This document shows, in pieces, positions 1 through 40,462 of a stretch of 40,462 nt of DNA. Origin of the DNA: a virus; IMG/VR virus record IMGVR_UViG_3300018080_000063, positions 1 through 40,462 of that record; one strand, written 5' to 3'. The position numbers and the translations under genes were made by a program. The notes below the pieces were generated by a model, which was not told the DNA's origin, did no database searches, and saw only the letters and a program-made list of their open reading frames with translations. The stretch's first letter is position 1; every line of letters starts with the position of its first letter.

Positions 1-126
1 CCAGAAGAATGGGATCTTCTTAAGTTTGTTTTAGAGTTTGAAGATGGAACACTGCTTAAGAAAGCTAAGAAATTGAACAATGAATTAACCGATGAGTCCT
101 ATATCATTAAGATTGAAGGAAACTAA
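1..126 (+). CDS. 3' end of the phage protein that spans the circular join (partial)
   Basis: This open frame enters from the left edge and stops at TAA 124-126, which overlaps the ATG of the scaffold gene (TAATG). Bases 1-123 are identical to 40340-40462, so this is the second copy of the 3' end of the gene that starts at 39974. Joined across the circle, the protein is 163 aa. It is not a separate gene. The function is not recognised; the full gene is described at 39974. Confidence 0.85.
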   Translation, partial: PEEWDLLKFVLEFEDGTLLKKAKKLNNELTDESYIIKIEGN

Positions 127-989
127 TGTCAGAAGAACTAGAGAATACACCACAAGAAGAATACGTAGATTTAGCTCAGCAAGCTATTATTAATAACGCT
201 CCTATTAGTGAAGAAGAACGCGCTGCAATTCAACCACAAGAACCAGTAGAAGCAGCCCCTGTTGAAGAAGTTGTTGATGAGGCACCTATAAAACCTGAGC
301 CTGCTAAAGAAGATAGTTTGAGTAATGCTGACATAAATCTTAGAACTATGCGTGAGCTCCGTGAGCAGGAGCGCGAAGAGCGTAAGCGGATTGAGCGTGA
401 ACGTGACGAACTTATGGAGCTCTTAAAGAATTCAGTAAAGCCTAAAGCATCACCTAAAGAGGAAGAAGAAGAGCTTAGGTTGAACGATGATGATCTCATT
501 GAAGCGAGACACTTAAAAAAATACAACAAACAAACACAGCGTGAAATAGCTAAGCTTCGAGAAGAGCAAGAAGAAGCGAGAAAGCAGGCTGCTGAAGATA
601 AAGCGCGCTATGAGCAACAACAAGAAGAAGCTCGTCTTCTTACTCAGTATTCTGATATGAATGAAGTTTTGAGTAATAAGAATATAAAAGCACTTAGTGA
701 AGCGTATCCTGAACTGGCTAAGACTATTGCTAGCTCTTCTAACTTTAAGGATAAAGCGGTAGCGGCTTATACTGCCATAAAGAATATGGGTATTCATTCA
801 ACCAAGTCGTATGATACTGAAAAAGAAGTAGTTAAGACTAATACTAAGAAGCCTCGTCCGCTTACAAGTATGAATAATAGCCAAGGTAATGGCTCTCTAG
901 CGCATGCAAATGCCTTCGCTAAGGGTCTTACTCCAGAAGCTAAGAAACAGACCTGGCAGAAGATGCTTGAAATCCGTAAGCGTGGATGA
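126..989 (+). CDS. Scaffolding protein (putative)
   Basis: The 287-aa product is very acidic over residues 1-65, rich in Glu/Pro/Ala and probably disordered. A long charged coiled coil (about 75-180, many Glu/Arg/Gln heptads) follows, then a basic Lys/Arg-rich tail ending RKRG. This composition and the position directly before the major capsid gene match the scaffold of P22-type phages, which guides coat assembly inside the procapsid and leaves before DNA packaging. The basic C-terminus would be the coat-binding end by analogy. The ATG overlaps the stop of the upstream gene, so the two are translationally coupled. The assignment rests on composition and synteny, not on a sequence motif. Confidence 0.75.
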   Translation: MSEELENTPQEEYVDLAQQAIINNAPISEEERAAIQPQEPVEAAPVEEVVDEAPIKPEPAKEDSLSNADINLRTMRELREQEREERKRIERERDELMELLKNSVKPKASPKEEEEELRLNDDDLIEARHLKKYNKQTQREIAKLREEQEEARKQAAEDKARYEQQQEEARLLTQYSDMNEVLSNKNIKALSEAYPELAKTIASSSNFKDKAVAAYTAIKNMGIHSTKSYDTEKEVVKTNTKKPRPLTSMNNSQGNGSLAHANAFAKGLTPEAKKQTWQKMLEIRKRG

Positions 990-1014
990 TTGCATTCTTA
1001 AGTAACAGTGTTAT

Positions 1015-1050
1015 AAATAGGCTAGCGTATCAGGTTTCGCTAGCCTATTT
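1015..1050 (+). terminator. Strong hairpin terminator after scaffold gene
   Basis: A perfect 13-bp stem pairs 1015-1027 with 1038-1050 around a 10-nt loop. The stem ends in AAA/TTT on either side, so it could stop transcription in both directions. It separates scaffold from coat and may lower scaffold-coat read-through, or protect the 3' end of the upstream message. Confidence 0.8.
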
Positions 1051-1052
1051 CG

Positions 1053-1104
1053 GCGTATTGAGCCTCGCCAGCTTGTCCTAATCGCGTATTGAGTCTCGCA
1101 AGCT
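1053..1104. repeat. Two direct copies of a 21-bp element in the capsid gene leader
   Basis: GCGTATTGAG-C-CTCGC-C-AGCT at 1053-1073 recurs at 1084-1104 with two mismatches, at a 31-bp centre spacing (three helical turns). The element lies between the terminator and the coat gene start. It could be a protein-binding site or an RNA element that boosts coat expression; no known site is recognised. A 6-bp inverted repeat (GTAGAA/TTCTAC, 1147-1160) follows downstream. Confidence 0.6.
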
Positions 1105-1192
1105 CACGACGTACCAAGAACTCGTCACTCTTAAGTTGTTGTACATGTAGAACCTTCTACGTAATGTATTAATTCAAACTTAAGGAAACTTA

Positions 1193-1504
1193 ATGGCAAT
1201 CGTTACTACAAATTTGCTGCCACCAGCAGTGCAGCAATCCTATAGTAGGCAACTTTTATCTGTAGAAATTCCAAACAACATTCATGGTATTCCTGCAGAC
1301 CAAAAGTCTATGCCTTCACATGGCGGTGATAAAGCTCGCTTCCGTCGCTATAACAAATTATCCACAGTAAAAGTGCCTATCGGTAATTCAGGGATAACTC
1401 CTCCGTCACAAGTACTTTCAGCTGTTGATATTGATGTTAAAATGCAATTCTACGGAACATGGATTCCTATCAATGAGCAAACATTGTTACAGAATCAAGA
1501 GTAT
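1193..1504 (+). CDS. Major capsid protein, N4-gp56 family, exon 1
   Basis: The first 104 residues of the coat protein end QNQEY at the proposed 5' splice site (U1504). Family features seen are the MAIVTTNLL start, the basic KARFRRY segment (about 49-55) and a GTWIPINEQTLLQNQ stretch that in N4-gp56 coats runs straight into (P)VLNEA. Here the frame instead meets TAA at 1511 and the VLNEA half resumes in another frame at 1726. Unspliced translation would give only a 106-aa stub. Start ATG follows AAGGAAACTTA. Joined to 1726-2361 the product is 315 aa, a normal size for this HK97-fold coat. The family call is from remembered conserved blocks. Confidence 0.85.
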
Positions 1505-1725
1505 AAAGCGTAATGTACTCTATAAACCTTCTCTGATTGACTTGGAAGCCCTAACGTAAAGTCGAGGGTGACAGGGCGGAAGCAGGCGATAAGCCGGGCA
1601 CCGTGAACGTAGTTAGCGAGAGGGCGCCGAAAGGTGATGCGGAACTCTGAACTCTAGAGGAAACCTAGAGAGGTAGGCTGAGAAGATCTACCCGCCTAGA
1701 AATAGGTTATAAAAGTAACAGAATG
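1505..1725 (+). ncRNA. Probable group I self-splicing intron (221 nt, no ORF) in the capsid gene
   Basis: Removing 1505-1725 restores one uninterrupted coat frame (221 = 3x73+2). A textbook P1 is present: exon GAGUAU (1499-1504) pairs with GUACUC (1515-1520), including the obligatory U-G wobble at the 5' splice site, with one further A-U pair (1498-1521). The intron ends in G (1725), as group I introns do. A P9-like hairpin CCUA-GAAA-UAGG (1695-1706) sits near the 3' end, and other stems include CGCC-GAAA-GGUG (1625-1636) and CUCUAG/CUAGAG (1654-1659 with 1667-1672). I could not assign P3-P8 with certainty by eye. No homing endonuclease is encoded, so it would be a splicing-only or minimal form. 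A bypass (ribosome hop) is the main alternative. Confidence 0.75.
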
Positions 1726-2361
1726 GTTTTAAACGAAGCTATCATACAATTAGGTATCAACTTACGTGAGACAGAAGATGAGCTCACAAGAGATATGCTT
1801 GCTTCAACATGCTCATTTGTTAACTGTGTGGGCGGTACTAATTCCGATAATCCTTCGAATATCAGCCGTACCGATATAGATGATATCGCTACTGCATTGT
1901 TTAGCAATAACGCTAAAACATACTTAGATGGATTCTTAGGTTCTGATAAGTTCGGATCAAGTGCTATTCGTGATGCATACTTTGGTCTTTGCTCAACAGA
2001 CTTAACATCAGATCTTAGTGGTGTAACAGGATTCGTTCATAAGAATAACTATGCTGTTGATGCAGGCTTGCCTTCAGAATACGGTAGTGTTGGAAATGTT
2101 CGTTTCTTAGCATCTTCATTAGGTTCCAAGACTCCTCTTGCATCTAATAAAGGTAATACGGTTTATAACGTATTCTATGTTGCTCGTGAATCATATGCTG
2201 TTCTTGAGCAAGATGAATACGGTAAACAGTTCACCTATCTACCAGCTCAGTTCTCCGGTCCATTGGCATTGAATGTCAGTGTTGGTTGGAAAATGGGTTA
2301 TGCATCAAGAATCTTCAATGATGCGTGGATTTTGAACGGCCGTTGCACACTTTCACGTTAA
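1726..2361 (+). CDS. Major capsid protein, N4-gp56 family, exon 2
   Basis: The 211 C-terminal residues begin VLNEAIIQLG, the diagnostic block of N4-gp56 coats, followed by ETEDELTRDMLAST and an ending typical of the family (SVGWKMGYASRIFND, then the C-terminal strand). An ATG at 1723 directly precedes VLNEA, but it has no Shine-Dalgarno motif (upstream bases are intron sequence) and would give a coat lacking its N-arm, so splicing to 1504 is the better reading. The next gene starts 9 bases after the stop with an AAGGAAAATT motif. The product forms the icosahedral shell together with the scaffold. Confidence 0.85.
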   Translation, partial: VLNEAIIQLGINLRETEDELTRDMLASTCSFVNCVGGTNSDNPSNISRTDIDDIATALFSNNAKTYLDGFLGSDKFGSSAIRDAYFGLCSTDLTSDLSGVTGFVHKNNYAVDAGLPSEYGSVGNVRFLASSLGSKTPLASNKGNTVYNVFYVARESYAVLEQDEYGKQFTYLPAQFSGPLALNVSVGWKMGYASRIFNDAWILNGRCTLSR

Positions 2362-2370
2362 AGGAAAATT

Positions 2371-3351
2371 ATGTCTTACAATCAACCACTACAAGGTAGT
2401 TTTACTTCTACTGGTTCTAGCGTAACTCTTTCGCTTCCATCAGGAGTGGATTGGCTTCGCGTTGTGAATTACACGCAAGCAGCAGCTACAAACAACGGGT
2501 ATGGTGTTGAATATTACTGGCAGCGTAATATGCCAGCTGGCTATGGTACTATGTGGTATCATCCAGCAGGAGATCATACTATTGCAGTAAACAATGTTGC
2601 TTCAATTTTTGATGTTATTGATTCTTCAGTTGTCACTCCAGGCGCAGCAACTGCTCTTACTGGTATTAGTGCTGATGCTACACCTGTAGTATCAACCGCT
2701 GATACAACTGGATTAGCAGATGGCGATGTTGTTCGTCTTTACGATTGCACAGGCGCTGAGCAACTTGGTGGCATTGAATTTACTGTTGGAAATGTTGTTA
2801 CTAACACAAGCTTCGAATTAGCATACATGTCTCAAATAGTTGCAGCAGCTACACCAGGAACAGGCGCAGTATGGCGTAAGATCCCTTACGATACATTATT
2901 TGCTCCACGTACTCGCTACATTACTAAGATTGATGAAACAACCAATACGGTTACTTTCTCTGCTGCTCATGCATACAGTGCTGGCGAAAAAGTAAGATTC
3001 ACCGTGCCACGCGTAAGCGCACTCGCTTATGGTATGACAGAACTTGATGGTGTTGTTGCTACCGTTGTTTCAGCAACAACAAGCACAATCACTATTGATA
3101 TTGATTTAAGTACTTACACAACATTTAAATTCCCATTAACAGGTGATGCTGATCCATCATACACACCAGCAATGGTTTCACCGGTTGGTGAAGATGGTGC
3201 TGGAATCATCTCTTATAGTGGAACAACTTTGAGTGATGCAGTTTTAAATACTGGCGTTATTGGCATTAAACTTCTTGGAGGTACAACAGGACCTGCAGGA
3301 AACAGTAGCGACGTTATCTATTGGACTGCTGGAACTTCATTTAACATTTAA
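2371..3351 (+). CDS. Virion structural protein with FCCH-like beta domains
   Basis: This 326-aa beta-rich protein has few charged residues. Residues about 90-120 (TGISADATP, then GLADGDVVRLYDCTG) and 190-215 (TVTFSAAHAYSAGEKVRFTVP) look like the two repeats that databases often label ubiquitin-activating-E1 FCCH in phage proteins, a small beta-barrel module found in head and tail proteins. It sits directly after the coat gene with 9-bp spacing and before a strong terminator, so it is likely made at high level with the coat. A capsid decoration or head-vertex protein is a reasonable inference; a neck protein is the alternative. Confidence 0.6.
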   Translation: MSYNQPLQGSFTSTGSSVTLSLPSGVDWLRVVNYTQAAATNNGYGVEYYWQRNMPAGYGTMWYHPAGDHTIAVNNVASIFDVIDSSVVTPGAATALTGISADATPVVSTADTTGLADGDVVRLYDCTGAEQLGGIEFTVGNVVTNTSFELAYMSQIVAAATPGTGAVWRKIPYDTLFAPRTRYITKIDETTNTVTFSAAHAYSAGEKVRFTVPRVSALAYGMTELDGVVATVVSATTSTITIDIDLSTYTTFKFPLTGDADPSYTPAMVSPVGEDGAGIISYSGTTLSDAVLNTGVIGIKLLGGTTGPAGNSSDVIYWTAGTSFNI

Positions 3352-3373
3352 GTTATATGATACTCTAAGTAAT

Positions 3374-3396
3374 GGGGAGCACGTGCTCCCCTTTTT
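3374..3396 (+). terminator. Rho-independent terminator after coat operon
   Basis: GGGGAGC-ACGT-GCTCCCC (3374-3391) is a perfect stem followed by five T. It ends the scaffold-coat-structural protein transcription block and limits expression of the connector genes relative to the coat. Confidence 0.9.
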
Positions 3397-3422
3397 ACTA
3401 ACAATTTATATGAAGGAAACTC

Positions 3423-3971
3423 ATGTCAAAAAGTAAGAAAACGACAGCGCAAAGCAACTTAAAGATTGAAGAAGAAGCAGTAAAGCCTGTAATAGAAGAA
3501 GTTAGTTCTTTTAGAGCAGAGAATGAGAAGTTAAAAGCTGAAATAGCTGCAATGAAGAAAGAGTTAGAAGAAAATAATAAACCCGTAAGATCTATACATG
3601 ATAAAATAGAGATTATTGGTGAAGATGAAGATGAGCAGTACAAAGAAGAAAGTAGAATGGTTCCTGGTATTTTCAGATATTATGAGATTGAGGGAGGTAT
3701 TCTAAAGTTTAGTTATAGAAAATATAAGCGTGATGGTATCAAGAATTATGAGTTTAAAGATGGAGAACGCTACACTATACCGCTTCATGTTGCTAAGCAT
3801 CTTAACAATACTGGTTGGTACGCTGTTCATGTGAATGCTACTGATAAAGAGGGTAATCAAACAGAGAGAATTGGCAGCAAGATTCATAGATATGGATTTA
3901 ATAGCTTAGAGTTTATTGAAGGACTTGAGCAGCCATCACGAGTTGTTGAACAAGCTGTCGTAGTTAAATAA
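3423..3971 (+). CDS. Unknown head-region protein with N-terminal coiled coil
   Basis: The 182-aa product has Lys/Glu-rich residues 1-60 forming a predicted coiled coil (AENEKLKAEIAAMKKELEE). A compact C-terminal domain (about 75-165) contains FRYYEIEGG, FKDGERYTIPLHVAKHLN and GWYAVHV. The position between coat and connector genes suggests a head-completion or internal head protein. It starts after AAGGAAACTC and is followed 8 bp later by the next gene. I recognise the type as a common neighbour of N4-gp56 coats but cannot name a function. Confidence 0.7.
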   Translation: MSKSKKTTAQSNLKIEEEAVKPVIEEVSSFRAENEKLKAEIAAMKKELEENNKPVRSIHDKIEIIGEDEDEQYKEESRMVPGIFRYYEIEGGILKFSYRKYKRDGIKNYEFKDGERYTIPLHVAKHLNNTGWYAVHVNATDKEGNQTERIGSKIHRYGFNSLEFIEGLEQPSRVVEQAVVVK

Positions 3972-3985
3972 AAGGAAGAGTGAAA

Positions 3986-4339
3986 ATGTGTGCAATACAT
4001 GCTTTTGAATCACCGACGTTTCAACCGGCTATGCGTATTATAGACTCCATATCTAATGCAGCAGAGATGGTTGTTACTACTACTTTTGACCATGACTATG
4101 AATCGGGGCTTATTGTTAGGCTATGGGTTCCTGAGAGTTTTGGCATGATAGAAGCAGATAAATTGGTAGGTGCTATTACTGTTTTAACATCTGACACATT
4201 TTCACTTCCCTTTGACTCAACATATTTTAATTTATTTGCATCGCCTACGACATTCCCAGATAATTATCAACAAGCGCAGGTTGTACCTGTTGGCGAGATA
4301 AATAGTTCATTGGATCAGGCTACACGTAACGTTTTATAG
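3986..4339 (+). CDS. Small conserved head/connector-region protein
   Basis: The 117-aa product starts at ATG 3986; GGA at 3974-3976 lies 9 bp upstream. An in-frame GTG at 3980 is possible but only 3 bp from the motif. The protein is neutral and beta-rich, with blocks HAFESPTFQPAMRIIDS, YESGLIVRLWVPESFGM and DTFSLPFDSTYFNLF. It lies in the connector operon directly before the adaptor protein (9 bp). No catalytic motif is seen. A head-tail joining or minor virion role is inferred from position alone. Confidence 0.65.
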   Translation: MCAIHAFESPTFQPAMRIIDSISNAAEMVVTTTFDHDYESGLIVRLWVPESFGMIEADKLVGAITVLTSDTFSLPFDSTYFNLFASPTTFPDNYQQAQVVPVGEINSSLDQATRNVL

Positions 4340-4348
4340 GAGTTATTA

Positions 4349-5314
4349 ATGGCTAGCACTACCTTAAGCACAATAAGAGAAAAGGTACGTAAACTAACAC
4401 GTAGCCCATCAGTGAATCAGATATTAGATGACGATATAGACGAGTATGTAAATACGTTTGTTCTGTATGACATGCCATCAAGTATGAACCTAAACTCATT
4501 GCGTAAGACATTTACGTTTTTTACGCAACCATACATAGATACCTATACAACAAATACTACTGATACAACTCATCCGTTGTATAACTTTAAGAATGTATAT
4601 ACGAGTGTTCACACACCTGTTTATGTTGATGGCGCAGAATGCCCATTAGATATGTCCAGAGAGGCGTTTTTTAGTAAGTATCCATTATATACAACTATAG
4701 TCGAAGAAGGCGTTGGTGATGGCGTCACGCTTAATTTTGCGGGTACTCTTGATAGCGTTCCTGTTGTTAAAGGAGAAGTACACTTCAGTTCTATCTCTAG
4801 TAATAATGACGGGCTAGATATTTATGATAATGGTGATGGAACCATGTCAGGAACTGGCGGTACGGGAACAATAAATTATATCACTGGTGATTACACGTTA
4901 ACTTTTGGAACTGCTCCTGCAAATCTTGCAAAGATAAATGCACATTCAATCCCTTATACACCAACTCGTCCAACTGACATTCTCTTTTATCAGGATGAGT
5001 TTACTGTTAGGCCGATACCTGATGATGTGTATAGGGTTACTTTTGATGCATATGTCAGACCTACTGAGTTATTAAGCAGTACCCAGAGCCCAGATCTCGA
5101 ACAGTGGTGGGAATACATAGCTTACGGCGCATCTGTTAAGGTCCTTGAAGATAGATTGGACACTGAGGGTCTTCAGGTAATAATGCCAGCGTTCCAAAAG
5201 CAAGAGTTATTGGTTGAAAGACGTACCATTAATGAGATAAAGGATAATAAGACAGAGACTATGTACCATTATCAACTTAATGCTACGCCTAAAAACTGGT
5301 GGAATCCCTTTTAA
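4349..5314 (+). CDS. Head-to-tail adaptor protein (gp4-like position)
   Basis: This 321-aa protein is probably the ring that joins portal to tail. The N-terminal helical part (STIREKVRKLTRSP to YVNTFVLYDMP, 1-45) and the C-terminal helical part (DLEQWWEYIAYGASVKVLEDR, then VERRTINEIKD, 255-310) follow the pattern of phage adaptor proteins (helices plus the ER-R-TVN type tail). The middle (about 115-215) is a beta-rich insertion with VGDGVTLNFAG, DNGDGTMSGTGG and GDYTLTFG. Gene order (coat, ..., adaptor, gp10-like) equals that of P22 genes 5-4-10. The start is supported by AGGAG 8 bp upstream. Confidence 0.7.
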   Translation: MASTTLSTIREKVRKLTRSPSVNQILDDDIDEYVNTFVLYDMPSSMNLNSLRKTFTFFTQPYIDTYTTNTTDTTHPLYNFKNVYTSVHTPVYVDGAECPLDMSREAFFSKYPLYTTIVEEGVGDGVTLNFAGTLDSVPVVKGEVHFSSISSNNDGLDIYDNGDGTMSGTGGTGTINYITGDYTLTFGTAPANLAKINAHSIPYTPTRPTDILFYQDEFTVRPIPDDVYRVTFDAYVRPTELLSSTQSPDLEQWWEYIAYGASVKVLEDRLDTEGLQVIMPAFQKQELLVERRTINEIKDNKTETMYHYQLNATPKNWWNPF

Positions 5315-5328
5315 CTTAGGAAATAATA

Positions 5329-5925
5329 ATGGCTTATTTATCAGATATACCTAATGCCACTGACCTTATAGATGCATCACAGTCACAAATAAAAGATAAC
5401 TTTGGTGCTATAAAAACATTAATAGATGTTAACCATGTAACTTTTGATGCAACAGGGCAAGGCAAGCATAAGCATATATCTATGCCTGTTGTCTCTGCTG
5501 CTCCAGCTAGTGCTGCAGGAGAAGGTACATTTTTTACTAAAGCTGGAACAGTAACTCCTACTGAAAGTGAACCGTACTATACAAAGATTAATGGCGGTAC
5601 TGAATATAATATGCTTACCCAGTTTGGTGGTACTACTTCAGGGTGGGCACGTCTTCCTGGTGGTCTTATTATGAAATGGGGGACAACCGCTGTTTCAGGA
5701 CAAGCTACAGTAACATACCCTACTGGAGCAACAATACCTGCATTTACTACGGTATATAATGCACAAGTTTCAGTACTTTATACAGCAGCAGGTGATGGCA
5801 ATAAGGCTATATCTATTAGAGCTATTAATAATCCGCTGCAGTTAAATGTGTATATGGGTGAAAGATATAATGGTGCTGGCCATCCAGCTAGTGGAAACAT
5901 TTACTACTTAGCTATTGGAGTATAA
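5329..5925 (+). CDS. Short tail fibre protein with gp53-like C-terminal domain
   Basis: The 198-aa product has an N-terminal part (1-50) that looks like a virion-attachment segment with helix ATDLIDASQSQIKDNFGAIKTLI. The C-terminal half is the beta-rich knob seen at the tips of many tail fibres: LPGGLIMKWGT, then paired strands PTGATIPAF and NAQVSVLYT, and a final YYLAIGV. This matches the gp53-like fibre C-terminal domain. It lies between adaptor and hub genes; the next ATG follows the stop directly with no gap (TAA-ATG). Likely a short fibre or tail accessory for host binding. Confidence 0.7.
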   Translation: MAYLSDIPNATDLIDASQSQIKDNFGAIKTLIDVNHVTFDATGQGKHKHISMPVVSAAPASAAGEGTFFTKAGTVTPTESEPYYTKINGGTEYNMLTQFGGTTSGWARLPGGLIMKWGTTAVSGQATVTYPTGATIPAFTTVYNAQVSVLYTAAGDGNKAISIRAINNPLQLNVYMGERYNGAGHPASGNIYYLAIGV

Positions 5926-8085
5926 ATGGCTTACGATCGTTTTTTAATCACACCAATAAATTCTGGCCTAGAGAATAATAAGAAACCTTTTCTAATTCCA
6001 GATGACGCTTTCGCGCAGTTAAATAATGCTTTTATTTATCGTGGTAGTGTTAGAAAACGTATCGGTTCTGAATTGATGAATCCATTGTTAGACGATAATG
6101 AGGCTCAGCTTGATTCTCGTTTAAGGATTAAGATAGGTACTACTGATGCTAATGGAGACATTTCATCAGCAGCTAATCCTATTCCTGTTGGAGCTAAGTT
6201 TAAGGCAGGGCAGATGTTTTCGATTGGCACGGATCTTTTTACCGTGCCAACTACAGGTAGCCCAGTAGCAATGCTAACAAATGGAGCGGCAACTGTTCAT
6301 ACGTATGATACGACAACGGGAGCATATGACATTCAAGGGTCAACTGCTTTAACTGACTGTTATTTTTATCCGACTGAACCTGTTATGGGTTTACTTACAT
6401 ATCAATCTAATACGATAAACTACGAGCCTGTGTATGCATTTGATACAAGATTTGCTTATTCATACGTAGTTGGATCAGGATGGACACGATTGGGTAGCTC
6501 AATTTGGACAGGAACTCATTATGACTTCTTTTGGGGATCTAATTACCGTGGCGCTACATCAAATCTAACCTATCTGTTTGTTACTAATAACGTTGACCAT
6601 ATACGCTGGACCGCTGGCGGTGCGTTCACTGATATGTATCCGCTTGTTTATACGGCTGTTTATCTTGAATCCGCACTAATAGTCATACCGTTTAAGGGTA
6701 GGCTACTAGCATTTAATACATTAGAAACTGGCGGTAATCGATTCCCTAATAGAGTCAGATACACATGGGGTGGCGATCCAGTCGATGCTACTGCATGGAG
6801 ACAAGACACACCAGGTAAGGGTGGATTTCAAGATGCGCCAACAAAAGAAGCTATCGTGTCTGTATGCACATTGAAAGACAGGCTCATTGTATTCTTCGAG
6901 AAAAGCACTTGGGAATTAGTTTCAACGCAAAATGAAGTTATCCCATTCGTTTGGAAGCGTATTAACTCAGAGATAGGCGTCGAATCAACTAAATCGACTC
7001 TTCTGTTTGATAAGTCTGTTTTAGGGTTTGGAAATGTTGGTATACATGCTTGCAATGGTGTCAATGTTGAGCGTATAGACGAGAAAATACCTGACCTTAT
7101 CACTGAGGTCCAAAATAATAATAATGGCCCAAAACGTGTATGCGCTATAAGAGATTTCACTTTAGAAGTTTGTTATTGGTCGTATCCTAACTTTAAAAGA
7201 AATTCTACCTACCCAACTAACGTACTTGTTTTTAACTATGAAACAGGCTCGTGGGCATTAAATGATGATACCATTACAGCTTTTGGTTACTATCAGCATT
7301 CAAATGCACGGACATGGGCGTCGCTACATAAACCATGGTCAGAAGAAAATACTCCATGGGTGGCTGGATCAGAACAAGCACGCTATAGAAACATAATCGC
7401 TGGTAACCAGCATGGTTATACGTTTATCATGAAGAAAGAGCCACGAAATGCTCCAGTTCTTCAGATATCAAATATAAGTGCTGCTGTTGCTGGGGTTACA
7501 ACCATAACCTGCTTTGACCATAACTTATTTGTTGATCAGTTTGTCTTGATAGAGAACTGTTTAGGGTTAACCGATCTTAATGATAATATTTATTCTATTG
7601 ATTCAGTAGATGCTACAGCTGGTACATTTACTATCTATACTGGCACTACTACAGGAACATATACTGGTGGTGGATCTCTTACGCGCGTAGATAGAATAGA
7701 TATCAAATCAAAAGAATATAACTTCTATCAAAAAGAAGGTAATACAGCATTTGTTCCTGAAGTTGCGTTCAATGTAACAAGAACAACAACGGGAGAAGCA
7801 ACTGTAGATACATTTATATCTACATCTGAGGATTCAATGCTAGAAGAAGCAGATGCTTCAGGCACTCTTATGGGAACTAATATACTTGAAACAAGGGCAT
7901 ATATAGGCGCCACTTTGGAAGAAACACAACGTAGACTATGGCATCATATATTTACTCAAGTAGAAGGTGAATATGTGCAGTTCCGTATATATCTATCAGA
8001 TGAACAATTAGCGTCTAAATCAATATCATTTACTGATTTAGAGCTTAACGCGTTTATAATCTACGCAATGAGAACAGGTTATTAG
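5926..8085 (+). CDS. P22 gp10-like DNA stabilisation / tail hub protein
   Basis: The 719-aa product has the MAYDRFLITPINSGLENNKKPFLIPDDAFAQ-type start, NAFIYRGSVRKRIGSE, and a large beta-propeller-like body with GRLLAFNTLE, GDPVDATAWRQ, LKDRLIVFFEKSTWELV and NVERIDEKIPDL. These blocks are typical of the packaged-DNA stabilisation protein of P22-type phages, which forms the nozzle that plugs the portal after packaging. A small beta insert with TTITCFDHNLFVDQFVLIENC (about 525-545) resembles FCCH-like modules. It directly follows the fibre gene and overlaps by 4 bp the end of the convergent gene at 8082. Confidence 0.75.
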   Translation: MAYDRFLITPINSGLENNKKPFLIPDDAFAQLNNAFIYRGSVRKRIGSELMNPLLDDNEAQLDSRLRIKIGTTDANGDISSAANPIPVGAKFKAGQMFSIGTDLFTVPTTGSPVAMLTNGAATVHTYDTTTGAYDIQGSTALTDCYFYPTEPVMGLLTYQSNTINYEPVYAFDTRFAYSYVVGSGWTRLGSSIWTGTHYDFFWGSNYRGATSNLTYLFVTNNVDHIRWTAGGAFTDMYPLVYTAVYLESALIVIPFKGRLLAFNTLETGGNRFPNRVRYTWGGDPVDATAWRQDTPGKGGFQDAPTKEAIVSVCTLKDRLIVFFEKSTWELVSTQNEVIPFVWKRINSEIGVESTKSTLLFDKSVLGFGNVGIHACNGVNVERIDEKIPDLITEVQNNNNGPKRVCAIRDFTLEVCYWSYPNFKRNSTYPTNVLVFNYETGSWALNDDTITAFGYYQHSNARTWASLHKPWSEENTPWVAGSEQARYRNIIAGNQHGYTFIMKKEPRNAPVLQISNISAAVAGVTTITCFDHNLFVDQFVLIENCLGLTDLNDNIYSIDSVDATAGTFTIYTGTTTGTYTGGGSLTRVDRIDIKSKEYNFYQKEGNTAFVPEVAFNVTRTTTGEATVDTFISTSEDSMLEEADASGTLMGTNILETRAYIGATLEETQRRLWHHIFTQVEGEYVQFRIYLSDEQLASKSISFTDLELNAFIIYAMRTGY

Positions 8086-8618
8086 CCTTTTATGTATTCC
8101 ATTACTACCCAACAAGTAGTATAAGCAGTTCTATTGCTACCTGTTTTAATGGTTACGTTTGTTCCATCAGCATATATAGCTATATTCTCTGATAGTGTAG
8201 GTGATGCATAGGGTATAGGTATATAGCTTGTGCTTGGAGTGGTTGCAGCTGCGTATAGATTAGTTAATACAAATGTACTTGAGGTAGTAACGCCATGGGC
8301 AACTGATTTTGTTGTGGCATTTGGAAGCGCTCCGAAATCAATAACTATTCTATAGACCATTCTATCAACTGGCTCATAGTTTGCTGTAGCAGCTAATGTT
8401 TGATCAGGGAAATAGCGTTTACCATTAACAAACTCAGTAAGCGCGTATTGCCCGCTTATTTTTATATTGGTCATGCTTGTTATTTGGTCAATAGCTTCAC
8501 GAAGCGATACGATAAACTCTTTAAATTCTTTACTTTGTACGTCTAGAGCTAGAATCTGATCTGTATCAAGTATTTCATTTAATGCTAAAAAAGCTCCACT
8601 ATCTATTTGATCTGCCAT
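8082..8618 (-). CDS. Receptor-binding / tail-fibre-like protein on the opposite strand
   Basis: The 178-aa N-terminal part (1-50) is helical (IDSGAFLALNEILDTDQILALDVQSKEFKEFIVSLREAIDQI is the region). Residues 55-178 form a beta knob with GQYALTEFVNGKRYF, VIDFGALPNATTKSVAHG and a C-terminal TTCWVVMEYIKG. The DFG-LPN-T-K-V-HG pattern is common in phage fibre tips. It is the only minus-strand gene among the structural genes from 126 to 11843, converging on the hub gene with a 4-bp overlap. Its own Shine-Dalgarno (AGGAAG, 5 bp from ATG) is good. Separate transcription implies different timing or dosage from other tail proteins. Confidence 0.7.
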   Translation of the reverse strand: MADQIDSGAFLALNEILDTDQILALDVQSKEFKEFIVSLREAIDQITSMTNIKISGQYALTEFVNGKRYFPDQTLAATANYEPVDRMVYRIVIDFGALPNATTKSVAHGVTTSSTFVLTNLYAAATTPSTSYIPIPYASPTLSENIAIYADGTNVTIKTGSNRTAYTTCWVVMEYIKG

Positions 8619-8696
8619 TTTCTTCCTATAGTTTTATTTTCTACCTAACTCTGAAGTATGCTATGTGTTATATAGGTTTAGTATAAATATCTTAAA

Positions 8697-8708
8697 TGCT
8701 CTAGAGCA
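8697..8708. promoter_or_regulatory. Palindrome in the divergent intergenic region
   Basis: TGCTCTAGAGCA is a perfect 12-bp palindrome just before the AAGGAG of the gene at 8722, in the only divergent gap (8619-8721) of the structural region. AT-rich segments (TATAAA at about 8691 on +) could be -10 elements. A regulator-binding role is speculative. Confidence 0.35.
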
Positions 8709-8721
8709 ATAAGGAGTTAGA

Positions 8722-9354
8722 ATGGCTTTTGGTGAAGATTTAAAAAGATTCTTTATGGGATCACCTTCTCGTATAGAAGAAGTAGGTAGATTTAGGCCAG
8801 GACAAGAGCAAGGTATAAACCAAGCTTTAGAACAGGCATTGGCTCAACTACAAGATCCAACTGCCGGATTTGATCCTATTGCACAAGAAGCTACACGTTC
8901 ATTTGAGCAACAAACATTACCTTCTATTATGGAGCGTTTAAATGCCATGGGCGCTATGGGTGGTAGTGGCGCTTTGCAAACTCTTGGTAGCGCAGGGGCT
9001 GACCTACAGTCACAACTTGCTGCCCAAAAAGCGCAGTATGGTCAACGCCAACAAGGGTTATCACAGAACTTACTCGGCATGGGACTTACTCAGCAATTTG
9101 ATCCACTTTATCATGAAGAAAACCCTGGGCTCCTTAAAGAATTATTAGCTCAAGCTGTTCCAGCGGCAGGCCAAGCATTTGGATCATATCTTGGTGGTAA
9201 AGTAAAAGCATCAGGTCTTAGAGATACTCTTGGCCAATTAAGCCAATTCAGTAAAGATAATGCTGGTAGCGCTAATGGTGGTGGCAGTGGTGGTGGCAGT
9301 GGTGGTGGTCTTGATTTAGGAACAATATTTAAAGCGGCTATGATGTTTTTATAA
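8722..9354 (+). CDS. Virion-interior / tail-associated protein with glycine-serine tail
   Basis: The 210-aa product opens with FFMGSPSRIEEVGRFRPGQEQGIN, followed by QDPTAGFDPIAQEATRSFEQQTLPSIMERLNAMG and a Gly/Ala-rich helical stretch. This combination is widespread in short-tailed phages next to ejection proteins. A hydrophobic segment (AVPAAGQAFGSYLGG) and a GGGSGGGSGGG linker (about 188-198) precede the terminal hydrophobic helix (IFKAAMMFL), suggesting membrane interaction during DNA injection. Start follows AAGGAGTTAG. Role inferred from position at the place of P22 genes 14/7. Confidence 0.6.
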   Translation: MAFGEDLKRFFMGSPSRIEEVGRFRPGQEQGINQALEQALAQLQDPTAGFDPIAQEATRSFEQQTLPSIMERLNAMGAMGGSGALQTLGSAGADLQSQLAAQKAQYGQRQQGLSQNLLGMGLTQQFDPLYHEENPGLLKELLAQAVPAAGQAFGSYLGGKVKASGLRDTLGQLSQFSKDNAGSANGGGSGGGSGGGLDLGTIFKAAMMFL

Positions 9355-9366
9355 GTTAGGAATACT

Positions 9367-10467
9367 ATGGTTCAAATAATACGAGATAGACCTGGATTCG
9401 GCGAAGTTCTCGGAACAGGGCTTGGTTCTGGAATTGGAAGTGCCTTGCAAGGATTAGCCCAAGGCAAAGTTCAAGCAATGGAGAACAAACAATCTATTTT
9501 AAAGAATAAGATGGCATTAATGGGAATGGGTGTTCCAGAAGATAAAGCTACAGCGTTATCAATGCTTGATCCTAAGGCTTTTCAAGAAGTTATAAAACAA
9601 ACGATGATTGCGCCTAAAAGAGAAGCTGTGGAAGGTGCATCTAGAAGAATTGCTGATAGAGATAGAGGCATTGTAAGTCAAGATATAACGCCTAATCAAC
9701 AAGAAGTTGATGGAGCCAAGCAAGAACCGTTAACCGCTGAAGCAATAAATAAAGAAAGTGTTGAGTTAAATAATATTATTTCAGAAGCAGCTGCAGCAGG
9801 TGGCACTAGAGAAGAATTAAAAGATCTTAGGCAGCAAGCTACTGATCGTACTAATAGTATGTGGAAGCAATTAGAATCACAGCAAAAAGAAGATAGATTT
9901 AAGGAAAACCTATCTATACAGCGAGAAAAGGCTGCCGCACCATATCTTAGTGACTTAAGAGAAAAAATTGCTCCTGTTCGTGATTTAAATCGCGTAACTG
10001 ATGAAATATTAGATTCTTTAGAAGATCCTAATCTACAATTAGGTTCAATTAAATCACTTATTGCTAATAGATTTCAAAATGCTCCAACACAAAAGTTTTT
10101 AGCAAAAATTAATGAACTAGTAAGCCTTAAACTACAAATGGGAAAAGGTCTTCCTACAAAATTAAGAATTGCTCTTGAACAAGCAGCAAAGCCGCAACAA
10201 TACCAAACAAAGCAGACTATTGCAGATCTAACTACAAGTATTAAGGATGGTATTAGGGAATTAAGCTATGAGGAAGACGTAAAGGACCAAATCATAGCTG
10301 AAAGTGGTAATATGTTCCCAAATTCATTAGAGCAAAAGGTAAAAAGAAGATATAAATTAACTAAAGATCTTCCAGATCCTACTGGATATAGTGAAGGCGC
10401 TATTCTAGAAGACGATGAAAATGGAAAGAAATATGCTCGTACTGGATTAACTTGGCTTCCTTTATAG
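9367..10467 (+). CDS. Ejection-type internal virion protein
   Basis: The 366-aa product has an N-terminal glycine-rich amphipathic region (GTGLGSGIGSALQGLAQGK, 17-35), then long charged helices with many Glu/Gln/Lys (80-330). That is the composition of pilot/ejection proteins stored in the virion and released into the envelope ahead of DNA. No enzyme motif, and no lysozyme or transglycosylase signature, is visible. It is 12 bp after the previous gene and 8 bp before the next, so the three genes form one operon. The P22 gene 20-like position supports the call. Confidence 0.6.
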   Translation: MVQIIRDRPGFGEVLGTGLGSGIGSALQGLAQGKVQAMENKQSILKNKMALMGMGVPEDKATALSMLDPKAFQEVIKQTMIAPKREAVEGASRRIADRDRGIVSQDITPNQQEVDGAKQEPLTAEAINKESVELNNIISEAAAAGGTREELKDLRQQATDRTNSMWKQLESQQKEDRFKENLSIQREKAAAPYLSDLREKIAPVRDLNRVTDEILDSLEDPNLQLGSIKSLIANRFQNAPTQKFLAKINELVSLKLQMGKGLPTKLRIALEQAAKPQQYQTKQTIADLTTSIKDGIRELSYEEDVKDQIIAESGNMFPNSLEQKVKRRYKLTKDLPDPTGYSEGAILEDDENGKKYARTGLTWLPL

Positions 10468-10475
10468 GATATAAA

Positions 10476-11843
10476 ATGGCTTTAAAATTATTGCGTGGCA
10501 GCTTAATAAACAAAGAAAAACCAGAAGAACTTGAAGTCGAATCTCCTAGTATTCAACCAGTTAATGAAGAAGTTATTCCTGAGCAAGAGGAAGTAATAGA
10601 TTCTGGTCAGCAAATTCAGGAAACTCCAGAAGAAATACCTACTGGTATGACACGTGCAGAAGCAGATAAACTTATGGAAGAAAAACCTGAAGGACAGAAT
10701 GTTTCTAATATATTCTCTCGATTAGGTATTTCTTTATTAGAAGGTCTTGAAGCACCGGCAAAGTTATTAGATAAGGCTTCTGAAGCATTAGGAATAGGAC
10801 AGTTAACTGCGCGAGGTGATTATACTTCAGAGCAATTGAGAAAAGGACTTGGATATAGTAAAGAAGAAATACAACCAAAAACATTTGTAGAGTCTTTTGC
10901 CCAAAAAGTTCTTAAACAAACACCAACCGCAGCTTTATTTGGTCCTCAAGCAGCAGCAAGAACAGCATTAAGTGCTATACCTGCTTCAGTTACTGGCGCT
11001 TTTGGCGCTCCTGAATGGCTACAAGATCTTGTACAATTAGGCGCTGATATTGGTATTGGAGTAAAAGGTATAGGAAAACTTGGTATTAAGCCTTCAGTAA
11101 CAACTAAACCTTTAAGAGATGCTCAAAAAAAAGCATACGATACAGCTAAACATTTAGCCGTTAATCGTAAAGATGCATCTGCCGATACAATAATTAATAG
11201 TTTGACTGGCGTAGCTAAAAAATTAACACGAGAAACAGACGGTAACATAGTTAAACGTGTTAATCATGTTATGGATACTGTTCAGAATAATATAAAGCTT
11301 TTAGCTGACAAATCTGGCCAAAATATACAAGAAATTGCTAATCCAGAAGCTATAATGGATATACGCCGCAATTTAAATAAAATGTATGATAAAAATAAAG
11401 ATCTTATTGAATATACACAGCCAATAATAGATTCATTTAATACTTACTTCGGTGAATATTCAGTAAAAAATCCTAAGTTTTTTGAGGCATTAAAAAAAGG
11501 TGATCAATTAACATCTGCTGTAAATATTAAATCTAATATTATAGATAAAATTACTGATTTTATTCCTAGTATGGGTGGGATTGGTAATACTATAAAAAAA
11601 ATACTTACACCTACTCTTGGTTCAACAGAAAAAGTATTACGACAAATAACATCTTCACCAGAAGCACGTAAAGCTTATCTTGATATGGGTAAGTCTATTG
11701 TTGAAGGAAACCCAACAGTATTAATGAATAACGTTAAAAACTTGGAAGAAGCTATTAACGTTAAAGAAGAACCATATTTTAGACCAAGAAAAGCAAAAGC
11801 TAAGAAAAAATATAAGATTATAAGTGGTAGCAAGATTAAATAA
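10476..11843 (+). CDS. Ejection-type internal virion protein
   Basis: The 455-aa product starts at ATG 10476 (AGGAT 7 bp upstream); a longer frame from TTG 10452 has no motif. Residues 1-75 are acidic and Glu/Pro-rich. A Gly/Ala-rich, moderately hydrophobic middle (about 150-200, with TAALFGPQAAARTALSAIPA) could insert into membrane. The rest is helical and basic, ending in a Lys-rich tail with KAKAKKKYK. It closes the ejection operon; the position matches P22 gene 16. No muralytic motif was found. Confidence 0.6.
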   Translation: MALKLLRGSLINKEKPEELEVESPSIQPVNEEVIPEQEEVIDSGQQIQETPEEIPTGMTRAEADKLMEEKPEGQNVSNIFSRLGISLLEGLEAPAKLLDKASEALGIGQLTARGDYTSEQLRKGLGYSKEEIQPKTFVESFAQKVLKQTPTAALFGPQAAARTALSAIPASVTGAFGAPEWLQDLVQLGADIGIGVKGIGKLGIKPSVTTKPLRDAQKKAYDTAKHLAVNRKDASADTIINSLTGVAKKLTRETDGNIVKRVNHVMDTVQNNIKLLADKSGQNIQEIANPEAIMDIRRNLNKMYDKNKDLIEYTQPIIDSFNTYFGEYSVKNPKFFEALKKGDQLTSAVNIKSNIIDKITDFIPSMGGIGNTIKKILTPTLGSTEKVLRQITSSPEARKAYLDMGKSIVEGNPTVLMNNVKNLEEAINVKEEPYFRPRKAKAKKKYKIISGSKIK

Positions 11844-11853
11844 TCTATTAATG

Positions 11854-11887
11854 AGGATGGTTAATAATAGTAATCATCCTCATTCTC
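11854..11887. terminator. Hairpin after the ejection operon
   Basis: GAGGATG (11854-11860) pairs with CATCCTC (about 11875-11881) around a 14-nt loop, with a T-rich stretch (TTCTTTT) a few bases later. It would end the + strand ejection operon. Its 3' arm also lies inside the end of the minus-strand micro-gene. Confidence 0.55.
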
Positions 11888-11977
11888 ATTTCTTTTACAG
11901 CAACAGCACTTACAGCAGTCGCAACAGCTACCACCACTTAAAACAATAAGTATTAACAAAATCATTAACCAACTCAT
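11861..11977 (-). CDS. Cysteine-cluster membrane micro-protein (38 aa)
   Basis: A hydrophobic segment MSWLMILLILIVLSGG (1-16) is followed by a run holding eight cysteines in ten residues (SCCDCCKCCCCKR) and an acidic Tyr-ended tail (NENEDDYYY). The start has a GGGGGAAAAT motif upstream. Cysteine placement after a single membrane helix suggests metal binding, lipidation or disulphide cross-linking; cytosolic or periplasmic orientation is undecided. It lies 33 bp downstream of the ribbon-helix-helix gene on the same strand, so the two may be one unit. It resembles no family I can name; its real expression is not proven. Confidence 0.5.
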   Translation of the reverse strand: MSWLMILLILIVLSGGSCCDCCKCCCCKRNENEDDYYY

Positions 11978-12009
11978 ATTTTCCCCCATAATTTAGTTAA
12001 TATATTTAA

Positions 12010-12168
12010 CTATTTCTTCTCTTTCTCGACCCTATACTCTTCATGCAAACCTAAAATTATAAGCTTAGTCACGTACTCTTTAAGGCTTATCCCCTTTTGC
12101 GATGCTAATGACTTCAAATCAGTGTGAAATTGCTTATCAACATCTATCAATAATCTCTTCGGTTTCAT
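12010..12168 (-). CDS. Ribbon-helix-helix (Arc/CopG-type) DNA-binding protein (52 aa)
   Basis: The short N-terminal strand RLLIDVDKQ (5-13) is followed by two helices (HTDLKSLASQKG, then SLKEYVTKLIILGLHEEY) and a charged tail. This is the Arc/CopG/MetJ fold, with the strand contacting the major groove of DNA as a dimer. AAAGGGA precedes the ATG. It sits between the ejection genes and the first large fibre gene, where P22 has arc and mnt in immI. Likely a repressor of a nearby promoter, perhaps its own or that of the fibre gene at 12294. An antitoxin role is possible, but no toxin gene is adjacent. Confidence 0.7.
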   Translation of the reverse strand: MKPKRLLIDVDKQFHTDLKSLASQKGISLKEYVTKLIILGLHEEYRVEKEKK

Positions 12169-12187
12169 AGTAATCCCTTTATGTTTC

Positions 12188-12204
12188 ATATTTTATATAA
12201 ATAT
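12188..12204. promoter_or_regulatory. Promoter/operator region upstream of the RHH gene
   Basis: An inverted repeat ATATTT-N5-AAATAT lies 20 bp before the RHH start. On the minus strand a TTTACT-N16-TATATT pair overlaps the adjacent bases, a plausible sigma70-type promoter. The arrangement would allow autorepression by the RHH protein. The region 12169-12293 holds nothing else but the AAGGAGAAG Shine-Dalgarno of the fibre gene. Confidence 0.4.
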
Positions 12205-12293
12205 ACTAAATCAATAAAAAAAGTAAAGGGTTGTTAATTTAAATCTATATATTGGTGGTGGTTATAGTTTAATTTTTTATAAGGAGAAGCTTC

Positions 12294-14456
12294 ATGGCTT
12301 TTAATGATAGAAAACAGTATATGGTATACACCCTTAACGGGGCTAAGTTACCATTGGCACCACATCCAATCGTATCCACACGCCCACCTACATCAAGTGA
12401 CTTAGCTGTTCCAGGCCGCATCTGGATTGATGAGACAGGGAATGATGCTTACATTTTGATAGAAATAACAGCAAACGAAGCTAACTGGAATGCAATTGGT
12501 TCTGGTTCTGGAACATTTGATTCTGTTACTGCTACAACTACCATAACAGCAGGTACAGATATTACTTCTACAGCAGGAACATTAACATTATCAGCTCTTG
12601 CTACAGCTGGTGTATTGTTTAACGATGCTTCTGGTGTTGTTTCCTCAGCAACTGGTACAGATGGTCAGGTTATCATTGGTGCAACAGGCGCAGCTCCTTT
12701 ATGGGCTTCAGTTGTATCTGGTGATGGTAGTATGTCAGTAACAGCTGGTGCTAACACACTTGATCTTCGTGTGACTGGTGCAGCTGCAAGTACCTTCCCA
12801 ACAGATTCTGGTACAGCAACTCCTGTATTGGGTGCAACAACAGTAACTGGTGGAACAAATATTGGCACAGTTGGTGCTGGTGGCGTTGTAACCATTAATG
12901 TTGATAATGCTCCTACCTTCTCAGGCCTTGTAACAGCTCAGGCTGGCATTACTCAATCAGCTGGTACTGCAACCATAGTTTCTGATACTAATGGCGCACA
13001 AGCTATTTATCTACACGCTAACGGTGGTGTTAATGAAACTATCGAAGTATATGCTGATCAATCAACTAATGCACAAAGTATTTATGCTCATTCAGATCTT
13101 GGTGGTATTGATGTAACTGCTGGTATTGCTGCAGCTAATGCTGTACGTATCTACGCAAGTGATGCTGCTGGTGGAATCGATATTGATGCTGGTACAGGCG
13201 GAATCTCTGTTGTAGCTGCTAATGGCGCAGTAAATGTTGAAACAGGAACAGGCGCATTAAACCTGGGTGTTGATGCCGCTGCTCATACAACAACATTGGG
13301 TTCAACAACAACAACAGCTGCTACCGTAATACAATCTGGTACAGGTGATGTTACTGTTACCTCAACAGATGCAATTACCTTAGATTGCGCTGGTGTTCTT
13401 GAACTTAATTCATCCGCTGGTGTAATTAGCATTGGTAATGATGCTGTAACTCAAAACATAAATATTGCTACAGGTGCCGCAGCTCGTGATATCAGTATTG
13501 GTAATGGTACAGGCGCAACTTCAATCGATATTGATGCTGGTACAGGTGCATGTTCAATACTTTCAAACGCAACTGATCACACCGTAACATTCGGTTCAAC
13601 AACTGGTGTTTCTGCAATGACTGTACAAGCTGGCACGGGAACAATGACCCTTACAGCTGGTGGTGCATTAGATGCTAATGTAGTTGGTGCAGTAACTGTT
13701 GATGGCGTAAGCTTCTCAGTTGATGGAACAACTGCTTCAAATGTAACGGTAACTGGTGCTGGTGAAGATCTTACCTTAGGGGCAGTAGGCGGCTCCGTTG
13801 TTATAGATGGCTCAGAAGCAATCGTAACAGCCGTAGGAATCACTGCTTCAGACGTTGCTGGTGGAATAACCTTAACATCTGGAACAGCTGGTACCGTACA
13901 AACAACAACTGGCGCAGCAACAATTGATGGTGCAAGTTTCTCCATTGATTCAACTACTGCTTCAAATGTAACCGTAACTGGTGCTAGTGAAGATCTCAGC
14001 TTAACTGCTGTTGGTGGTTCTGTAGTTATTGATGGTTCAGAAGCAGTAGCAACTGCAGTTGGTATCACAGCTTCAGACGCTGCTGGTGGAATTACCTGCA
14101 CAACTGGTACTGGCGGATTTAATGTATCTTCTGGTGGTTTAATTGATCTAACTCCTGCAACAGATAGCCAAGCGACTCCAACTGCTGCTTCAACAATGAA
14201 TGTAAATATTGGGGTAGCAACGTTCACAGGCTACACAACTGCTTCTGCTGGAACGCAAACATTTACAATAACAAACTCACTTGTATCAACTTCTTCTGGA
14301 ATACTTGTAACTGTCGCTAACCAGGGAGCAAATGATGCTCAGCTCGAGATACGCCGCGTAACTCCGCTTGCTGGATCATTTACAGTAGCATTAGTTAACT
14401 CAGGATCACAAGCGCTTAATGGAGACGTTACTATTTCATTCATGGTATTAAACTAA
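12294..14456 (+). CDS. Large repeat-rich tail fibre
   Basis: The 720-aa product is almost free of Cys and Lys and very rich in Thr, Ala, Gly, Val and Asp, as in beta-helical fibres. Residues 1-70 form a virion-binding head (PGRIWIDETGNDAYILIEITAN, then W). The shaft carries modules of the type TDGQVIIGATGAAPLWASVV, also found in the fibres at 15256, 21629, 22988 and 24395. Two tandem 75-residue repeats (DNA 13698-13922 and 13923-14147; VDG-SFS-D-TTASNVTVTGA-EDL-L-AVGGSVVIDGSEA) precede a C-terminal tip (about 640-720). Start has AAGGAGAAG. Likely host recognition. Confidence 0.75.
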   Translation: MAFNDRKQYMVYTLNGAKLPLAPHPIVSTRPPTSSDLAVPGRIWIDETGNDAYILIEITANEANWNAIGSGSGTFDSVTATTTITAGTDITSTAGTLTLSALATAGVLFNDASGVVSSATGTDGQVIIGATGAAPLWASVVSGDGSMSVTAGANTLDLRVTGAAASTFPTDSGTATPVLGATTVTGGTNIGTVGAGGVVTINVDNAPTFSGLVTAQAGITQSAGTATIVSDTNGAQAIYLHANGGVNETIEVYADQSTNAQSIYAHSDLGGIDVTAGIAAANAVRIYASDAAGGIDIDAGTGGISVVAANGAVNVETGTGALNLGVDAAAHTTTLGSTTTTAATVIQSGTGDVTVTSTDAITLDCAGVLELNSSAGVISIGNDAVTQNINIATGAAARDISIGNGTGATSIDIDAGTGACSILSNATDHTVTFGSTTGVSAMTVQAGTGTMTLTAGGALDANVVGAVTVDGVSFSVDGTTASNVTVTGAGEDLTLGAVGGSVVIDGSEAIVTAVGITASDVAGGITLTSGTAGTVQTTTGAATIDGASFSIDSTTASNVTVTGASEDLSLTAVGGSVVIDGSEAVATAVGITASDAAGGITCTTGTGGFNVSSGGLIDLTPATDSQATPTAASTMNVNIGVATFTGYTTASAGTQTFTITNSLVSTSSGILVTVANQGANDAQLEIRRVTPLAGSFTVALVNSGSQALNGDVTISFMVLN

Positions 14457-14505
14457 CTGTGATAGAATAGTTTTACTCGTTTCATATGCGTTGCTCCGAC
14501 GTATT

Positions 14506-14536
14506 GCCCTCATGTTTTAAAGCATGGGGGCTTTTT
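14506..14536 (+). terminator. Rho-independent terminator after the first large fibre gene
   Basis: GCCCTCATG (14506-14514) pairs with CATGGGGGC (14523-14531) over an 8-nt loop, with one T-G pair, then TTTTT. It closes the fibre gene's transcription unit. Confidence 0.9.
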
Positions 14537-14600
14537 AATGGGTGTCTTTGTGGTAGAGTGGGTGCAAGTTAATTATGTTTAATAACTTTAAGGAGTTTTT

Positions 14601-14810
14601 ATGGATCAAAAAGCAGTTATTGTATTAGAAGTTAAAAAAGAAGAACGTGTATTTAGATTTGAAATGCCAATAGGCTCACCATATGGCGAAGCTTATGATG
14701 CAGCATTTGAAGTATTGAATGATATTCTCGCTATGGCTCAAAAAGCTACAGAAAAAGCTGATCCTAAAGCAGAAGAGAAAAAAGAAGAACCTGCTGTAGA
14801 AGCAGTTTAA
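14601..14810 (+). CDS. Small acidic unknown protein (69 aa)
   Basis: The N-terminal strand AVIVLEVKKEERVFRFEMP is followed by a helix (YGEAYDAAFEVLNDILAMAQKA) and a Lys/Glu/Ala-rich tail. AAGGAGTTTT precedes the start, so it is well translated. It stands alone between a terminator and a fibre-associated operon. The pattern is known from small phage proteins beside tail fibre genes, but no function is established to my knowledge. Chaperone-like help in fibre folding is only a guess. Confidence 0.65.
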   Translation: MDQKAVIVLEVKKEERVFRFEMPIGSPYGEAYDAAFEVLNDILAMAQKATEKADPKAEEKKEEPAVEAV

Positions 14811-14910
14811 AAACCCCTCCTTTTGGTGCCTCCTTATTTAGTTTACTTTTCAAGCCGTATACACGTTATACTGTTGAAAAATATATGTTTTATCTAAATG
14901 AGGAGGCGTT

Positions 14911-15246
14911 ATGGCCATCAAACCTTTTGATTTAAAATCTCTCGCTTTTGGCTCAATAGGAGCTACATACGCAGCTATAGGAACTGAAGTTGAAGGTCCT
15001 ATAACTATGTTCTTTATCCAAAATAGAACTGATGCTGCTATGGTATTTTCTTATGATGGAGTAGCTGATCACTTATCCTTACCAGCTGGTGGGCATATAT
15101 CTGTTGATATGGTGTCTAACAGTATCGTTACAGGTAACTCTGAAGAGTCAGTTCTTAATGCTCAAACTATTTTTTATGTTAAGCAAGAAGTAGGTGCTGC
15201 TACTAGCGGTAGTGTCTATGTTTCTGGTTTTTATAATAAGAAATAA
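14911..15246 (+). CDS. Small conserved virion-associated protein (111 aa)
   Basis: This all-beta protein has FFIQNRTDAAMVFSYDGVADHLSLPAGGHIS and a C-terminal SGSVYVSGFYNK. The pattern N-TDA-V--S-DG---H--LPAG is shared by small phage proteins encoded beside tail or capsid genes. AGGAGG lies 6 bp before the ATG, and the gene opens an operon with the two fibre genes that follow (9-bp spacing). Possible roles are a fibre-attachment or decoration protein; this is inference from context. Confidence 0.6.
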   Translation: MAIKPFDLKSLAFGSIGATYAAIGTEVEGPITMFFIQNRTDAAMVFSYDGVADHLSLPAGGHISVDMVSNSIVTGNSEESVLNAQTIFYVKQEVGAATSGSVYVSGFYNKK

Positions 15247-15255
15247 GGAGATACG

Positions 15256-15945
15256 ATGAGCCATATCGGATTTTATGATAAAACAAGTGTTCTTGCTGAT
15301 ATAGAAACTATAACTGGTGACGCTGGAGGTGCTGTTGGTGCAGATGCACTATTTAATCTTAATCTTGTCGGCGGCAACAATATTACTACAACGGGTACTC
15401 CGGGAAGTAATGAGATCTCAGTAGCTGTTACAGGTACTACCGATCATACAGTACAGGTTGGTAACGCTACAGGAAGCTTAACTTCTTTGGCTGCTGCTAC
15501 AAACGGTCAACTTATTATTGGCTCTACAGGTGCTGATCCTTCTGTTGCAGCATTAACTGCTGGTACTGGTATTACAATAACTAACGGTGCCGGCTCTATA
15601 ACCATAGATGCTGCTGCCGGAATTACATGGTCTGTTGTAGGTGCTAGTGGCACACTAGCAGTAAATACAGGATCAATATGCACTACAGGCGCAGCACTAT
15701 CATTTGCATTGCCAGCTACATCATCAGTCGGTGATGTTATAGAGCTTGTCCTTGATGGGTCTACAAGTTGGACTATAACTCAAGGAGCTGGTCAGTATGT
15801 ACGCGTAGGGTCTTCTTCTACAACAGTTGGAGCTGGTGGAAGTTTAACTACTACATTACGTGGAGACGCCATTAAAATTGTATGTGTTGTTGCTGATACA
15901 GCCTGGGTTACAACTTCTATGATGGGCAACTTAACTGTTGTTTAA
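15256..15945 (+). CDS. Tail fibre protein, short form
   Basis: The 229-aa product has an N-terminal part (GDAGGAVGADALFNLNLVGG, then ITTTGTPGSNEISVAVTGTT) that is a frequent opening in phage and intracellular-bacterium adhesins. The middle module is NGQLIIGSTGADPSVAALTAG. The C-terminal about 100 residues (ITWSVVGASGTLAVN onward, with WTITQGAGQ and IKIVCVVADTAWV) are clearly homologous to the C-terminus of the fibre at 15956, so the two share a tip or trimerisation domain on different shafts. Coupled to the next gene by 10 bp. Confidence 0.7.
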   Translation: MSHIGFYDKTSVLADIETITGDAGGAVGADALFNLNLVGGNNITTTGTPGSNEISVAVTGTTDHTVQVGNATGSLTSLAAATNGQLIIGSTGADPSVAALTAGTGITITNGAGSITIDAAAGITWSVVGASGTLAVNTGSICTTGAALSFALPATSSVGDVIELVLDGSTSWTITQGAGQYVRVGSSSTTVGAGGSLTTTLRGDAIKIVCVVADTAWVTTSMMGNLTVV

Positions 15946-15955
15946 GGGGATTTAA

Positions 15956-18826
15956 ATGGCTTTAATAAACTCGACTAATACCTATTCAAACTCAAGGTAT
16001 ATTGTAGATAATGTAACTGTTGGTTCTCCATTCACTACGGTGCAGTCAGCTATAGACGCAGCGGTAGCAGATGGTGGCGATGCTACTGTTTATATTCGCC
16101 AGGGAACATACAGCGAAAATTTAACTCTTTATTCTACTGTTACTATTGCAGGACAAGCACCATCACTAGCTATTGTTAATGGTGTGCATACACCTCCAGC
16201 AGCAGGAAACTTTCATTTCAATAATGTAGGTCTTACATCAGCTACCCATATATTCTCATCAGCTGTTGCAGGCACCGCGTCATTAAATTGCTTTGGTTGT
16301 AAGTTTAATTTAATAAGTGGTTACGTATTTAATCTAGATAATTGGACTGGAAGACTTGTTATACGTAATTGTACTGATGCTTCTACTGATAATGGCGTTA
16401 TAAATAACAGCGCAAGCGCTCCAGCTACTATTATTTATAGTGTTATCGGCCAAGGATCAGGTCAAACATTAACAGCCAACGGCAATATTAAAATGTTTGC
16501 TAATGAATGTGACTGCCCTATATCACTAAGTGGCGCTGGTGTCTCAGTTTTTGACGGAGCGTGTACTTTTTACCGTAACTTAACAACGGCAGATACGCAT
16601 GATCTAAAATTAGCGCAGGCAAGGTTTTCTACCGGTGCGGTGCAATCTATTACCCATAGTTCTACCACTACCTTGGTGATGGAAAACGTTATTGTTAATA
16701 ATTCTAACGCTGACGCTATAGGTGGAACAGGTACTTTACAGCTTATGGGTGTTTCTTTCCCAGATAGCGATGAACTTGCAGCAACATTATCAACAGATTT
16801 AGTCGGTGTTTTAAGAACAGCTGAAGTTTGGGCTGATAACATAACACGCATGGAAGGCTCAGGATTCTATTCATGGGCAGCAGCTGGACCATACTTTGAT
16901 GATACAACATTAGGTGACTTTGAGTTGCTAGTTGGTGGTACAGGTTATATAAAGGGGCGTCGTGTCACCTGGTCTGGATCACAAACAGTTAGTGGGTTAA
17001 CTGCTGGAAACACGTATATAATTTATATAGATGAAGATGGCACTATAGGCAAGACTACAAGCTTCGCTCAATCAACTTTCCAAGATTATATTGTACTCTT
17101 TGAGTGTATGCGTGATTCTACCTCTGGTACTAATAACCAGGTTACTGTTAAAGAGAATCATCCGTATGATTTTTCGACTTCTGTTTCTTACTGGGCGCAT
17201 GAAGCTATTGGTATTCTCATAGAAAACCATGCTGGTGGCGCAAATATTACCCTTAATGGCACACAAAAGATTCAGATTAATGGGGCAGATGAACTTTCTG
17301 ATCATGGTCTTTATACAGATATACCTGATAGCTCTGGTGTTGGAGTAGTATTTAAACAATACTTTACTGACGGAAGTGGCAAATGGGCTCTTTATTCAGA
17401 AAGTGATACTTTTGATGGCCAATGGAATAATGCTGGTACAGCTACCGCTATTAGCAATAATAAATATACGATCTCAAGATTGTATGTTTCAAAAGATAGT
17501 CTTAATTCTACAACACCATCTTATTTCTCTGTGCTTGGTGATGCTGAATACAGTAACTTAGCAGCAGCACAAACAGCTGTTTCGGATGGCACTGTCCCTG
17601 CAGTATCTGGTGAGTTAGCTAAATTAGAGCTAGCGCAACTAGGTTTTATAATATTTGCAGAAAGTTCGACCTCTATAGTTGATGTGATTATAGCAAAACA
17701 AACAATTGGCTCTTCAATATCTTCAAGTGGAACAAATACTGCTTCATTAGTCCTGACTGATGTCACTAATTTTGATTGGATTTTATCTGCTTCTGATACA
17801 AACGTTCAGGCAGCTTTAGAGACAATTGATGATTGGGGTAAAGCTGTTAATACTAATAGCGTAGCGTTGCCGACGACAACTTCTACTGTAGGGCAAGTTA
17901 CTATTAATAGTAATAGGTTCATGCATGCGTATGGAACTAATAATACATTTATAGGTGAAGGCTCCGGGAATTTTACTACTACAGGAACAGGTAATAATGC
18001 GTGTATTGGATCAGGAAGCTTAACTTCTCTTACTTCTGGAACAGATAATTTAGGCATTGGATCAATTACTCTAGGAAACTGCACTTCATCCACCTTTAAC
18101 GTTGCTGTTGGCGGATCTTCATGCGCAAATATTTCCACTGGAGCTGGTGGTAATATTGGTATTGGCTATACAGCATGTAATGCAGTAACAACAGGAACTA
18201 ATAATACTGCTATAGGAATGCAATCATTAGTAGGCGGTTATCCATTAACAGGATCTTATAATATTGCGATAGGCTATCAAGCTGGCGGTGGTATAGATGC
18301 AGCTAATTCTTCTAATATTGCTATAGGAAATGCTGGTGCATCTGAATCTAATAAGATACGCATCGGTACACAAGGAACTGGCAACGGCCAACAAGACTCT
18401 TGCTTTATAGCTGGTATACACGGTGTAACTCCATCAGGAGCAACTCAAACTGTCATCATAGACTCTAATGGTGAACTTGGATCTACTCCTGCCAGTGGTA
18501 TTGCTTGGTCAGTAGTGACCGCAAATCAAACTGCTGTAATTAATGAGGGATACATCTGCAATAAAGCTGGTGTATTAGCATTAGCTCTACCATCAACCGC
18601 AGCTGTCGGATCAGTCATACGTGTTACTGGCATTAATACAGATCTTGGCTGGTCTATCACTCAAGGCGCTGGTCAACAAATACATTTTGGTGACAGCTCA
18701 ACTACATCAGGTGCTGGCGGTTCGTTAGCCTCTACCCTTAAACGTGATAGCGTTGAAATCGTTTGTGTTGTGGCAGACGACGAATGGAATGTTGTTAGCT
18801 CAGTAGGAAATATTACCGTTACTTAG
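15956..18826 (+). CDS. Giant tail fibre/adhesin: beta-helix plus YadA-head-like repeats
   Basis: The 956-aa product divides as follows. Residues about 14-250 form a right-handed beta-helix of the pectate-lyase type (TVQSAIDAAVADGG, VYIRQGTYSENLTL, STVTIAGQ). Residues 290-590 are a mixed beta region. Residues about 655-830 carry repeats of the N-AIG/GIG-GA type (NTFIGEGSGNFTTTGTGNN, NIGIGYTACNAVTTGTNN, NIAIGYQAGG) that build YadA-like trimeric heads. IRIGTQGTGNGQQDSCFIAG follows. The last 95 residues match the tip of the 15256 fibre. No catalytic residues for a depolymerase can be named. Host adhesion is the likely role. Confidence 0.75.
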   Translation: MALINSTNTYSNSRYIVDNVTVGSPFTTVQSAIDAAVADGGDATVYIRQGTYSENLTLYSTVTIAGQAPSLAIVNGVHTPPAAGNFHFNNVGLTSATHIFSSAVAGTASLNCFGCKFNLISGYVFNLDNWTGRLVIRNCTDASTDNGVINNSASAPATIIYSVIGQGSGQTLTANGNIKMFANECDCPISLSGAGVSVFDGACTFYRNLTTADTHDLKLAQARFSTGAVQSITHSSTTTLVMENVIVNNSNADAIGGTGTLQLMGVSFPDSDELAATLSTDLVGVLRTAEVWADNITRMEGSGFYSWAAAGPYFDDTTLGDFELLVGGTGYIKGRRVTWSGSQTVSGLTAGNTYIIYIDEDGTIGKTTSFAQSTFQDYIVLFECMRDSTSGTNNQVTVKENHPYDFSTSVSYWAHEAIGILIENHAGGANITLNGTQKIQINGADELSDHGLYTDIPDSSGVGVVFKQYFTDGSGKWALYSESDTFDGQWNNAGTATAISNNKYTISRLYVSKDSLNSTTPSYFSVLGDAEYSNLAAAQTAVSDGTVPAVSGELAKLELAQLGFIIFAESSTSIVDVIIAKQTIGSSISSSGTNTASLVLTDVTNFDWILSASDTNVQAALETIDDWGKAVNTNSVALPTTTSTVGQVTINSNRFMHAYGTNNTFIGEGSGNFTTTGTGNNACIGSGSLTSLTSGTDNLGIGSITLGNCTSSTFNVAVGGSSCANISTGAGGNIGIGYTACNAVTTGTNNTAIGMQSLVGGYPLTGSYNIAIGYQAGGGIDAANSSNIAIGNAGASESNKIRIGTQGTGNGQQDSCFIAGIHGVTPSGATQTVIIDSNGELGSTPASGIAWSVVTANQTAVINEGYICNKAGVLALALPSTAAVGSVIRVTGINTDLGWSITQGAGQQIHFGDSSTTSGAGGSLASTLKRDSVEIVCVVADDEWNVVSSVGNITVT

Positions 18827-18833
18827 GAAGTCC

Positions 18834-19505
18834 ATGGCTACAGTAAAAAACAGTATAAATAATAAAGCCCAGGATCTTACGATAGATCCTGGCGCAAGCG
18901 GTGATTCATTTGTTCAGTTCAATATCAATGGGACTGGAGAATTTAAGATTGGCGTTGATGACGATGCATCTGACGCATTTAAAATAAGCCAAGGAAGTGC
19001 GCTTGGCACTACTGACACGTTTGTTATGAGCGCTGCTGGTGAACGTACAATGCCGTTACAACCAGCATTTTTGGCTTATAATAGTTCAACGCTATTAAAT
19101 GTTACTGGCGATAATACAAGTTATACTGTTGCGTTCGATAGTAAGATATACGATCAAAATAGCGATTATAATACCGGAACTTATACATTCACAGCGCCTG
19201 TCACAGCTAGATACAAAGTGTCTATTATTACTAATCTTGGCGGATGTACAGCATCACATAACTCATCTCAGATAGATTTAGTAACAAGCAACAGAAGTTA
19301 TGCTTCATTGTCTTCGTTTAGTCCTGCTGCTGTCAAAACAGTTTGGGGAACTATGAGTCTAAATGCTACTTTAGAAGTAGACATGGATGCTGCTGACACA
19401 GCTTATGTTGTTGTAAATGTTCAAGGTGGCACAAAGGTTATAGTTATAACTGGCGGAGCATCATCAACGATATATAGCTTATTTTCAGCTACACTTATCT
19501 GCTAA
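18834..19505 (+). CDS. Fibre with C1q-like C-terminal domain (copy 1 of tandem pair)
   Basis: In this 223-aa protein, residues 1-80 (SINNKAQDLTIDPGASGDSF to ERTMPLQPAFLA) are nearly identical to those of the next gene. Residues 80-223 look like a C1q/TNF jelly-roll: VTGDNTSYTVAFDSKIYDQN, YTFTAPVTARYKVS, then VDMDAADTAYVVVNVQGG and a final FSATLIC. C1q-like domains form compact trimers and serve as binding heads. The gene lies 7 bp after the giant fibre and 9 bp before its paralogue, so all are co-transcribed. Confidence 0.7.
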   Translation: MATVKNSINNKAQDLTIDPGASGDSFVQFNINGTGEFKIGVDDDASDAFKISQGSALGTTDTFVMSAAGERTMPLQPAFLAYNSSTLLNVTGDNTSYTVAFDSKIYDQNSDYNTGTYTFTAPVTARYKVSIITNLGGCTASHNSSQIDLVTSNRSYASLSSFSPAAVKTVWGTMSLNATLEVDMDAADTAYVVVNVQGGTKVIVITGGASSTIYSLFSATLIC

Positions 19506-19514
19506 AGGATTAAT

Positions 19515-20168
19515 ATGGCTATAAAAAATAGTATAAATAATAAAGCCCAGGATCTTACGATAGATCCTGGTGCAAGCGGTGATTCATTTGTTCAATTCAA
19601 TATAAATGGGGCAGGTGAATTCCGTCTTGGTGTAGATGACGATGCTTCAGATGCATTTAAAATAAGTAACGGCAGTGCGCTTGGTACTACTGATACGTTT
19701 ATTATGAGTGCCAGTGGTGAGCGTACAATGCCTTTACAGCCGGCGTTTTTGGCTACAACTATAACAGAACAATTAAATGTAACTGGAGATGGAAGCAATG
19801 TAACAGCAGTTTTTGGGACAGAAGTATTTGATCAGAATGCTGATTATGATAGCACTTCTACATTTACCGCTTCTGTTAGTGGACGTTACTCCTTTACTAC
19901 TATACTTAGCATGAAAAATGCTCTCGTAGCTCATACTAACTGTTCACTTTCTTTTATAACTAGCAATAGATCGTATGTAACTGTAACTCAAAATCCATAC
20001 AGCACGAGCAATGGAGCGCTTCTGCAGCTTAAAGGAACTTGTTTTGCTGATATGGATGTAGGTGATACGTGTTATGTTCAAGTTAATGCTGGCGGTGGAA
20101 GTAAAGTAATTGATCTTATGACAACAGCTGCAGGTTATAATTATTTTTCAGGTTATTTAGTTTGTTAA
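19515..20168 (+). CDS. Fibre with C1q-like C-terminal domain (copy 2 of tandem pair)
   Basis: This 217-aa paralogue of 18834 keeps the first 80 residues almost unchanged, even at DNA level (19515-19750 against 18834-19074). The C1q-like head differs strongly (NVTAVFGTEVFDQNADYD, FTASVSGRYSFTT, ADMDVGDTCYVQVNAGGG, YFSGYLVC). A constant base with a variable head suggests exchangeable receptor specificity. It closes the fibre operon; the tRNA begins 10 bp after its stop. No template repeat or reverse transcriptase is present to make this a diversity-generating cassette. Confidence 0.7.
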   Translation: MAIKNSINNKAQDLTIDPGASGDSFVQFNINGAGEFRLGVDDDASDAFKISNGSALGTTDTFIMSASGERTMPLQPAFLATTITEQLNVTGDGSNVTAVFGTEVFDQNADYDSTSTFTASVSGRYSFTTILSMKNALVAHTNCSLSFITSNRSYVTVTQNPYSTSNGALLQLKGTCFADMDVGDTCYVQVNAGGGSKVIDLMTTAAGYNYFSGYLVC

Positions 20169-20178
20169 TTATTTTAAA

Positions 20179-20254
20179 GCTGGCGTAGCTCAGTTGGTAG
20201 AGCAGCCGTTTTGTAAACGGCAGGTCAACAGTCCGAATCTGTTCGCCAGCTCCA
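20179..20254 (+). tRNA. tRNA-Thr (anticodon UGU), CCA encoded
   Basis: The acceptor stem GCTGGCG/CGCCAGC is perfect. The D arm is GCTC-AGTTGGTAGA-GC. The anticodon stem GCCGT/ACGGC closes the loop TTTGTAA with anticodon TGT, reading ACA (and ACG by wobble). The T stem AACAG/CTGTT closes the loop TCCGAAT. CCA is encoded at 20252-20254. The T loop has C where nearly all tRNAs have U55, so it would lack pseudouridine 55. ACA is common in the Thr-rich fibre genes nearby, which may explain why the phage keeps this tRNA. Confidence 0.95.
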
Positions 20255-20273
20255 ACACATAATAGGAGCAATT

Positions 20274-20576
20274 ATGGATAAAAAGAGCACATTAAATAGA
20301 ATTCGCCCACTAGGCGATCGTGTATTAATCAAGCGCTTAGCAGGCGAAGACAAAACTGTAGGGGGTATCATTATTCCTAATGACTCCCAAGAAATTTCCC
20401 AGATCGGCGGTGTTATTGCTACCGGTCCAGGACGTGAAGAAGGAGGAAAACTTATCCCTCTCCAGGTCAAAGTAGGCGATATAGTTTATTTTGGCAAATT
20501 TGCAGGAGCACCATTCTTTGATGATGAGCATGTCATTATGAATGAGAGTGAAATATTAGGCGTAATCGTTGAATAA
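20274..20576 (+). CDS. groES: GroES co-chaperonin
   Basis: This full-length, 100-aa Cpn10 has NRIRPLGDRVLIKRL at the N-terminus, a mobile loop with the GroEL-binding hydrophobic tripeptide (GGIIIPND, about 30-37), IGGVIATGPGREEGGK, VKVGDIVYFGKFAG and a final SEILGVIVE. It caps the host GroEL ring. Phage Cpn10 proteins (T4 gp31, RB49 CocO) adapt GroEL for folding the large coat protein; the same use is likely here. AGGAG precedes the start, 19 bp after the tRNA's CCA. No groEL is present, so a host partner is required. Confidence 0.95.
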   Translation: MDKKSTLNRIRPLGDRVLIKRLAGEDKTVGGIIIPNDSQEISQIGGVIATGPGREEGGKLIPLQVKVGDIVYFGKFAGAPFFDDEHVIMNESEILGVIVE

Positions 20577-20595
20577 TTATTTTATGGGAGCAACT

Positions 20596-20916
20596 ATGAA
20601 AATAATAAAAACTTTGCTTGTAGGGTTATTTTTAGCGTCTTCAGTAGTAAGTAATGCATGGCCGCCATCATACTTTAAACTACCTAAGAGTGATCATGAA
20701 AAATTCTTAGAAGAGAAGCTTGGATATTCTATTGATGTTGAAGTGATGTTAGGTGAAGGCTTCCAAGAGTTATGTAATAAATATGGGATTCCTGAGTCTG
20801 TATGGCACGAGATTCCCTATGTTGTTGGGCATATTATTGCTGAAGCAATGCAAAATGACATGGACGACTTGGACGAATATTTGAAAAACTTTAATGAATG
20901 CGATGGGGAATTATGA
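20596..20916 (+). CDS. Exported small protein with signal peptide
   Basis: The 106-aa product starts at ATG 20596 (GGGAG 5 bp upstream). Residues 1-21 (MKIIKTLLVGLFLASSVVSNA) form a clear Sec signal with an A-x-A-like site before WPPSY. The mature part is acidic and helical, about 85 aa, with no lipobox. It overlaps the next gene by 4 bp (ATGA). A periplasmic or cell-surface role such as lysis support or superinfection exclusion is possible, but nothing in the sequence decides it. Confidence 0.65.
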   Translation: MKIIKTLLVGLFLASSVVSNAWPPSYFKLPKSDHEKFLEEKLGYSIDVEVMLGEGFQELCNKYGIPESVWHEIPYVVGHIIAEAMQNDMDDLDEYLKNFNECDGEL

Positions 20917-21122
20917 TTTGGCCAGTAGCAGCAGCTTTAGTAGCATTAGCGGCTTCAATAGGGATAGGATCTAAGTATTATTTTACCTCATTAAAGGATG
21001 ATAATATTATCGAAGAGATCTGCGAAGAATATATTGATTATCAAACAGGTTTTGAATTAGATTTAACTCCGTTGTCTATCGAACCAAAAAAAGAAAAGGA
21101 AATCGATGAAAATCTCGGTTAA
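20913..21122 (+). CDS. Single-pass membrane protein (69 aa), possible holin-like or accessory protein
   Basis: ATG 20913 has GGGGAA upstream and overlaps the previous stop. Residues 2-20 (IWPVAAALVALAASIGIGS) form one membrane helix. The acidic cytosolic or periplasmic tail (DNIIEEICEEYIDYQTGFELDLTP, about 36-58) resembles a recurrent small phage protein with a conserved D-N-x-x-E-E-x-x-E-E---TG---DLTP motif. Holin function is possible by size and topology, but no endolysin gene is next to it, so this stays open. It overlaps the next gene by 17 bp. Confidence 0.6.
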   Translation: MIWPVAAALVALAASIGIGSKYYFTSLKDDNIIEEICEEYIDYQTGFELDLTPLSIEPKKEKEIDENLG

Positions 21123-21411
21123 CGATAAAGAGTTGTTCACTCTTAGTGAGACACAAAAAAATGTAATCAAGAATGAAATTGCTACAGATATTTTTGAACA
21201 AGATATGAAGCGTCGTCTTCAATGGGTCCTTGAGCATAAATATGAGCAATGCTTTAAAAAGCTCAAAGAAGAATGGGATCCAAAGCTAGAAGCAGCTGGC
21301 GTTGAATCAATACCAACAAATAAAGACGCATATGCAGCATTGGTTTTCCAGCAAGAAGCTTATAAAGATCGTAAAGATCGCGATGCAGAAAGTGCTTTAT
21401 TGCAAAAATAG
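21106..21411 (+). CDS. Small helical unknown protein (101 aa)
   Basis: A short N-terminal strand (ISVNDKELFTLSE) is followed by long charged helices (ATDIFEQDMKRRLQWVLEHKYEQCFKKLKEEW). The LQWVLEHKYEQCFKKLKEEWDPKL segment recalls small phage proteins found beside the membrane protein just upstream; the pair is usually kept together. It overlaps the upstream gene by 17 bp, implying coupled translation. No function can be given. Confidence 0.6.
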   Translation: MKISVNDKELFTLSETQKNVIKNEIATDIFEQDMKRRLQWVLEHKYEQCFKKLKEEWDPKLEAAGVESIPTNKDAYAALVFQQEAYKDRKDRDAESALLQK

Positions 21412-21430
21412 TCTTTTTTAAAGGAACGTG

Positions 21431-21613
21431 ATGAAGACAAGCTCTGTACTTATAGTCCTTAGTATATTAGTGGCTTTTTTTACTATTTCAGTTCATAGAC
21501 TTTTTTATATGTTTAATAATAGATCGCGATTGTATTATTCATGTAAACTGGTTCCAAATGATCATGTGGTTATTGAGCGTTATAATGAAATAGATGAATT
21601 GGCAGACTTCTAA
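21431..21613 (+). CDS. Small membrane protein (60 aa)
   Basis: ATG 21431 has AAGGAA 5-10 bp upstream; a GTG at 21428 is in frame. Residues 5-24 (VLIVLSILVAFFTISVHRLF) form one membrane helix. The basic then acidic remainder carries NNRSRLYYSCKLVPNDHVVIERYNE. It lies in the operon between the helical protein and the next fibre gene. Topology alone would allow a holin or spanin-like part; neither is supported by motif. Confidence 0.5.
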   Translation: MKTSSVLIVLSILVAFFTISVHRLFYMFNNRSRLYYSCKLVPNDHVVIERYNEIDELADF

Positions 21614-21628
21614 TATTACTGGAAAAGT

Positions 21629-22984
21629 ATGGTTCTTAAATCTACAAAGCGTTCTGGTAAAAACACACTAGCTTATCTAGGCGTCGAAGCTTCGACGCCT
21701 CCCAACCTTTTTACCCTACACAGAGCTCCAACAACAACTGATAATGCGACTAAAGGTTTTTTTATCGGTGATCTTTGTATAGACAGAAGCACTGATCCAC
21801 GTGATGTGTATATCATGGTAGATCTAGCAGATAACATTGCTACCTGGGTTAAACTAGGAAATTCTACTGTTGGAACTGATACATATGTAACAAATAATGG
21901 TACAGCTACAAGCGTTGCGGGATATTTAAATGTATTTGGTGACAGCCTCATTAATACTTCTGCGTCTGGGAACACTGTTAATGTTAATCTTACTAATGGA
22001 CTCGCTGGTCAGGTCTTAATTGGTTCTGATACAGGGTCACCTGTATGGGCCTATATCACCTCAACTGGTGGATCACTTGCCATAACAAATTTAGATAACG
22101 CTATAGAGATAGAAACTACAGGTGTTGCGGCTTTAGACCATTTCACTGCCGATGATTTAAATACTGCTTCACCTGATGGTCTTGGAGTCGTTAATTTTGT
22201 TGGCTCAACAAACATAACTACCTATGGCGATGGTCTTCATACGTTAACAATCGACTTAAAAGATGATGTTACGATAGCTAACTCACTTACCTTAAGTGCT
22301 CAGGCATCTGGAGTGCTTCAAACTTCTATTGCTGGAGAAGTATTTAGCTCTAAAGGTACTGACGGACAAGTATTAATTGGCGGTGGTACAGAGCCAAATT
22401 GGGCTAATATTACCAGTGCTGATGGCAGTATGATTATAACTAATGATGCTAACTCGATTAATGTCGAAGTTAAGCCTGGATATCCAACGAGGCCGGTTGA
22501 GTTTATGGCTATTCAACCAACAACTGTTTTACAAATATTAGGTGGTGCTGAAACATATTTGTTAGGAACTTCTTCTGCATTGGTAGAAAAATTTGATGTC
22601 GGTGGTGATTTATATCCTGGAAATGGGGTTGGAGCATATGCCGTATTCACTGCTCCGATAAGCGGAAAATATTATCTTCATATGGCAGTTAAGATACAGA
22701 CATATGCAGGAGCTCCTGTTCCAATAGTTCCTTTATATGATCCTGATATTAGAATAATTACTACAAATAAAGAATACGCCTTAATAAGTAATGAGGACAC
22801 ATATACTTTTGCTACCTCATATTTTTATGATAAATGGAAACATATATCTATTGTTACTGAAATGGCTGCAGGAGATACAGCTATATATTATGTGCAATGT
22901 AATGTAGGTAACTCTGGAAGTCTTAATATTGGTGGAAGTTCAGTATATCAAACTACTTATGTAGATGGTTATTATGTGGGATAA
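21629..22984 (+). CDS. Tail fibre with C1q-like tip (tandem fibre array, 1 of 3)
   Basis: The 451-aa product has an attachment head (about 12-75) NLFTLHRAPTTTDN, GFFIGDLCIDRS, VYIMVDLADNIATWVKLGN, equivalent to heads of 22988 and 24395 and, more distantly, 12294. Shaft modules GLAGQVLIGSDTGSPVWAYI and GTDGQVLIGGGTEPNWANI recur. The C-terminal 150 residues look C1q-like (AVFTAPISGKYYLHMAVKIQ, MAAGDTAIYYVQCNVG, VDGYYVG). The next gene begins 3 bp after the stop. It is a receptor-binding protein by architecture. Confidence 0.7.
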   Translation: MVLKSTKRSGKNTLAYLGVEASTPPNLFTLHRAPTTTDNATKGFFIGDLCIDRSTDPRDVYIMVDLADNIATWVKLGNSTVGTDTYVTNNGTATSVAGYLNVFGDSLINTSASGNTVNVNLTNGLAGQVLIGSDTGSPVWAYITSTGGSLAITNLDNAIEIETTGVAALDHFTADDLNTASPDGLGVVNFVGSTNITTYGDGLHTLTIDLKDDVTIANSLTLSAQASGVLQTSIAGEVFSSKGTDGQVLIGGGTEPNWANITSADGSMIITNDANSINVEVKPGYPTRPVEFMAIQPTTVLQILGGAETYLLGTSSALVEKFDVGGDLYPGNGVGAYAVFTAPISGKYYLHMAVKIQTYAGAPVPIVPLYDPDIRIITTNKEYALISNEDTYTFATSYFYDKWKHISIVTEMAAGDTAIYYVQCNVGNSGSLNIGGSSVYQTTYVDGYYVG

Positions 22985-22987
22985 ATT

Positions 22988-24391
22988 ATGAGAAAACAAT
23001 CATTACGTACTGGTTATTCTGCAGGATCTTATGTAGGTATTGCTCAAGATAATCCACCAGACTTATTACGTGTTGATCGTAATCCAACTCTTCATGACTA
23101 TGAGAATTTTGATATTGGCTGTTTATGGATAAATAGGCAGACACTTGATATATTGATGCTCGTTAAGAAAGAAGTAAAAAGAGATGAATATATAAATTAT
23201 GCTACTTGGATCAAGTTCGGCACCTCTATCATTGGCACCACATATTTTGTAGCAGATTCAGGATATGCAGAGCAATCTGGTGGCGATATAAATATACTTG
23301 GAGCATCAGCAGTACTTGATACATCAGCATCTGGTAGCACTGTCTCAGTTAATGTAACTAATGGCACAGATGGTCAGCTTATTATTGCTGGTGGAACTGA
23401 ACCAATATGGTCAAATATAACATCACCTCTTGCATCAGTAGCTATTACTAATAGCGCGAATAGTATTAATTTAGAAGCTGTTGGTATTTCTACAATATTA
23501 AAGATTGCTGGTGATAGTTCATTTGCTACGCCTGATTCTGGTTCTATTACTATTGCTGGCGGAACTAATATTGGAACTGTTGGGCTTGCTGATGATCTTA
23601 CAATAAACTTAGATGACGATGTAACTATAGCTAATTCATTAACAGTAAGTGGGTTATCTACTGGTATTGCTCAAACAGATAATAGCGGATTGATAAGTTC
23701 TTCTGCTGGAGCTGATGGTGAGATATTAATATCAGCTACCTCTGGAGATCCTGCATGGGCTAATATAACTTCTACTGGTGGAACAGCTACAATATCAAAT
23801 GGATCTAATAGCATAAACATTGAAGCTAATGGCTCAGCTCCTGCACCTACTGCGCATTCATTTTTGTGTGTTTGTAATTTTACTTCTACTTCATACGGTT
23901 CTTCTAACTACGGCCATCTAGGCAATAGTATGCAAGTTATATTTGATACTGGGTCAAATCTTAATTTTTATAATGCTGGCCCTGGTAAAGCTATATTATA
24001 TTTTTTAGCTCCTGTAACAGGAAGATATTTTTTTAGTGCACAGTTAAATATTGTAGCCGATGGTATTGATAAAAAAAGTTACCCACCATTTCTTCTTGTA
24101 AGAACCGCAATACAGGTTGGAAATGGTCCTCCTTATTTTTCTCGAATTAGTTATTTCGAGAGTTTAGATTATGAAAATATGCATATAGTTACAACAGGTT
24201 CAACCTATTACAATTATGAGGTTAATTGTAATAAAAATATAAGTGCCTATGTTGATATGACAGCTGGGAATACGTGTAAAATTTTTTATGAGGCACGTAC
24301 TTTTTATGATATATATCGCCCTAATGTTTATTATCATGGTGGCACGGCTATTGATTCTAAAACATATTTTTGTGGACATTATGTGGGGTAA
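22988..24391 (+). CDS. Tail fibre with C1q-like tip (tandem fibre array, 2 of 3)
   Basis: The 467-aa product has the same architecture as its neighbours: a head with DLLRVDRNPTLHDYENF, IGCLWINRQTLDILMLV and ATWIKFGT; shaft modules NGTDGQLIIAGGTEPIWSNI and GADGEILISATSGDPAWANI; and a divergent C1q-like tip with ILYFLAPVTGRYFFSAQLNI, YVDMTAGNTCKIFYEAR and YFCGHYVG. The tip has more aromatic and cysteine residues than the others, so it may bind a different receptor. It is coupled to both neighbours by 3-bp gaps. Confidence 0.7.
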   Translation: MRKQSLRTGYSAGSYVGIAQDNPPDLLRVDRNPTLHDYENFDIGCLWINRQTLDILMLVKKEVKRDEYINYATWIKFGTSIIGTTYFVADSGYAEQSGGDINILGASAVLDTSASGSTVSVNVTNGTDGQLIIAGGTEPIWSNITSPLASVAITNSANSINLEAVGISTILKIAGDSSFATPDSGSITIAGGTNIGTVGLADDLTINLDDDVTIANSLTVSGLSTGIAQTDNSGLISSSAGADGEILISATSGDPAWANITSTGGTATISNGSNSINIEANGSAPAPTAHSFLCVCNFTSTSYGSSNYGHLGNSMQVIFDTGSNLNFYNAGPGKAILYFLAPVTGRYFFSAQLNIVADGIDKKSYPPFLLVRTAIQVGNGPPYFSRISYFESLDYENMHIVTTGSTYYNYEVNCNKNISAYVDMTAGNTCKIFYEARTFYDIYRPNVYYHGGTAIDSKTYFCGHYVG

Positions 24392-24394
24392 GAA

Positions 24395-25720
24395 ATGGCA
24401 ATAAAAAATAACGGTCTTAACGGTCTCAATCCACGAAGTTACTTAGGTGTCGAAGCTGCATCTCCTCCGAACTTTTCTAGTTATGACAGAGACCCAACTC
24501 AGCAAGACTATATAAGCTTTAATGTTGGTGATATTTGGCTTAATACAACAGCAACTGAAACTGTATGGATGCTCGTTCGTATTTACGATAATATTGGCAC
24601 TTGGGTTAAATTTGGAACCCCTTATTTCTCCGTGCTTAATTTCATAACTGATGCAGGTACCGCAACGCAGGTAGCGTCAGCCATCAATTTATTTGGTGAT
24701 ACGACGCTTGATACTGACGGATCTGGTAATACGGTACATATTAACTTTTCTAGCACTGGCTGGTCTGGTGAAGGAAATTTGCTTATCGGTGGTGGAACTG
24801 ATGCTGCATGGGTAGGATTGACATCAACTGGTGGTACAGTAGATATAACAACATCAGAGCACGCTATAAACTTAGAAGTTATAAGTGTTGGCGGATTGGC
24901 TTCGCTACAAGCAGATTCTGGAGTAGCAACACCTGTCGCATCAAATATAAATGTTGTTGGTGGAACAAATATTCATACAACAGCAGCAGTTGCTAATACA
25001 GTTACTACGGTACTTAATGATGATGTCGTATTAGCAGGTACATTAACTCTTCTTTATACAACATCTGGCGTTGTATCTACTAATGCAGTGGGTTTATTTG
25101 ACTCATCAAACGGTACTGATGGGCAGCTACTTATTGGTTCAACATCTACTGGCATACCTGCATGGGCAAATATTACTTCTACTGGCGGGACTGTTACGGT
25201 AACTAATGATATAAATACTATAGATTTAAGCGCTACGGGGATATCTCAACTTCCATCATCGTTTCTAGCAACACAAGAATCAACAGCTAGCAATGTATTG
25301 GGATTAGCTGACTATTCTTTAGGTAGTTCAGTAGCTCTTACTTCTTCGTATGATATTAATAATGATCTTTATCTTGGTGATGGTGCTGGATCGCCGGCAG
25401 TATTCACTGCGCCACAAACAGGTAAGTATCACCTCTACTTTCAGATATATATATACGGTCAAAATACTCCACAAGAAGAGTGGTATACGGAAATAAGAAT
25501 AGAAGCAACATCAAGGACAGTTCGGAATTATGCCAAATTAACAAGCAATCAACTAACTTATGGTCCAGATATAACACGTGAAATTTTAGTAGTTCTAGAT
25601 ATGACGGCTGCTGATACAGCTACATTTATAGCAAATGTTGTCCATACATCTGCAAATATCGATGTACTGGGCGATGCAACAATTGCTAAGACATATGTAT
25701 ATGGGTATCTTGTAGAATAA
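24395..25720 (+). CDS. Tail fibre with C1q-like tip (tandem fibre array, 3 of 3)
   Basis: The 441-aa product has a head with NFSSYDRDPTQQDYISF, VGDIWLNTTATETVWMLV and GTWVKFGT; shaft modules WSGEGNLLIGGGTDAAWVGL and NGTDGQLLIGSTSTGIPAWA; and a C1q-like tip (AVFTAPQTGKYHLYFQIYIY, LDMTAADTATFIANVVH, YVYGYLVE). It is the last gene of the + strand fibre block and ends 21 bp before a bidirectional terminator that separates it from the convergent early region. Confidence 0.7.
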   Translation: MAIKNNGLNGLNPRSYLGVEAASPPNFSSYDRDPTQQDYISFNVGDIWLNTTATETVWMLVRIYDNIGTWVKFGTPYFSVLNFITDAGTATQVASAINLFGDTTLDTDGSGNTVHINFSSTGWSGEGNLLIGGGTDAAWVGLTSTGGTVDITTSEHAINLEVISVGGLASLQADSGVATPVASNINVVGGTNIHTTAAVANTVTTVLNDDVVLAGTLTLLYTTSGVVSTNAVGLFDSSNGTDGQLLIGSTSTGIPAWANITSTGGTVTVTNDINTIDLSATGISQLPSSFLATQESTASNVLGLADYSLGSSVALTSSYDINNDLYLGDGAGSPAVFTAPQTGKYHLYFQIYIYGQNTPQEEWYTEIRIEATSRTVRNYAKLTSNQLTYGPDITREILVVLDMTAADTATFIANVVHTSANIDVLGDATIAKTYVYGYLVE

Positions 25721-25741
25721 CTTCATTTCCTTCTTTAAAAG

Positions 25742-25783
25742 AAACCTATCATAGTTATGGTTCCATCCTACTATGATAGGTTT
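25742..25783. terminator. Bidirectional terminator between convergent operons
   Basis: A perfect 14-bp stem pairs 25742-25755 with 25770-25783 around a 14-nt loop, with A/T tracts (AAACC.../...GGTTT) at both ends. It terminates the fibre operon on + and the early operon on -. Confidence 0.9.
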
Positions 25784-25815
25784 AAGCAGTGCTTTTCCAG
25801 GAGGAAAGAGCATTA

Positions 25816-26106
25816 TTATACGCTTTTAAAGAGATCTTTTATTGTGTGCCCGTCATCGTTTGCGTAGCCATACAGTAGCAAACATTTCACAATAAAGTCA
25901 TCCTTGAGATAGAGCTTATTGAAGATAGAATCGAGTATATCTTTTGCAAGGACCCATTTAGGCCTACTTTCACTTCTACTTGTTTGCATATAGACGTTAA
26001 AAGTTTCTTTGCCATCATCACCGGTTGTCATTTCTTTCCATATAGAACCATAAGAAGCTGCATCTAGCTTGGTAGGCGCTGTATATTTAGTCATTGGAAG
26101 AGCCAT
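25816..26106 (-). CDS. Unknown early protein (96 aa)
   Basis: Last gene of the minus-strand early operon, 18 bp after the ERF gene. The N-terminal part has KYTAPTKLDAASYGSIWKEM; the C-terminal part has KDILDSIFNKLYLKDDFIVK and GYANDDGHTIKDLFK. Its position beside the annealase suggests a recombination or replication accessory. No motif is recognised. The start is preceded by an AAAGGAGAT-type motif. Confidence 0.6.
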   Translation of the reverse strand: MALPMTKYTAPTKLDAASYGSIWKEMTTGDDGKETFNVYMQTSRSESRPKWVLAKDILDSIFNKLYLKDDFIVKCLLLYGYANDDGHTIKDLFKSV

Positions 26107-26124
26107 AACAATCTCCTTTAAGAA

Positions 26125-26694
26125 TTACTTTTTATCTTCTAAGCTCGTTGACTCATGTAAGCTTGATCCGTCATCATCTTCAGCATCTTTATCACATACA
26201 ATACCAAGCATTGCCTTATACGCATAACGTTCTATATAAGTACATTCACTACCATATGCTTGTCGCTTATTTCTTATATTAGCAGCATATTCAGCTACAT
26301 TTATCTTTATTATTGATCGTAGCCATTGCCCAGATGAATGCATCAATGTTGTAACTATAAATTCAGGGTAACCACTAGCATTTATGGTTGCAGTTCTACA
26401 GCTGAAAGCGAGTTCATTTTCAGCTAAATGTTTCCTTGCGCTTATTACCATTGCTTTATATGAGGTAAAAGCAAACTGAGCTTTAGCATCTTTGCCTAGA
26501 ACAGTTAGTTTTCCTTGAACCTTTGAGAGGGCTAGGGCTATTTTATCTATCTCATCGGACTGATATTTTTCATCAAGAATACAGTGTTTTTTTTCTGTTT
26601 TAATTTCTTTAACTTCTTTGAGTTGCCGATGCAAAGTACGCATGCCCTCTTTAAGCAGCTCTATTTCTTTGAGTAGATCGTTAGTTTCCATCAT
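26125..26694 (-). CDS. erf: ERF-family single-strand annealing protein
   Basis: The 189-aa product has residues 1-45 forming a coiled coil, then the ERF core: DKIALALSKVQGKL (50-63), AFTSYKAMVISARKHLAENELAF, an HSSGQWLRSIIKI strand, and the family signature GSECTYIERYAYKAMLGIV ending in D-AEDDDGSS. ERF proteins (P22 Erf) anneal complementary single strands for recombination and genome circularisation. A GFxF-type start is replaced by AFTSYK. It overlaps the upstream gene by 4 bp. The terminal redundancy of headful-packaged DNA would be recombined by this protein. Confidence 0.85.
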   Translation of the reverse strand: MMETNDLLKEIELLKEGMRTLHRQLKEVKEIKTEKKHCILDEKYQSDEIDKIALALSKVQGKLTVLGKDAKAQFAFTSYKAMVISARKHLAENELAFSCRTATINASGYPEFIVTTLMHSSGQWLRSIIKINVAEYAANIRNKRQAYGSECTYIERYAYKAMLGIVCDKDAEDDDGSSLHESTSLEDKK

Positions 26695-26945
26695 TCCCCA
26701 TAAAGAGTTACAAGGGCCTCAAAGAGATCTATGAGATCTGGATACATTTCATAAACAATACTCTCCACTGGCATAAGTTCTTCTACGATTTGATACATAG
26801 CCTGATAAACATCGTCTCGTCCAGCTGTGTTCATTTTTGATATGTGTTTAGCGGTTCTGCCGAGTGCTTCAAAGGTTGATATCTTGGAGTCTATTTTTTC
26901 AATGAGTTCGTTATATGTATCTAGTAGAGATTTGTTATCATTCAT
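26691..26945 (-). CDS. Small helical early protein (84 aa)
   Basis: The protein is acidic and all-helical (LLDTYNELIEKIDSKISTFEALG, then YQAMYQIVEELMPVESIVYEMYPDLIDLFEALVTLYGE). It overlaps the ERF start by 4 bases, so the two are translated together. It may assist annealing or dimerise with another early protein. The start is preceded by AAAGGATTGTC. No family recognised. Confidence 0.6.
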   Translation of the reverse strand: MNDNKSLLDTYNELIEKIDSKISTFEALGRTAKHISKMNTAGRDDVYQAMYQIVEELMPVESIVYEMYPDLIDLFEALVTLYGE

Positions 26946-26960
26946 GACAATCCTTTACGG

Positions 26961-27167
26961 TTAGAATTTATACCACTCACTATCATCTTTAGGCTTTTCA
27001 AACTCTTTTATATAGCATTTATAGCACGTTAGAGACCATTGGCTACGTGGAGCACCACAAGCACATTTAGGATGTTCAGCTGGAGGATCTACAGAAAGAA
27101 ACCTATCCTCAGCAAAGCTAAGTTCTCTTTCTAGTGCAGTTAGCTTGTTTTTGGTGTCTGCGCTCAC
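26961..27167 (-). CDS. Small zinc-ribbon-like protein (68 aa)
   Basis: Four cysteines in the pattern C-x-C (KCACGAP, about 34-36) and C-x2-C (LTCYKCYIKEF, about 48-51) form a probable zinc knuckle after an N-terminal charged helix. AGGAGCAATA precedes the start. It sits in the early operon, 15 bp before the helical protein gene. It could contact nucleic acid or recombination partners; no more can be said. Confidence 0.65.
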   Translation of the reverse strand: MSADTKNKLTALERELSFAEDRFLSVDPPAEHPKCACGAPRSQWSLTCYKCYIKEFEKPKDDSEWYKF

Positions 27168-27185
27168 TGTTATTGCTCCTGTTGA

Positions 27186-27470
27186 TTATACTATTATTTC
27201 TCGCTCTATGGTTACACGAAGGGATGCATCTTTTAATGCAGTATACGGTTCGATCATTTCTGGAGTGATACTATAATTTTTAGCTACAAGTTTCCAATCT
27301 ATAACGTTACGACCAGGTACGCTAGTTATAGAGATTCCGTAGCCAGAGTATGCTTGATGCCCTACTGATTCAAGAAGCAGTTTACGTGCCTCATTGCGCT
27401 GTTTTGATGCCTTGTCATAGGCTGCTTGGGCTTCTCTGAATAGATTAGCTGCTGCTTTTATTGTATCCAT
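27186..27470 (-). CDS. Early recombination-associated protein (94 aa)
   Basis: The N-terminal helix (NLFREAQAAYDKASKQRNEARKLLLES) is followed by a beta domain YGISITSVPGRNVIDWKLVAKN, then EPYTALKDASLRVTI. The second part follows a pattern I know from the C-terminal region of phage exonuclease/annealing accessory proteins (G-x-V-T-x-x--RKG-VDYK). AAGGC lies 7 bp before the start. First gene of the 27470-to-25816 group. Function remains inferred. Confidence 0.55.
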   Translation of the reverse strand: MDTIKAAANLFREAQAAYDKASKQRNEARKLLLESVGHQAYSGYGISITSVPGRNVIDWKLVAKNYSITPEMIEPYTALKDASLRVTIEREIIV

Positions 27471-27663
27471 TTTTGTGCCTTTATTTCCTTGTTTTCCTTT
27501 TTATCCGTTGTACCGTAAAAACATTATAATGTTAAAAATTATGCTAAGAATTATTGCTAAAGTAGACAAAAAACTAAATATAAAAACTTTTCTTCTGGTT
27601 TTATTTATTTCATTGAGAGTCTTATTAATATCATTCATCTTATTCTATTTTCCAATGTGGCGA
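27471..27663. promoter_or_regulatory. Gap between early genes, possible minus-strand promoter
   Basis: This 193-bp AT-rich gap lies between two minus-strand genes. On the minus strand it contains a perfect TATAAT (about 27522-27527), lacking a good -35 at 17 bp. It may start transcription of the 27470-25816 genes. A + strand frame for a hydrophobic peptide (27530-27690) also crosses it, but it has no Shine-Dalgarno motif. Confidence 0.35.
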
Positions 27664-28107
27664 TTAAACGGCTTCAGTTATTGGGTATAATTCATCTTCA
27701 TATATCCAATAATTTATATAATCAATAGATGTCCCGCCATCAGCAGGATGATGGCTAAATCTATCATTTTCATAGTGAGCTGTGTGAATCCCAGTTTCCT
27801 TGTTGTACACAATGACTGCGCTATTTTCTAATGGCTTATTTACTCTCCTATCTTTCCAATAAAAATTTATTCCACCTTCTTGATTGTAATTGATCGCATC
27901 GTCTTCTAAAGCAATAAATTGATAGCATTCAACCAGGTTCGCAAGTATTGAAATAATTAATTCTGCCTCTTTATTATCATTTGGAATTAAAGAAATCGCC
28001 TTCTCGGCAAGATCATGGGGACTAAGATCACTATTTTCTAATAAATATTTGTCTACTTTTTTTCCATTATCTTTCCAAGAAAAATTTGTCTTCATATCTT
28101 TATCCAT
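27664..28107 (-). CDS. Unknown early protein (147 aa)
   Basis: An N-terminal helical half (KKVDKYLLENSDLSPHDLAEKAISLIP, LIISILANLVECYQF) is joined to a C-terminal half with YWKDRRVNKPLENSAVIVYNKET, DRFSHHPADGG and YWIYEDELYP. The last part (a YW-Y-x-E-LYP ending) recalls small phage proteins related to DUF551. It overlaps the upstream gene by 8 bp. Early, probably host-directed, function unknown. Confidence 0.6.
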   Translation of the reverse strand: MDKDMKTNFSWKDNGKKVDKYLLENSDLSPHDLAEKAISLIPNDNKEAELIISILANLVECYQFIALEDDAINYNQEGGINFYWKDRRVNKPLENSAVIVYNKETGIHTAHYENDRFSHHPADGGTSIDYINYWIYEDELYPITEAV

Positions 28108-28447
28108 CGTATTCTCTAATTTTCTTAATTACATCTTCGATACTATTATTTTCTACTATCTCCCCATTTAGTTCAGCATAAAGTAACTCATCGCATTTTG
28201 TTTCCGCATACATATTGGTAAGACTTACAGCAGAAACAAACACAGTATTTTCGCATCTTTTTAATTTTCCATCTGTATATACACAGATGGCTTCATCATC
28301 TGGAGAGAAATCTGTTTCATATTTATTATTTGCGATCCAGTAGATATTTTCATCGTCATTCCAATATTTCTTTAAGTAATGGCGTTTTAGTCCGATTCCC
28401 CTATCGCCAAAGAAATCTTGAATATTTTTAAATGTTAGTTTTTTCAT
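28100..28447 (-). CDS. Unknown early protein (115 aa), first of the divergent operon
   Basis: The protein begins KKLTFKNIQDFFGDRG and contains YWNDDENIYWIANNKYETDF, DDEAICVYTDGKL and a C-terminal helix ENNSIEDVIKKIREYDG. It is the promoter-proximal gene of the minus-strand early region, reading away from the HTH gene at 28547. Its expression is expected to be governed by the repeat-bearing region 28467-28526. No family is recognised. Confidence 0.6.
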   Translation of the reverse strand: MKKLTFKNIQDFFGDRGIGLKRHYLKKYWNDDENIYWIANNKYETDFSPDDEAICVYTDGKLKRCENTVFVSAVSLTNMYAETKCDELLYAELNGEIVENNSIEDVIKKIREYDG

Positions 28448-28466
28448 CGCATTCCTAGCATTCCTA

Positions 28467-28495
28467 TTGCTTATTTTGGTTTATTCACATATAAT
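28467..28495 (+). promoter_or_regulatory. Promoter for the HTH gene
   Basis: TTGCTT (28467-28472), a 17-bp spacer and a perfect TATAAT (28490-28495) form a strong sigma70-type promoter for the gene at 28547. The predicted start lies near 28502, inside the decamer repeats. On the minus strand TTTACA (28514-28509), N17 and TATGTG (28491-28486) give an overlapping divergent promoter for the early genes. Confidence 0.75.
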
Positions 28496-28496
28496 A

Positions 28497-28526
28497 AGTG
28501 TAAACCAATGTAAAGTAATGTCAAGT
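28497..28526. promoter_or_regulatory. Three tandem 10-bp operator-like repeats
   Basis: AGTGTAAACC, AATGTAAAGT and AATGTCAAGT follow each other without gaps (28497-28506, 28507-28516, 28517-28526). One-turn spacing puts the same bases on the same DNA face. They cover the start point of the + promoter and the -35 of the minus promoter, so a protein bound there, most simply the HTH product of 28547, would control both directions. Confidence 0.65.
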
Positions 28527-28546
28527 GTGTATAGGGATAAGCTTCT

Positions 28547-28753
28547 ATGATTGATTATGCAAATAAATTTAGAATACATGACCGTTTGATGAACACTATG
28601 AGAGAAAAAGATTTAAATGTTACTGATGTAAGTAGGGAAACTGGGCTAAGTCGAGTAACAATATATAGAATCATTAACAACGAGAAGATAGCTTTAAAGT
28701 CTGTTTTAAAGATGGACAAATGGATGACAGACATCTTCTGTATTATTCAATAA
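28547..28753 (+). CDS. Small HTH regulator (68 aa), Cro/XRE-like
   Basis: Residues about 22-50 (LNVTDVSRETGLSRVTIYRIINNEK) fit a helix-turn-helix with the conserved G at the turn and a recognition helix SRVTIYRI. The rest is a short helical extension. AGGGATAAG precedes the ATG. It is the only + strand gene in the early region and faces the minus-strand early operon across the operator-like decamers, the layout of a repressor/Cro switch. No integrase is present, so the switch may serve timing rather than lysogeny. Confidence 0.75.
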   Translation: MIDYANKFRIHDRLMNTMREKDLNVTDVSRETGLSRVTIYRIINNEKIALKSVLKMDKWMTDIFCIIQ

Positions 28754-28787
28754 GATTAGAATAACTTGAATGTTCCTTTGTTAGGGA

Positions 28788-28823
28788 GGGGGGTACAAGG
28801 TTACACTGCGCCAAGTGCCCCCC
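28788..28823. other. GC-rich stem-loop in non-coding gap
   Basis: GGGGGGTAC (28788-28796) pairs with GTGCCCCCC (28815-28823), nine pairs with one G-T, around an 18-nt loop. There is no T tract on either strand. In an AT-rich genome this is unusual. It lies after the HTH gene in the 28754-28898 gap, which otherwise shows nothing. It may stabilise the HTH mRNA or be a small RNA. Confidence 0.45.
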
Positions 28824-28898
28824 GTAATAGGTAACATCTGTATGATAGCAGTCTTTGAATAGTATTGCTAGATCGTACTTTGTGTGATATAAAATGTG

Positions 28899-29102
28899 TT
28901 AGTCCGTTGTGGTAGCGGTTATTGAACCTCCGTTTACTGATATAGCAGGACTAGTACTACGCATGTGGGCGCTAAGGTTTGTGACTCCCCTGGCGCTTAT
29001 ATGTGAGATTGAGTAGGCATCCGTTTCGTAATCCCTGGGACTGGTTTTGTTAGATAGACCGATCCTGGGGGTCTTTTGTTTCTTGTAAGAACTAATAGAC
29101 AT
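28899..29102 (-). CDS. Doubtful small protein downstream of SSB (67 aa)
   Basis: The ATG follows the SSB stop directly (TAA-ATG), so it could be translated by re-initiation, but no Shine-Dalgarno motif is seen. The sequence is Ser/Thr/Arg-rich (TSPRDYETDAYSISHISARG) and has a higher GC content than neighbours. No domain is recognised. It may be a non-coding segment that happens to stay open. Confidence 0.35.
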   Translation of the reverse strand: MSISSYKKQKTPRIGLSNKTSPRDYETDAYSISHISARGVTNLSAHMRSTSPAISVNGGSITATTTD

Positions 29103-29453
29103 TTAAAGTAGAGTTATACTTTCAGCTTGTATACAGTGGAAAGTGATTTCGTCGTTTGTTTGTTGATCTATAAAGTTATTATATTTAAGCTTGCCGCTTA
29201 CACAAACGCGAGAATTATGATTTAGCCTATGAGCATATTCTTGTGCTAAATTTCCCCACATTTGAACATTAATAAAACAAACTTCTTCTAATACACCTTC
29301 GTACTCATCAATAACTAGCGTGATCACCTTAATGGTAAACTTACAGAGCTCGAATGTCCTGTTGATGATTTTGAAATTTGGATCTCCATAAAGATGCCCT
29401 ATCATGATGATATTATTACATGGTTGAATAGTATCATTTGATATATCTTCCAT
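29103..29453 (-). CDS. ssb: Single-stranded DNA-binding protein
   Basis: The 116-aa OB-fold has NNIIMIGHLYGDPNFKI (13-29), FELCKFTIKV, CFINVQMWGNLAQEYAHRL (the W-x-x-x-A-E strand of SSB) and SRVCVSGKLKYNNF. It lacks the acidic DDDIPF-like tail of bacterial SSBs, ending ESITLL. The start at ATG 29453 is chosen because AAGG lies 6-9 bp upstream and the protein then has normal SSB size. The frame stays open to 29672, but that part spans two terminator hairpins and has weak starts (TTG 29672; ATG 29603 with AAGGG). It covers single strands in replication and recombination with ERF. Confidence 0.85.
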   Translation of the reverse strand: MEDISNDTIQPCNNIIMIGHLYGDPNFKIINRTFELCKFTIKVITLVIDEYEGVLEEVCFINVQMWGNLAQEYAHRLNHNSRVCVSGKLKYNNFIDQQTNDEITFHCIQAESITLL

Positions 29454-29495
29454 ATTTGCCTTAATAATTTGCAATGTTTTTTTGTTTTTGAGTAT

Positions 29496-29521
29496 AAAAA
29501 AAGGACCGTTGTCCACGGTCC
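29496..29521 (-). terminator. Terminator/attenuator before SSB (proximal)
   Basis: Read on the minus strand, GGACCGT-GGACA-ACGGTCC is a perfect 7-bp stem followed by seven T. It lies 43 bp before the SSB start, in its leader. Confidence 0.8.
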
Positions 29522-29530
29522 CCCCAAAGC

Positions 29531-29555
29531 AAAAACCCCTGTAATTCAACAGAGG
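29531..29555 (-). terminator. Terminator/attenuator before SSB (distal)
   Basis: On the minus strand CCTCTGT-TGAATT-ACAGGGG forms seven pairs (one T-G) followed by TTTTT, directly upstream of the second hairpin. The pair looks like a double stop for transcripts started near 29683. Confidence 0.65.
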
Positions 29556-29688
29556 CTTAACTTTTTGTCCCACTTCAAGTAGTCTATGAGTATCCCTAAA
29601 CATAAAACCCTTGAAAGGTAGTAATGATTCGCTCTCACACAAATCAAAAGGTAGTCCAAAATTAACACACAATTCACTAAATCACAAG

Positions 29689-29698
29689 CATTATCGCA
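29689..29698 (-). promoter_or_regulatory. Possible extended -10 promoter for the SSB leader
   Basis: The minus strand reads TTGCGATAAT, an extended -10 type element (TGnGATAAT), with no clear -35. Transcripts from it would cross the two terminator hairpins before reaching SSB. Confidence 0.35.
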
Positions 29699-29765
29699 AA
29701 AAACCCCGGAAACAAAGGCTTTTACTTTTCTGCCTGGCTTAGAGACTGGGTTTAGTAAAAGTTCA

Positions 29766-30656
29766 TTGCAGCGTGCTAAGCATCGTGCGTTAGCTCGTTT
29801 TATAAATCAAACTTCAACATCAGTAAACGATTTAGCCCATAAGATAGACCAACTACCTGATAGCGTATTGGATGTCTTAGGATATATTTTAGAGTTGATG
29901 AAGAAATATAAGTATGCGTACCCATCTCGAGTAACGATAGGTAAAGCGGTCGGTCTCAATCCTTCTACGGTTAGCGAGAAAACAGGGATTTTAAAAGATC
30001 TTGGAATTCTTGAGGTGAAACAAAAAAATAATGATAGCAATTGTTACTACGCCACCCCACTTCTTAATGATCTTTTAAAGACGCCAGTGCTTTATAGGAG
30101 ATTTCCTCATTTAAGGTTGTTTTCTGTTGTTCTTTTGACAGCTTTTACATTATTCAATAATCCATCTAGCAACGTAAATAAGATAGACCCGACACTAAGT
30201 TTAATTAGTAAAAGGAGTTTATTAAAATATAGTTATATTAAAGAGAAAGACTTACATTGCATAAACAAAAAACAGAGCGTGAAGGCAGAAAAATTTACTT
30301 GGCAAGAATCTGGGCAGTGTAAATCTAAGTTTGTTAAAAAAAATAGTGATGGGAGAGGAGATAAAGCTGTGAATGCAGGAAAAACAGTTCCAGTAATAAT
30401 ACCACAACGCATCAAGGACGAAGATTCTTATAAATCAGAGACAGATACCTATACTAAAGAACAACGTGATCTGAAGGCAAAAGAGATAACAGCAGATCCC
30501 CTTTTAGAGATTGCTAAGTTAAGACGCATGGCAGAAAAGGAAGACTCGCCTTTTGCTATGATAAATGGGGCAGAGTACGCGAGGAAATTTTATACAGATC
30601 TAGCTAATGTAAAAGAGCAAGAGCTTATAGATAAGCTTAATAACGTGCCAGAATAG
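29766..30656 (+). CDS. Replication initiator-like protein with winged-helix N-domain
   Basis: The product is up to 296 aa, start uncertain: no ATG with a good motif is near, TTG 29766 is the first candidate and ATG 29901 (MKKYKYAYPS) a shorter one. Residues about 33-85 (VLGYILELMKKYKYAYPSRVTIGKAVGLNPSTVSEKTGILKDLGILEVK is the region) are a winged helix of the type at the N-terminus of lambda O-like and RepA-like initiators. The rest is basic and poorly ordered, as in host-helicase recruiters. It lies divergent from SSB. Phage-origin recognition and helicase loading are inferred; a transcription regulator is the alternative. Confidence 0.6.
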   Translation: MQRAKHRALARFINQTSTSVNDLAHKIDQLPDSVLDVLGYILELMKKYKYAYPSRVTIGKAVGLNPSTVSEKTGILKDLGILEVKQKNNDSNCYYATPLLNDLLKTPVLYRRFPHLRLFSVVLLTAFTLFNNPSSNVNKIDPTLSLISKRSLLKYSYIKEKDLHCINKKQSVKAEKFTWQESGQCKSKFVKKNSDGRGDKAVNAGKTVPVIIPQRIKDEDSYKSETDTYTKEQRDLKAKEITADPLLEIAKLRRMAEKEDSPFAMINGAEYARKFYTDLANVKEQELIDKLNNVPE

Positions 30657-30712
30657 CCTATTTTTAGTAAGATATTTAATAAGTGAAACGAATAGCAATT
30701 AAGGAGCAACGA

Positions 30713-31051
30713 ATGGGAAAAGGATCAATAAAAGGGTTTCTTACAACAGAAGAAGCTTCAGCGTATATAGGTAGGTGTCCATCAGCATTAAGTTATTGGC
30801 GTTCTTTAGGGTTAGTAACCCCGTTTAAGTTTAAGAATAATTTACGTAGTTATTACTTAAAAGAAGAGCTCGATAGCGCAATCAAAGCAATGCAAAAAGG
30901 TAAGAAGCAGATCCCTTATGATACGGCTCCCTTGTCACCAAAGGTTACAGGTAAAGATCTACGAAACGATAGGCTCTTTTACTTAGCTATGGCATTGAAT
31001 GCACTTCTCTTTGTCGTACATGCTTATTTTCTCTTTAAGCGATACTTGTAG
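30713..31051 (+). CDS. Membrane-anchored excisionase/MerR-type HTH protein (112 aa)
   Basis: ATG 30713 has AAGGAGC 6 bp upstream. Residues 9-55 (FLTTEEASAYIGRCPSALSYWRSLG, then SYYLKEELDSAI) form an HTH_17/MerR-like winged helix. A basic linker (56-85) leads to a C-terminal membrane helix (LFYLAMALNALLFVVHAYFLF, about 88-108) ending KRYL. A DNA-binding head tied to the membrane is unusual for a phage; it could attach phage DNA to the envelope or sense a membrane signal. The next gene starts 7 bp after the stop. Confidence 0.65.
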   Translation: MGKGSIKGFLTTEEASAYIGRCPSALSYWRSLGLVTPFKFKNNLRSYYLKEELDSAIKAMQKGKKQIPYDTAPLSPKVTGKDLRNDRLFYLAMALNALLFVVHAYFLFKRYL

Positions 31052-31058
31052 GAGAACT

Positions 31059-31403
31059 ATGCACTGGATTTCTGTTAAAAAAGGATTACCAGAAGAAGAT
31101 GAACATGTTTTTGTACATGTTTCATTATCAGAAAAAATATGTACAAAAGGAGAGAAGAATCAACGATGTTACTTAGTTCAAGCTTTTTATAGTTGCGATG
31201 TATTTGAAGGCAGATCTGAGAAGACAAGTTGGATGGACCTAACGCCTAATGTCACACATTGGTTCAAAACTGAAGAGCCTAAAGAAAAAATAGTCTGGCA
31301 TTCTTTCTGCCAAGGCAATCGCATTGTGGGTGCTAAAGAAGTAAGAGATGATTATTCAGAAATAAAAGAAAAATATCTTGATATTGATCACCCAAATTTA
31401 TAA
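31059..31403 (+). CDS. DUF551-like small protein (114 aa)
   Basis: ATG 31059 is preceded by TAGGAG. It starts MHWISVKKGLPEEDEHVFVH, the W-I-x-V-x-x-x-LP opening of DUF551, and has the family's T-HW ending (NVTHWFKTEEP, about 65-75). The C-terminal extension with WHSFCQGNRIVGAKEV is specific to this gene. DUF551 proteins are common in early regions of phages; function unknown. It is 15 bp before a second, related gene. Confidence 0.7.
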   Translation: MHWISVKKGLPEEDEHVFVHVSLSEKICTKGEKNQRCYLVQAFYSCDVFEGRSEKTSWMDLTPNVTHWFKTEEPKEKIVWHSFCQGNRIVGAKEVRDDYSEIKEKYLDIDHPNL

Positions 31404-31418
31404 CTGCTAGGAGCAACA

Positions 31419-31676
31419 ATGTTAAAAACAACTATATATTGGATTAAGGTTGAAGAAGAGAAGCCTGAATTGGATAGAGAGATTCTTGTTGGTCTTTATG
31501 GAGAAGGTGTGGAGGCAGGAAAGTATATCCAGCCAGGCCCAGATGAAGAGCCTGCATTCTTTGAGGCTAAGAGTGGAAGACTACTAACTAATGTAACCCA
31601 TTGGAAATATGTAGAAGATGCTGGAGTGCCAAGTTTTTTAAGAAAGAAAAGTGGGTGTAAAGATGGGGATCGATAG
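31419..31676 (+). CDS. DUF551-like small protein (85 aa)
   Basis: The protein has the DUF551 pattern YWIKVEEEKPELDREILVGL, a middle YIQPGPDEEPAFFEA and the C-terminal NVTHWKYVEDAGVPSF. AGGAGCAACA precedes the start. The last 30 residues are duplicated just after the next gene (32276-32371). Its 3' end overlaps the start of the sigma4-alphaCTD gene by 14 bp, so insertion of that gene seems to have rebuilt this end. Confidence 0.7.
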   Translation: MLKTTIYWIKVEEEKPELDREILVGLYGEGVEAGKYIQPGPDEEPAFFEAKSGRLLTNVTHWKYVEDAGVPSFLRKKSGCKDGDR

Positions 31677-32271
31677 AATAAGCTTAGATAAATGCGTTAG
31701 TAGATGCGAAAATTGTAATGCACTTTTGAAGCAATTTAAGAGCGATAATAAACTGCTTCAAATTATTTTTAATTTAAGCCATAGAGAATATAAAATAATT
31801 ATTATGCACTATGCATTAGGCTATAGTTTTGAAGACATTGCGAATATTTACCATGTAAGTATAGAACGAATTAGGCATATAGAACGAGAAGCGTTTAAAA
31901 AATTAGATTCTGAAGTTAAGTTATTAACTGGAATAGAGATTCAAGTTGATGAATGGAAAAGTTTTTTGGGAGAAAACTTATTTCGTTTACCTGGAATCGT
32001 TAAAAAAATAAAAGTTAAGCGTGAGACTAGATATTCAATAAGCGATTCTCTTGCCTTACCAGGTAAGGCAACTAAAGATTCATGTATTAAAGAGTTAGAT
32101 CTAGGTACAAGAGCTACAAATTGTTTATTATCTATCGGAGTTAAAACTGTTGGTGATTTAATAGCAACGCCTAGATGGAAGCTTACTAAAATAAAAAACT
32201 TTGGGCGAAAAAGCTTAAACAATGTGCTGCTTACTATAAGAGCATTTCAAGAAGACCAAGCGCCAGTGTGA
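31663..32271 (+). CDS. Sigma-70 region 4 / RNA polymerase alpha-CTD fusion protein
   Basis: In this 202-aa protein (ATG 31663; GTG 31651 possible), residues 38-82 are sigma region 4: LSHREYKIIIMHYALGYSFE, then IANIYHVSIERIRHIEREA and FKKL, with the ERIR-IE recognition helix. Residues 141-195 are an alpha-CTD: ELDLGTRATNCLLSIGVKTV, GDL, and KIKNFGRKSLNNV. Residues matching E. coli R265, N268, G296, K298 and S299, which hold UP-element DNA, are all present (R150, N153, G181, K183, S184). A C-x3-C-x2-C group (11, 15, 18) lies at the start. Both halves bind promoter DNA next to RNA polymerase, so it probably redirects host polymerase. It has no sigma region 2. Confidence 0.85.
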   Translation: MGIDRISLDKCVSRCENCNALLKQFKSDNKLLQIIFNLSHREYKIIIMHYALGYSFEDIANIYHVSIERIRHIEREAFKKLDSEVKLLTGIEIQVDEWKSFLGENLFRLPGIVKKIKVKRETRYSISDSLALPGKATKDSCIKELDLGTRATNCLLSIGVKTVGDLIATPRWKLTKIKNFGRKSLNNVLLTIRAFQEDQAPV

Positions 32272-32275
32272 TAAT

Positions 32276-32371
32276 AATTAACTAATGTAACCCATTGGAA
32301 ATATGTAGAAGATGCTGGAGTACCAAGCTTCCTGCGTATTAAGAGCGGCTGTAAAGACGGAGAACGATGAT
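32276..32371 (+). pseudogene. Duplicated 3' end of the DUF551-like gene
   Basis: The segment reads LTNVTHWKYVEDAGVPSF, then LRIKSGCKDGER and a stop at 32369-32371, matching the end of the 85-aa protein at 31419 except for a few residues, with third-position changes in DNA. It has no start of its own. It is probably the original gene end left behind when the gene at 31663 was inserted. It supplies the GGAG before the next gene. Confidence 0.8.
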
Positions 32372-32804
32372 GACTAAAGAAAAAATAAATCATGGTATTG
32401 AGTGTATTTATAGAGATACATCTTACATCACTCACTTAGATATGGTTAAGTTTTTAACTACATTTATTAGAAATGAGTTAGAACGGATCAATAGTAGAGA
32501 AGACCTTCCTCTGCGTGAGCAATTTAGAAAAAGGTTTAAAGGAGGATTATCTCACGAGGATTGTTTTGTATTAGGTCGTAGAGATACTCTTATAGGTATT
32601 ATTGATACGTTTATAGCAATTGCCCCGGGGTTAAGAGAAGCCTCTTTGCCTACTGATGAAGTTATAGCAAGAATTCTTAAAGTGGATAAAGAAAACGATG
32701 ACGGATGTCTTTTTTGTGATATGAAGAATATTTATAAAATTACTATGGAATTAGCCGAGCTTGAAATAGAACTAGTTAAGGAAAATGCTAATGGAGAACG
32801 ATAA
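32367..32804 (+). CDS. Unknown protein (145 aa)
   Basis: Start is ATG 32367 or 32370 (adjacent), GGAG at 32360. The protein is helical, with FLTTFIRNELERINSREDLPLREQFRKRF, a middle RRDTLIGIIDTFIAIAPGLREA, a cysteine pair GCLFCDM and an acidic C-terminal helix ITMELAELEIELVKENANG. The C-x2-C could bind metal. Its stop overlaps the next ATG (TAATG). No family known to me. Confidence 0.6.
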   Translation: MMTKEKINHGIECIYRDTSYITHLDMVKFLTTFIRNELERINSREDLPLREQFRKRFKGGLSHEDCFVLGRRDTLIGIIDTFIAIAPGLREASLPTDEVIARILKVDKENDDGCLFCDMKNIYKITMELAELEIELVKENANGER

Positions 32805-33001
32805 TGGATAATAAGAATAGGCTGATTAGCATTAAAAAAAATCCAACATCAAGTGGTTATTATCATGTAATTAAAGATAATGGATTTCCATCAATTATTT
32901 ATTTTGAGGATGGTTCTTGGTATACAGCTGTAGATAAAAGAGAATTAGTTTTAGAAGATCTTGAAGGCGTTTACTGGATAGAAAGTAAGCATCTTAAATA
33001 A
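32804..33001 (+). CDS. Small beta-rich unknown protein (65 aa)
   Basis: The pattern SSGYYHVIKDNGFPSIIYFEDGSWYTAVDKREL, then YWIES, resembles the short phage proteins of the DUF551 neighbourhood (P-SG-Y-V---G----Y--G-W). ATG overlaps the previous stop, with GGAGAACG upstream. Possibly a diverged member of the same group of small early proteins; no known role. Confidence 0.6.
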   Translation: MDNKNRLISIKKNPTSSGYYHVIKDNGFPSIIYFEDGSWYTAVDKRELVLEDLEGVYWIESKHLK

Positions 33002-33029
33002 AATAACTTATTTTTTAAGGAAAATGCTA

Positions 33030-33455
33030 ATGAATAACGATGAGATGGATAAAATTTTAGAAGGTTATAACATAAGCACACAATTTTTATTAAAGTATTT
33101 TATGCAGGTGCTTTTATTAGATGGGCTTGAAATAACTCAAGATGACGAAGAATTAAAAAAGGGTATCGCTATGAAATACCCTGAGTATTCTCAGGACGAA
33201 GTTAAAGCTTTCGCTTGTGGATTTTTAGAATCAAATAGTATGAATCTTTTTTTAATTGAGCCTTTCTTAGATCTATTTACATCTATTGATCAAAAAACAG
33301 AAGATGCAATAAATAACGTTAAAAATTATGTTAAAGTCACTCATGATGAACATTGTTCAGATGAAGTAACTTGCTATGCATGCGCTTATAAAGAGCGATT
33401 TAAAGAATTTACTCAAGAGAATGCTGATCGTATAGCTAAAAAAGATATAAATTAA
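33030..33455 (+). CDS. Unknown acidic protein (141 aa)
   Basis: ATG 33030 is favoured (AAGG 9 bp upstream) over ATG 33024. The protein is helical and acidic, with residues QFLLKYFMQVLLLDGLEITQDDE, YPEYSQDEVKAFACGFLES and a C-terminal HDEHCSDEVTCYACAYKERF with three cysteines and a histidine that could hold zinc. It ends the small-gene operon, before a stem-loop. No family is recognised. Confidence 0.6.
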   Translation: MNNDEMDKILEGYNISTQFLLKYFMQVLLLDGLEITQDDEELKKGIAMKYPEYSQDEVKAFACGFLESNSMNLFLIEPFLDLFTSIDQKTEDAINNVKNYVKVTHDEHCSDEVTCYACAYKERFKEFTQENADRIAKKDIN

Positions 33456-33469
33456 AATAACCTATCTTT

Positions 33470-33498
33470 TGTAGTAGTATCTCAACGGTACTACTACA
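33470..33498. terminator. Stem-loop in the gap before the packaging operon
   Basis: TGTAGTAGTA (33470-33479) pairs perfectly with TACTACTACA (33489-33498) over a 9-nt loop. It has no T tract, so it is a weak terminator or an mRNA 3' protector. The rest of the gap (33499-33572) is likely to hold a promoter for the terminase operon, but no convincing -35/-10 pair was found. Confidence 0.5.
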
Positions 33499-33572
33499 CT
33501 CCCCGTTAACACTCTGAGTATCACTATATTGTCTTTATAGAGCACTCAAATCTGAAGCTAGAGGCGTTAACT

Positions 33573-34028
33573 ATGCAAGATGAACCCAAATATCAAGAAA
33601 CTTTAGAAGATGTCCCACGCGTCGTATATGTCATTCCGGGAGATCCCGTACCGCTCGCCAGAGCCAGATGCGGCAACGGTAGATTCTATGACTCACAAAA
33701 AAACATTAAAGTCTGCGCAGGTATCTATCTGCAACAACAACACCAAGACGGCATAATCTTTTCAGGACCGGTAACCCTTACTGCTAACTTCTATCTCTAT
33801 CTACCTCGTAGAAGATCCAAAAAAGATACCAGACACGAAAATAGCCCACACTTCTATCGACCAGACCTCTCAAATCTCATAAAATTCGTAGAAGATCTGA
33901 TCACTGACGTAGAGATATGGAAAGATGACTGCATAATATCTGAAATATATGCTAAAAAGATATACTCTTCAGAACCACGTACTGAACTTATAATCGAGAG
34001 ATATCATGAGCAAAACCAACCAAAATAA
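33573..34028 (+). CDS. rusA: RusA-like Holliday junction resolvase
   Basis: The 151-aa product has YVIPGDPVPLARARCGNGRF (20-39), a YLYLPRRRSKKD strand, and the active-site region YRPDLSNLIKFVEDLITDVE (about 92-111) followed by WKDDCII (about 113-119). The acidic residues of the PDL-N and DD motifs coordinate metal in RusA; the second Asp of E. coli DLD is Ser here, a form I have seen in phage relatives. RusA cuts four-way junctions. Next to terminase it would remove branches before packaging. Its 3' end overlaps TerS by 23 bp. Confidence 0.85.
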   Translation: MQDEPKYQETLEDVPRVVYVIPGDPVPLARARCGNGRFYDSQKNIKVCAGIYLQQQHQDGIIFSGPVTLTANFYLYLPRRRSKKDTRHENSPHFYRPDLSNLIKFVEDLITDVEIWKDDCIISEIYAKKIYSSEPRTELIIERYHEQNQPK

Positions 34029-34530
34029 CACAGCAAAAAAAAAAGCGAAGAGCATCACTACACATAAAAAACGTGAATATATGCCCTACTTCGACTACTC
34101 AACTGGAATGAGAAAATACGCTGACGATGTATTTCTAGATCAACTAGCAGATAAACTATTCCTATGGACCAGAGATCATTGTGCAAAGCCTAAATACCGC
34201 ATCTCTCTCGTAAGGTTCTTAGCTGAATTAGGCTACGATAGAGACACCTTCTACGGTTGGTGTAGGCGTCATAAAAAACTTATGTGTGTTAAAAAAGCAG
34301 CTCTTATTATGATGGCTGATACTAACCATGCTCTTGCTAGCGATAAGAAAGCAGATTGGGGATCAGTTAAGATAATGGTTTATAACCAAGACGAAGAGTT
34401 TAAAAAGAATGTTCTCGACTTTGAAGCACTACTCGCAAAGATTAAAAAAGACTTCGGAGAAGATGATAAGAATATAACCATTAATCTTGTAGATCATAGC
34501 GGCAAAAAGAAAGAGATAACGAATGGCTAA
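34006..34530 (+). CDS. Terminase small subunit (putative)
   Basis: The 174-aa product has a basic N-terminus (KKKAKSITTHKKREY). It has a helix-turn-helix-like segment (YRISLVRFLAELGYDRDTFYGWCRRHKKLM, about 63-92) with the phage TerS pattern of a homeodomain-like HTH, then helices for ring assembly and a Lys-rich tail. TerS recognises the packaging site and recruits TerL. It overlaps RusA upstream and TerL downstream (8 bp). Identified by context and HTH, so family assignment is moderately sure. Confidence 0.7.
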   Translation: MSKTNQNNTAKKKAKSITTHKKREYMPYFDYSTGMRKYADDVFLDQLADKLFLWTRDHCAKPKYRISLVRFLAELGYDRDTFYGWCRRHKKLMCVKKAALIMMADTNHALASDKKADWGSVKIMVYNQDEEFKKNVLDFEALLAKIKKDFGEDDKNITINLVDHSGKKKEITNG

Positions 34531-35848
34531 AGAGATAACGTTAGATCTGTTTAAGCCACGTGATTATCAGCTTGATATAATCGATGCTCTTGAGAATAAA
34601 GGTGTTAAGAGATTTGTCTTAGTTTGGTCCAGAAGAATGGGTAAAGACCATATTTCCTTCTATATAGCGATACGCCAACTACTTAGAAAAGTATGCACTG
34701 TCTTCTATATATTCCCTACTGCTAAGCAAGCACGTATTGCTATCTGGGATGGTATAAATTCAGACGGTCAGCGTATTATTGAGTATATACCTAAGGAGTT
34801 AATAGCTAATAAGAATGACTCAGATATGAAGATACGGCTTATTAACGGGAGTACATTACAGTTTATAGGCTCATCGGATGTTGATAGGGTACGGGGTACT
34901 GCTTGTTACGGTGCTATATTTTCTGAGTTTGCTACTGCTAACCCTGAATCATGGACAACATTACGACCTGTATTAGCACAAAATGATGGTTGGGCTATCT
35001 TTGTCTCTACACCTAACGGCCATAATGAGTTCTATAGTCTTTATAACATGGCAGTGAAGTCTGATTACTGGTATACATCTCTTCGTAATATAAATAACAC
35101 TGATTACTTATCTAAGGAGATTATTGAGCAGGAACGTGCTGAAATGTCTGAAGATAAGTTCCTTCAGGAGTATGAATGTAGCTGGGCAGCAGGAGCAGCC
35201 GGTGCCTATTATGCCAAGTATATAAATAATCTTCGTCTCAACGGTCAGATTTCCTCAGTCCCTTGGGATACATCTCACAAGGTATCAACAAGCTGGGACC
35301 TTGGTGTCAGAGATTCTACAGCTATAGTTTTTTTCCAGGTAATTAATAACGCTATTCATGTCATAGACTATTATGAGAATAATAAAGAGGGGTTAGAACA
35401 TTATGTACAGATTATTAATAGCAAACCGTATGTTTACAATGCTCATATTGCTCCACATGATATTGCCGTTACTGAGTTTAGTTCTGGTGTCGCTAGGATT
35501 GATAAGGCACGTCAATTAGGCATAGATTTCATCGTAGCGCCAAAGTTATTGATTGCTGATGGTATTGAGGCCGTGCGCACAATGTTGCCTCGTTGTTTCT
35601 TTGATGAGATTAAATGTAAGCAGCTGGTTAACTCACTAGATAACTATAGGCAAGAGTGGGATGACGTTCGTAAGGTCTATAAAGATCGACCACGTCATGA
35701 CCATCACAGTAATGCATCAGATGCTTTCAGAATGCTCGCAGTTTCTTTAAGTAAGATAATTGAGGGCTTAACACCAGATGATTTAGACCGTATTCGTGCA
35801 GAAGCTGCTGGTATGGAAAGAGAAAACTATTCACATCCGTTTATGTAA
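34523..35848 (+). CDS. terL: Terminase large subunit
   Basis: This 441-aa packaging motor has an ATPase with Walker A WSRRMGKD (35-42, GKD rather than GKS/T as in many podovirus-like terminases), Walker B GAIFSEFA (130-137) and coupling motif FVSTPNGHN (160-168). The RNase H-type nuclease has acidic residues at TSWDLG (D259), PHDIAV (D313) and the final HHSNASDAF (D400). It cuts concatemers and drives DNA into procapsids through the portal. Together with a P22-like layout, headful packaging is likely. A terminator follows 28 bp after the stop. Confidence 0.92.
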   Translation: MAKEITLDLFKPRDYQLDIIDALENKGVKRFVLVWSRRMGKDHISFYIAIRQLLRKVCTVFYIFPTAKQARIAIWDGINSDGQRIIEYIPKELIANKNDSDMKIRLINGSTLQFIGSSDVDRVRGTACYGAIFSEFATANPESWTTLRPVLAQNDGWAIFVSTPNGHNEFYSLYNMAVKSDYWYTSLRNINNTDYLSKEIIEQERAEMSEDKFLQEYECSWAAGAAGAYYAKYINNLRLNGQISSVPWDTSHKVSTSWDLGVRDSTAIVFFQVINNAIHVIDYYENNKEGLEHYVQIINSKPYVYNAHIAPHDIAVTEFSSGVARIDKARQLGIDFIVAPKLLIADGIEAVRTMLPRCFFDEIKCKQLVNSLDNYRQEWDDVRKVYKDRPRHDHHSNASDAFRMLAVSLSKIIEGLTPDDLDRIRAEAAGMERENYSHPFM

Positions 35849-35876
35849 TGGTATAGTTAAAGAGCCTTTAAAATTG

Positions 35877-35907
35877 CCCAGTAGGTTATCTCCATTTTCC
35901 TGCTGGG
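35877..35907 (+). terminator. Terminator-like hairpin after TerL
   Basis: CCCAGTAGG (35877-35885) pairs with CCTGCTGGG (35899-35907), nine pairs with one T-G, then TGTCTTATTTG. The T tract is imperfect. It separates terminase from the portal transcription unit. Confidence 0.65.
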
Positions 35908-35915
35908 TGTCTTAT

Positions 35916-35944
35916 TTGATCCACATGTTTCATGAACGTACAAT
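35916..35944 (+). promoter_or_regulatory. Promoter for portal and head genes
   Basis: TTGATC (35916-35921), a 17-bp spacer and TACAAT (35939-35944) give a good sigma70-like promoter directly after the TerL terminator. The spacer carries a CATG-TTT-CATG inverted repeat that may be an operator. It would start the portal transcript. Confidence 0.65.
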
Positions 35945-36021
35945 AAATATTAGATATGCTATTGATTATATTGGTAAAATAGACGCATATTTTGATAGTT
36001 CATGACATAAGGAAAGTACAA

Positions 36022-38082
36022 ATGGCTTTATTCCCTAAGTTCGCACCAGACTATAATGATGAGAAAGATAGAGACATTCTTTCTACTATGGAGGACTTTT
36101 ATCGAGAAAGTCTTGCTATAAACCAGTATTTTTGGGCAGAGGCTGACATAGATCATCGTTATGAGGCTGGCGATCAGACCTTATGGGGAGATATGTATGG
36201 TGCTCTTCCTGGAAGTCGGCAAAAGACTTTTAACTTTAACAGAATACGTCGTCTTATTAACATGGTAACCGGTCACCAAAGAAAGAACCGTAAATCCACC
36301 ATTGCTATACCACGTGAGAATGCAGACCAAGCAACAGCAGATCAGCTTTCTAAGCTCCTTAGCTGGGTAAATGATAACGATAATATACTTGAGACAGAGT
36401 CAGATGCTTTCCACGGTGCTCTTATCACCGGGCTTAATCTTTTACAGGTATGGGTAGATTATAGAGACGATCCTATTTCTGGTGATATTAAGGTAGATAA
36501 CTGTAGCTACAACAACTTTATGATAGATCCATTTTTCAAGAAGAAAGATTTATCTGACTGTAATGGTATATGGAAGCGTTCTTATCTAACTAACAGGGAA
36601 TGTGCTTCTTTATTGCCTGAGCATGCAGAAGAGATACTAGCTCTCTCTAATAGTTCTGTACACGATGGTAAGTTTAACCATACTCCTGAAGCTATAAGCT
36701 TTAACAGCTCTCATTTACTCACTTATGATGAGTATTATTACAAGGCGTATAGAGAAAAGATTTTACTTATTGATACTGAAACGGAAGAGACTCTTGAGTG
36801 GACTGGCTATGATGATGACAAGTTAGAGCAGTTTCTTGCTATGTATCCAAACATAACTACTGAAAAATTAGATGTTCCTACTATTAATTTAGCTATTGTC
36901 GTACAAGGTAAGGTTATGTACAACGATAGAAACCCCATGGAACTAGATGTATATCCGTTTGTCCCTGTTTTTGGTTATTACACACCACAGATACCATCCT
37001 ACAACTTAAGAATACAGGGTATTGTGCGTGGACTTAGAGATGCACAGTATCTCTATAACCGTAGGAAGATTACTGAGCTTAATATCTTTGAGAGCCAACC
37101 TAACAGTGGTTACATAGTTAAAGAGAACGCTCTTGTAGATAAGCGTGATGTATTTAAGAAGGGTGAGGGCACAAGTATCTTCTTAAAGGCTTCTGCTCAA
37201 ATGTCTGACATCGTTAAGATGCAAGCGCCAGCAATTGATGCTTCTATGATCCAAGTAACTGAGTCTTTTGGTCGTGAAGTTCAAGAGATATCTGGTATTA
37301 ACGAAGAATTACTTGGTATGGCTCAAGATGACAAAGCTGGCGTATTAGCAATGTTAAGACAAGGTGCTGGTCTAACTACTCTTCAAGTGTTATTTGATCA
37401 ACTGGATTATTCTCAGAAGCTTCTTGGCGATATTATAATCAAGGTTGTGCAAAATAACTTCACCTCAGGTAAGATACGACGAATCTTAGAGGAAGAACCA
37501 ACTCAACAATTCTTTAACAAAGCTTTTGGAAAATATGATGCAGTTATTGAAGAAGGTCTCAATACTTCGACACAGAGGCAAATGCAGTTTGCTCAGTTGT
37601 TACAGCTTCGTGAAGCGGGCGTACCGATTCCTGATGATGTCATTATTGAGGCGGCAACAGTCCAAAATAAAGAAGATCTTAAGAAAGCCATTGAAGAAGG
37701 CAACAAGCAAAAAGCCGAGGCTGAGCAAATCCAAATGCAAGCCGCAGTCCAAGAACAACAAGCAAGAACTGAGCTAGCACAAGCTAGGGCTATAGCTGAT
37801 AGAGGTCTTGGCGCTGAACGCGTTTCTCGTATTGAAGAGAACCAAATGATGGCTGTAGAAAGGTCTGCAGAAGCTCAAAAAGATAGAATGGCAGGGACTT
37901 TAGACCTTGTTAAGGCTATGAAAGAGCTTGAAGATATCGACATCAGACAACTACGTGAAATTATTACACTGTCCCATTTAATGAATAAAGAAGAGCAAGC
38001 TAATAACCAAGAAACAGTTCAAGGTGTTGGTATGCAAAATAAAGTTAGTTTGCAAGATAATTTAAATGGTATGATGCAATAA
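36022..38082 (+). CDS. Portal protein, P22-like
   Basis: The 686-aa product starts at ATG 36022 (AAGGAAAG upstream; a longer frame from TTG 35992 has none). N-terminal helical region NQYFWAEADIDHRYEAGDQTLW (31-52) and FNFNRIRRLINMVTGHQRKNRKS are typical of P22-family portals, as are IDPFFKKKDLSDC, IPSYNLRIQGIVRGLRDAQ and ISGINEELLGMAQ. The C-terminal about 110 residues are a Gln/Glu/Ala-rich helix that may form the barrel inside the head. It forms the dodecameric DNA channel, docking TerL and later the adaptor. Confidence 0.9.
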   Translation: MALFPKFAPDYNDEKDRDILSTMEDFYRESLAINQYFWAEADIDHRYEAGDQTLWGDMYGALPGSRQKTFNFNRIRRLINMVTGHQRKNRKSTIAIPRENADQATADQLSKLLSWVNDNDNILETESDAFHGALITGLNLLQVWVDYRDDPISGDIKVDNCSYNNFMIDPFFKKKDLSDCNGIWKRSYLTNRECASLLPEHAEEILALSNSSVHDGKFNHTPEAISFNSSHLLTYDEYYYKAYREKILLIDTETEETLEWTGYDDDKLEQFLAMYPNITTEKLDVPTINLAIVVQGKVMYNDRNPMELDVYPFVPVFGYYTPQIPSYNLRIQGIVRGLRDAQYLYNRRKITELNIFESQPNSGYIVKENALVDKRDVFKKGEGTSIFLKASAQMSDIVKMQAPAIDASMIQVTESFGREVQEISGINEELLGMAQDDKAGVLAMLRQGAGLTTLQVLFDQLDYSQKLLGDIIIKVVQNNFTSGKIRRILEEEPTQQFFNKAFGKYDAVIEEGLNTSTQRQMQFAQLLQLREAGVPIPDDVIIEAATVQNKEDLKKAIEEGNKQKAEAEQIQMQAAVQEQQARTELAQARAIADRGLGAERVSRIEENQMMAVERSAEAQKDRMAGTLDLVKAMKELEDIDIRQLREIITLSHLMNKEEQANNQETVQGVGMQNKVSLQDNLNGMMQ

Positions 38083-38118
38083 AAGTTAGATAATCCGTCA
38101 CCTGGTTGAGGAGTCTTT

Positions 38119-38169
38119 ATGGCTTGCAAGAAAAAGAAATCTTCTGGAAAAGGTAAGAAGAATAGGTAG
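38119..38169 (+). CDS. Basic micro-protein (16 aa)
   Basis: MACKKKKSSGKGKKNR follows a strong AGGAG (7 bp spacing) between portal and the next gene. Half of its residues are lysine or arginine. Translation is plausible because of the Shine-Dalgarno motif; function may be DNA contact or just a leader. Too short for homology. Confidence 0.45.
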   Translation: MACKKKKSSGKGKKNR

Positions 38170-38224
38170 TTAGAGGATATTTATTAACCTGACTCGTATG
38201 AGTCGTTTCTACGAAAGGCCAGAC

Positions 38225-38425
38225 ATGGCAAAGAAGAAAAAGTTTTATTCACAAGCTAACGGTATGATTGATGCTGCATCAGTACCTAAAGAGTTTATAA
38301 ATAAACAATGGCCATCATCATCCTATAGAAATTATGGCATGATCGATGACACCATGAAGGAAATTGATAAACAAGTTAAGTCTGACTTGAGATTCAAAGT
38401 TCCTATGGATGAAGAAAGATTCTAA
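38225..38425 (+). CDS. Small conserved phage protein downstream of portal (66 aa)
   Basis: The start is placed at ATG 38225 (AAAGG 6 bp upstream) rather than 38198, which has no motif. The sequence is MAKKKKFYSQANG, then MIDAASVPKEFINKQWPSSS, YGMIDDTMKEIDKQVKSD. The MAKKKFY start and the F---PWP-like motif recall small proteins that follow portal genes in several phages and may be structural. It ends 1 bp before another micro-gene. Confidence 0.6.
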   Translation: MAKKKKFYSQANGMIDAASVPKEFINKQWPSSSYRNYGMIDDTMKEIDKQVKSDLRFKVPMDEERF

Positions 38426-38426
38426 G

Positions 38427-38516
38427 ATGCCTGCTTCAGTAAGACCAAGCAAGTTTCAGAAAATCTTTGATAAGATGCGCGGAAAAAATAAGAAAAAACG
38501 CTCTCGTTCTTCTTAG
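38427..38516 (+). CDS. Basic micro-protein (29 aa)
   Basis: MPASVRPSKFQKIFDKMRGK, then a basic tail NKKKRSRSS. It starts right after the preceding stop, so re-initiation is likely. It ends just before a terminator. The composition is that of a nucleic-acid-binding or DNA-condensing peptide. Expression is unproven. Confidence 0.45.
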   Translation: MPASVRPSKFQKIFDKMRGKNKKKRSRSS

Positions 38517-38520
38517 TTTG

Positions 38521-38551
38521 CTGGGGGTGGGAAACTGCCCCCGGTTTTTTT
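38521..38551 (+). terminator. Rho-independent terminator after portal operon
   Basis: CTGGGGG (38521-38527) pairs with CCCCCGG (38538-38544; the outer pairs are C-G and T-G), then seven T. Classic intrinsic terminator. Confidence 0.9.
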
Positions 38552-38572
38552 ACACTTAAAACAAGGAATGTA

Positions 38573-38842
38573 ATGAACTTTTTAGCTCTACTATGGTTAG
38601 CACTAACATTTGCCGTTATGCTCAATGGGATGCAGATTGAATCACCCAGAGAGGTAGCTATTTGTATCTCTGAGAGGATATTTGATAGGTATGATCCTGA
38701 AGTAGTAGAGACTTTTAATAGAATACTCACTAAAGATCGGCAGACTAATACTGAGCTCGTTGCAGAGCGTTATAGAATGCTAGAGAGGTTAAAAGCTTTA
38801 AAGAAGGATAGTAGTTCATGCTCAGGGTCTTCTTCGCGCTAA
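38573..38842 (+). CDS. Exported small protein (89 aa), signal peptide
   Basis: The N-terminal MNFLALLWLALTFAVMLNGM is a signal peptide or membrane anchor. The mature part is helical and charged (YDPEVVETFNRILTKDRQTN, AERYRMLERLKALKK). It ends in a Ser/Cys-rich tail. AAGGAATGTA precedes the start. Its 3' end overlaps the start of the next exported protein in another frame by 25 bp. The nested pair of envelope proteins recalls spanin gene pairs, but neither has a lipobox, so lysis function is unproven. Confidence 0.6.
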   Translation: MNFLALLWLALTFAVMLNGMQIESPREVAICISERIFDRYDPEVVETFNRILTKDRQTNTELVAERYRMLERLKALKKDSSSCSGSSSR

Positions 38843-39246
38843 TCATATTCTCCCCATCATCTCTTTATAGTATGTATAGGTCATACGGTACTTATAATCT
38901 TCCTGGAACGGTATCTAGTGGAGAGCTTGGTGATCTTGAAAATAGCTTTGAATTCAGCAGTTCTCCATCATCTAGCGGATCGCCATATACCTATATACCT
39001 CGACCTGTCCTACCTAGACCATTAGAAGCACCAGTAAATACACCTCAAATAGCGAGTCCACGGCTTGATAGAGAGCTTAACCAGTGGGTTATTCGTGAAC
39101 TTATCCAGCAAAACAAGGATCTTTACAAGAAACTGAAGGCTACGCGTAAGAAGTGGTATGTTGGCTTTGCAGGATTCTTATCTTCTATGGTTCCGTTAGC
39201 TATTGTTAGTGCAGAGCTGTATGGCAAAGCACACTGCGAAGAATAA
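38818..39246 (+). CDS. Exported protein with C-terminal membrane helix (142 aa)
   Basis: Residues 1-18 (MLRVFFALIIFSPSSLYS) form a signal peptide. Residues 20-85 are Ser/Pro/Gly-rich (SSSPSSSGSPYTYIPRPVLP), extended and probably disordered. Residues 88-110 form a helix (WVIRELIQQNKDLYKKLKA), and 115-135 a membrane helix (WYVGFAGFLSSMVPLAIVSAE). Both ends would be held in envelope membranes with a flexible linker between, a layout compatible with a spanin-like membrane-bridging role; this is only topology-based. A T-rich stretch follows (39258-39271). Confidence 0.55.
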   Translation: MLRVFFALIIFSPSSLYSMYRSYGTYNLPGTVSSGELGDLENSFEFSSSPSSSGSPYTYIPRPVLPRPLEAPVNTPQIASPRLDRELNQWVIRELIQQNKDLYKKLKATRKKWYVGFAGFLSSMVPLAIVSAELYGKAHCEE

Positions 39247-39272
39247 AATCCCTCGTTTTTTTTAGTTTTTTT

Positions 39273-39570
39273 GTTGCCCCTAATTAGGCCCTAGATTGTA
39301 AGAATTCTATTAATGCTTTTTTAGGATATAAAATCTTATGCTTAAGCTTGATATATTTTGGAGAACTTCCATCTACTCTCGCTTGATAAGCCGCATTAAC
39401 AGATATATAAATTCCAAGATTTATTAGATCTTCTGAAGTTAAAAATTCAGGAAATTCTTCTATTGCTTCAGCTATATATTCTTCTATTGGCTTATCTACA
39501 TAACGTTCCATGTGCGTTTTCCTTATAGAAACTTGTTTAAGTTAGTTACCCATAATTAGACCCTACTTGA
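39273..39570. repeat. Imperfect direct repeats flanking the excisionase-like gene
   Basis: GTTGCCCCTAATTAGGCCCT at 39273-39292 (extending to about 39298) recurs as GTTACCCATAATTAGACCCT at 39545-39564 (extending to about 39570), about 20 of 26 bases equal. The left copy covers the 3' end of the gene at 39284, the right copy lies upstream of its start. They may be operators for its product or marks of an insertion. Confidence 0.55.
39284..39511 (-). CDS. Excisionase/AlpA-like HTH protein (75 aa)
   Basis: Residues 24-72 (LTSEDLINLGIYISVNAAYQ, then GSSPKYIKLKHKILYPKKAL and IEFL) follow the HTH_17 pattern LT--E---LGIS-----R--G--P-YIK----I-Y----L--FL. An acidic helix (1-20, PIEEYIAEAIEEFPEF) precedes it. 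AAGGAAAACGCAC precedes the ATG. It is the only minus-strand gene between terminase and coat and lies beside the decamer array, so it may bind there. No integrase is present, so a regulator is likelier than an excisionase. Confidence 0.7.
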   Translation of the reverse strand: MERYVDKPIEEYIAEAIEEFPEFLTSEDLINLGIYISVNAAYQARVDGSSPKYIKLKHKILYPKKALIEFLQSRA

Positions 39571-39581
39571 GTTTCAAAAAA

Positions 39582-39671
39582 CATTCAATCTCATTCGAAC
39601 TCATTCGAACTTATTCAATCTTATCCAATCTCATTTAATCTTATTCGAACTCATTCGAACTCTTTTAAGCT
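39582..39671. repeat. Iteron-like array of eight 10-bp repeats
   Basis: From 39582 to 39661 decamers run without gaps: CATTCAATCT, CATTCGAACT twice, TATTCAATCT, TATCCAATCT, CATTTAATCT, TATTCGAACT, CATTCGAACT; a degenerate ninth (CTTTTAAGCT) follows. Two sub-types (TTCGAACT and TCAATCT endings) alternate. Ten-base spacing presents the same bases on one side of the helix. It lies in a 462-bp gene-free region. It may be a replication origin, a partition-like or regulator-loading site. Confidence 0.8.
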
Positions 39672-39707
39672 TGCACGGAATAAAAGTTCTAAAGTCGTCC
39701 GATTGGG
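39670..39707. repeat. 38-bp direct repeat, copy 1
   Basis: CTTGCACGGAATAAAAGTTC and the following 18 bases to 39707 (AAAGTCGTCC-GATTGGG) recur at 39852-39889 with four differences. Copy 1 abuts the decamer array. The pair brackets about 144 bp of non-coding DNA containing an AGGAAT/ATTCCT hairpin (about 39709-39732). Confidence 0.75.
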
Positions 39708-39851
39708 TAGGAATAACAGGAAAAATTCCTCTCACCACGTAGGAAAAGTTAAAAAAAGAATTTGGGTACGAAAAATATTTATACTTTCAATCTCCCAAAG
39801 ATGCCCACTGTAGGCCATTTATTGGCAACTCTTTAAAGAAATACAGCTAAA

Positions 39852-39889
39852 CTTGCACGTAATAAAAGTTCTAAAATCGTCCTGTTGGG
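39852..39889. repeat. 38-bp direct repeat, copy 2
   Basis: The second copy of the element at 39670-39707 lies about 85 bp upstream of the gene at 39974. Both copies have the same orientation and are 182 bp apart. They could be phage promoters or regulator sites, since one precedes the scaffold-coat unit; no sigma70 consensus is evident inside them. Confidence 0.75.
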
Positions 39890-39973
39890 GTACCCATAAG
39901 AGACTAGTTTCGAACTTTACTAAGTTGTTATATAGTAAGGTTGTTTTATCTATAACCCTTTTAAAGGAGCTTA

Positions 39974-40462
39974 ATGGAAGATAAGAAAACAGTCGGTCAG
40001 GCATCGCTCGATCTACTTAACAAAGACCCAGATACTCAAGATCCTATTGAACTACAACGCGCTATTGATCATGACTATGAAGAACAGATAGTAATATGTG
40101 CAGAGAGAGGTAAAAAACTCTACGAGGGGGACTTTTATATCGTTGTTGGTATAAAGAGAGAGCGGCTCCTTAAAAATGTCATTAGAAGGCAAATATTCCA
40201 TCGCTCTACCTGCCCTACACCTCAGAATGATCAAACAGTCTATAAGTACCACAAAAACGGTGACCGTATTGAATTCCTATGGGTAATACCATCACTTGAT
40301 ACTTGTATGACCTTTGTAAATGATGCTCATAATGTTGCTCCAGAAGAATGGGATCTTCTTAAGTTTGTTTTAGAGTTTGAAGATGGAACACTGCTTAAGA
40401 AAGCTAAGAAATTGAACAATGAATTAACCGATGAGTCCTATATCATTAAGATTGAAGGAAAC
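39974..40462 (+). CDS. Unknown phage protein between portal and scaffold (163 aa, spans circular join)
   Basis: The start ATG has AAAGGAG 7 bp upstream. The protein begins MEDKKTVGQASLDLLNKDPD. It has YEEQIVICAERGKKLYEGDF and YIVVGIKRERLLKNVIRRQI, and a C-terminal half with RIEFLWVIPSLDTCMTFVND and FEDGTLLKKAKKLN. The stop is supplied by bases 124-126 after circularisation, overlapping the scaffold start. Conserved position before scaffold suggests a minor head or regulatory role. No motif is recognised. Confidence 0.75.
   Translation, partial: MEDKKTVGQASLDLLNKDPDTQDPIELQRAIDHDYEEQIVICAERGKKLYEGDFYIVVGIKRERLLKNVIRRQIFHRSTCPTPQNDQTVYKYHKNGDRIEFLWVIPSLDTCMTFVNDAHNVAPEEWDLLKFVLEFEDGTLLKKAKKLNNELTDESYIIKIEGN
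40340..40462. repeat. Terminal direct repeat (copy of 1-123)
   Basis: All 123 bases equal those at 1-123. Such a short exact overlap inside a coding gene is the usual sign of a circular assembly graph cut at one point. It therefore marks a complete genome of about 40,339 bp rather than a biological terminal repeat, though a short true redundancy cannot be excluded from sequence alone. Confidence 0.9.

Follow-up and report, generated by a model that had tools for sequence, protein, structure and literature searches.

The window, that is, the whole stretch of DNA analysed here, is a complete IMG/VR virus record of 40,462 bases that carries a 123-bp direct repeat at both ends and is therefore probably the complete genome of a phage of about 40.3 kb. 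The gene of interest encodes a 202-residue protein in which region 4 of a sigma-70 factor is joined through a linker to the C-terminal domain of the RNA polymerase alpha subunit (alpha-CTD); coordinates are collected in Table 1. It lies between replication genes and a packaging block. Genes for a single-stranded DNA-binding protein (SSB), a replication initiation-like protein, a weak HTH_17 protein and two DUF551-like proteins are found upstream, and the order downstream is RusA, presumed TerS, TerL and portal. This places the gene in the late part of the early region and not in the immediate-early block. Among the window proteins scanned there was no match to a polymerase or to a sigma factor with region 2, and no phrog_36/248-type regulator was detected besides the fusion protein; the likely regulators seen are only the fusion and small HTH proteins (encoded at 28547, 30683 and, weakly, 39284). 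Phage records contained no near DNA match to positions 1-25000 of the window, and a portal protein scan for relatives returned nothing.

Table 1. Features of the fusion locus and of other regions discussed in the text. Coordinates refer to the window unless a contig is named.
Feature	Position	Strand	Remarks
tRNA-Thr (TGT)	20179-20254		Phage-encoded
SSB gene	29103	-	Upstream of fusion gene
Replication initiation-like protein gene	29766		Upstream of fusion gene
Weak HTH_17 protein gene	30683		Upstream of fusion gene
DUF551-like gene adjoining fusion	31419-31676	+	3' end forms repeat copy 1
90-bp direct repeat, copy 1	31585-31674	+	3' end of the DUF551-like gene; contains fusion ATG
Fusion gene	31663-32271	+	202 aa; sigma-70 region 4, linker, alpha-CTD
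Sigma-70 region 4 module	31771-31905	+	aa 37-81, PF04545 match
H5-like segment	31909-31941	+	aa 83-93, SEVKLLTGIEI; after the recognition helix; putative, by sequence comparison
Linker	31942-32070	+	aa 94-136; a disordered stretch preceded by two predicted helices (AlphaFold)
Alpha-CTD module	32071-32226	+	aa 137-188, PF03118 match
90-bp direct repeat, copy 2	32279-32368	+	Remnant of another DUF551-like tail, lacking a start; follows the fusion gene directly
RusA Holliday junction resolvase	33573-34028	+	Downstream of fusion gene
Presumed terminase small subunit (TerS)	34006-34530	+	By position between RusA and TerL; no family match
Terminase large subunit (TerL)	34523-35848	+
Intergenic region before structural operon	39582-39889	.	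Possible target region; 10-bp phased array 39582-39672; 42-bp repeats 39666-39707 and 39848-39889
Separate phrog_36/248-type regulator	L094 5093-5491
Separate phrog_36/248-type regulator	L223 5164-5601

Away from this locus the window holds a GroES co-chaperonin gene (20274-20576; PHROG match, E 6e-23), two adjacent genes with an 83% identical 269-bp stretch that represents a tandem duplication (18844-19790), and a major capsid gene that is apparently split (1193-2361) into ORFs of 106 residues (1193-1513) and 212 residues (1723-2361). The GC-rich capsid-gene insert of about 210 nt folds somewhat better than shuffles (z -2.06), matches no Rfam family and is possibly a small intron; an exact search for its core piece in viral contigs found nothing. 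In the sister contig L006, the matching N-terminal part of the capsid protein (11950-12243) is followed by an ORF (12319-12855) that by eye looks like a LAGLIDADG homing endonuclease.

The fusion ORF is uninterrupted from its ATG to its stop codon (32269-32271), and an in-frame GTG at 31651 provides an alternative start that would add four residues. Both domains score above the Pfam cut-offs in this one ORF, region 4 first (PF04545, Sigma70_r4, E 5e-10, 39.2 bits against a cut-off of 24.1) and then the alpha-CTD (PF03118, RNA_pol_A_CTD, E 4.4e-16, 58.8 bits against a cut-off of 23.8). A PDB sequence search likewise matched the N-terminal half to region 4 of RpoD/SigA and the C-terminal half to alpha subunits. 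A sequence-only reading of this DNA had placed the two modules at residues 38-82 and 141-195, close to the boundaries that Pfam assigns. A frameshift artefact is ruled out, as both domains lie in one frame and occur in the identical order in independent genomes. With respect to membership of the sigma-70 factors, region 4 is present and region 2, whose absence the same reading had noted, gives no Pfam match in the fusion protein at E values up to 10; as region 2 was also absent from the window proteins scanned, the protein cannot melt a promoter alone. The N-terminal dimerisation and assembly domain of alpha is absent too, since RpoA models match residues 67-191 only and far below their cut-offs. 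A possible zinc finger at C11/C15/C18 was dropped because there are only three cysteines in a segment of low confidence.

Structure prediction bore out the assignment of both folds. The AlphaFold model, built on a 16-row alignment in place of a thin-alignment model of pLDDT 67, reaches mean pLDDT values of 91-96 for residues 41-80 and 141-180, and falls below 50 in the linker between residues 119 and 131. Using Foldseek, the alpha-CTD half matched the B. subtilis alpha-CTD (1z3e_B, TM 0.83 by target length, rmsd 0.9 A) and the region-4 half matched sigma-E region 4 on -35 DNA (2h27_D, TM 0.78); the shortness of each half leaves the E-values weak (0.007-0.05), but over those short domains the TM-scores are good.

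R584 and Q589 of sigma help to read the -35 element. In the region-4 half, the equivalents of E585, R586 and R588 are kept, I67 replaces R584, H72 replaces Q589 and E76 replaces K593, and the 4-residue loop of primary sigmas is missing, so that E585 alone remains of the primary-sigma -35 set R584/E585/Q589. If this helix reads DNA, the changes at R584 and Q589 suggest a different -35 sequence from that of the host sigma. The full set is kept in the relatives L223, L225, L083 and L094, and in L190 the position of R584 is occupied by T. The recognition helix is followed immediately, where sigma has H5, by an L..G motif whose L87 and G90 are invariant in six family members. Residues of sigma-70 in or near H1, H2 and H5 contact the beta-flap (PMC2988021), and the H5-like segment is a candidate for the same contact.

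In the alpha-CTD half, aligned to enterobacterial RpoA, R265 (R150 in the fusion), N268 (N153), C269 (C154), N294 (N179), G296 (G181), K298 (K183) and S299 (S184) are all kept, which includes each of the five equivalents that the initial reading had named (R265, N268, G296, K298 and S299). E302 is N187 in the fusion. Six of the seven residues by which we recognised an alpha-CTD (R265, N268, C269, G296, K298, S299 and E302) are thus present, and we count it as one. D259 and E261 of E. coli alpha face sigma region 4, and this acidic pair is retained as E144/D146. Across the family, all members or nearly all of them retain both this pair and the DNA-binding residues.

The architecture is rare but recurrent: it was found in three further phage lineages, in one Clostridia genome and in a second subfamily with an N-terminal HTH_17 domain, and the fusion is therefore not a one-off. 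Searching phage records with tblastn yielded two fecal phage fusions (H1 and H2); L083/L094, L087, L088, L212-L221, L222/L223 and L225 came from viral contigs scanned with alignments. A scan of viral contigs with the window fusion as a single protein found no relative; the first scan of genome contigs, with a three-row alignment, found no fusion, and the second returned RpoA proteins only and is uninformative on fusions. Region 4 and the alpha-CTD are both above cut-off in L083, L094, L190, L087, L088, P0002 (the H1 protein), L223, L225 and L212; in L219 and L221 the alpha-CTD and HTH_17 pass and the middle part is not called as region 4. The window protein, L083/L094, L222/L223, L225 and L190 form the two-domain subfamily; H1, H2/L087, L088 and L212-L215, together with L217, L218 and L220 by similarity, form the subfamily with HTH_17. 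At least one fusion (L190) occurs in 391 sampled Clostridia genomes, a lower bound obtained at a strict E-value, and none of 101 Dependentiae genomes has a fusion among the matches listed, also a lower bound.

How the gene entered this genome is suggested by the two 90-bp repeats that flank it. The copies are 83% identical with differences that are mostly synonymous, which suggests that the fusion may have arrived when two phages recombined at DUF551-like genes homologous to each other, and that the second repeat is not a recent tandem copy. All 18 terminase-related phage records, mostly partial, lack a match to the fusion gene, indicating that it is not essential to phages of this type. Its codon usage is typical of the genome, and together with the absence from the terminase-related records this points to a gene that was probably gained but has settled. 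As for the host, the alpha-CTD scores best against RpoA of Dependentiae (L182 and L183), and the tRNA-Thr of the phage shares 87% identity with tRNAs from Dependentiae versus at most 83% full-length in the sampled Clostridia and the phylum of G004. These similarities are a weak hint of a Dependentiae host; no related prophage and no portal match was found in Dependentiae genomes.

The position of the fusion gene also recurs. In three phage lineages, the window included, 1-3 kb separate it from the terminase genes downstream; the distance is about 1.1 kb to TerS-TerL-portal in L223 and about 3 kb to TerS-TerL in L083/L094 (TerS of L083 by position only). Phages often encode late regulators in such a place, after the early genes and before the packaging operon. 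L083, L094 and L223, all fusion carriers, also have a separate phrog_36/248-type regulator directly before TerS, which argues that the fusion is an additional factor there and not simply the late activator. Members of the HTH_17 subfamily (L212 and L218) have the gene near an integrase, pointing to another role in those phages.

The most reasonable explanation, to which we give a probability of about 0.5, is that the fusion acts as a phage promoter-upstream recognition factor that would bring the host polymerase to phage promoters. The region-4 half would dock at or near the beta-flap of the host polymerase and/or read a -35-like element, and the alpha-CTD half, on its flexible linker, would hold AT-rich DNA just upstream and could touch sigma region 4 via its acidic 261 face. 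The polymerase, which would still depend on host sigma region 2 to melt DNA, would thereby be brought to phage promoters, most likely at the shift from early genes to the late packaging and structural genes. Polymerase binding, DNA binding, activation, timing and target promoters are all what we infer here. This explanation is favoured because profiles and predicted structure show both modules to be intact, the alpha-CTD keeps its DNA-binding residues and acidic pair and an H5-like motif follows the recognition helix. It is supported by the lack of a polymerase, a region-2 sigma or a further phrog_36/248-type regulator among the window proteins scanned, by the recurrent site upstream of the terminase and by the PHROG matches of the region-4 half, which include sigma factors, transcriptional regulators and Q-like antiterminators. 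It is weakened by the changes at R584 and Q589, by the separate late-type regulators and integrase neighbourhoods in relatives, by the absence from terminase relatives and by consensus promoter scans near the late operon, which did not exceed chance. The original suggestion, that the protein could displace sigma region 4 or serve as a bridge between polymerase and phage promoters, is plausible because the region-4 HTH, the H5-like motif, the DNA-binding face of the alpha-CTD and the acidic 261 pair are kept.

A possible target of the fusion is the 464-bp gap before the structural operon (39512-39975). A phased 10-bp repeat occurs in it eight to nine times, giving a 10-bp periodicity stronger than anywhere else in the genome, and is followed by two 42-bp repeats 182 bp apart; a search of the rest of the genome found no further copies of the latter. 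A consensus scan for a sigma-70 promoter before the structural operon did no better than on shuffles. The repeat-bearing gap is a candidate target, but the fusion is no better a candidate for its partner than the small HTH-like gene next to it at 39284. It is conceivable, if doubtful, that the fusion replaces both upstream contacts, with region 4 at the flap and the alpha-CTD on UP DNA, while host sigma region 2 melts; promoters would then combine a phage-specific -35/UP block with an ordinary -10, and the window copy would read its own -35, perhaps in the phased repeats.

These same repeat arrays could instead be operators. One alternative, which we consider unlikely, is a plain DNA-binding regulator that would use the HTH and the helix-hairpin-helix as DNA readers for repression or activation with no direct docking on polymerase. 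Consistent with this, the alpha-CTD half also matches HHH_5 weakly and the region-4 half also matches generic HTH families in Pfam; moreover, the second subfamily adds an excisionase/MerR-like HTH_17 domain near an integrase. Yet the acidic 261 pair belongs to a face for protein and not DNA contact, and its conservation, like that of the H5-like motif, would be unexpected in such a regulator.

Retention of the polymerase-interaction faces in the absence of a melting domain is also what would be expected of a host shut-off decoy, in which region 4 would occupy the beta-flap and the alpha-CTD would compete for UP elements, activators or sigma region 4, in the manner of AsiA-type or ORF67-type inhibitors. 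Phage proteins that target sigma region 4 or the alpha-CTD are known (AsiA, Alt and MotA), and ORF67 of staphylococcal phage G1 is seen bound to sigma-A region 4 in PDB 4g6d. A pure decoy would, however, have no need of the DNA-binding faces that both halves largely keep or of the full -35 recognition residues present in most relatives, and the gene is late in the early region rather than in the immediate-early block; we consider this reading unlikely, too. The odds are about even between recruitment to promoters and these two alternatives taken together. Finally, the fusion could be a passenger (moron) gene that was captured recently and plays no part of its own in this phage. It is flanked by a repeat of the neighbouring gene's end, is absent from the terminase relatives tested and carries unusual substitutions in conserved residues (I67, H72, E76 and N187), but the intact frame, the codon usage shared with the genome and the high confidence of both predicted folds make the passenger reading very improbable.

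If recruitment to promoters is correct, one small add-on unites the two upstream promoter-reading parts of polymerase and is separate both from the catalytic enzyme and from the half of sigma that melts DNA. This would provide a compact tool for asking whether contacts by region 4 and the alpha-CTD suffice for promoter choice, and would represent a new phage route to redirect host transcription. Its recurrence in several phage lineages makes the fusion a family open to study and not a curiosity.

Parts of this arrangement have precedents. PBSX Xpf, the phrog_36/phrog_248 regulators and the minimal sigmas of jumbo phages resemble the fusion in having a region-4 HTH without region 2 in a phage that uses the host polymerase, and minimal sigma factors with a single HTH have been described (PMC7824862). 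Such region-4-only factors are known without an alpha-CTD, and in Xpf, Q-like and phrog_36/248 proteins the region-4-like HTH is the only catalogued domain, whereas the fusion has both. T4 AsiA/MotA and gp33 act at the sigma-4/beta-flap/-35 site and retarget host polymerase (PMC2988021, PMC7824862), but T4 uses other proteins to remodel or replace region 4 and ADP-ribosylates the alpha-CTD, while the fusion carries homologues of both modules in one protein. With bacterial alpha it shares the fold and most DNA-binding residues of the CTD; it differs in the loss of the E302 equivalent and of the N-terminal domain, and so of the usual core assembly.

Other phages have borrowed an alpha-CTD as well. 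In L210 (1081-1713), L227 (3617-4198) and L230 (3764-4216) it is attached to N-terminal regions without a family, and one such protein is annotated 'RNA polymerase subunit alpha' in Bacillus phage Goe8. The proteins of Goe8 (QDP42789), L227 and L230 have other N-termini, with no region 4 by Pfam, unlike the fusion. BFVD entries named 'RNA polymerase, alpha subunit, C-terminal' are alike by name. BFVD also has phage proteins of comparable size under the name 'DNA directed RNA polymerase subunit'; known by name and size, they mean that unrecognised members of the fusion family may already have been deposited. BREX PglW has an alpha-CTD-like domain (PMC12839542) and is a weak and partial NCBIfam match of the fusion; the sigma-like region of MzaA resembles that of the fusion, again weakly and partially. 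Both are large defence proteins with other domains, unlike the fusion. We found no description of a phage protein joining region 4 to an alpha-CTD in the open-access literature, an absence that is weak evidence. Region-4-only phage regulators, borrowed alpha-CTDs and phage retargeting of sigma region 4 are thus known already; what is probably new is the recurrent joining of region 4 and the alpha-CTD in one phage protein, which, judged from its modules, is probably a recurring and undescribed tool for steering host RNA polymerase.

Follow-up and report, generated by a model that had tools for sequence, protein, structure and literature searches.

An array of 10-bp direct repeats in front of the head gene cluster of an uncultured phage, read tentatively as an operator

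The stretch of DNA analysed here (the window, 40,462 nucleotides, comprising IMG/VR record IMGVR_UViG_3300018080_000063) is apparently a complete phage genome. Its first 123 bases are identical to its last 123, with the start of the window recurring at position 40340, and the contig therefore closes to a circle of about 40.3 kb. The gene content includes a P22-type portal, terminase, major head protein, RusA and Erf as well as an SSB and an initiator-like gene, the latter two in agreement with the original prediction made for this DNA. A Cro-like protein (28547) and a MerR-like protein (30683) are encoded as well. Only distant relatives of the portal were found in phage records (21-24% identity among the matches listed, none covering 80%), and a host search with the portal profile yielded no match in 297 genomes from the phylum of genome G001 or in the genome contigs scanned. 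IMG/VR, on the other hand, holds at least 367 matching stretches, 80 of which were fetched. Gene order in this family is conserved as terminase, portal, variable cargo, 163-aa protein, scaffold and major head protein, and the 163-aa gene was found in 64 fetched relatives with the order unchanged.

The region of interest is a gap of 462 bp (39512-39973) with divergent flanks, a gene for a 75-aa protein running leftward and the 163aa-scaffold-capsid cluster running rightward. In the gene set used here it is the longest gene-free stretch of the genome, as had been proposed, followed by 11844-12293 with 450 bp (12 bases less). No DNA relatives of the array region were detected in phage or plasmid records. 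The features of the gap and its borders are the following:

39284-39511, minus strand: putative winged-helix/HTH_17-like protein of 75 aa, candidate binder, its start codon separated from the array by 70 bp
39542-39565, plus strand, and 39270-39293: 24-nt direct repeat, 83% identical, at opposite ends of the 75-aa gene
39582-39661, plus strand: decamer array, eight contiguous units in a 10-bp register
39662-39671, plus strand: degenerate ninth array unit, CTTTTAAGCT
39666-39707, plus strand: 42-nt direct repeat, copy 1, with one change in the dispersed motif (AAAGTTCTAAAGTCGTCC)
39848-39889, plus strand: 42-nt direct repeat, copy 2, 88% identical, with the exact dispersed motif (AAAGTTCTAAAATCGTCC)
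39865-39918, plus strand: 54-bp imperfect inverted repeat, AAAGTTCTAAAATCG...TTTCGAACTTT, the end of which is the fifth TTCGAAC
39909-39936, plus strand: promoter-like TTCGAA-16 bp-TATAGT, a consensus match only, containing the fifth TTCGAAC
39974-40462, continuing at 126, plus strand: 163-aa protein conserved in the family, with its gene at the head of the 163aa-scaffold-capsid cluster

Elsewhere in the head region, an insert of about 207 nt (1514-1722) separates the two parts of the major head protein gene, 1193-1513 and 1723-2361. Many relatives have inserts at a comparable position; the head-protein region of L083 gave a weak group I intron match, while the insert of the window gave none. 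Upstream of the same gene (1050-1130) lie two to three tandem units of 23-28 nt with the consensus GNCGTANAGAGACTCGTCANCTC and possible hairpins. They had no Rfam match at the gathering threshold, and units of this type are present in at least seven relatives (L005 6896, L016 9097, L020 14761, L022 7951, L028 14831, L030 5114 and L031 8792). With regard to the terminase, the large subunit is interrupted by an apparent intein in L066 (2505-4889) and a terminase with an intein-like end is encoded in L044 (92-1471); this may also explain why the terminase match is split in further relatives.

The eight units of the array read, in order, CATTCAATCT, CATTCGAACT, CATTCGAACT, TATTCAATCT, TATCCAATCT, CATTTAATCT, TATTCGAACT and CATTCGAACT. 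Tandem Repeats Finder describes 39582-39662 as 8.1 copies of period 10 and also as three copies of period 30. Self-matching at period 10 amounts to 62/80 over 80 bp, whereas 46 was the highest value that 30 genomes simulated with a third-order Markov model reached at any period between 4 and 60. The decamer array is thus real and far above chance, and the gapless arrangement of eight decamers in perfect 10-bp register, as first described, is borne out. The units fall into types a (YATTCGAACT), b (YATYYAATCT) and c (CTTTTAAGCT) that follow each other as b a a b b b a a c, i.e., in blocks and not in alternation as had been stated, with units 2-3 repeated as units 7-8 at an offset of 50 bp. Columns T3, A7, C9 and T10 are invariant in 9/9 units, while positions 6 and 8 co-vary. 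The period corresponds to one helical turn, but at 10.0 bp per unit versus 10.5 bp per turn the exposed face shifts by about 17 degrees with each unit, so that the repeats describe a slow spiral; of the single protein-binding face over eight turns that had been envisaged, the one-turn period holds and the exact single face does not. A coding origin of the array was dismissed, as open frames across a stop-free repeat are uninformative, and a structured RNA was rejected after Rfam gave no match in the array gap.

None of 48 further family records, each scanned along its full available length, contains the array, and this includes L073, the one relative that keeps the 54-bp element. L002 was the only locus found with the 163-aa protein as query (58% identical), and its corresponding gap is short. 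An exact pair of decamers had no match in viral contigs, the window's own record left out. Being present in none of the other family records searched, the array is not a conserved operator; it is private to this genome and either recent or fast-evolving.

Tandem arrays of other kinds do occur in the family. In five relatives (L040 9366, L052 126, L058 346, L075 7434 and L078 1900), units of 21-22 bp are found outside long open reading frames, and the portal gene follows some 0.3-1 kb downstream. L084 carries, at 4816-4853 and just downstream of a small open reading frame resembling an HTH gene, 3.5 copies of the 11-bp unit AAAGTTCCGAT, in which GTTC recurs every 11 bp in the manner of GTTC-N7-GTTC boxes.

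The heptamer TTCGAAC occurs five times in the 40-kb genome, in all cases on the plus strand and within the 39512-39973 gap. Four copies lie in the array and one, at 39909, overlies the promoter-like site in front of the 163-aa gene. By simulation, the chance of finding a fifth copy in the 372 non-array bases of the gap is 0.017, a value calculated post hoc. A TTCGAA-based scan of the gap returned this promoter candidate (39909-39936) as the only one, while a general sigma-70 scan gave no site in the gap and a total for the region that did not exceed chance. A terminator-like hairpin at 38520-38545 lies upstream of the array gap, and the head genes therefore probably need a promoter within it. 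The 54-bp inverted repeat that ends in the fifth TTCGAAC is conserved in L073 (4435-4488), where 42/54 positions (78%) are identical and the element is likewise located upstream of the 163-aa gene; the two 163-aa proteins are 42% identical. The TTTCGAACTTT end of the element is identical in L073, and the -10 sequence of the promoter-like site is not conserved there.

As predicted, a gene adjoins the array, while the assignment of its product to the HTH proteins is weak: the 75-aa protein resembles HTH_17/MerR-type small proteins in a sub-threshold match only (HTH_17, E = 0.03, below the cut-off of Pfam). A low-confidence structural model (pLDDT 58.6) has the order helix-helix-strand-strand-helix. 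A fold search with this poor model gave no significant match, with BldC chains among the weak ones (E 6-10), and a second fold comparison gave no Z >= 2. Two homologues of the protein are encoded in the family, in L008 and L018, and no array was found beside either of them.

Cooperative head-to-tail binding to direct repeats about one turn apart has been described for 186 Apl, P2 Cox, lambda Xis, BldC and RdfS (PMC7498355; PMC5859096; PMC11963761). The operators of Apl, seven at pR-pL and five at attP with a spacing of 10-11 bp (PMC7498355), resemble the array in being five to seven serial direct repeats in a phage control region; here, by comparison, eight gapless units follow an exact 10-bp period, no integrase was recognised in the part of the gene set scanned and the neighbouring protein is weakly related to HTH_17. 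BldC of Streptomyces, a MerR-like winged-helix protein of 68 residues, binds head-to-tail to direct repeats of varying number, e.g., at whiI and smeA-ssfA (PMC5859096), and in this its operators are similar. They differ in the consensus, AATTXXXX(C) for BldC (PMC5859096) versus TTCGAAC/TTCAATC here, and the fold match is not significant.

With eight units at exactly 10 bp, the array lies within the 9-11 bp spacing of direct repeats taken here as a mark of operators for winged-helix proteins of the Xis/Cox/Apl/BldC type. Our best reading, held tentatively and at somewhat less than an even chance, is that it constitutes an operator acting in cis and composed of direct repeats spaced by one turn. 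The one-turn spacing, the private heptamer at the promoter-like site and the nearby gene for a putative winged-helix protein fit a protein-binding function; the original interpretation is thus partly supported, in its binding array and not in its origin. The array would be occupied by several molecules of a small winged-helix regulator, arranged head to tail in a short nucleoprotein filament. We infer that the regulator is most likely the 75-aa protein encoded leftward beside the array. Such a filament would regulate the leftward promoter from which this gene is expressed, and it may help to set the output of the rightward 163aa-scaffold-capsid promoter, where the single TTCGAAC overlaps the promoter-like sequence; the direction of any such effect is conjectural.

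The strongest rival to an operator is neutral tandem expansion, in which a TTCGAAC-like sequence lying in a repeat-rich patch would have been multiplied by slippage or unequal duplication into a functionless array. The privacy of the array among the family records searched speaks for it, as does the richness of the gap in other duplications (42-nt, 24-nt, 16-nt and 12-nt pairs), the block-wise duplication of the sub-types, in which positions 6 and 8 vary jointly, and the presence in relatives of unrelated short arrays with units of 10-25 bp at different positions. Against these points stand nine diverged units that nevertheless show no indel, a perfect register and four invariant columns, a period of one helical turn, and the presence of TTCGAAC at the promoter-like site and nowhere else outside the array. 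On balance, we regard expansion devoid of function as unlikely, albeit as an explanation to be taken seriously.

A further explanation starts from the repeats that flank the array. A direct-repeat pair of 38 bp had been noted beside it; the pair exists, its copies measuring 42 nt at 88% identity. Both copies contain a 19-bp element, AAAAGTTCTAAAATCGTCC (39683-39700 and 39865-39882), the core of which a pattern scan located at unrelated places in three further viral contigs of the family (L073, L083 and L084), and the exact 19-mer was found in a fourth viral contig (L125). In bacterial genomes, one contig gave a match, and when 200 genomes of the family of that contig were searched for the 19-mer with at most one mismatch there were 51 matches in 31 genomes versus four for the reversed control. 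The element extends to about 32 bp in the Acidobacteriaceae, where AAAAGTTCTAAAATCGTCC continues as NCTAGGGCCGACCA; the consensus of 45 copies is AAAAGTTCTAAAATCGTCCNCTAGGGCCGACCA. A plasmid of Candidatus Manganitrophus (Nitrospirota) carries AAAAAGTTCTAAGATCGTCCATGAAGGCCAGCCA between genes, and the loci recorded for the element include those in L085 and G079 and L150 (1501-1541). E. coli genomes gave no match. In G079 the element adjoins palindromes and is once situated 160 bp before a transposase-like open reading frame that we read as a RAYT-type transposase. This arrangement and the intergenic dispersal of the flanking-repeat sequence in Acidobacteriaceae are reminiscent of REP/RAYT-associated repeats, from which the phage differs in having only two copies and no recognised RAYT. 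Readings of the element as tRNA, CRISPR repeat or integron attC were considered by eye and not supported, and a literature text search for the 19-bp string returned nothing relevant. The gap might hold a phage-borne member of this dispersed element, and the array might be an outgrowth of the TTCGAAC arm in the inverted-repeat version of the element, serving as a platform for an element-recognising protein. We consider this reading improbable. No good counterpart of the decamer array was found in the element-bearing genomes of the Acidobacteriaceae.

As a replication origin, the decamers would serve as iterons for the phage initiator (29766-30656). The phage possesses initiator-like and SSB genes, and like the iterons of plasmid and phage origins the decamers are direct repeats in non-coding DNA. 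They differ in length, 10 bp versus the 17-22 bp given for iterons in the original prediction, and the array lies between head genes and far from the replication genes. The detrended GC-skew minimum, proposed as a check, falls at 30198 inside the initiator-like gene and not at 39.6 kb, in a skew whose range does not reach significance when blocks are shuffled (p = 0.12) and is in part an effect of gene orientation. The surroundings of the initiator gene yielded no family of iteron-like repeats. With 69% AT (86th percentile) the array is not unusually AT-rich, the 90-bp segment with the highest AT content in the window starting at 12163, and the curvature predicted for the array by a dinucleotide wedge model is ordinary over 63-84 bp. 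Together with the absence of the array from the relatives tested, nothing points to it as a replication origin; the assignment is not supported, we judge it quite improbable, and the array is most likely the landing strip of a regulator instead.

An extended upstream element for late transcription would also be a binding site, in this case for the phage protein at 31651-32271 that fuses sigma-70 region 4 (E 5e-10) with an RNA polymerase alpha-CTD (E 4.6e-16). The existence of this protein and the reappearance of the TTCGAA core as a -35-like hexamer at 39909 are in line with such a role. The array, however, precedes the promoter-like site by some 255-325 bp and TTCGAA occurs in no other intergenic gap of the genome, which leaves this explanation very improbable. 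Even less can be said for an attachment site, in which the 75-aa protein would act as excisionase and recombination directionality factor and the array as attP arm: the repeat spacing is that used by Xis, Cox and Apl (PMC7498355) and the protein is Xis-sized, but the genes scanned (part of the gene set) included no recognised integrase, and the chance is slim. Scarcely credible is a role in partition or segregation, with the phage being plasmid-like and the array comparable to ParR or omega repeats. Short contiguous repeats do adjoin a small putative DNA-binding gene and the genome maps circular, yet ParA, ParM or TubZ-like genes were not recognised among the genes scanned, again part of the gene set.

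Apart from the array, the flanking repeats reveal a dispersed 19-bp element that phages have in common with bacteria from at least two phyla. As for the operator that we favour, if the 75-aa protein binds the array, an uncultured phage family would provide a case of compact, gapless one-turn direct-repeat control, and with it a pointer to how the expression of head genes may be set.
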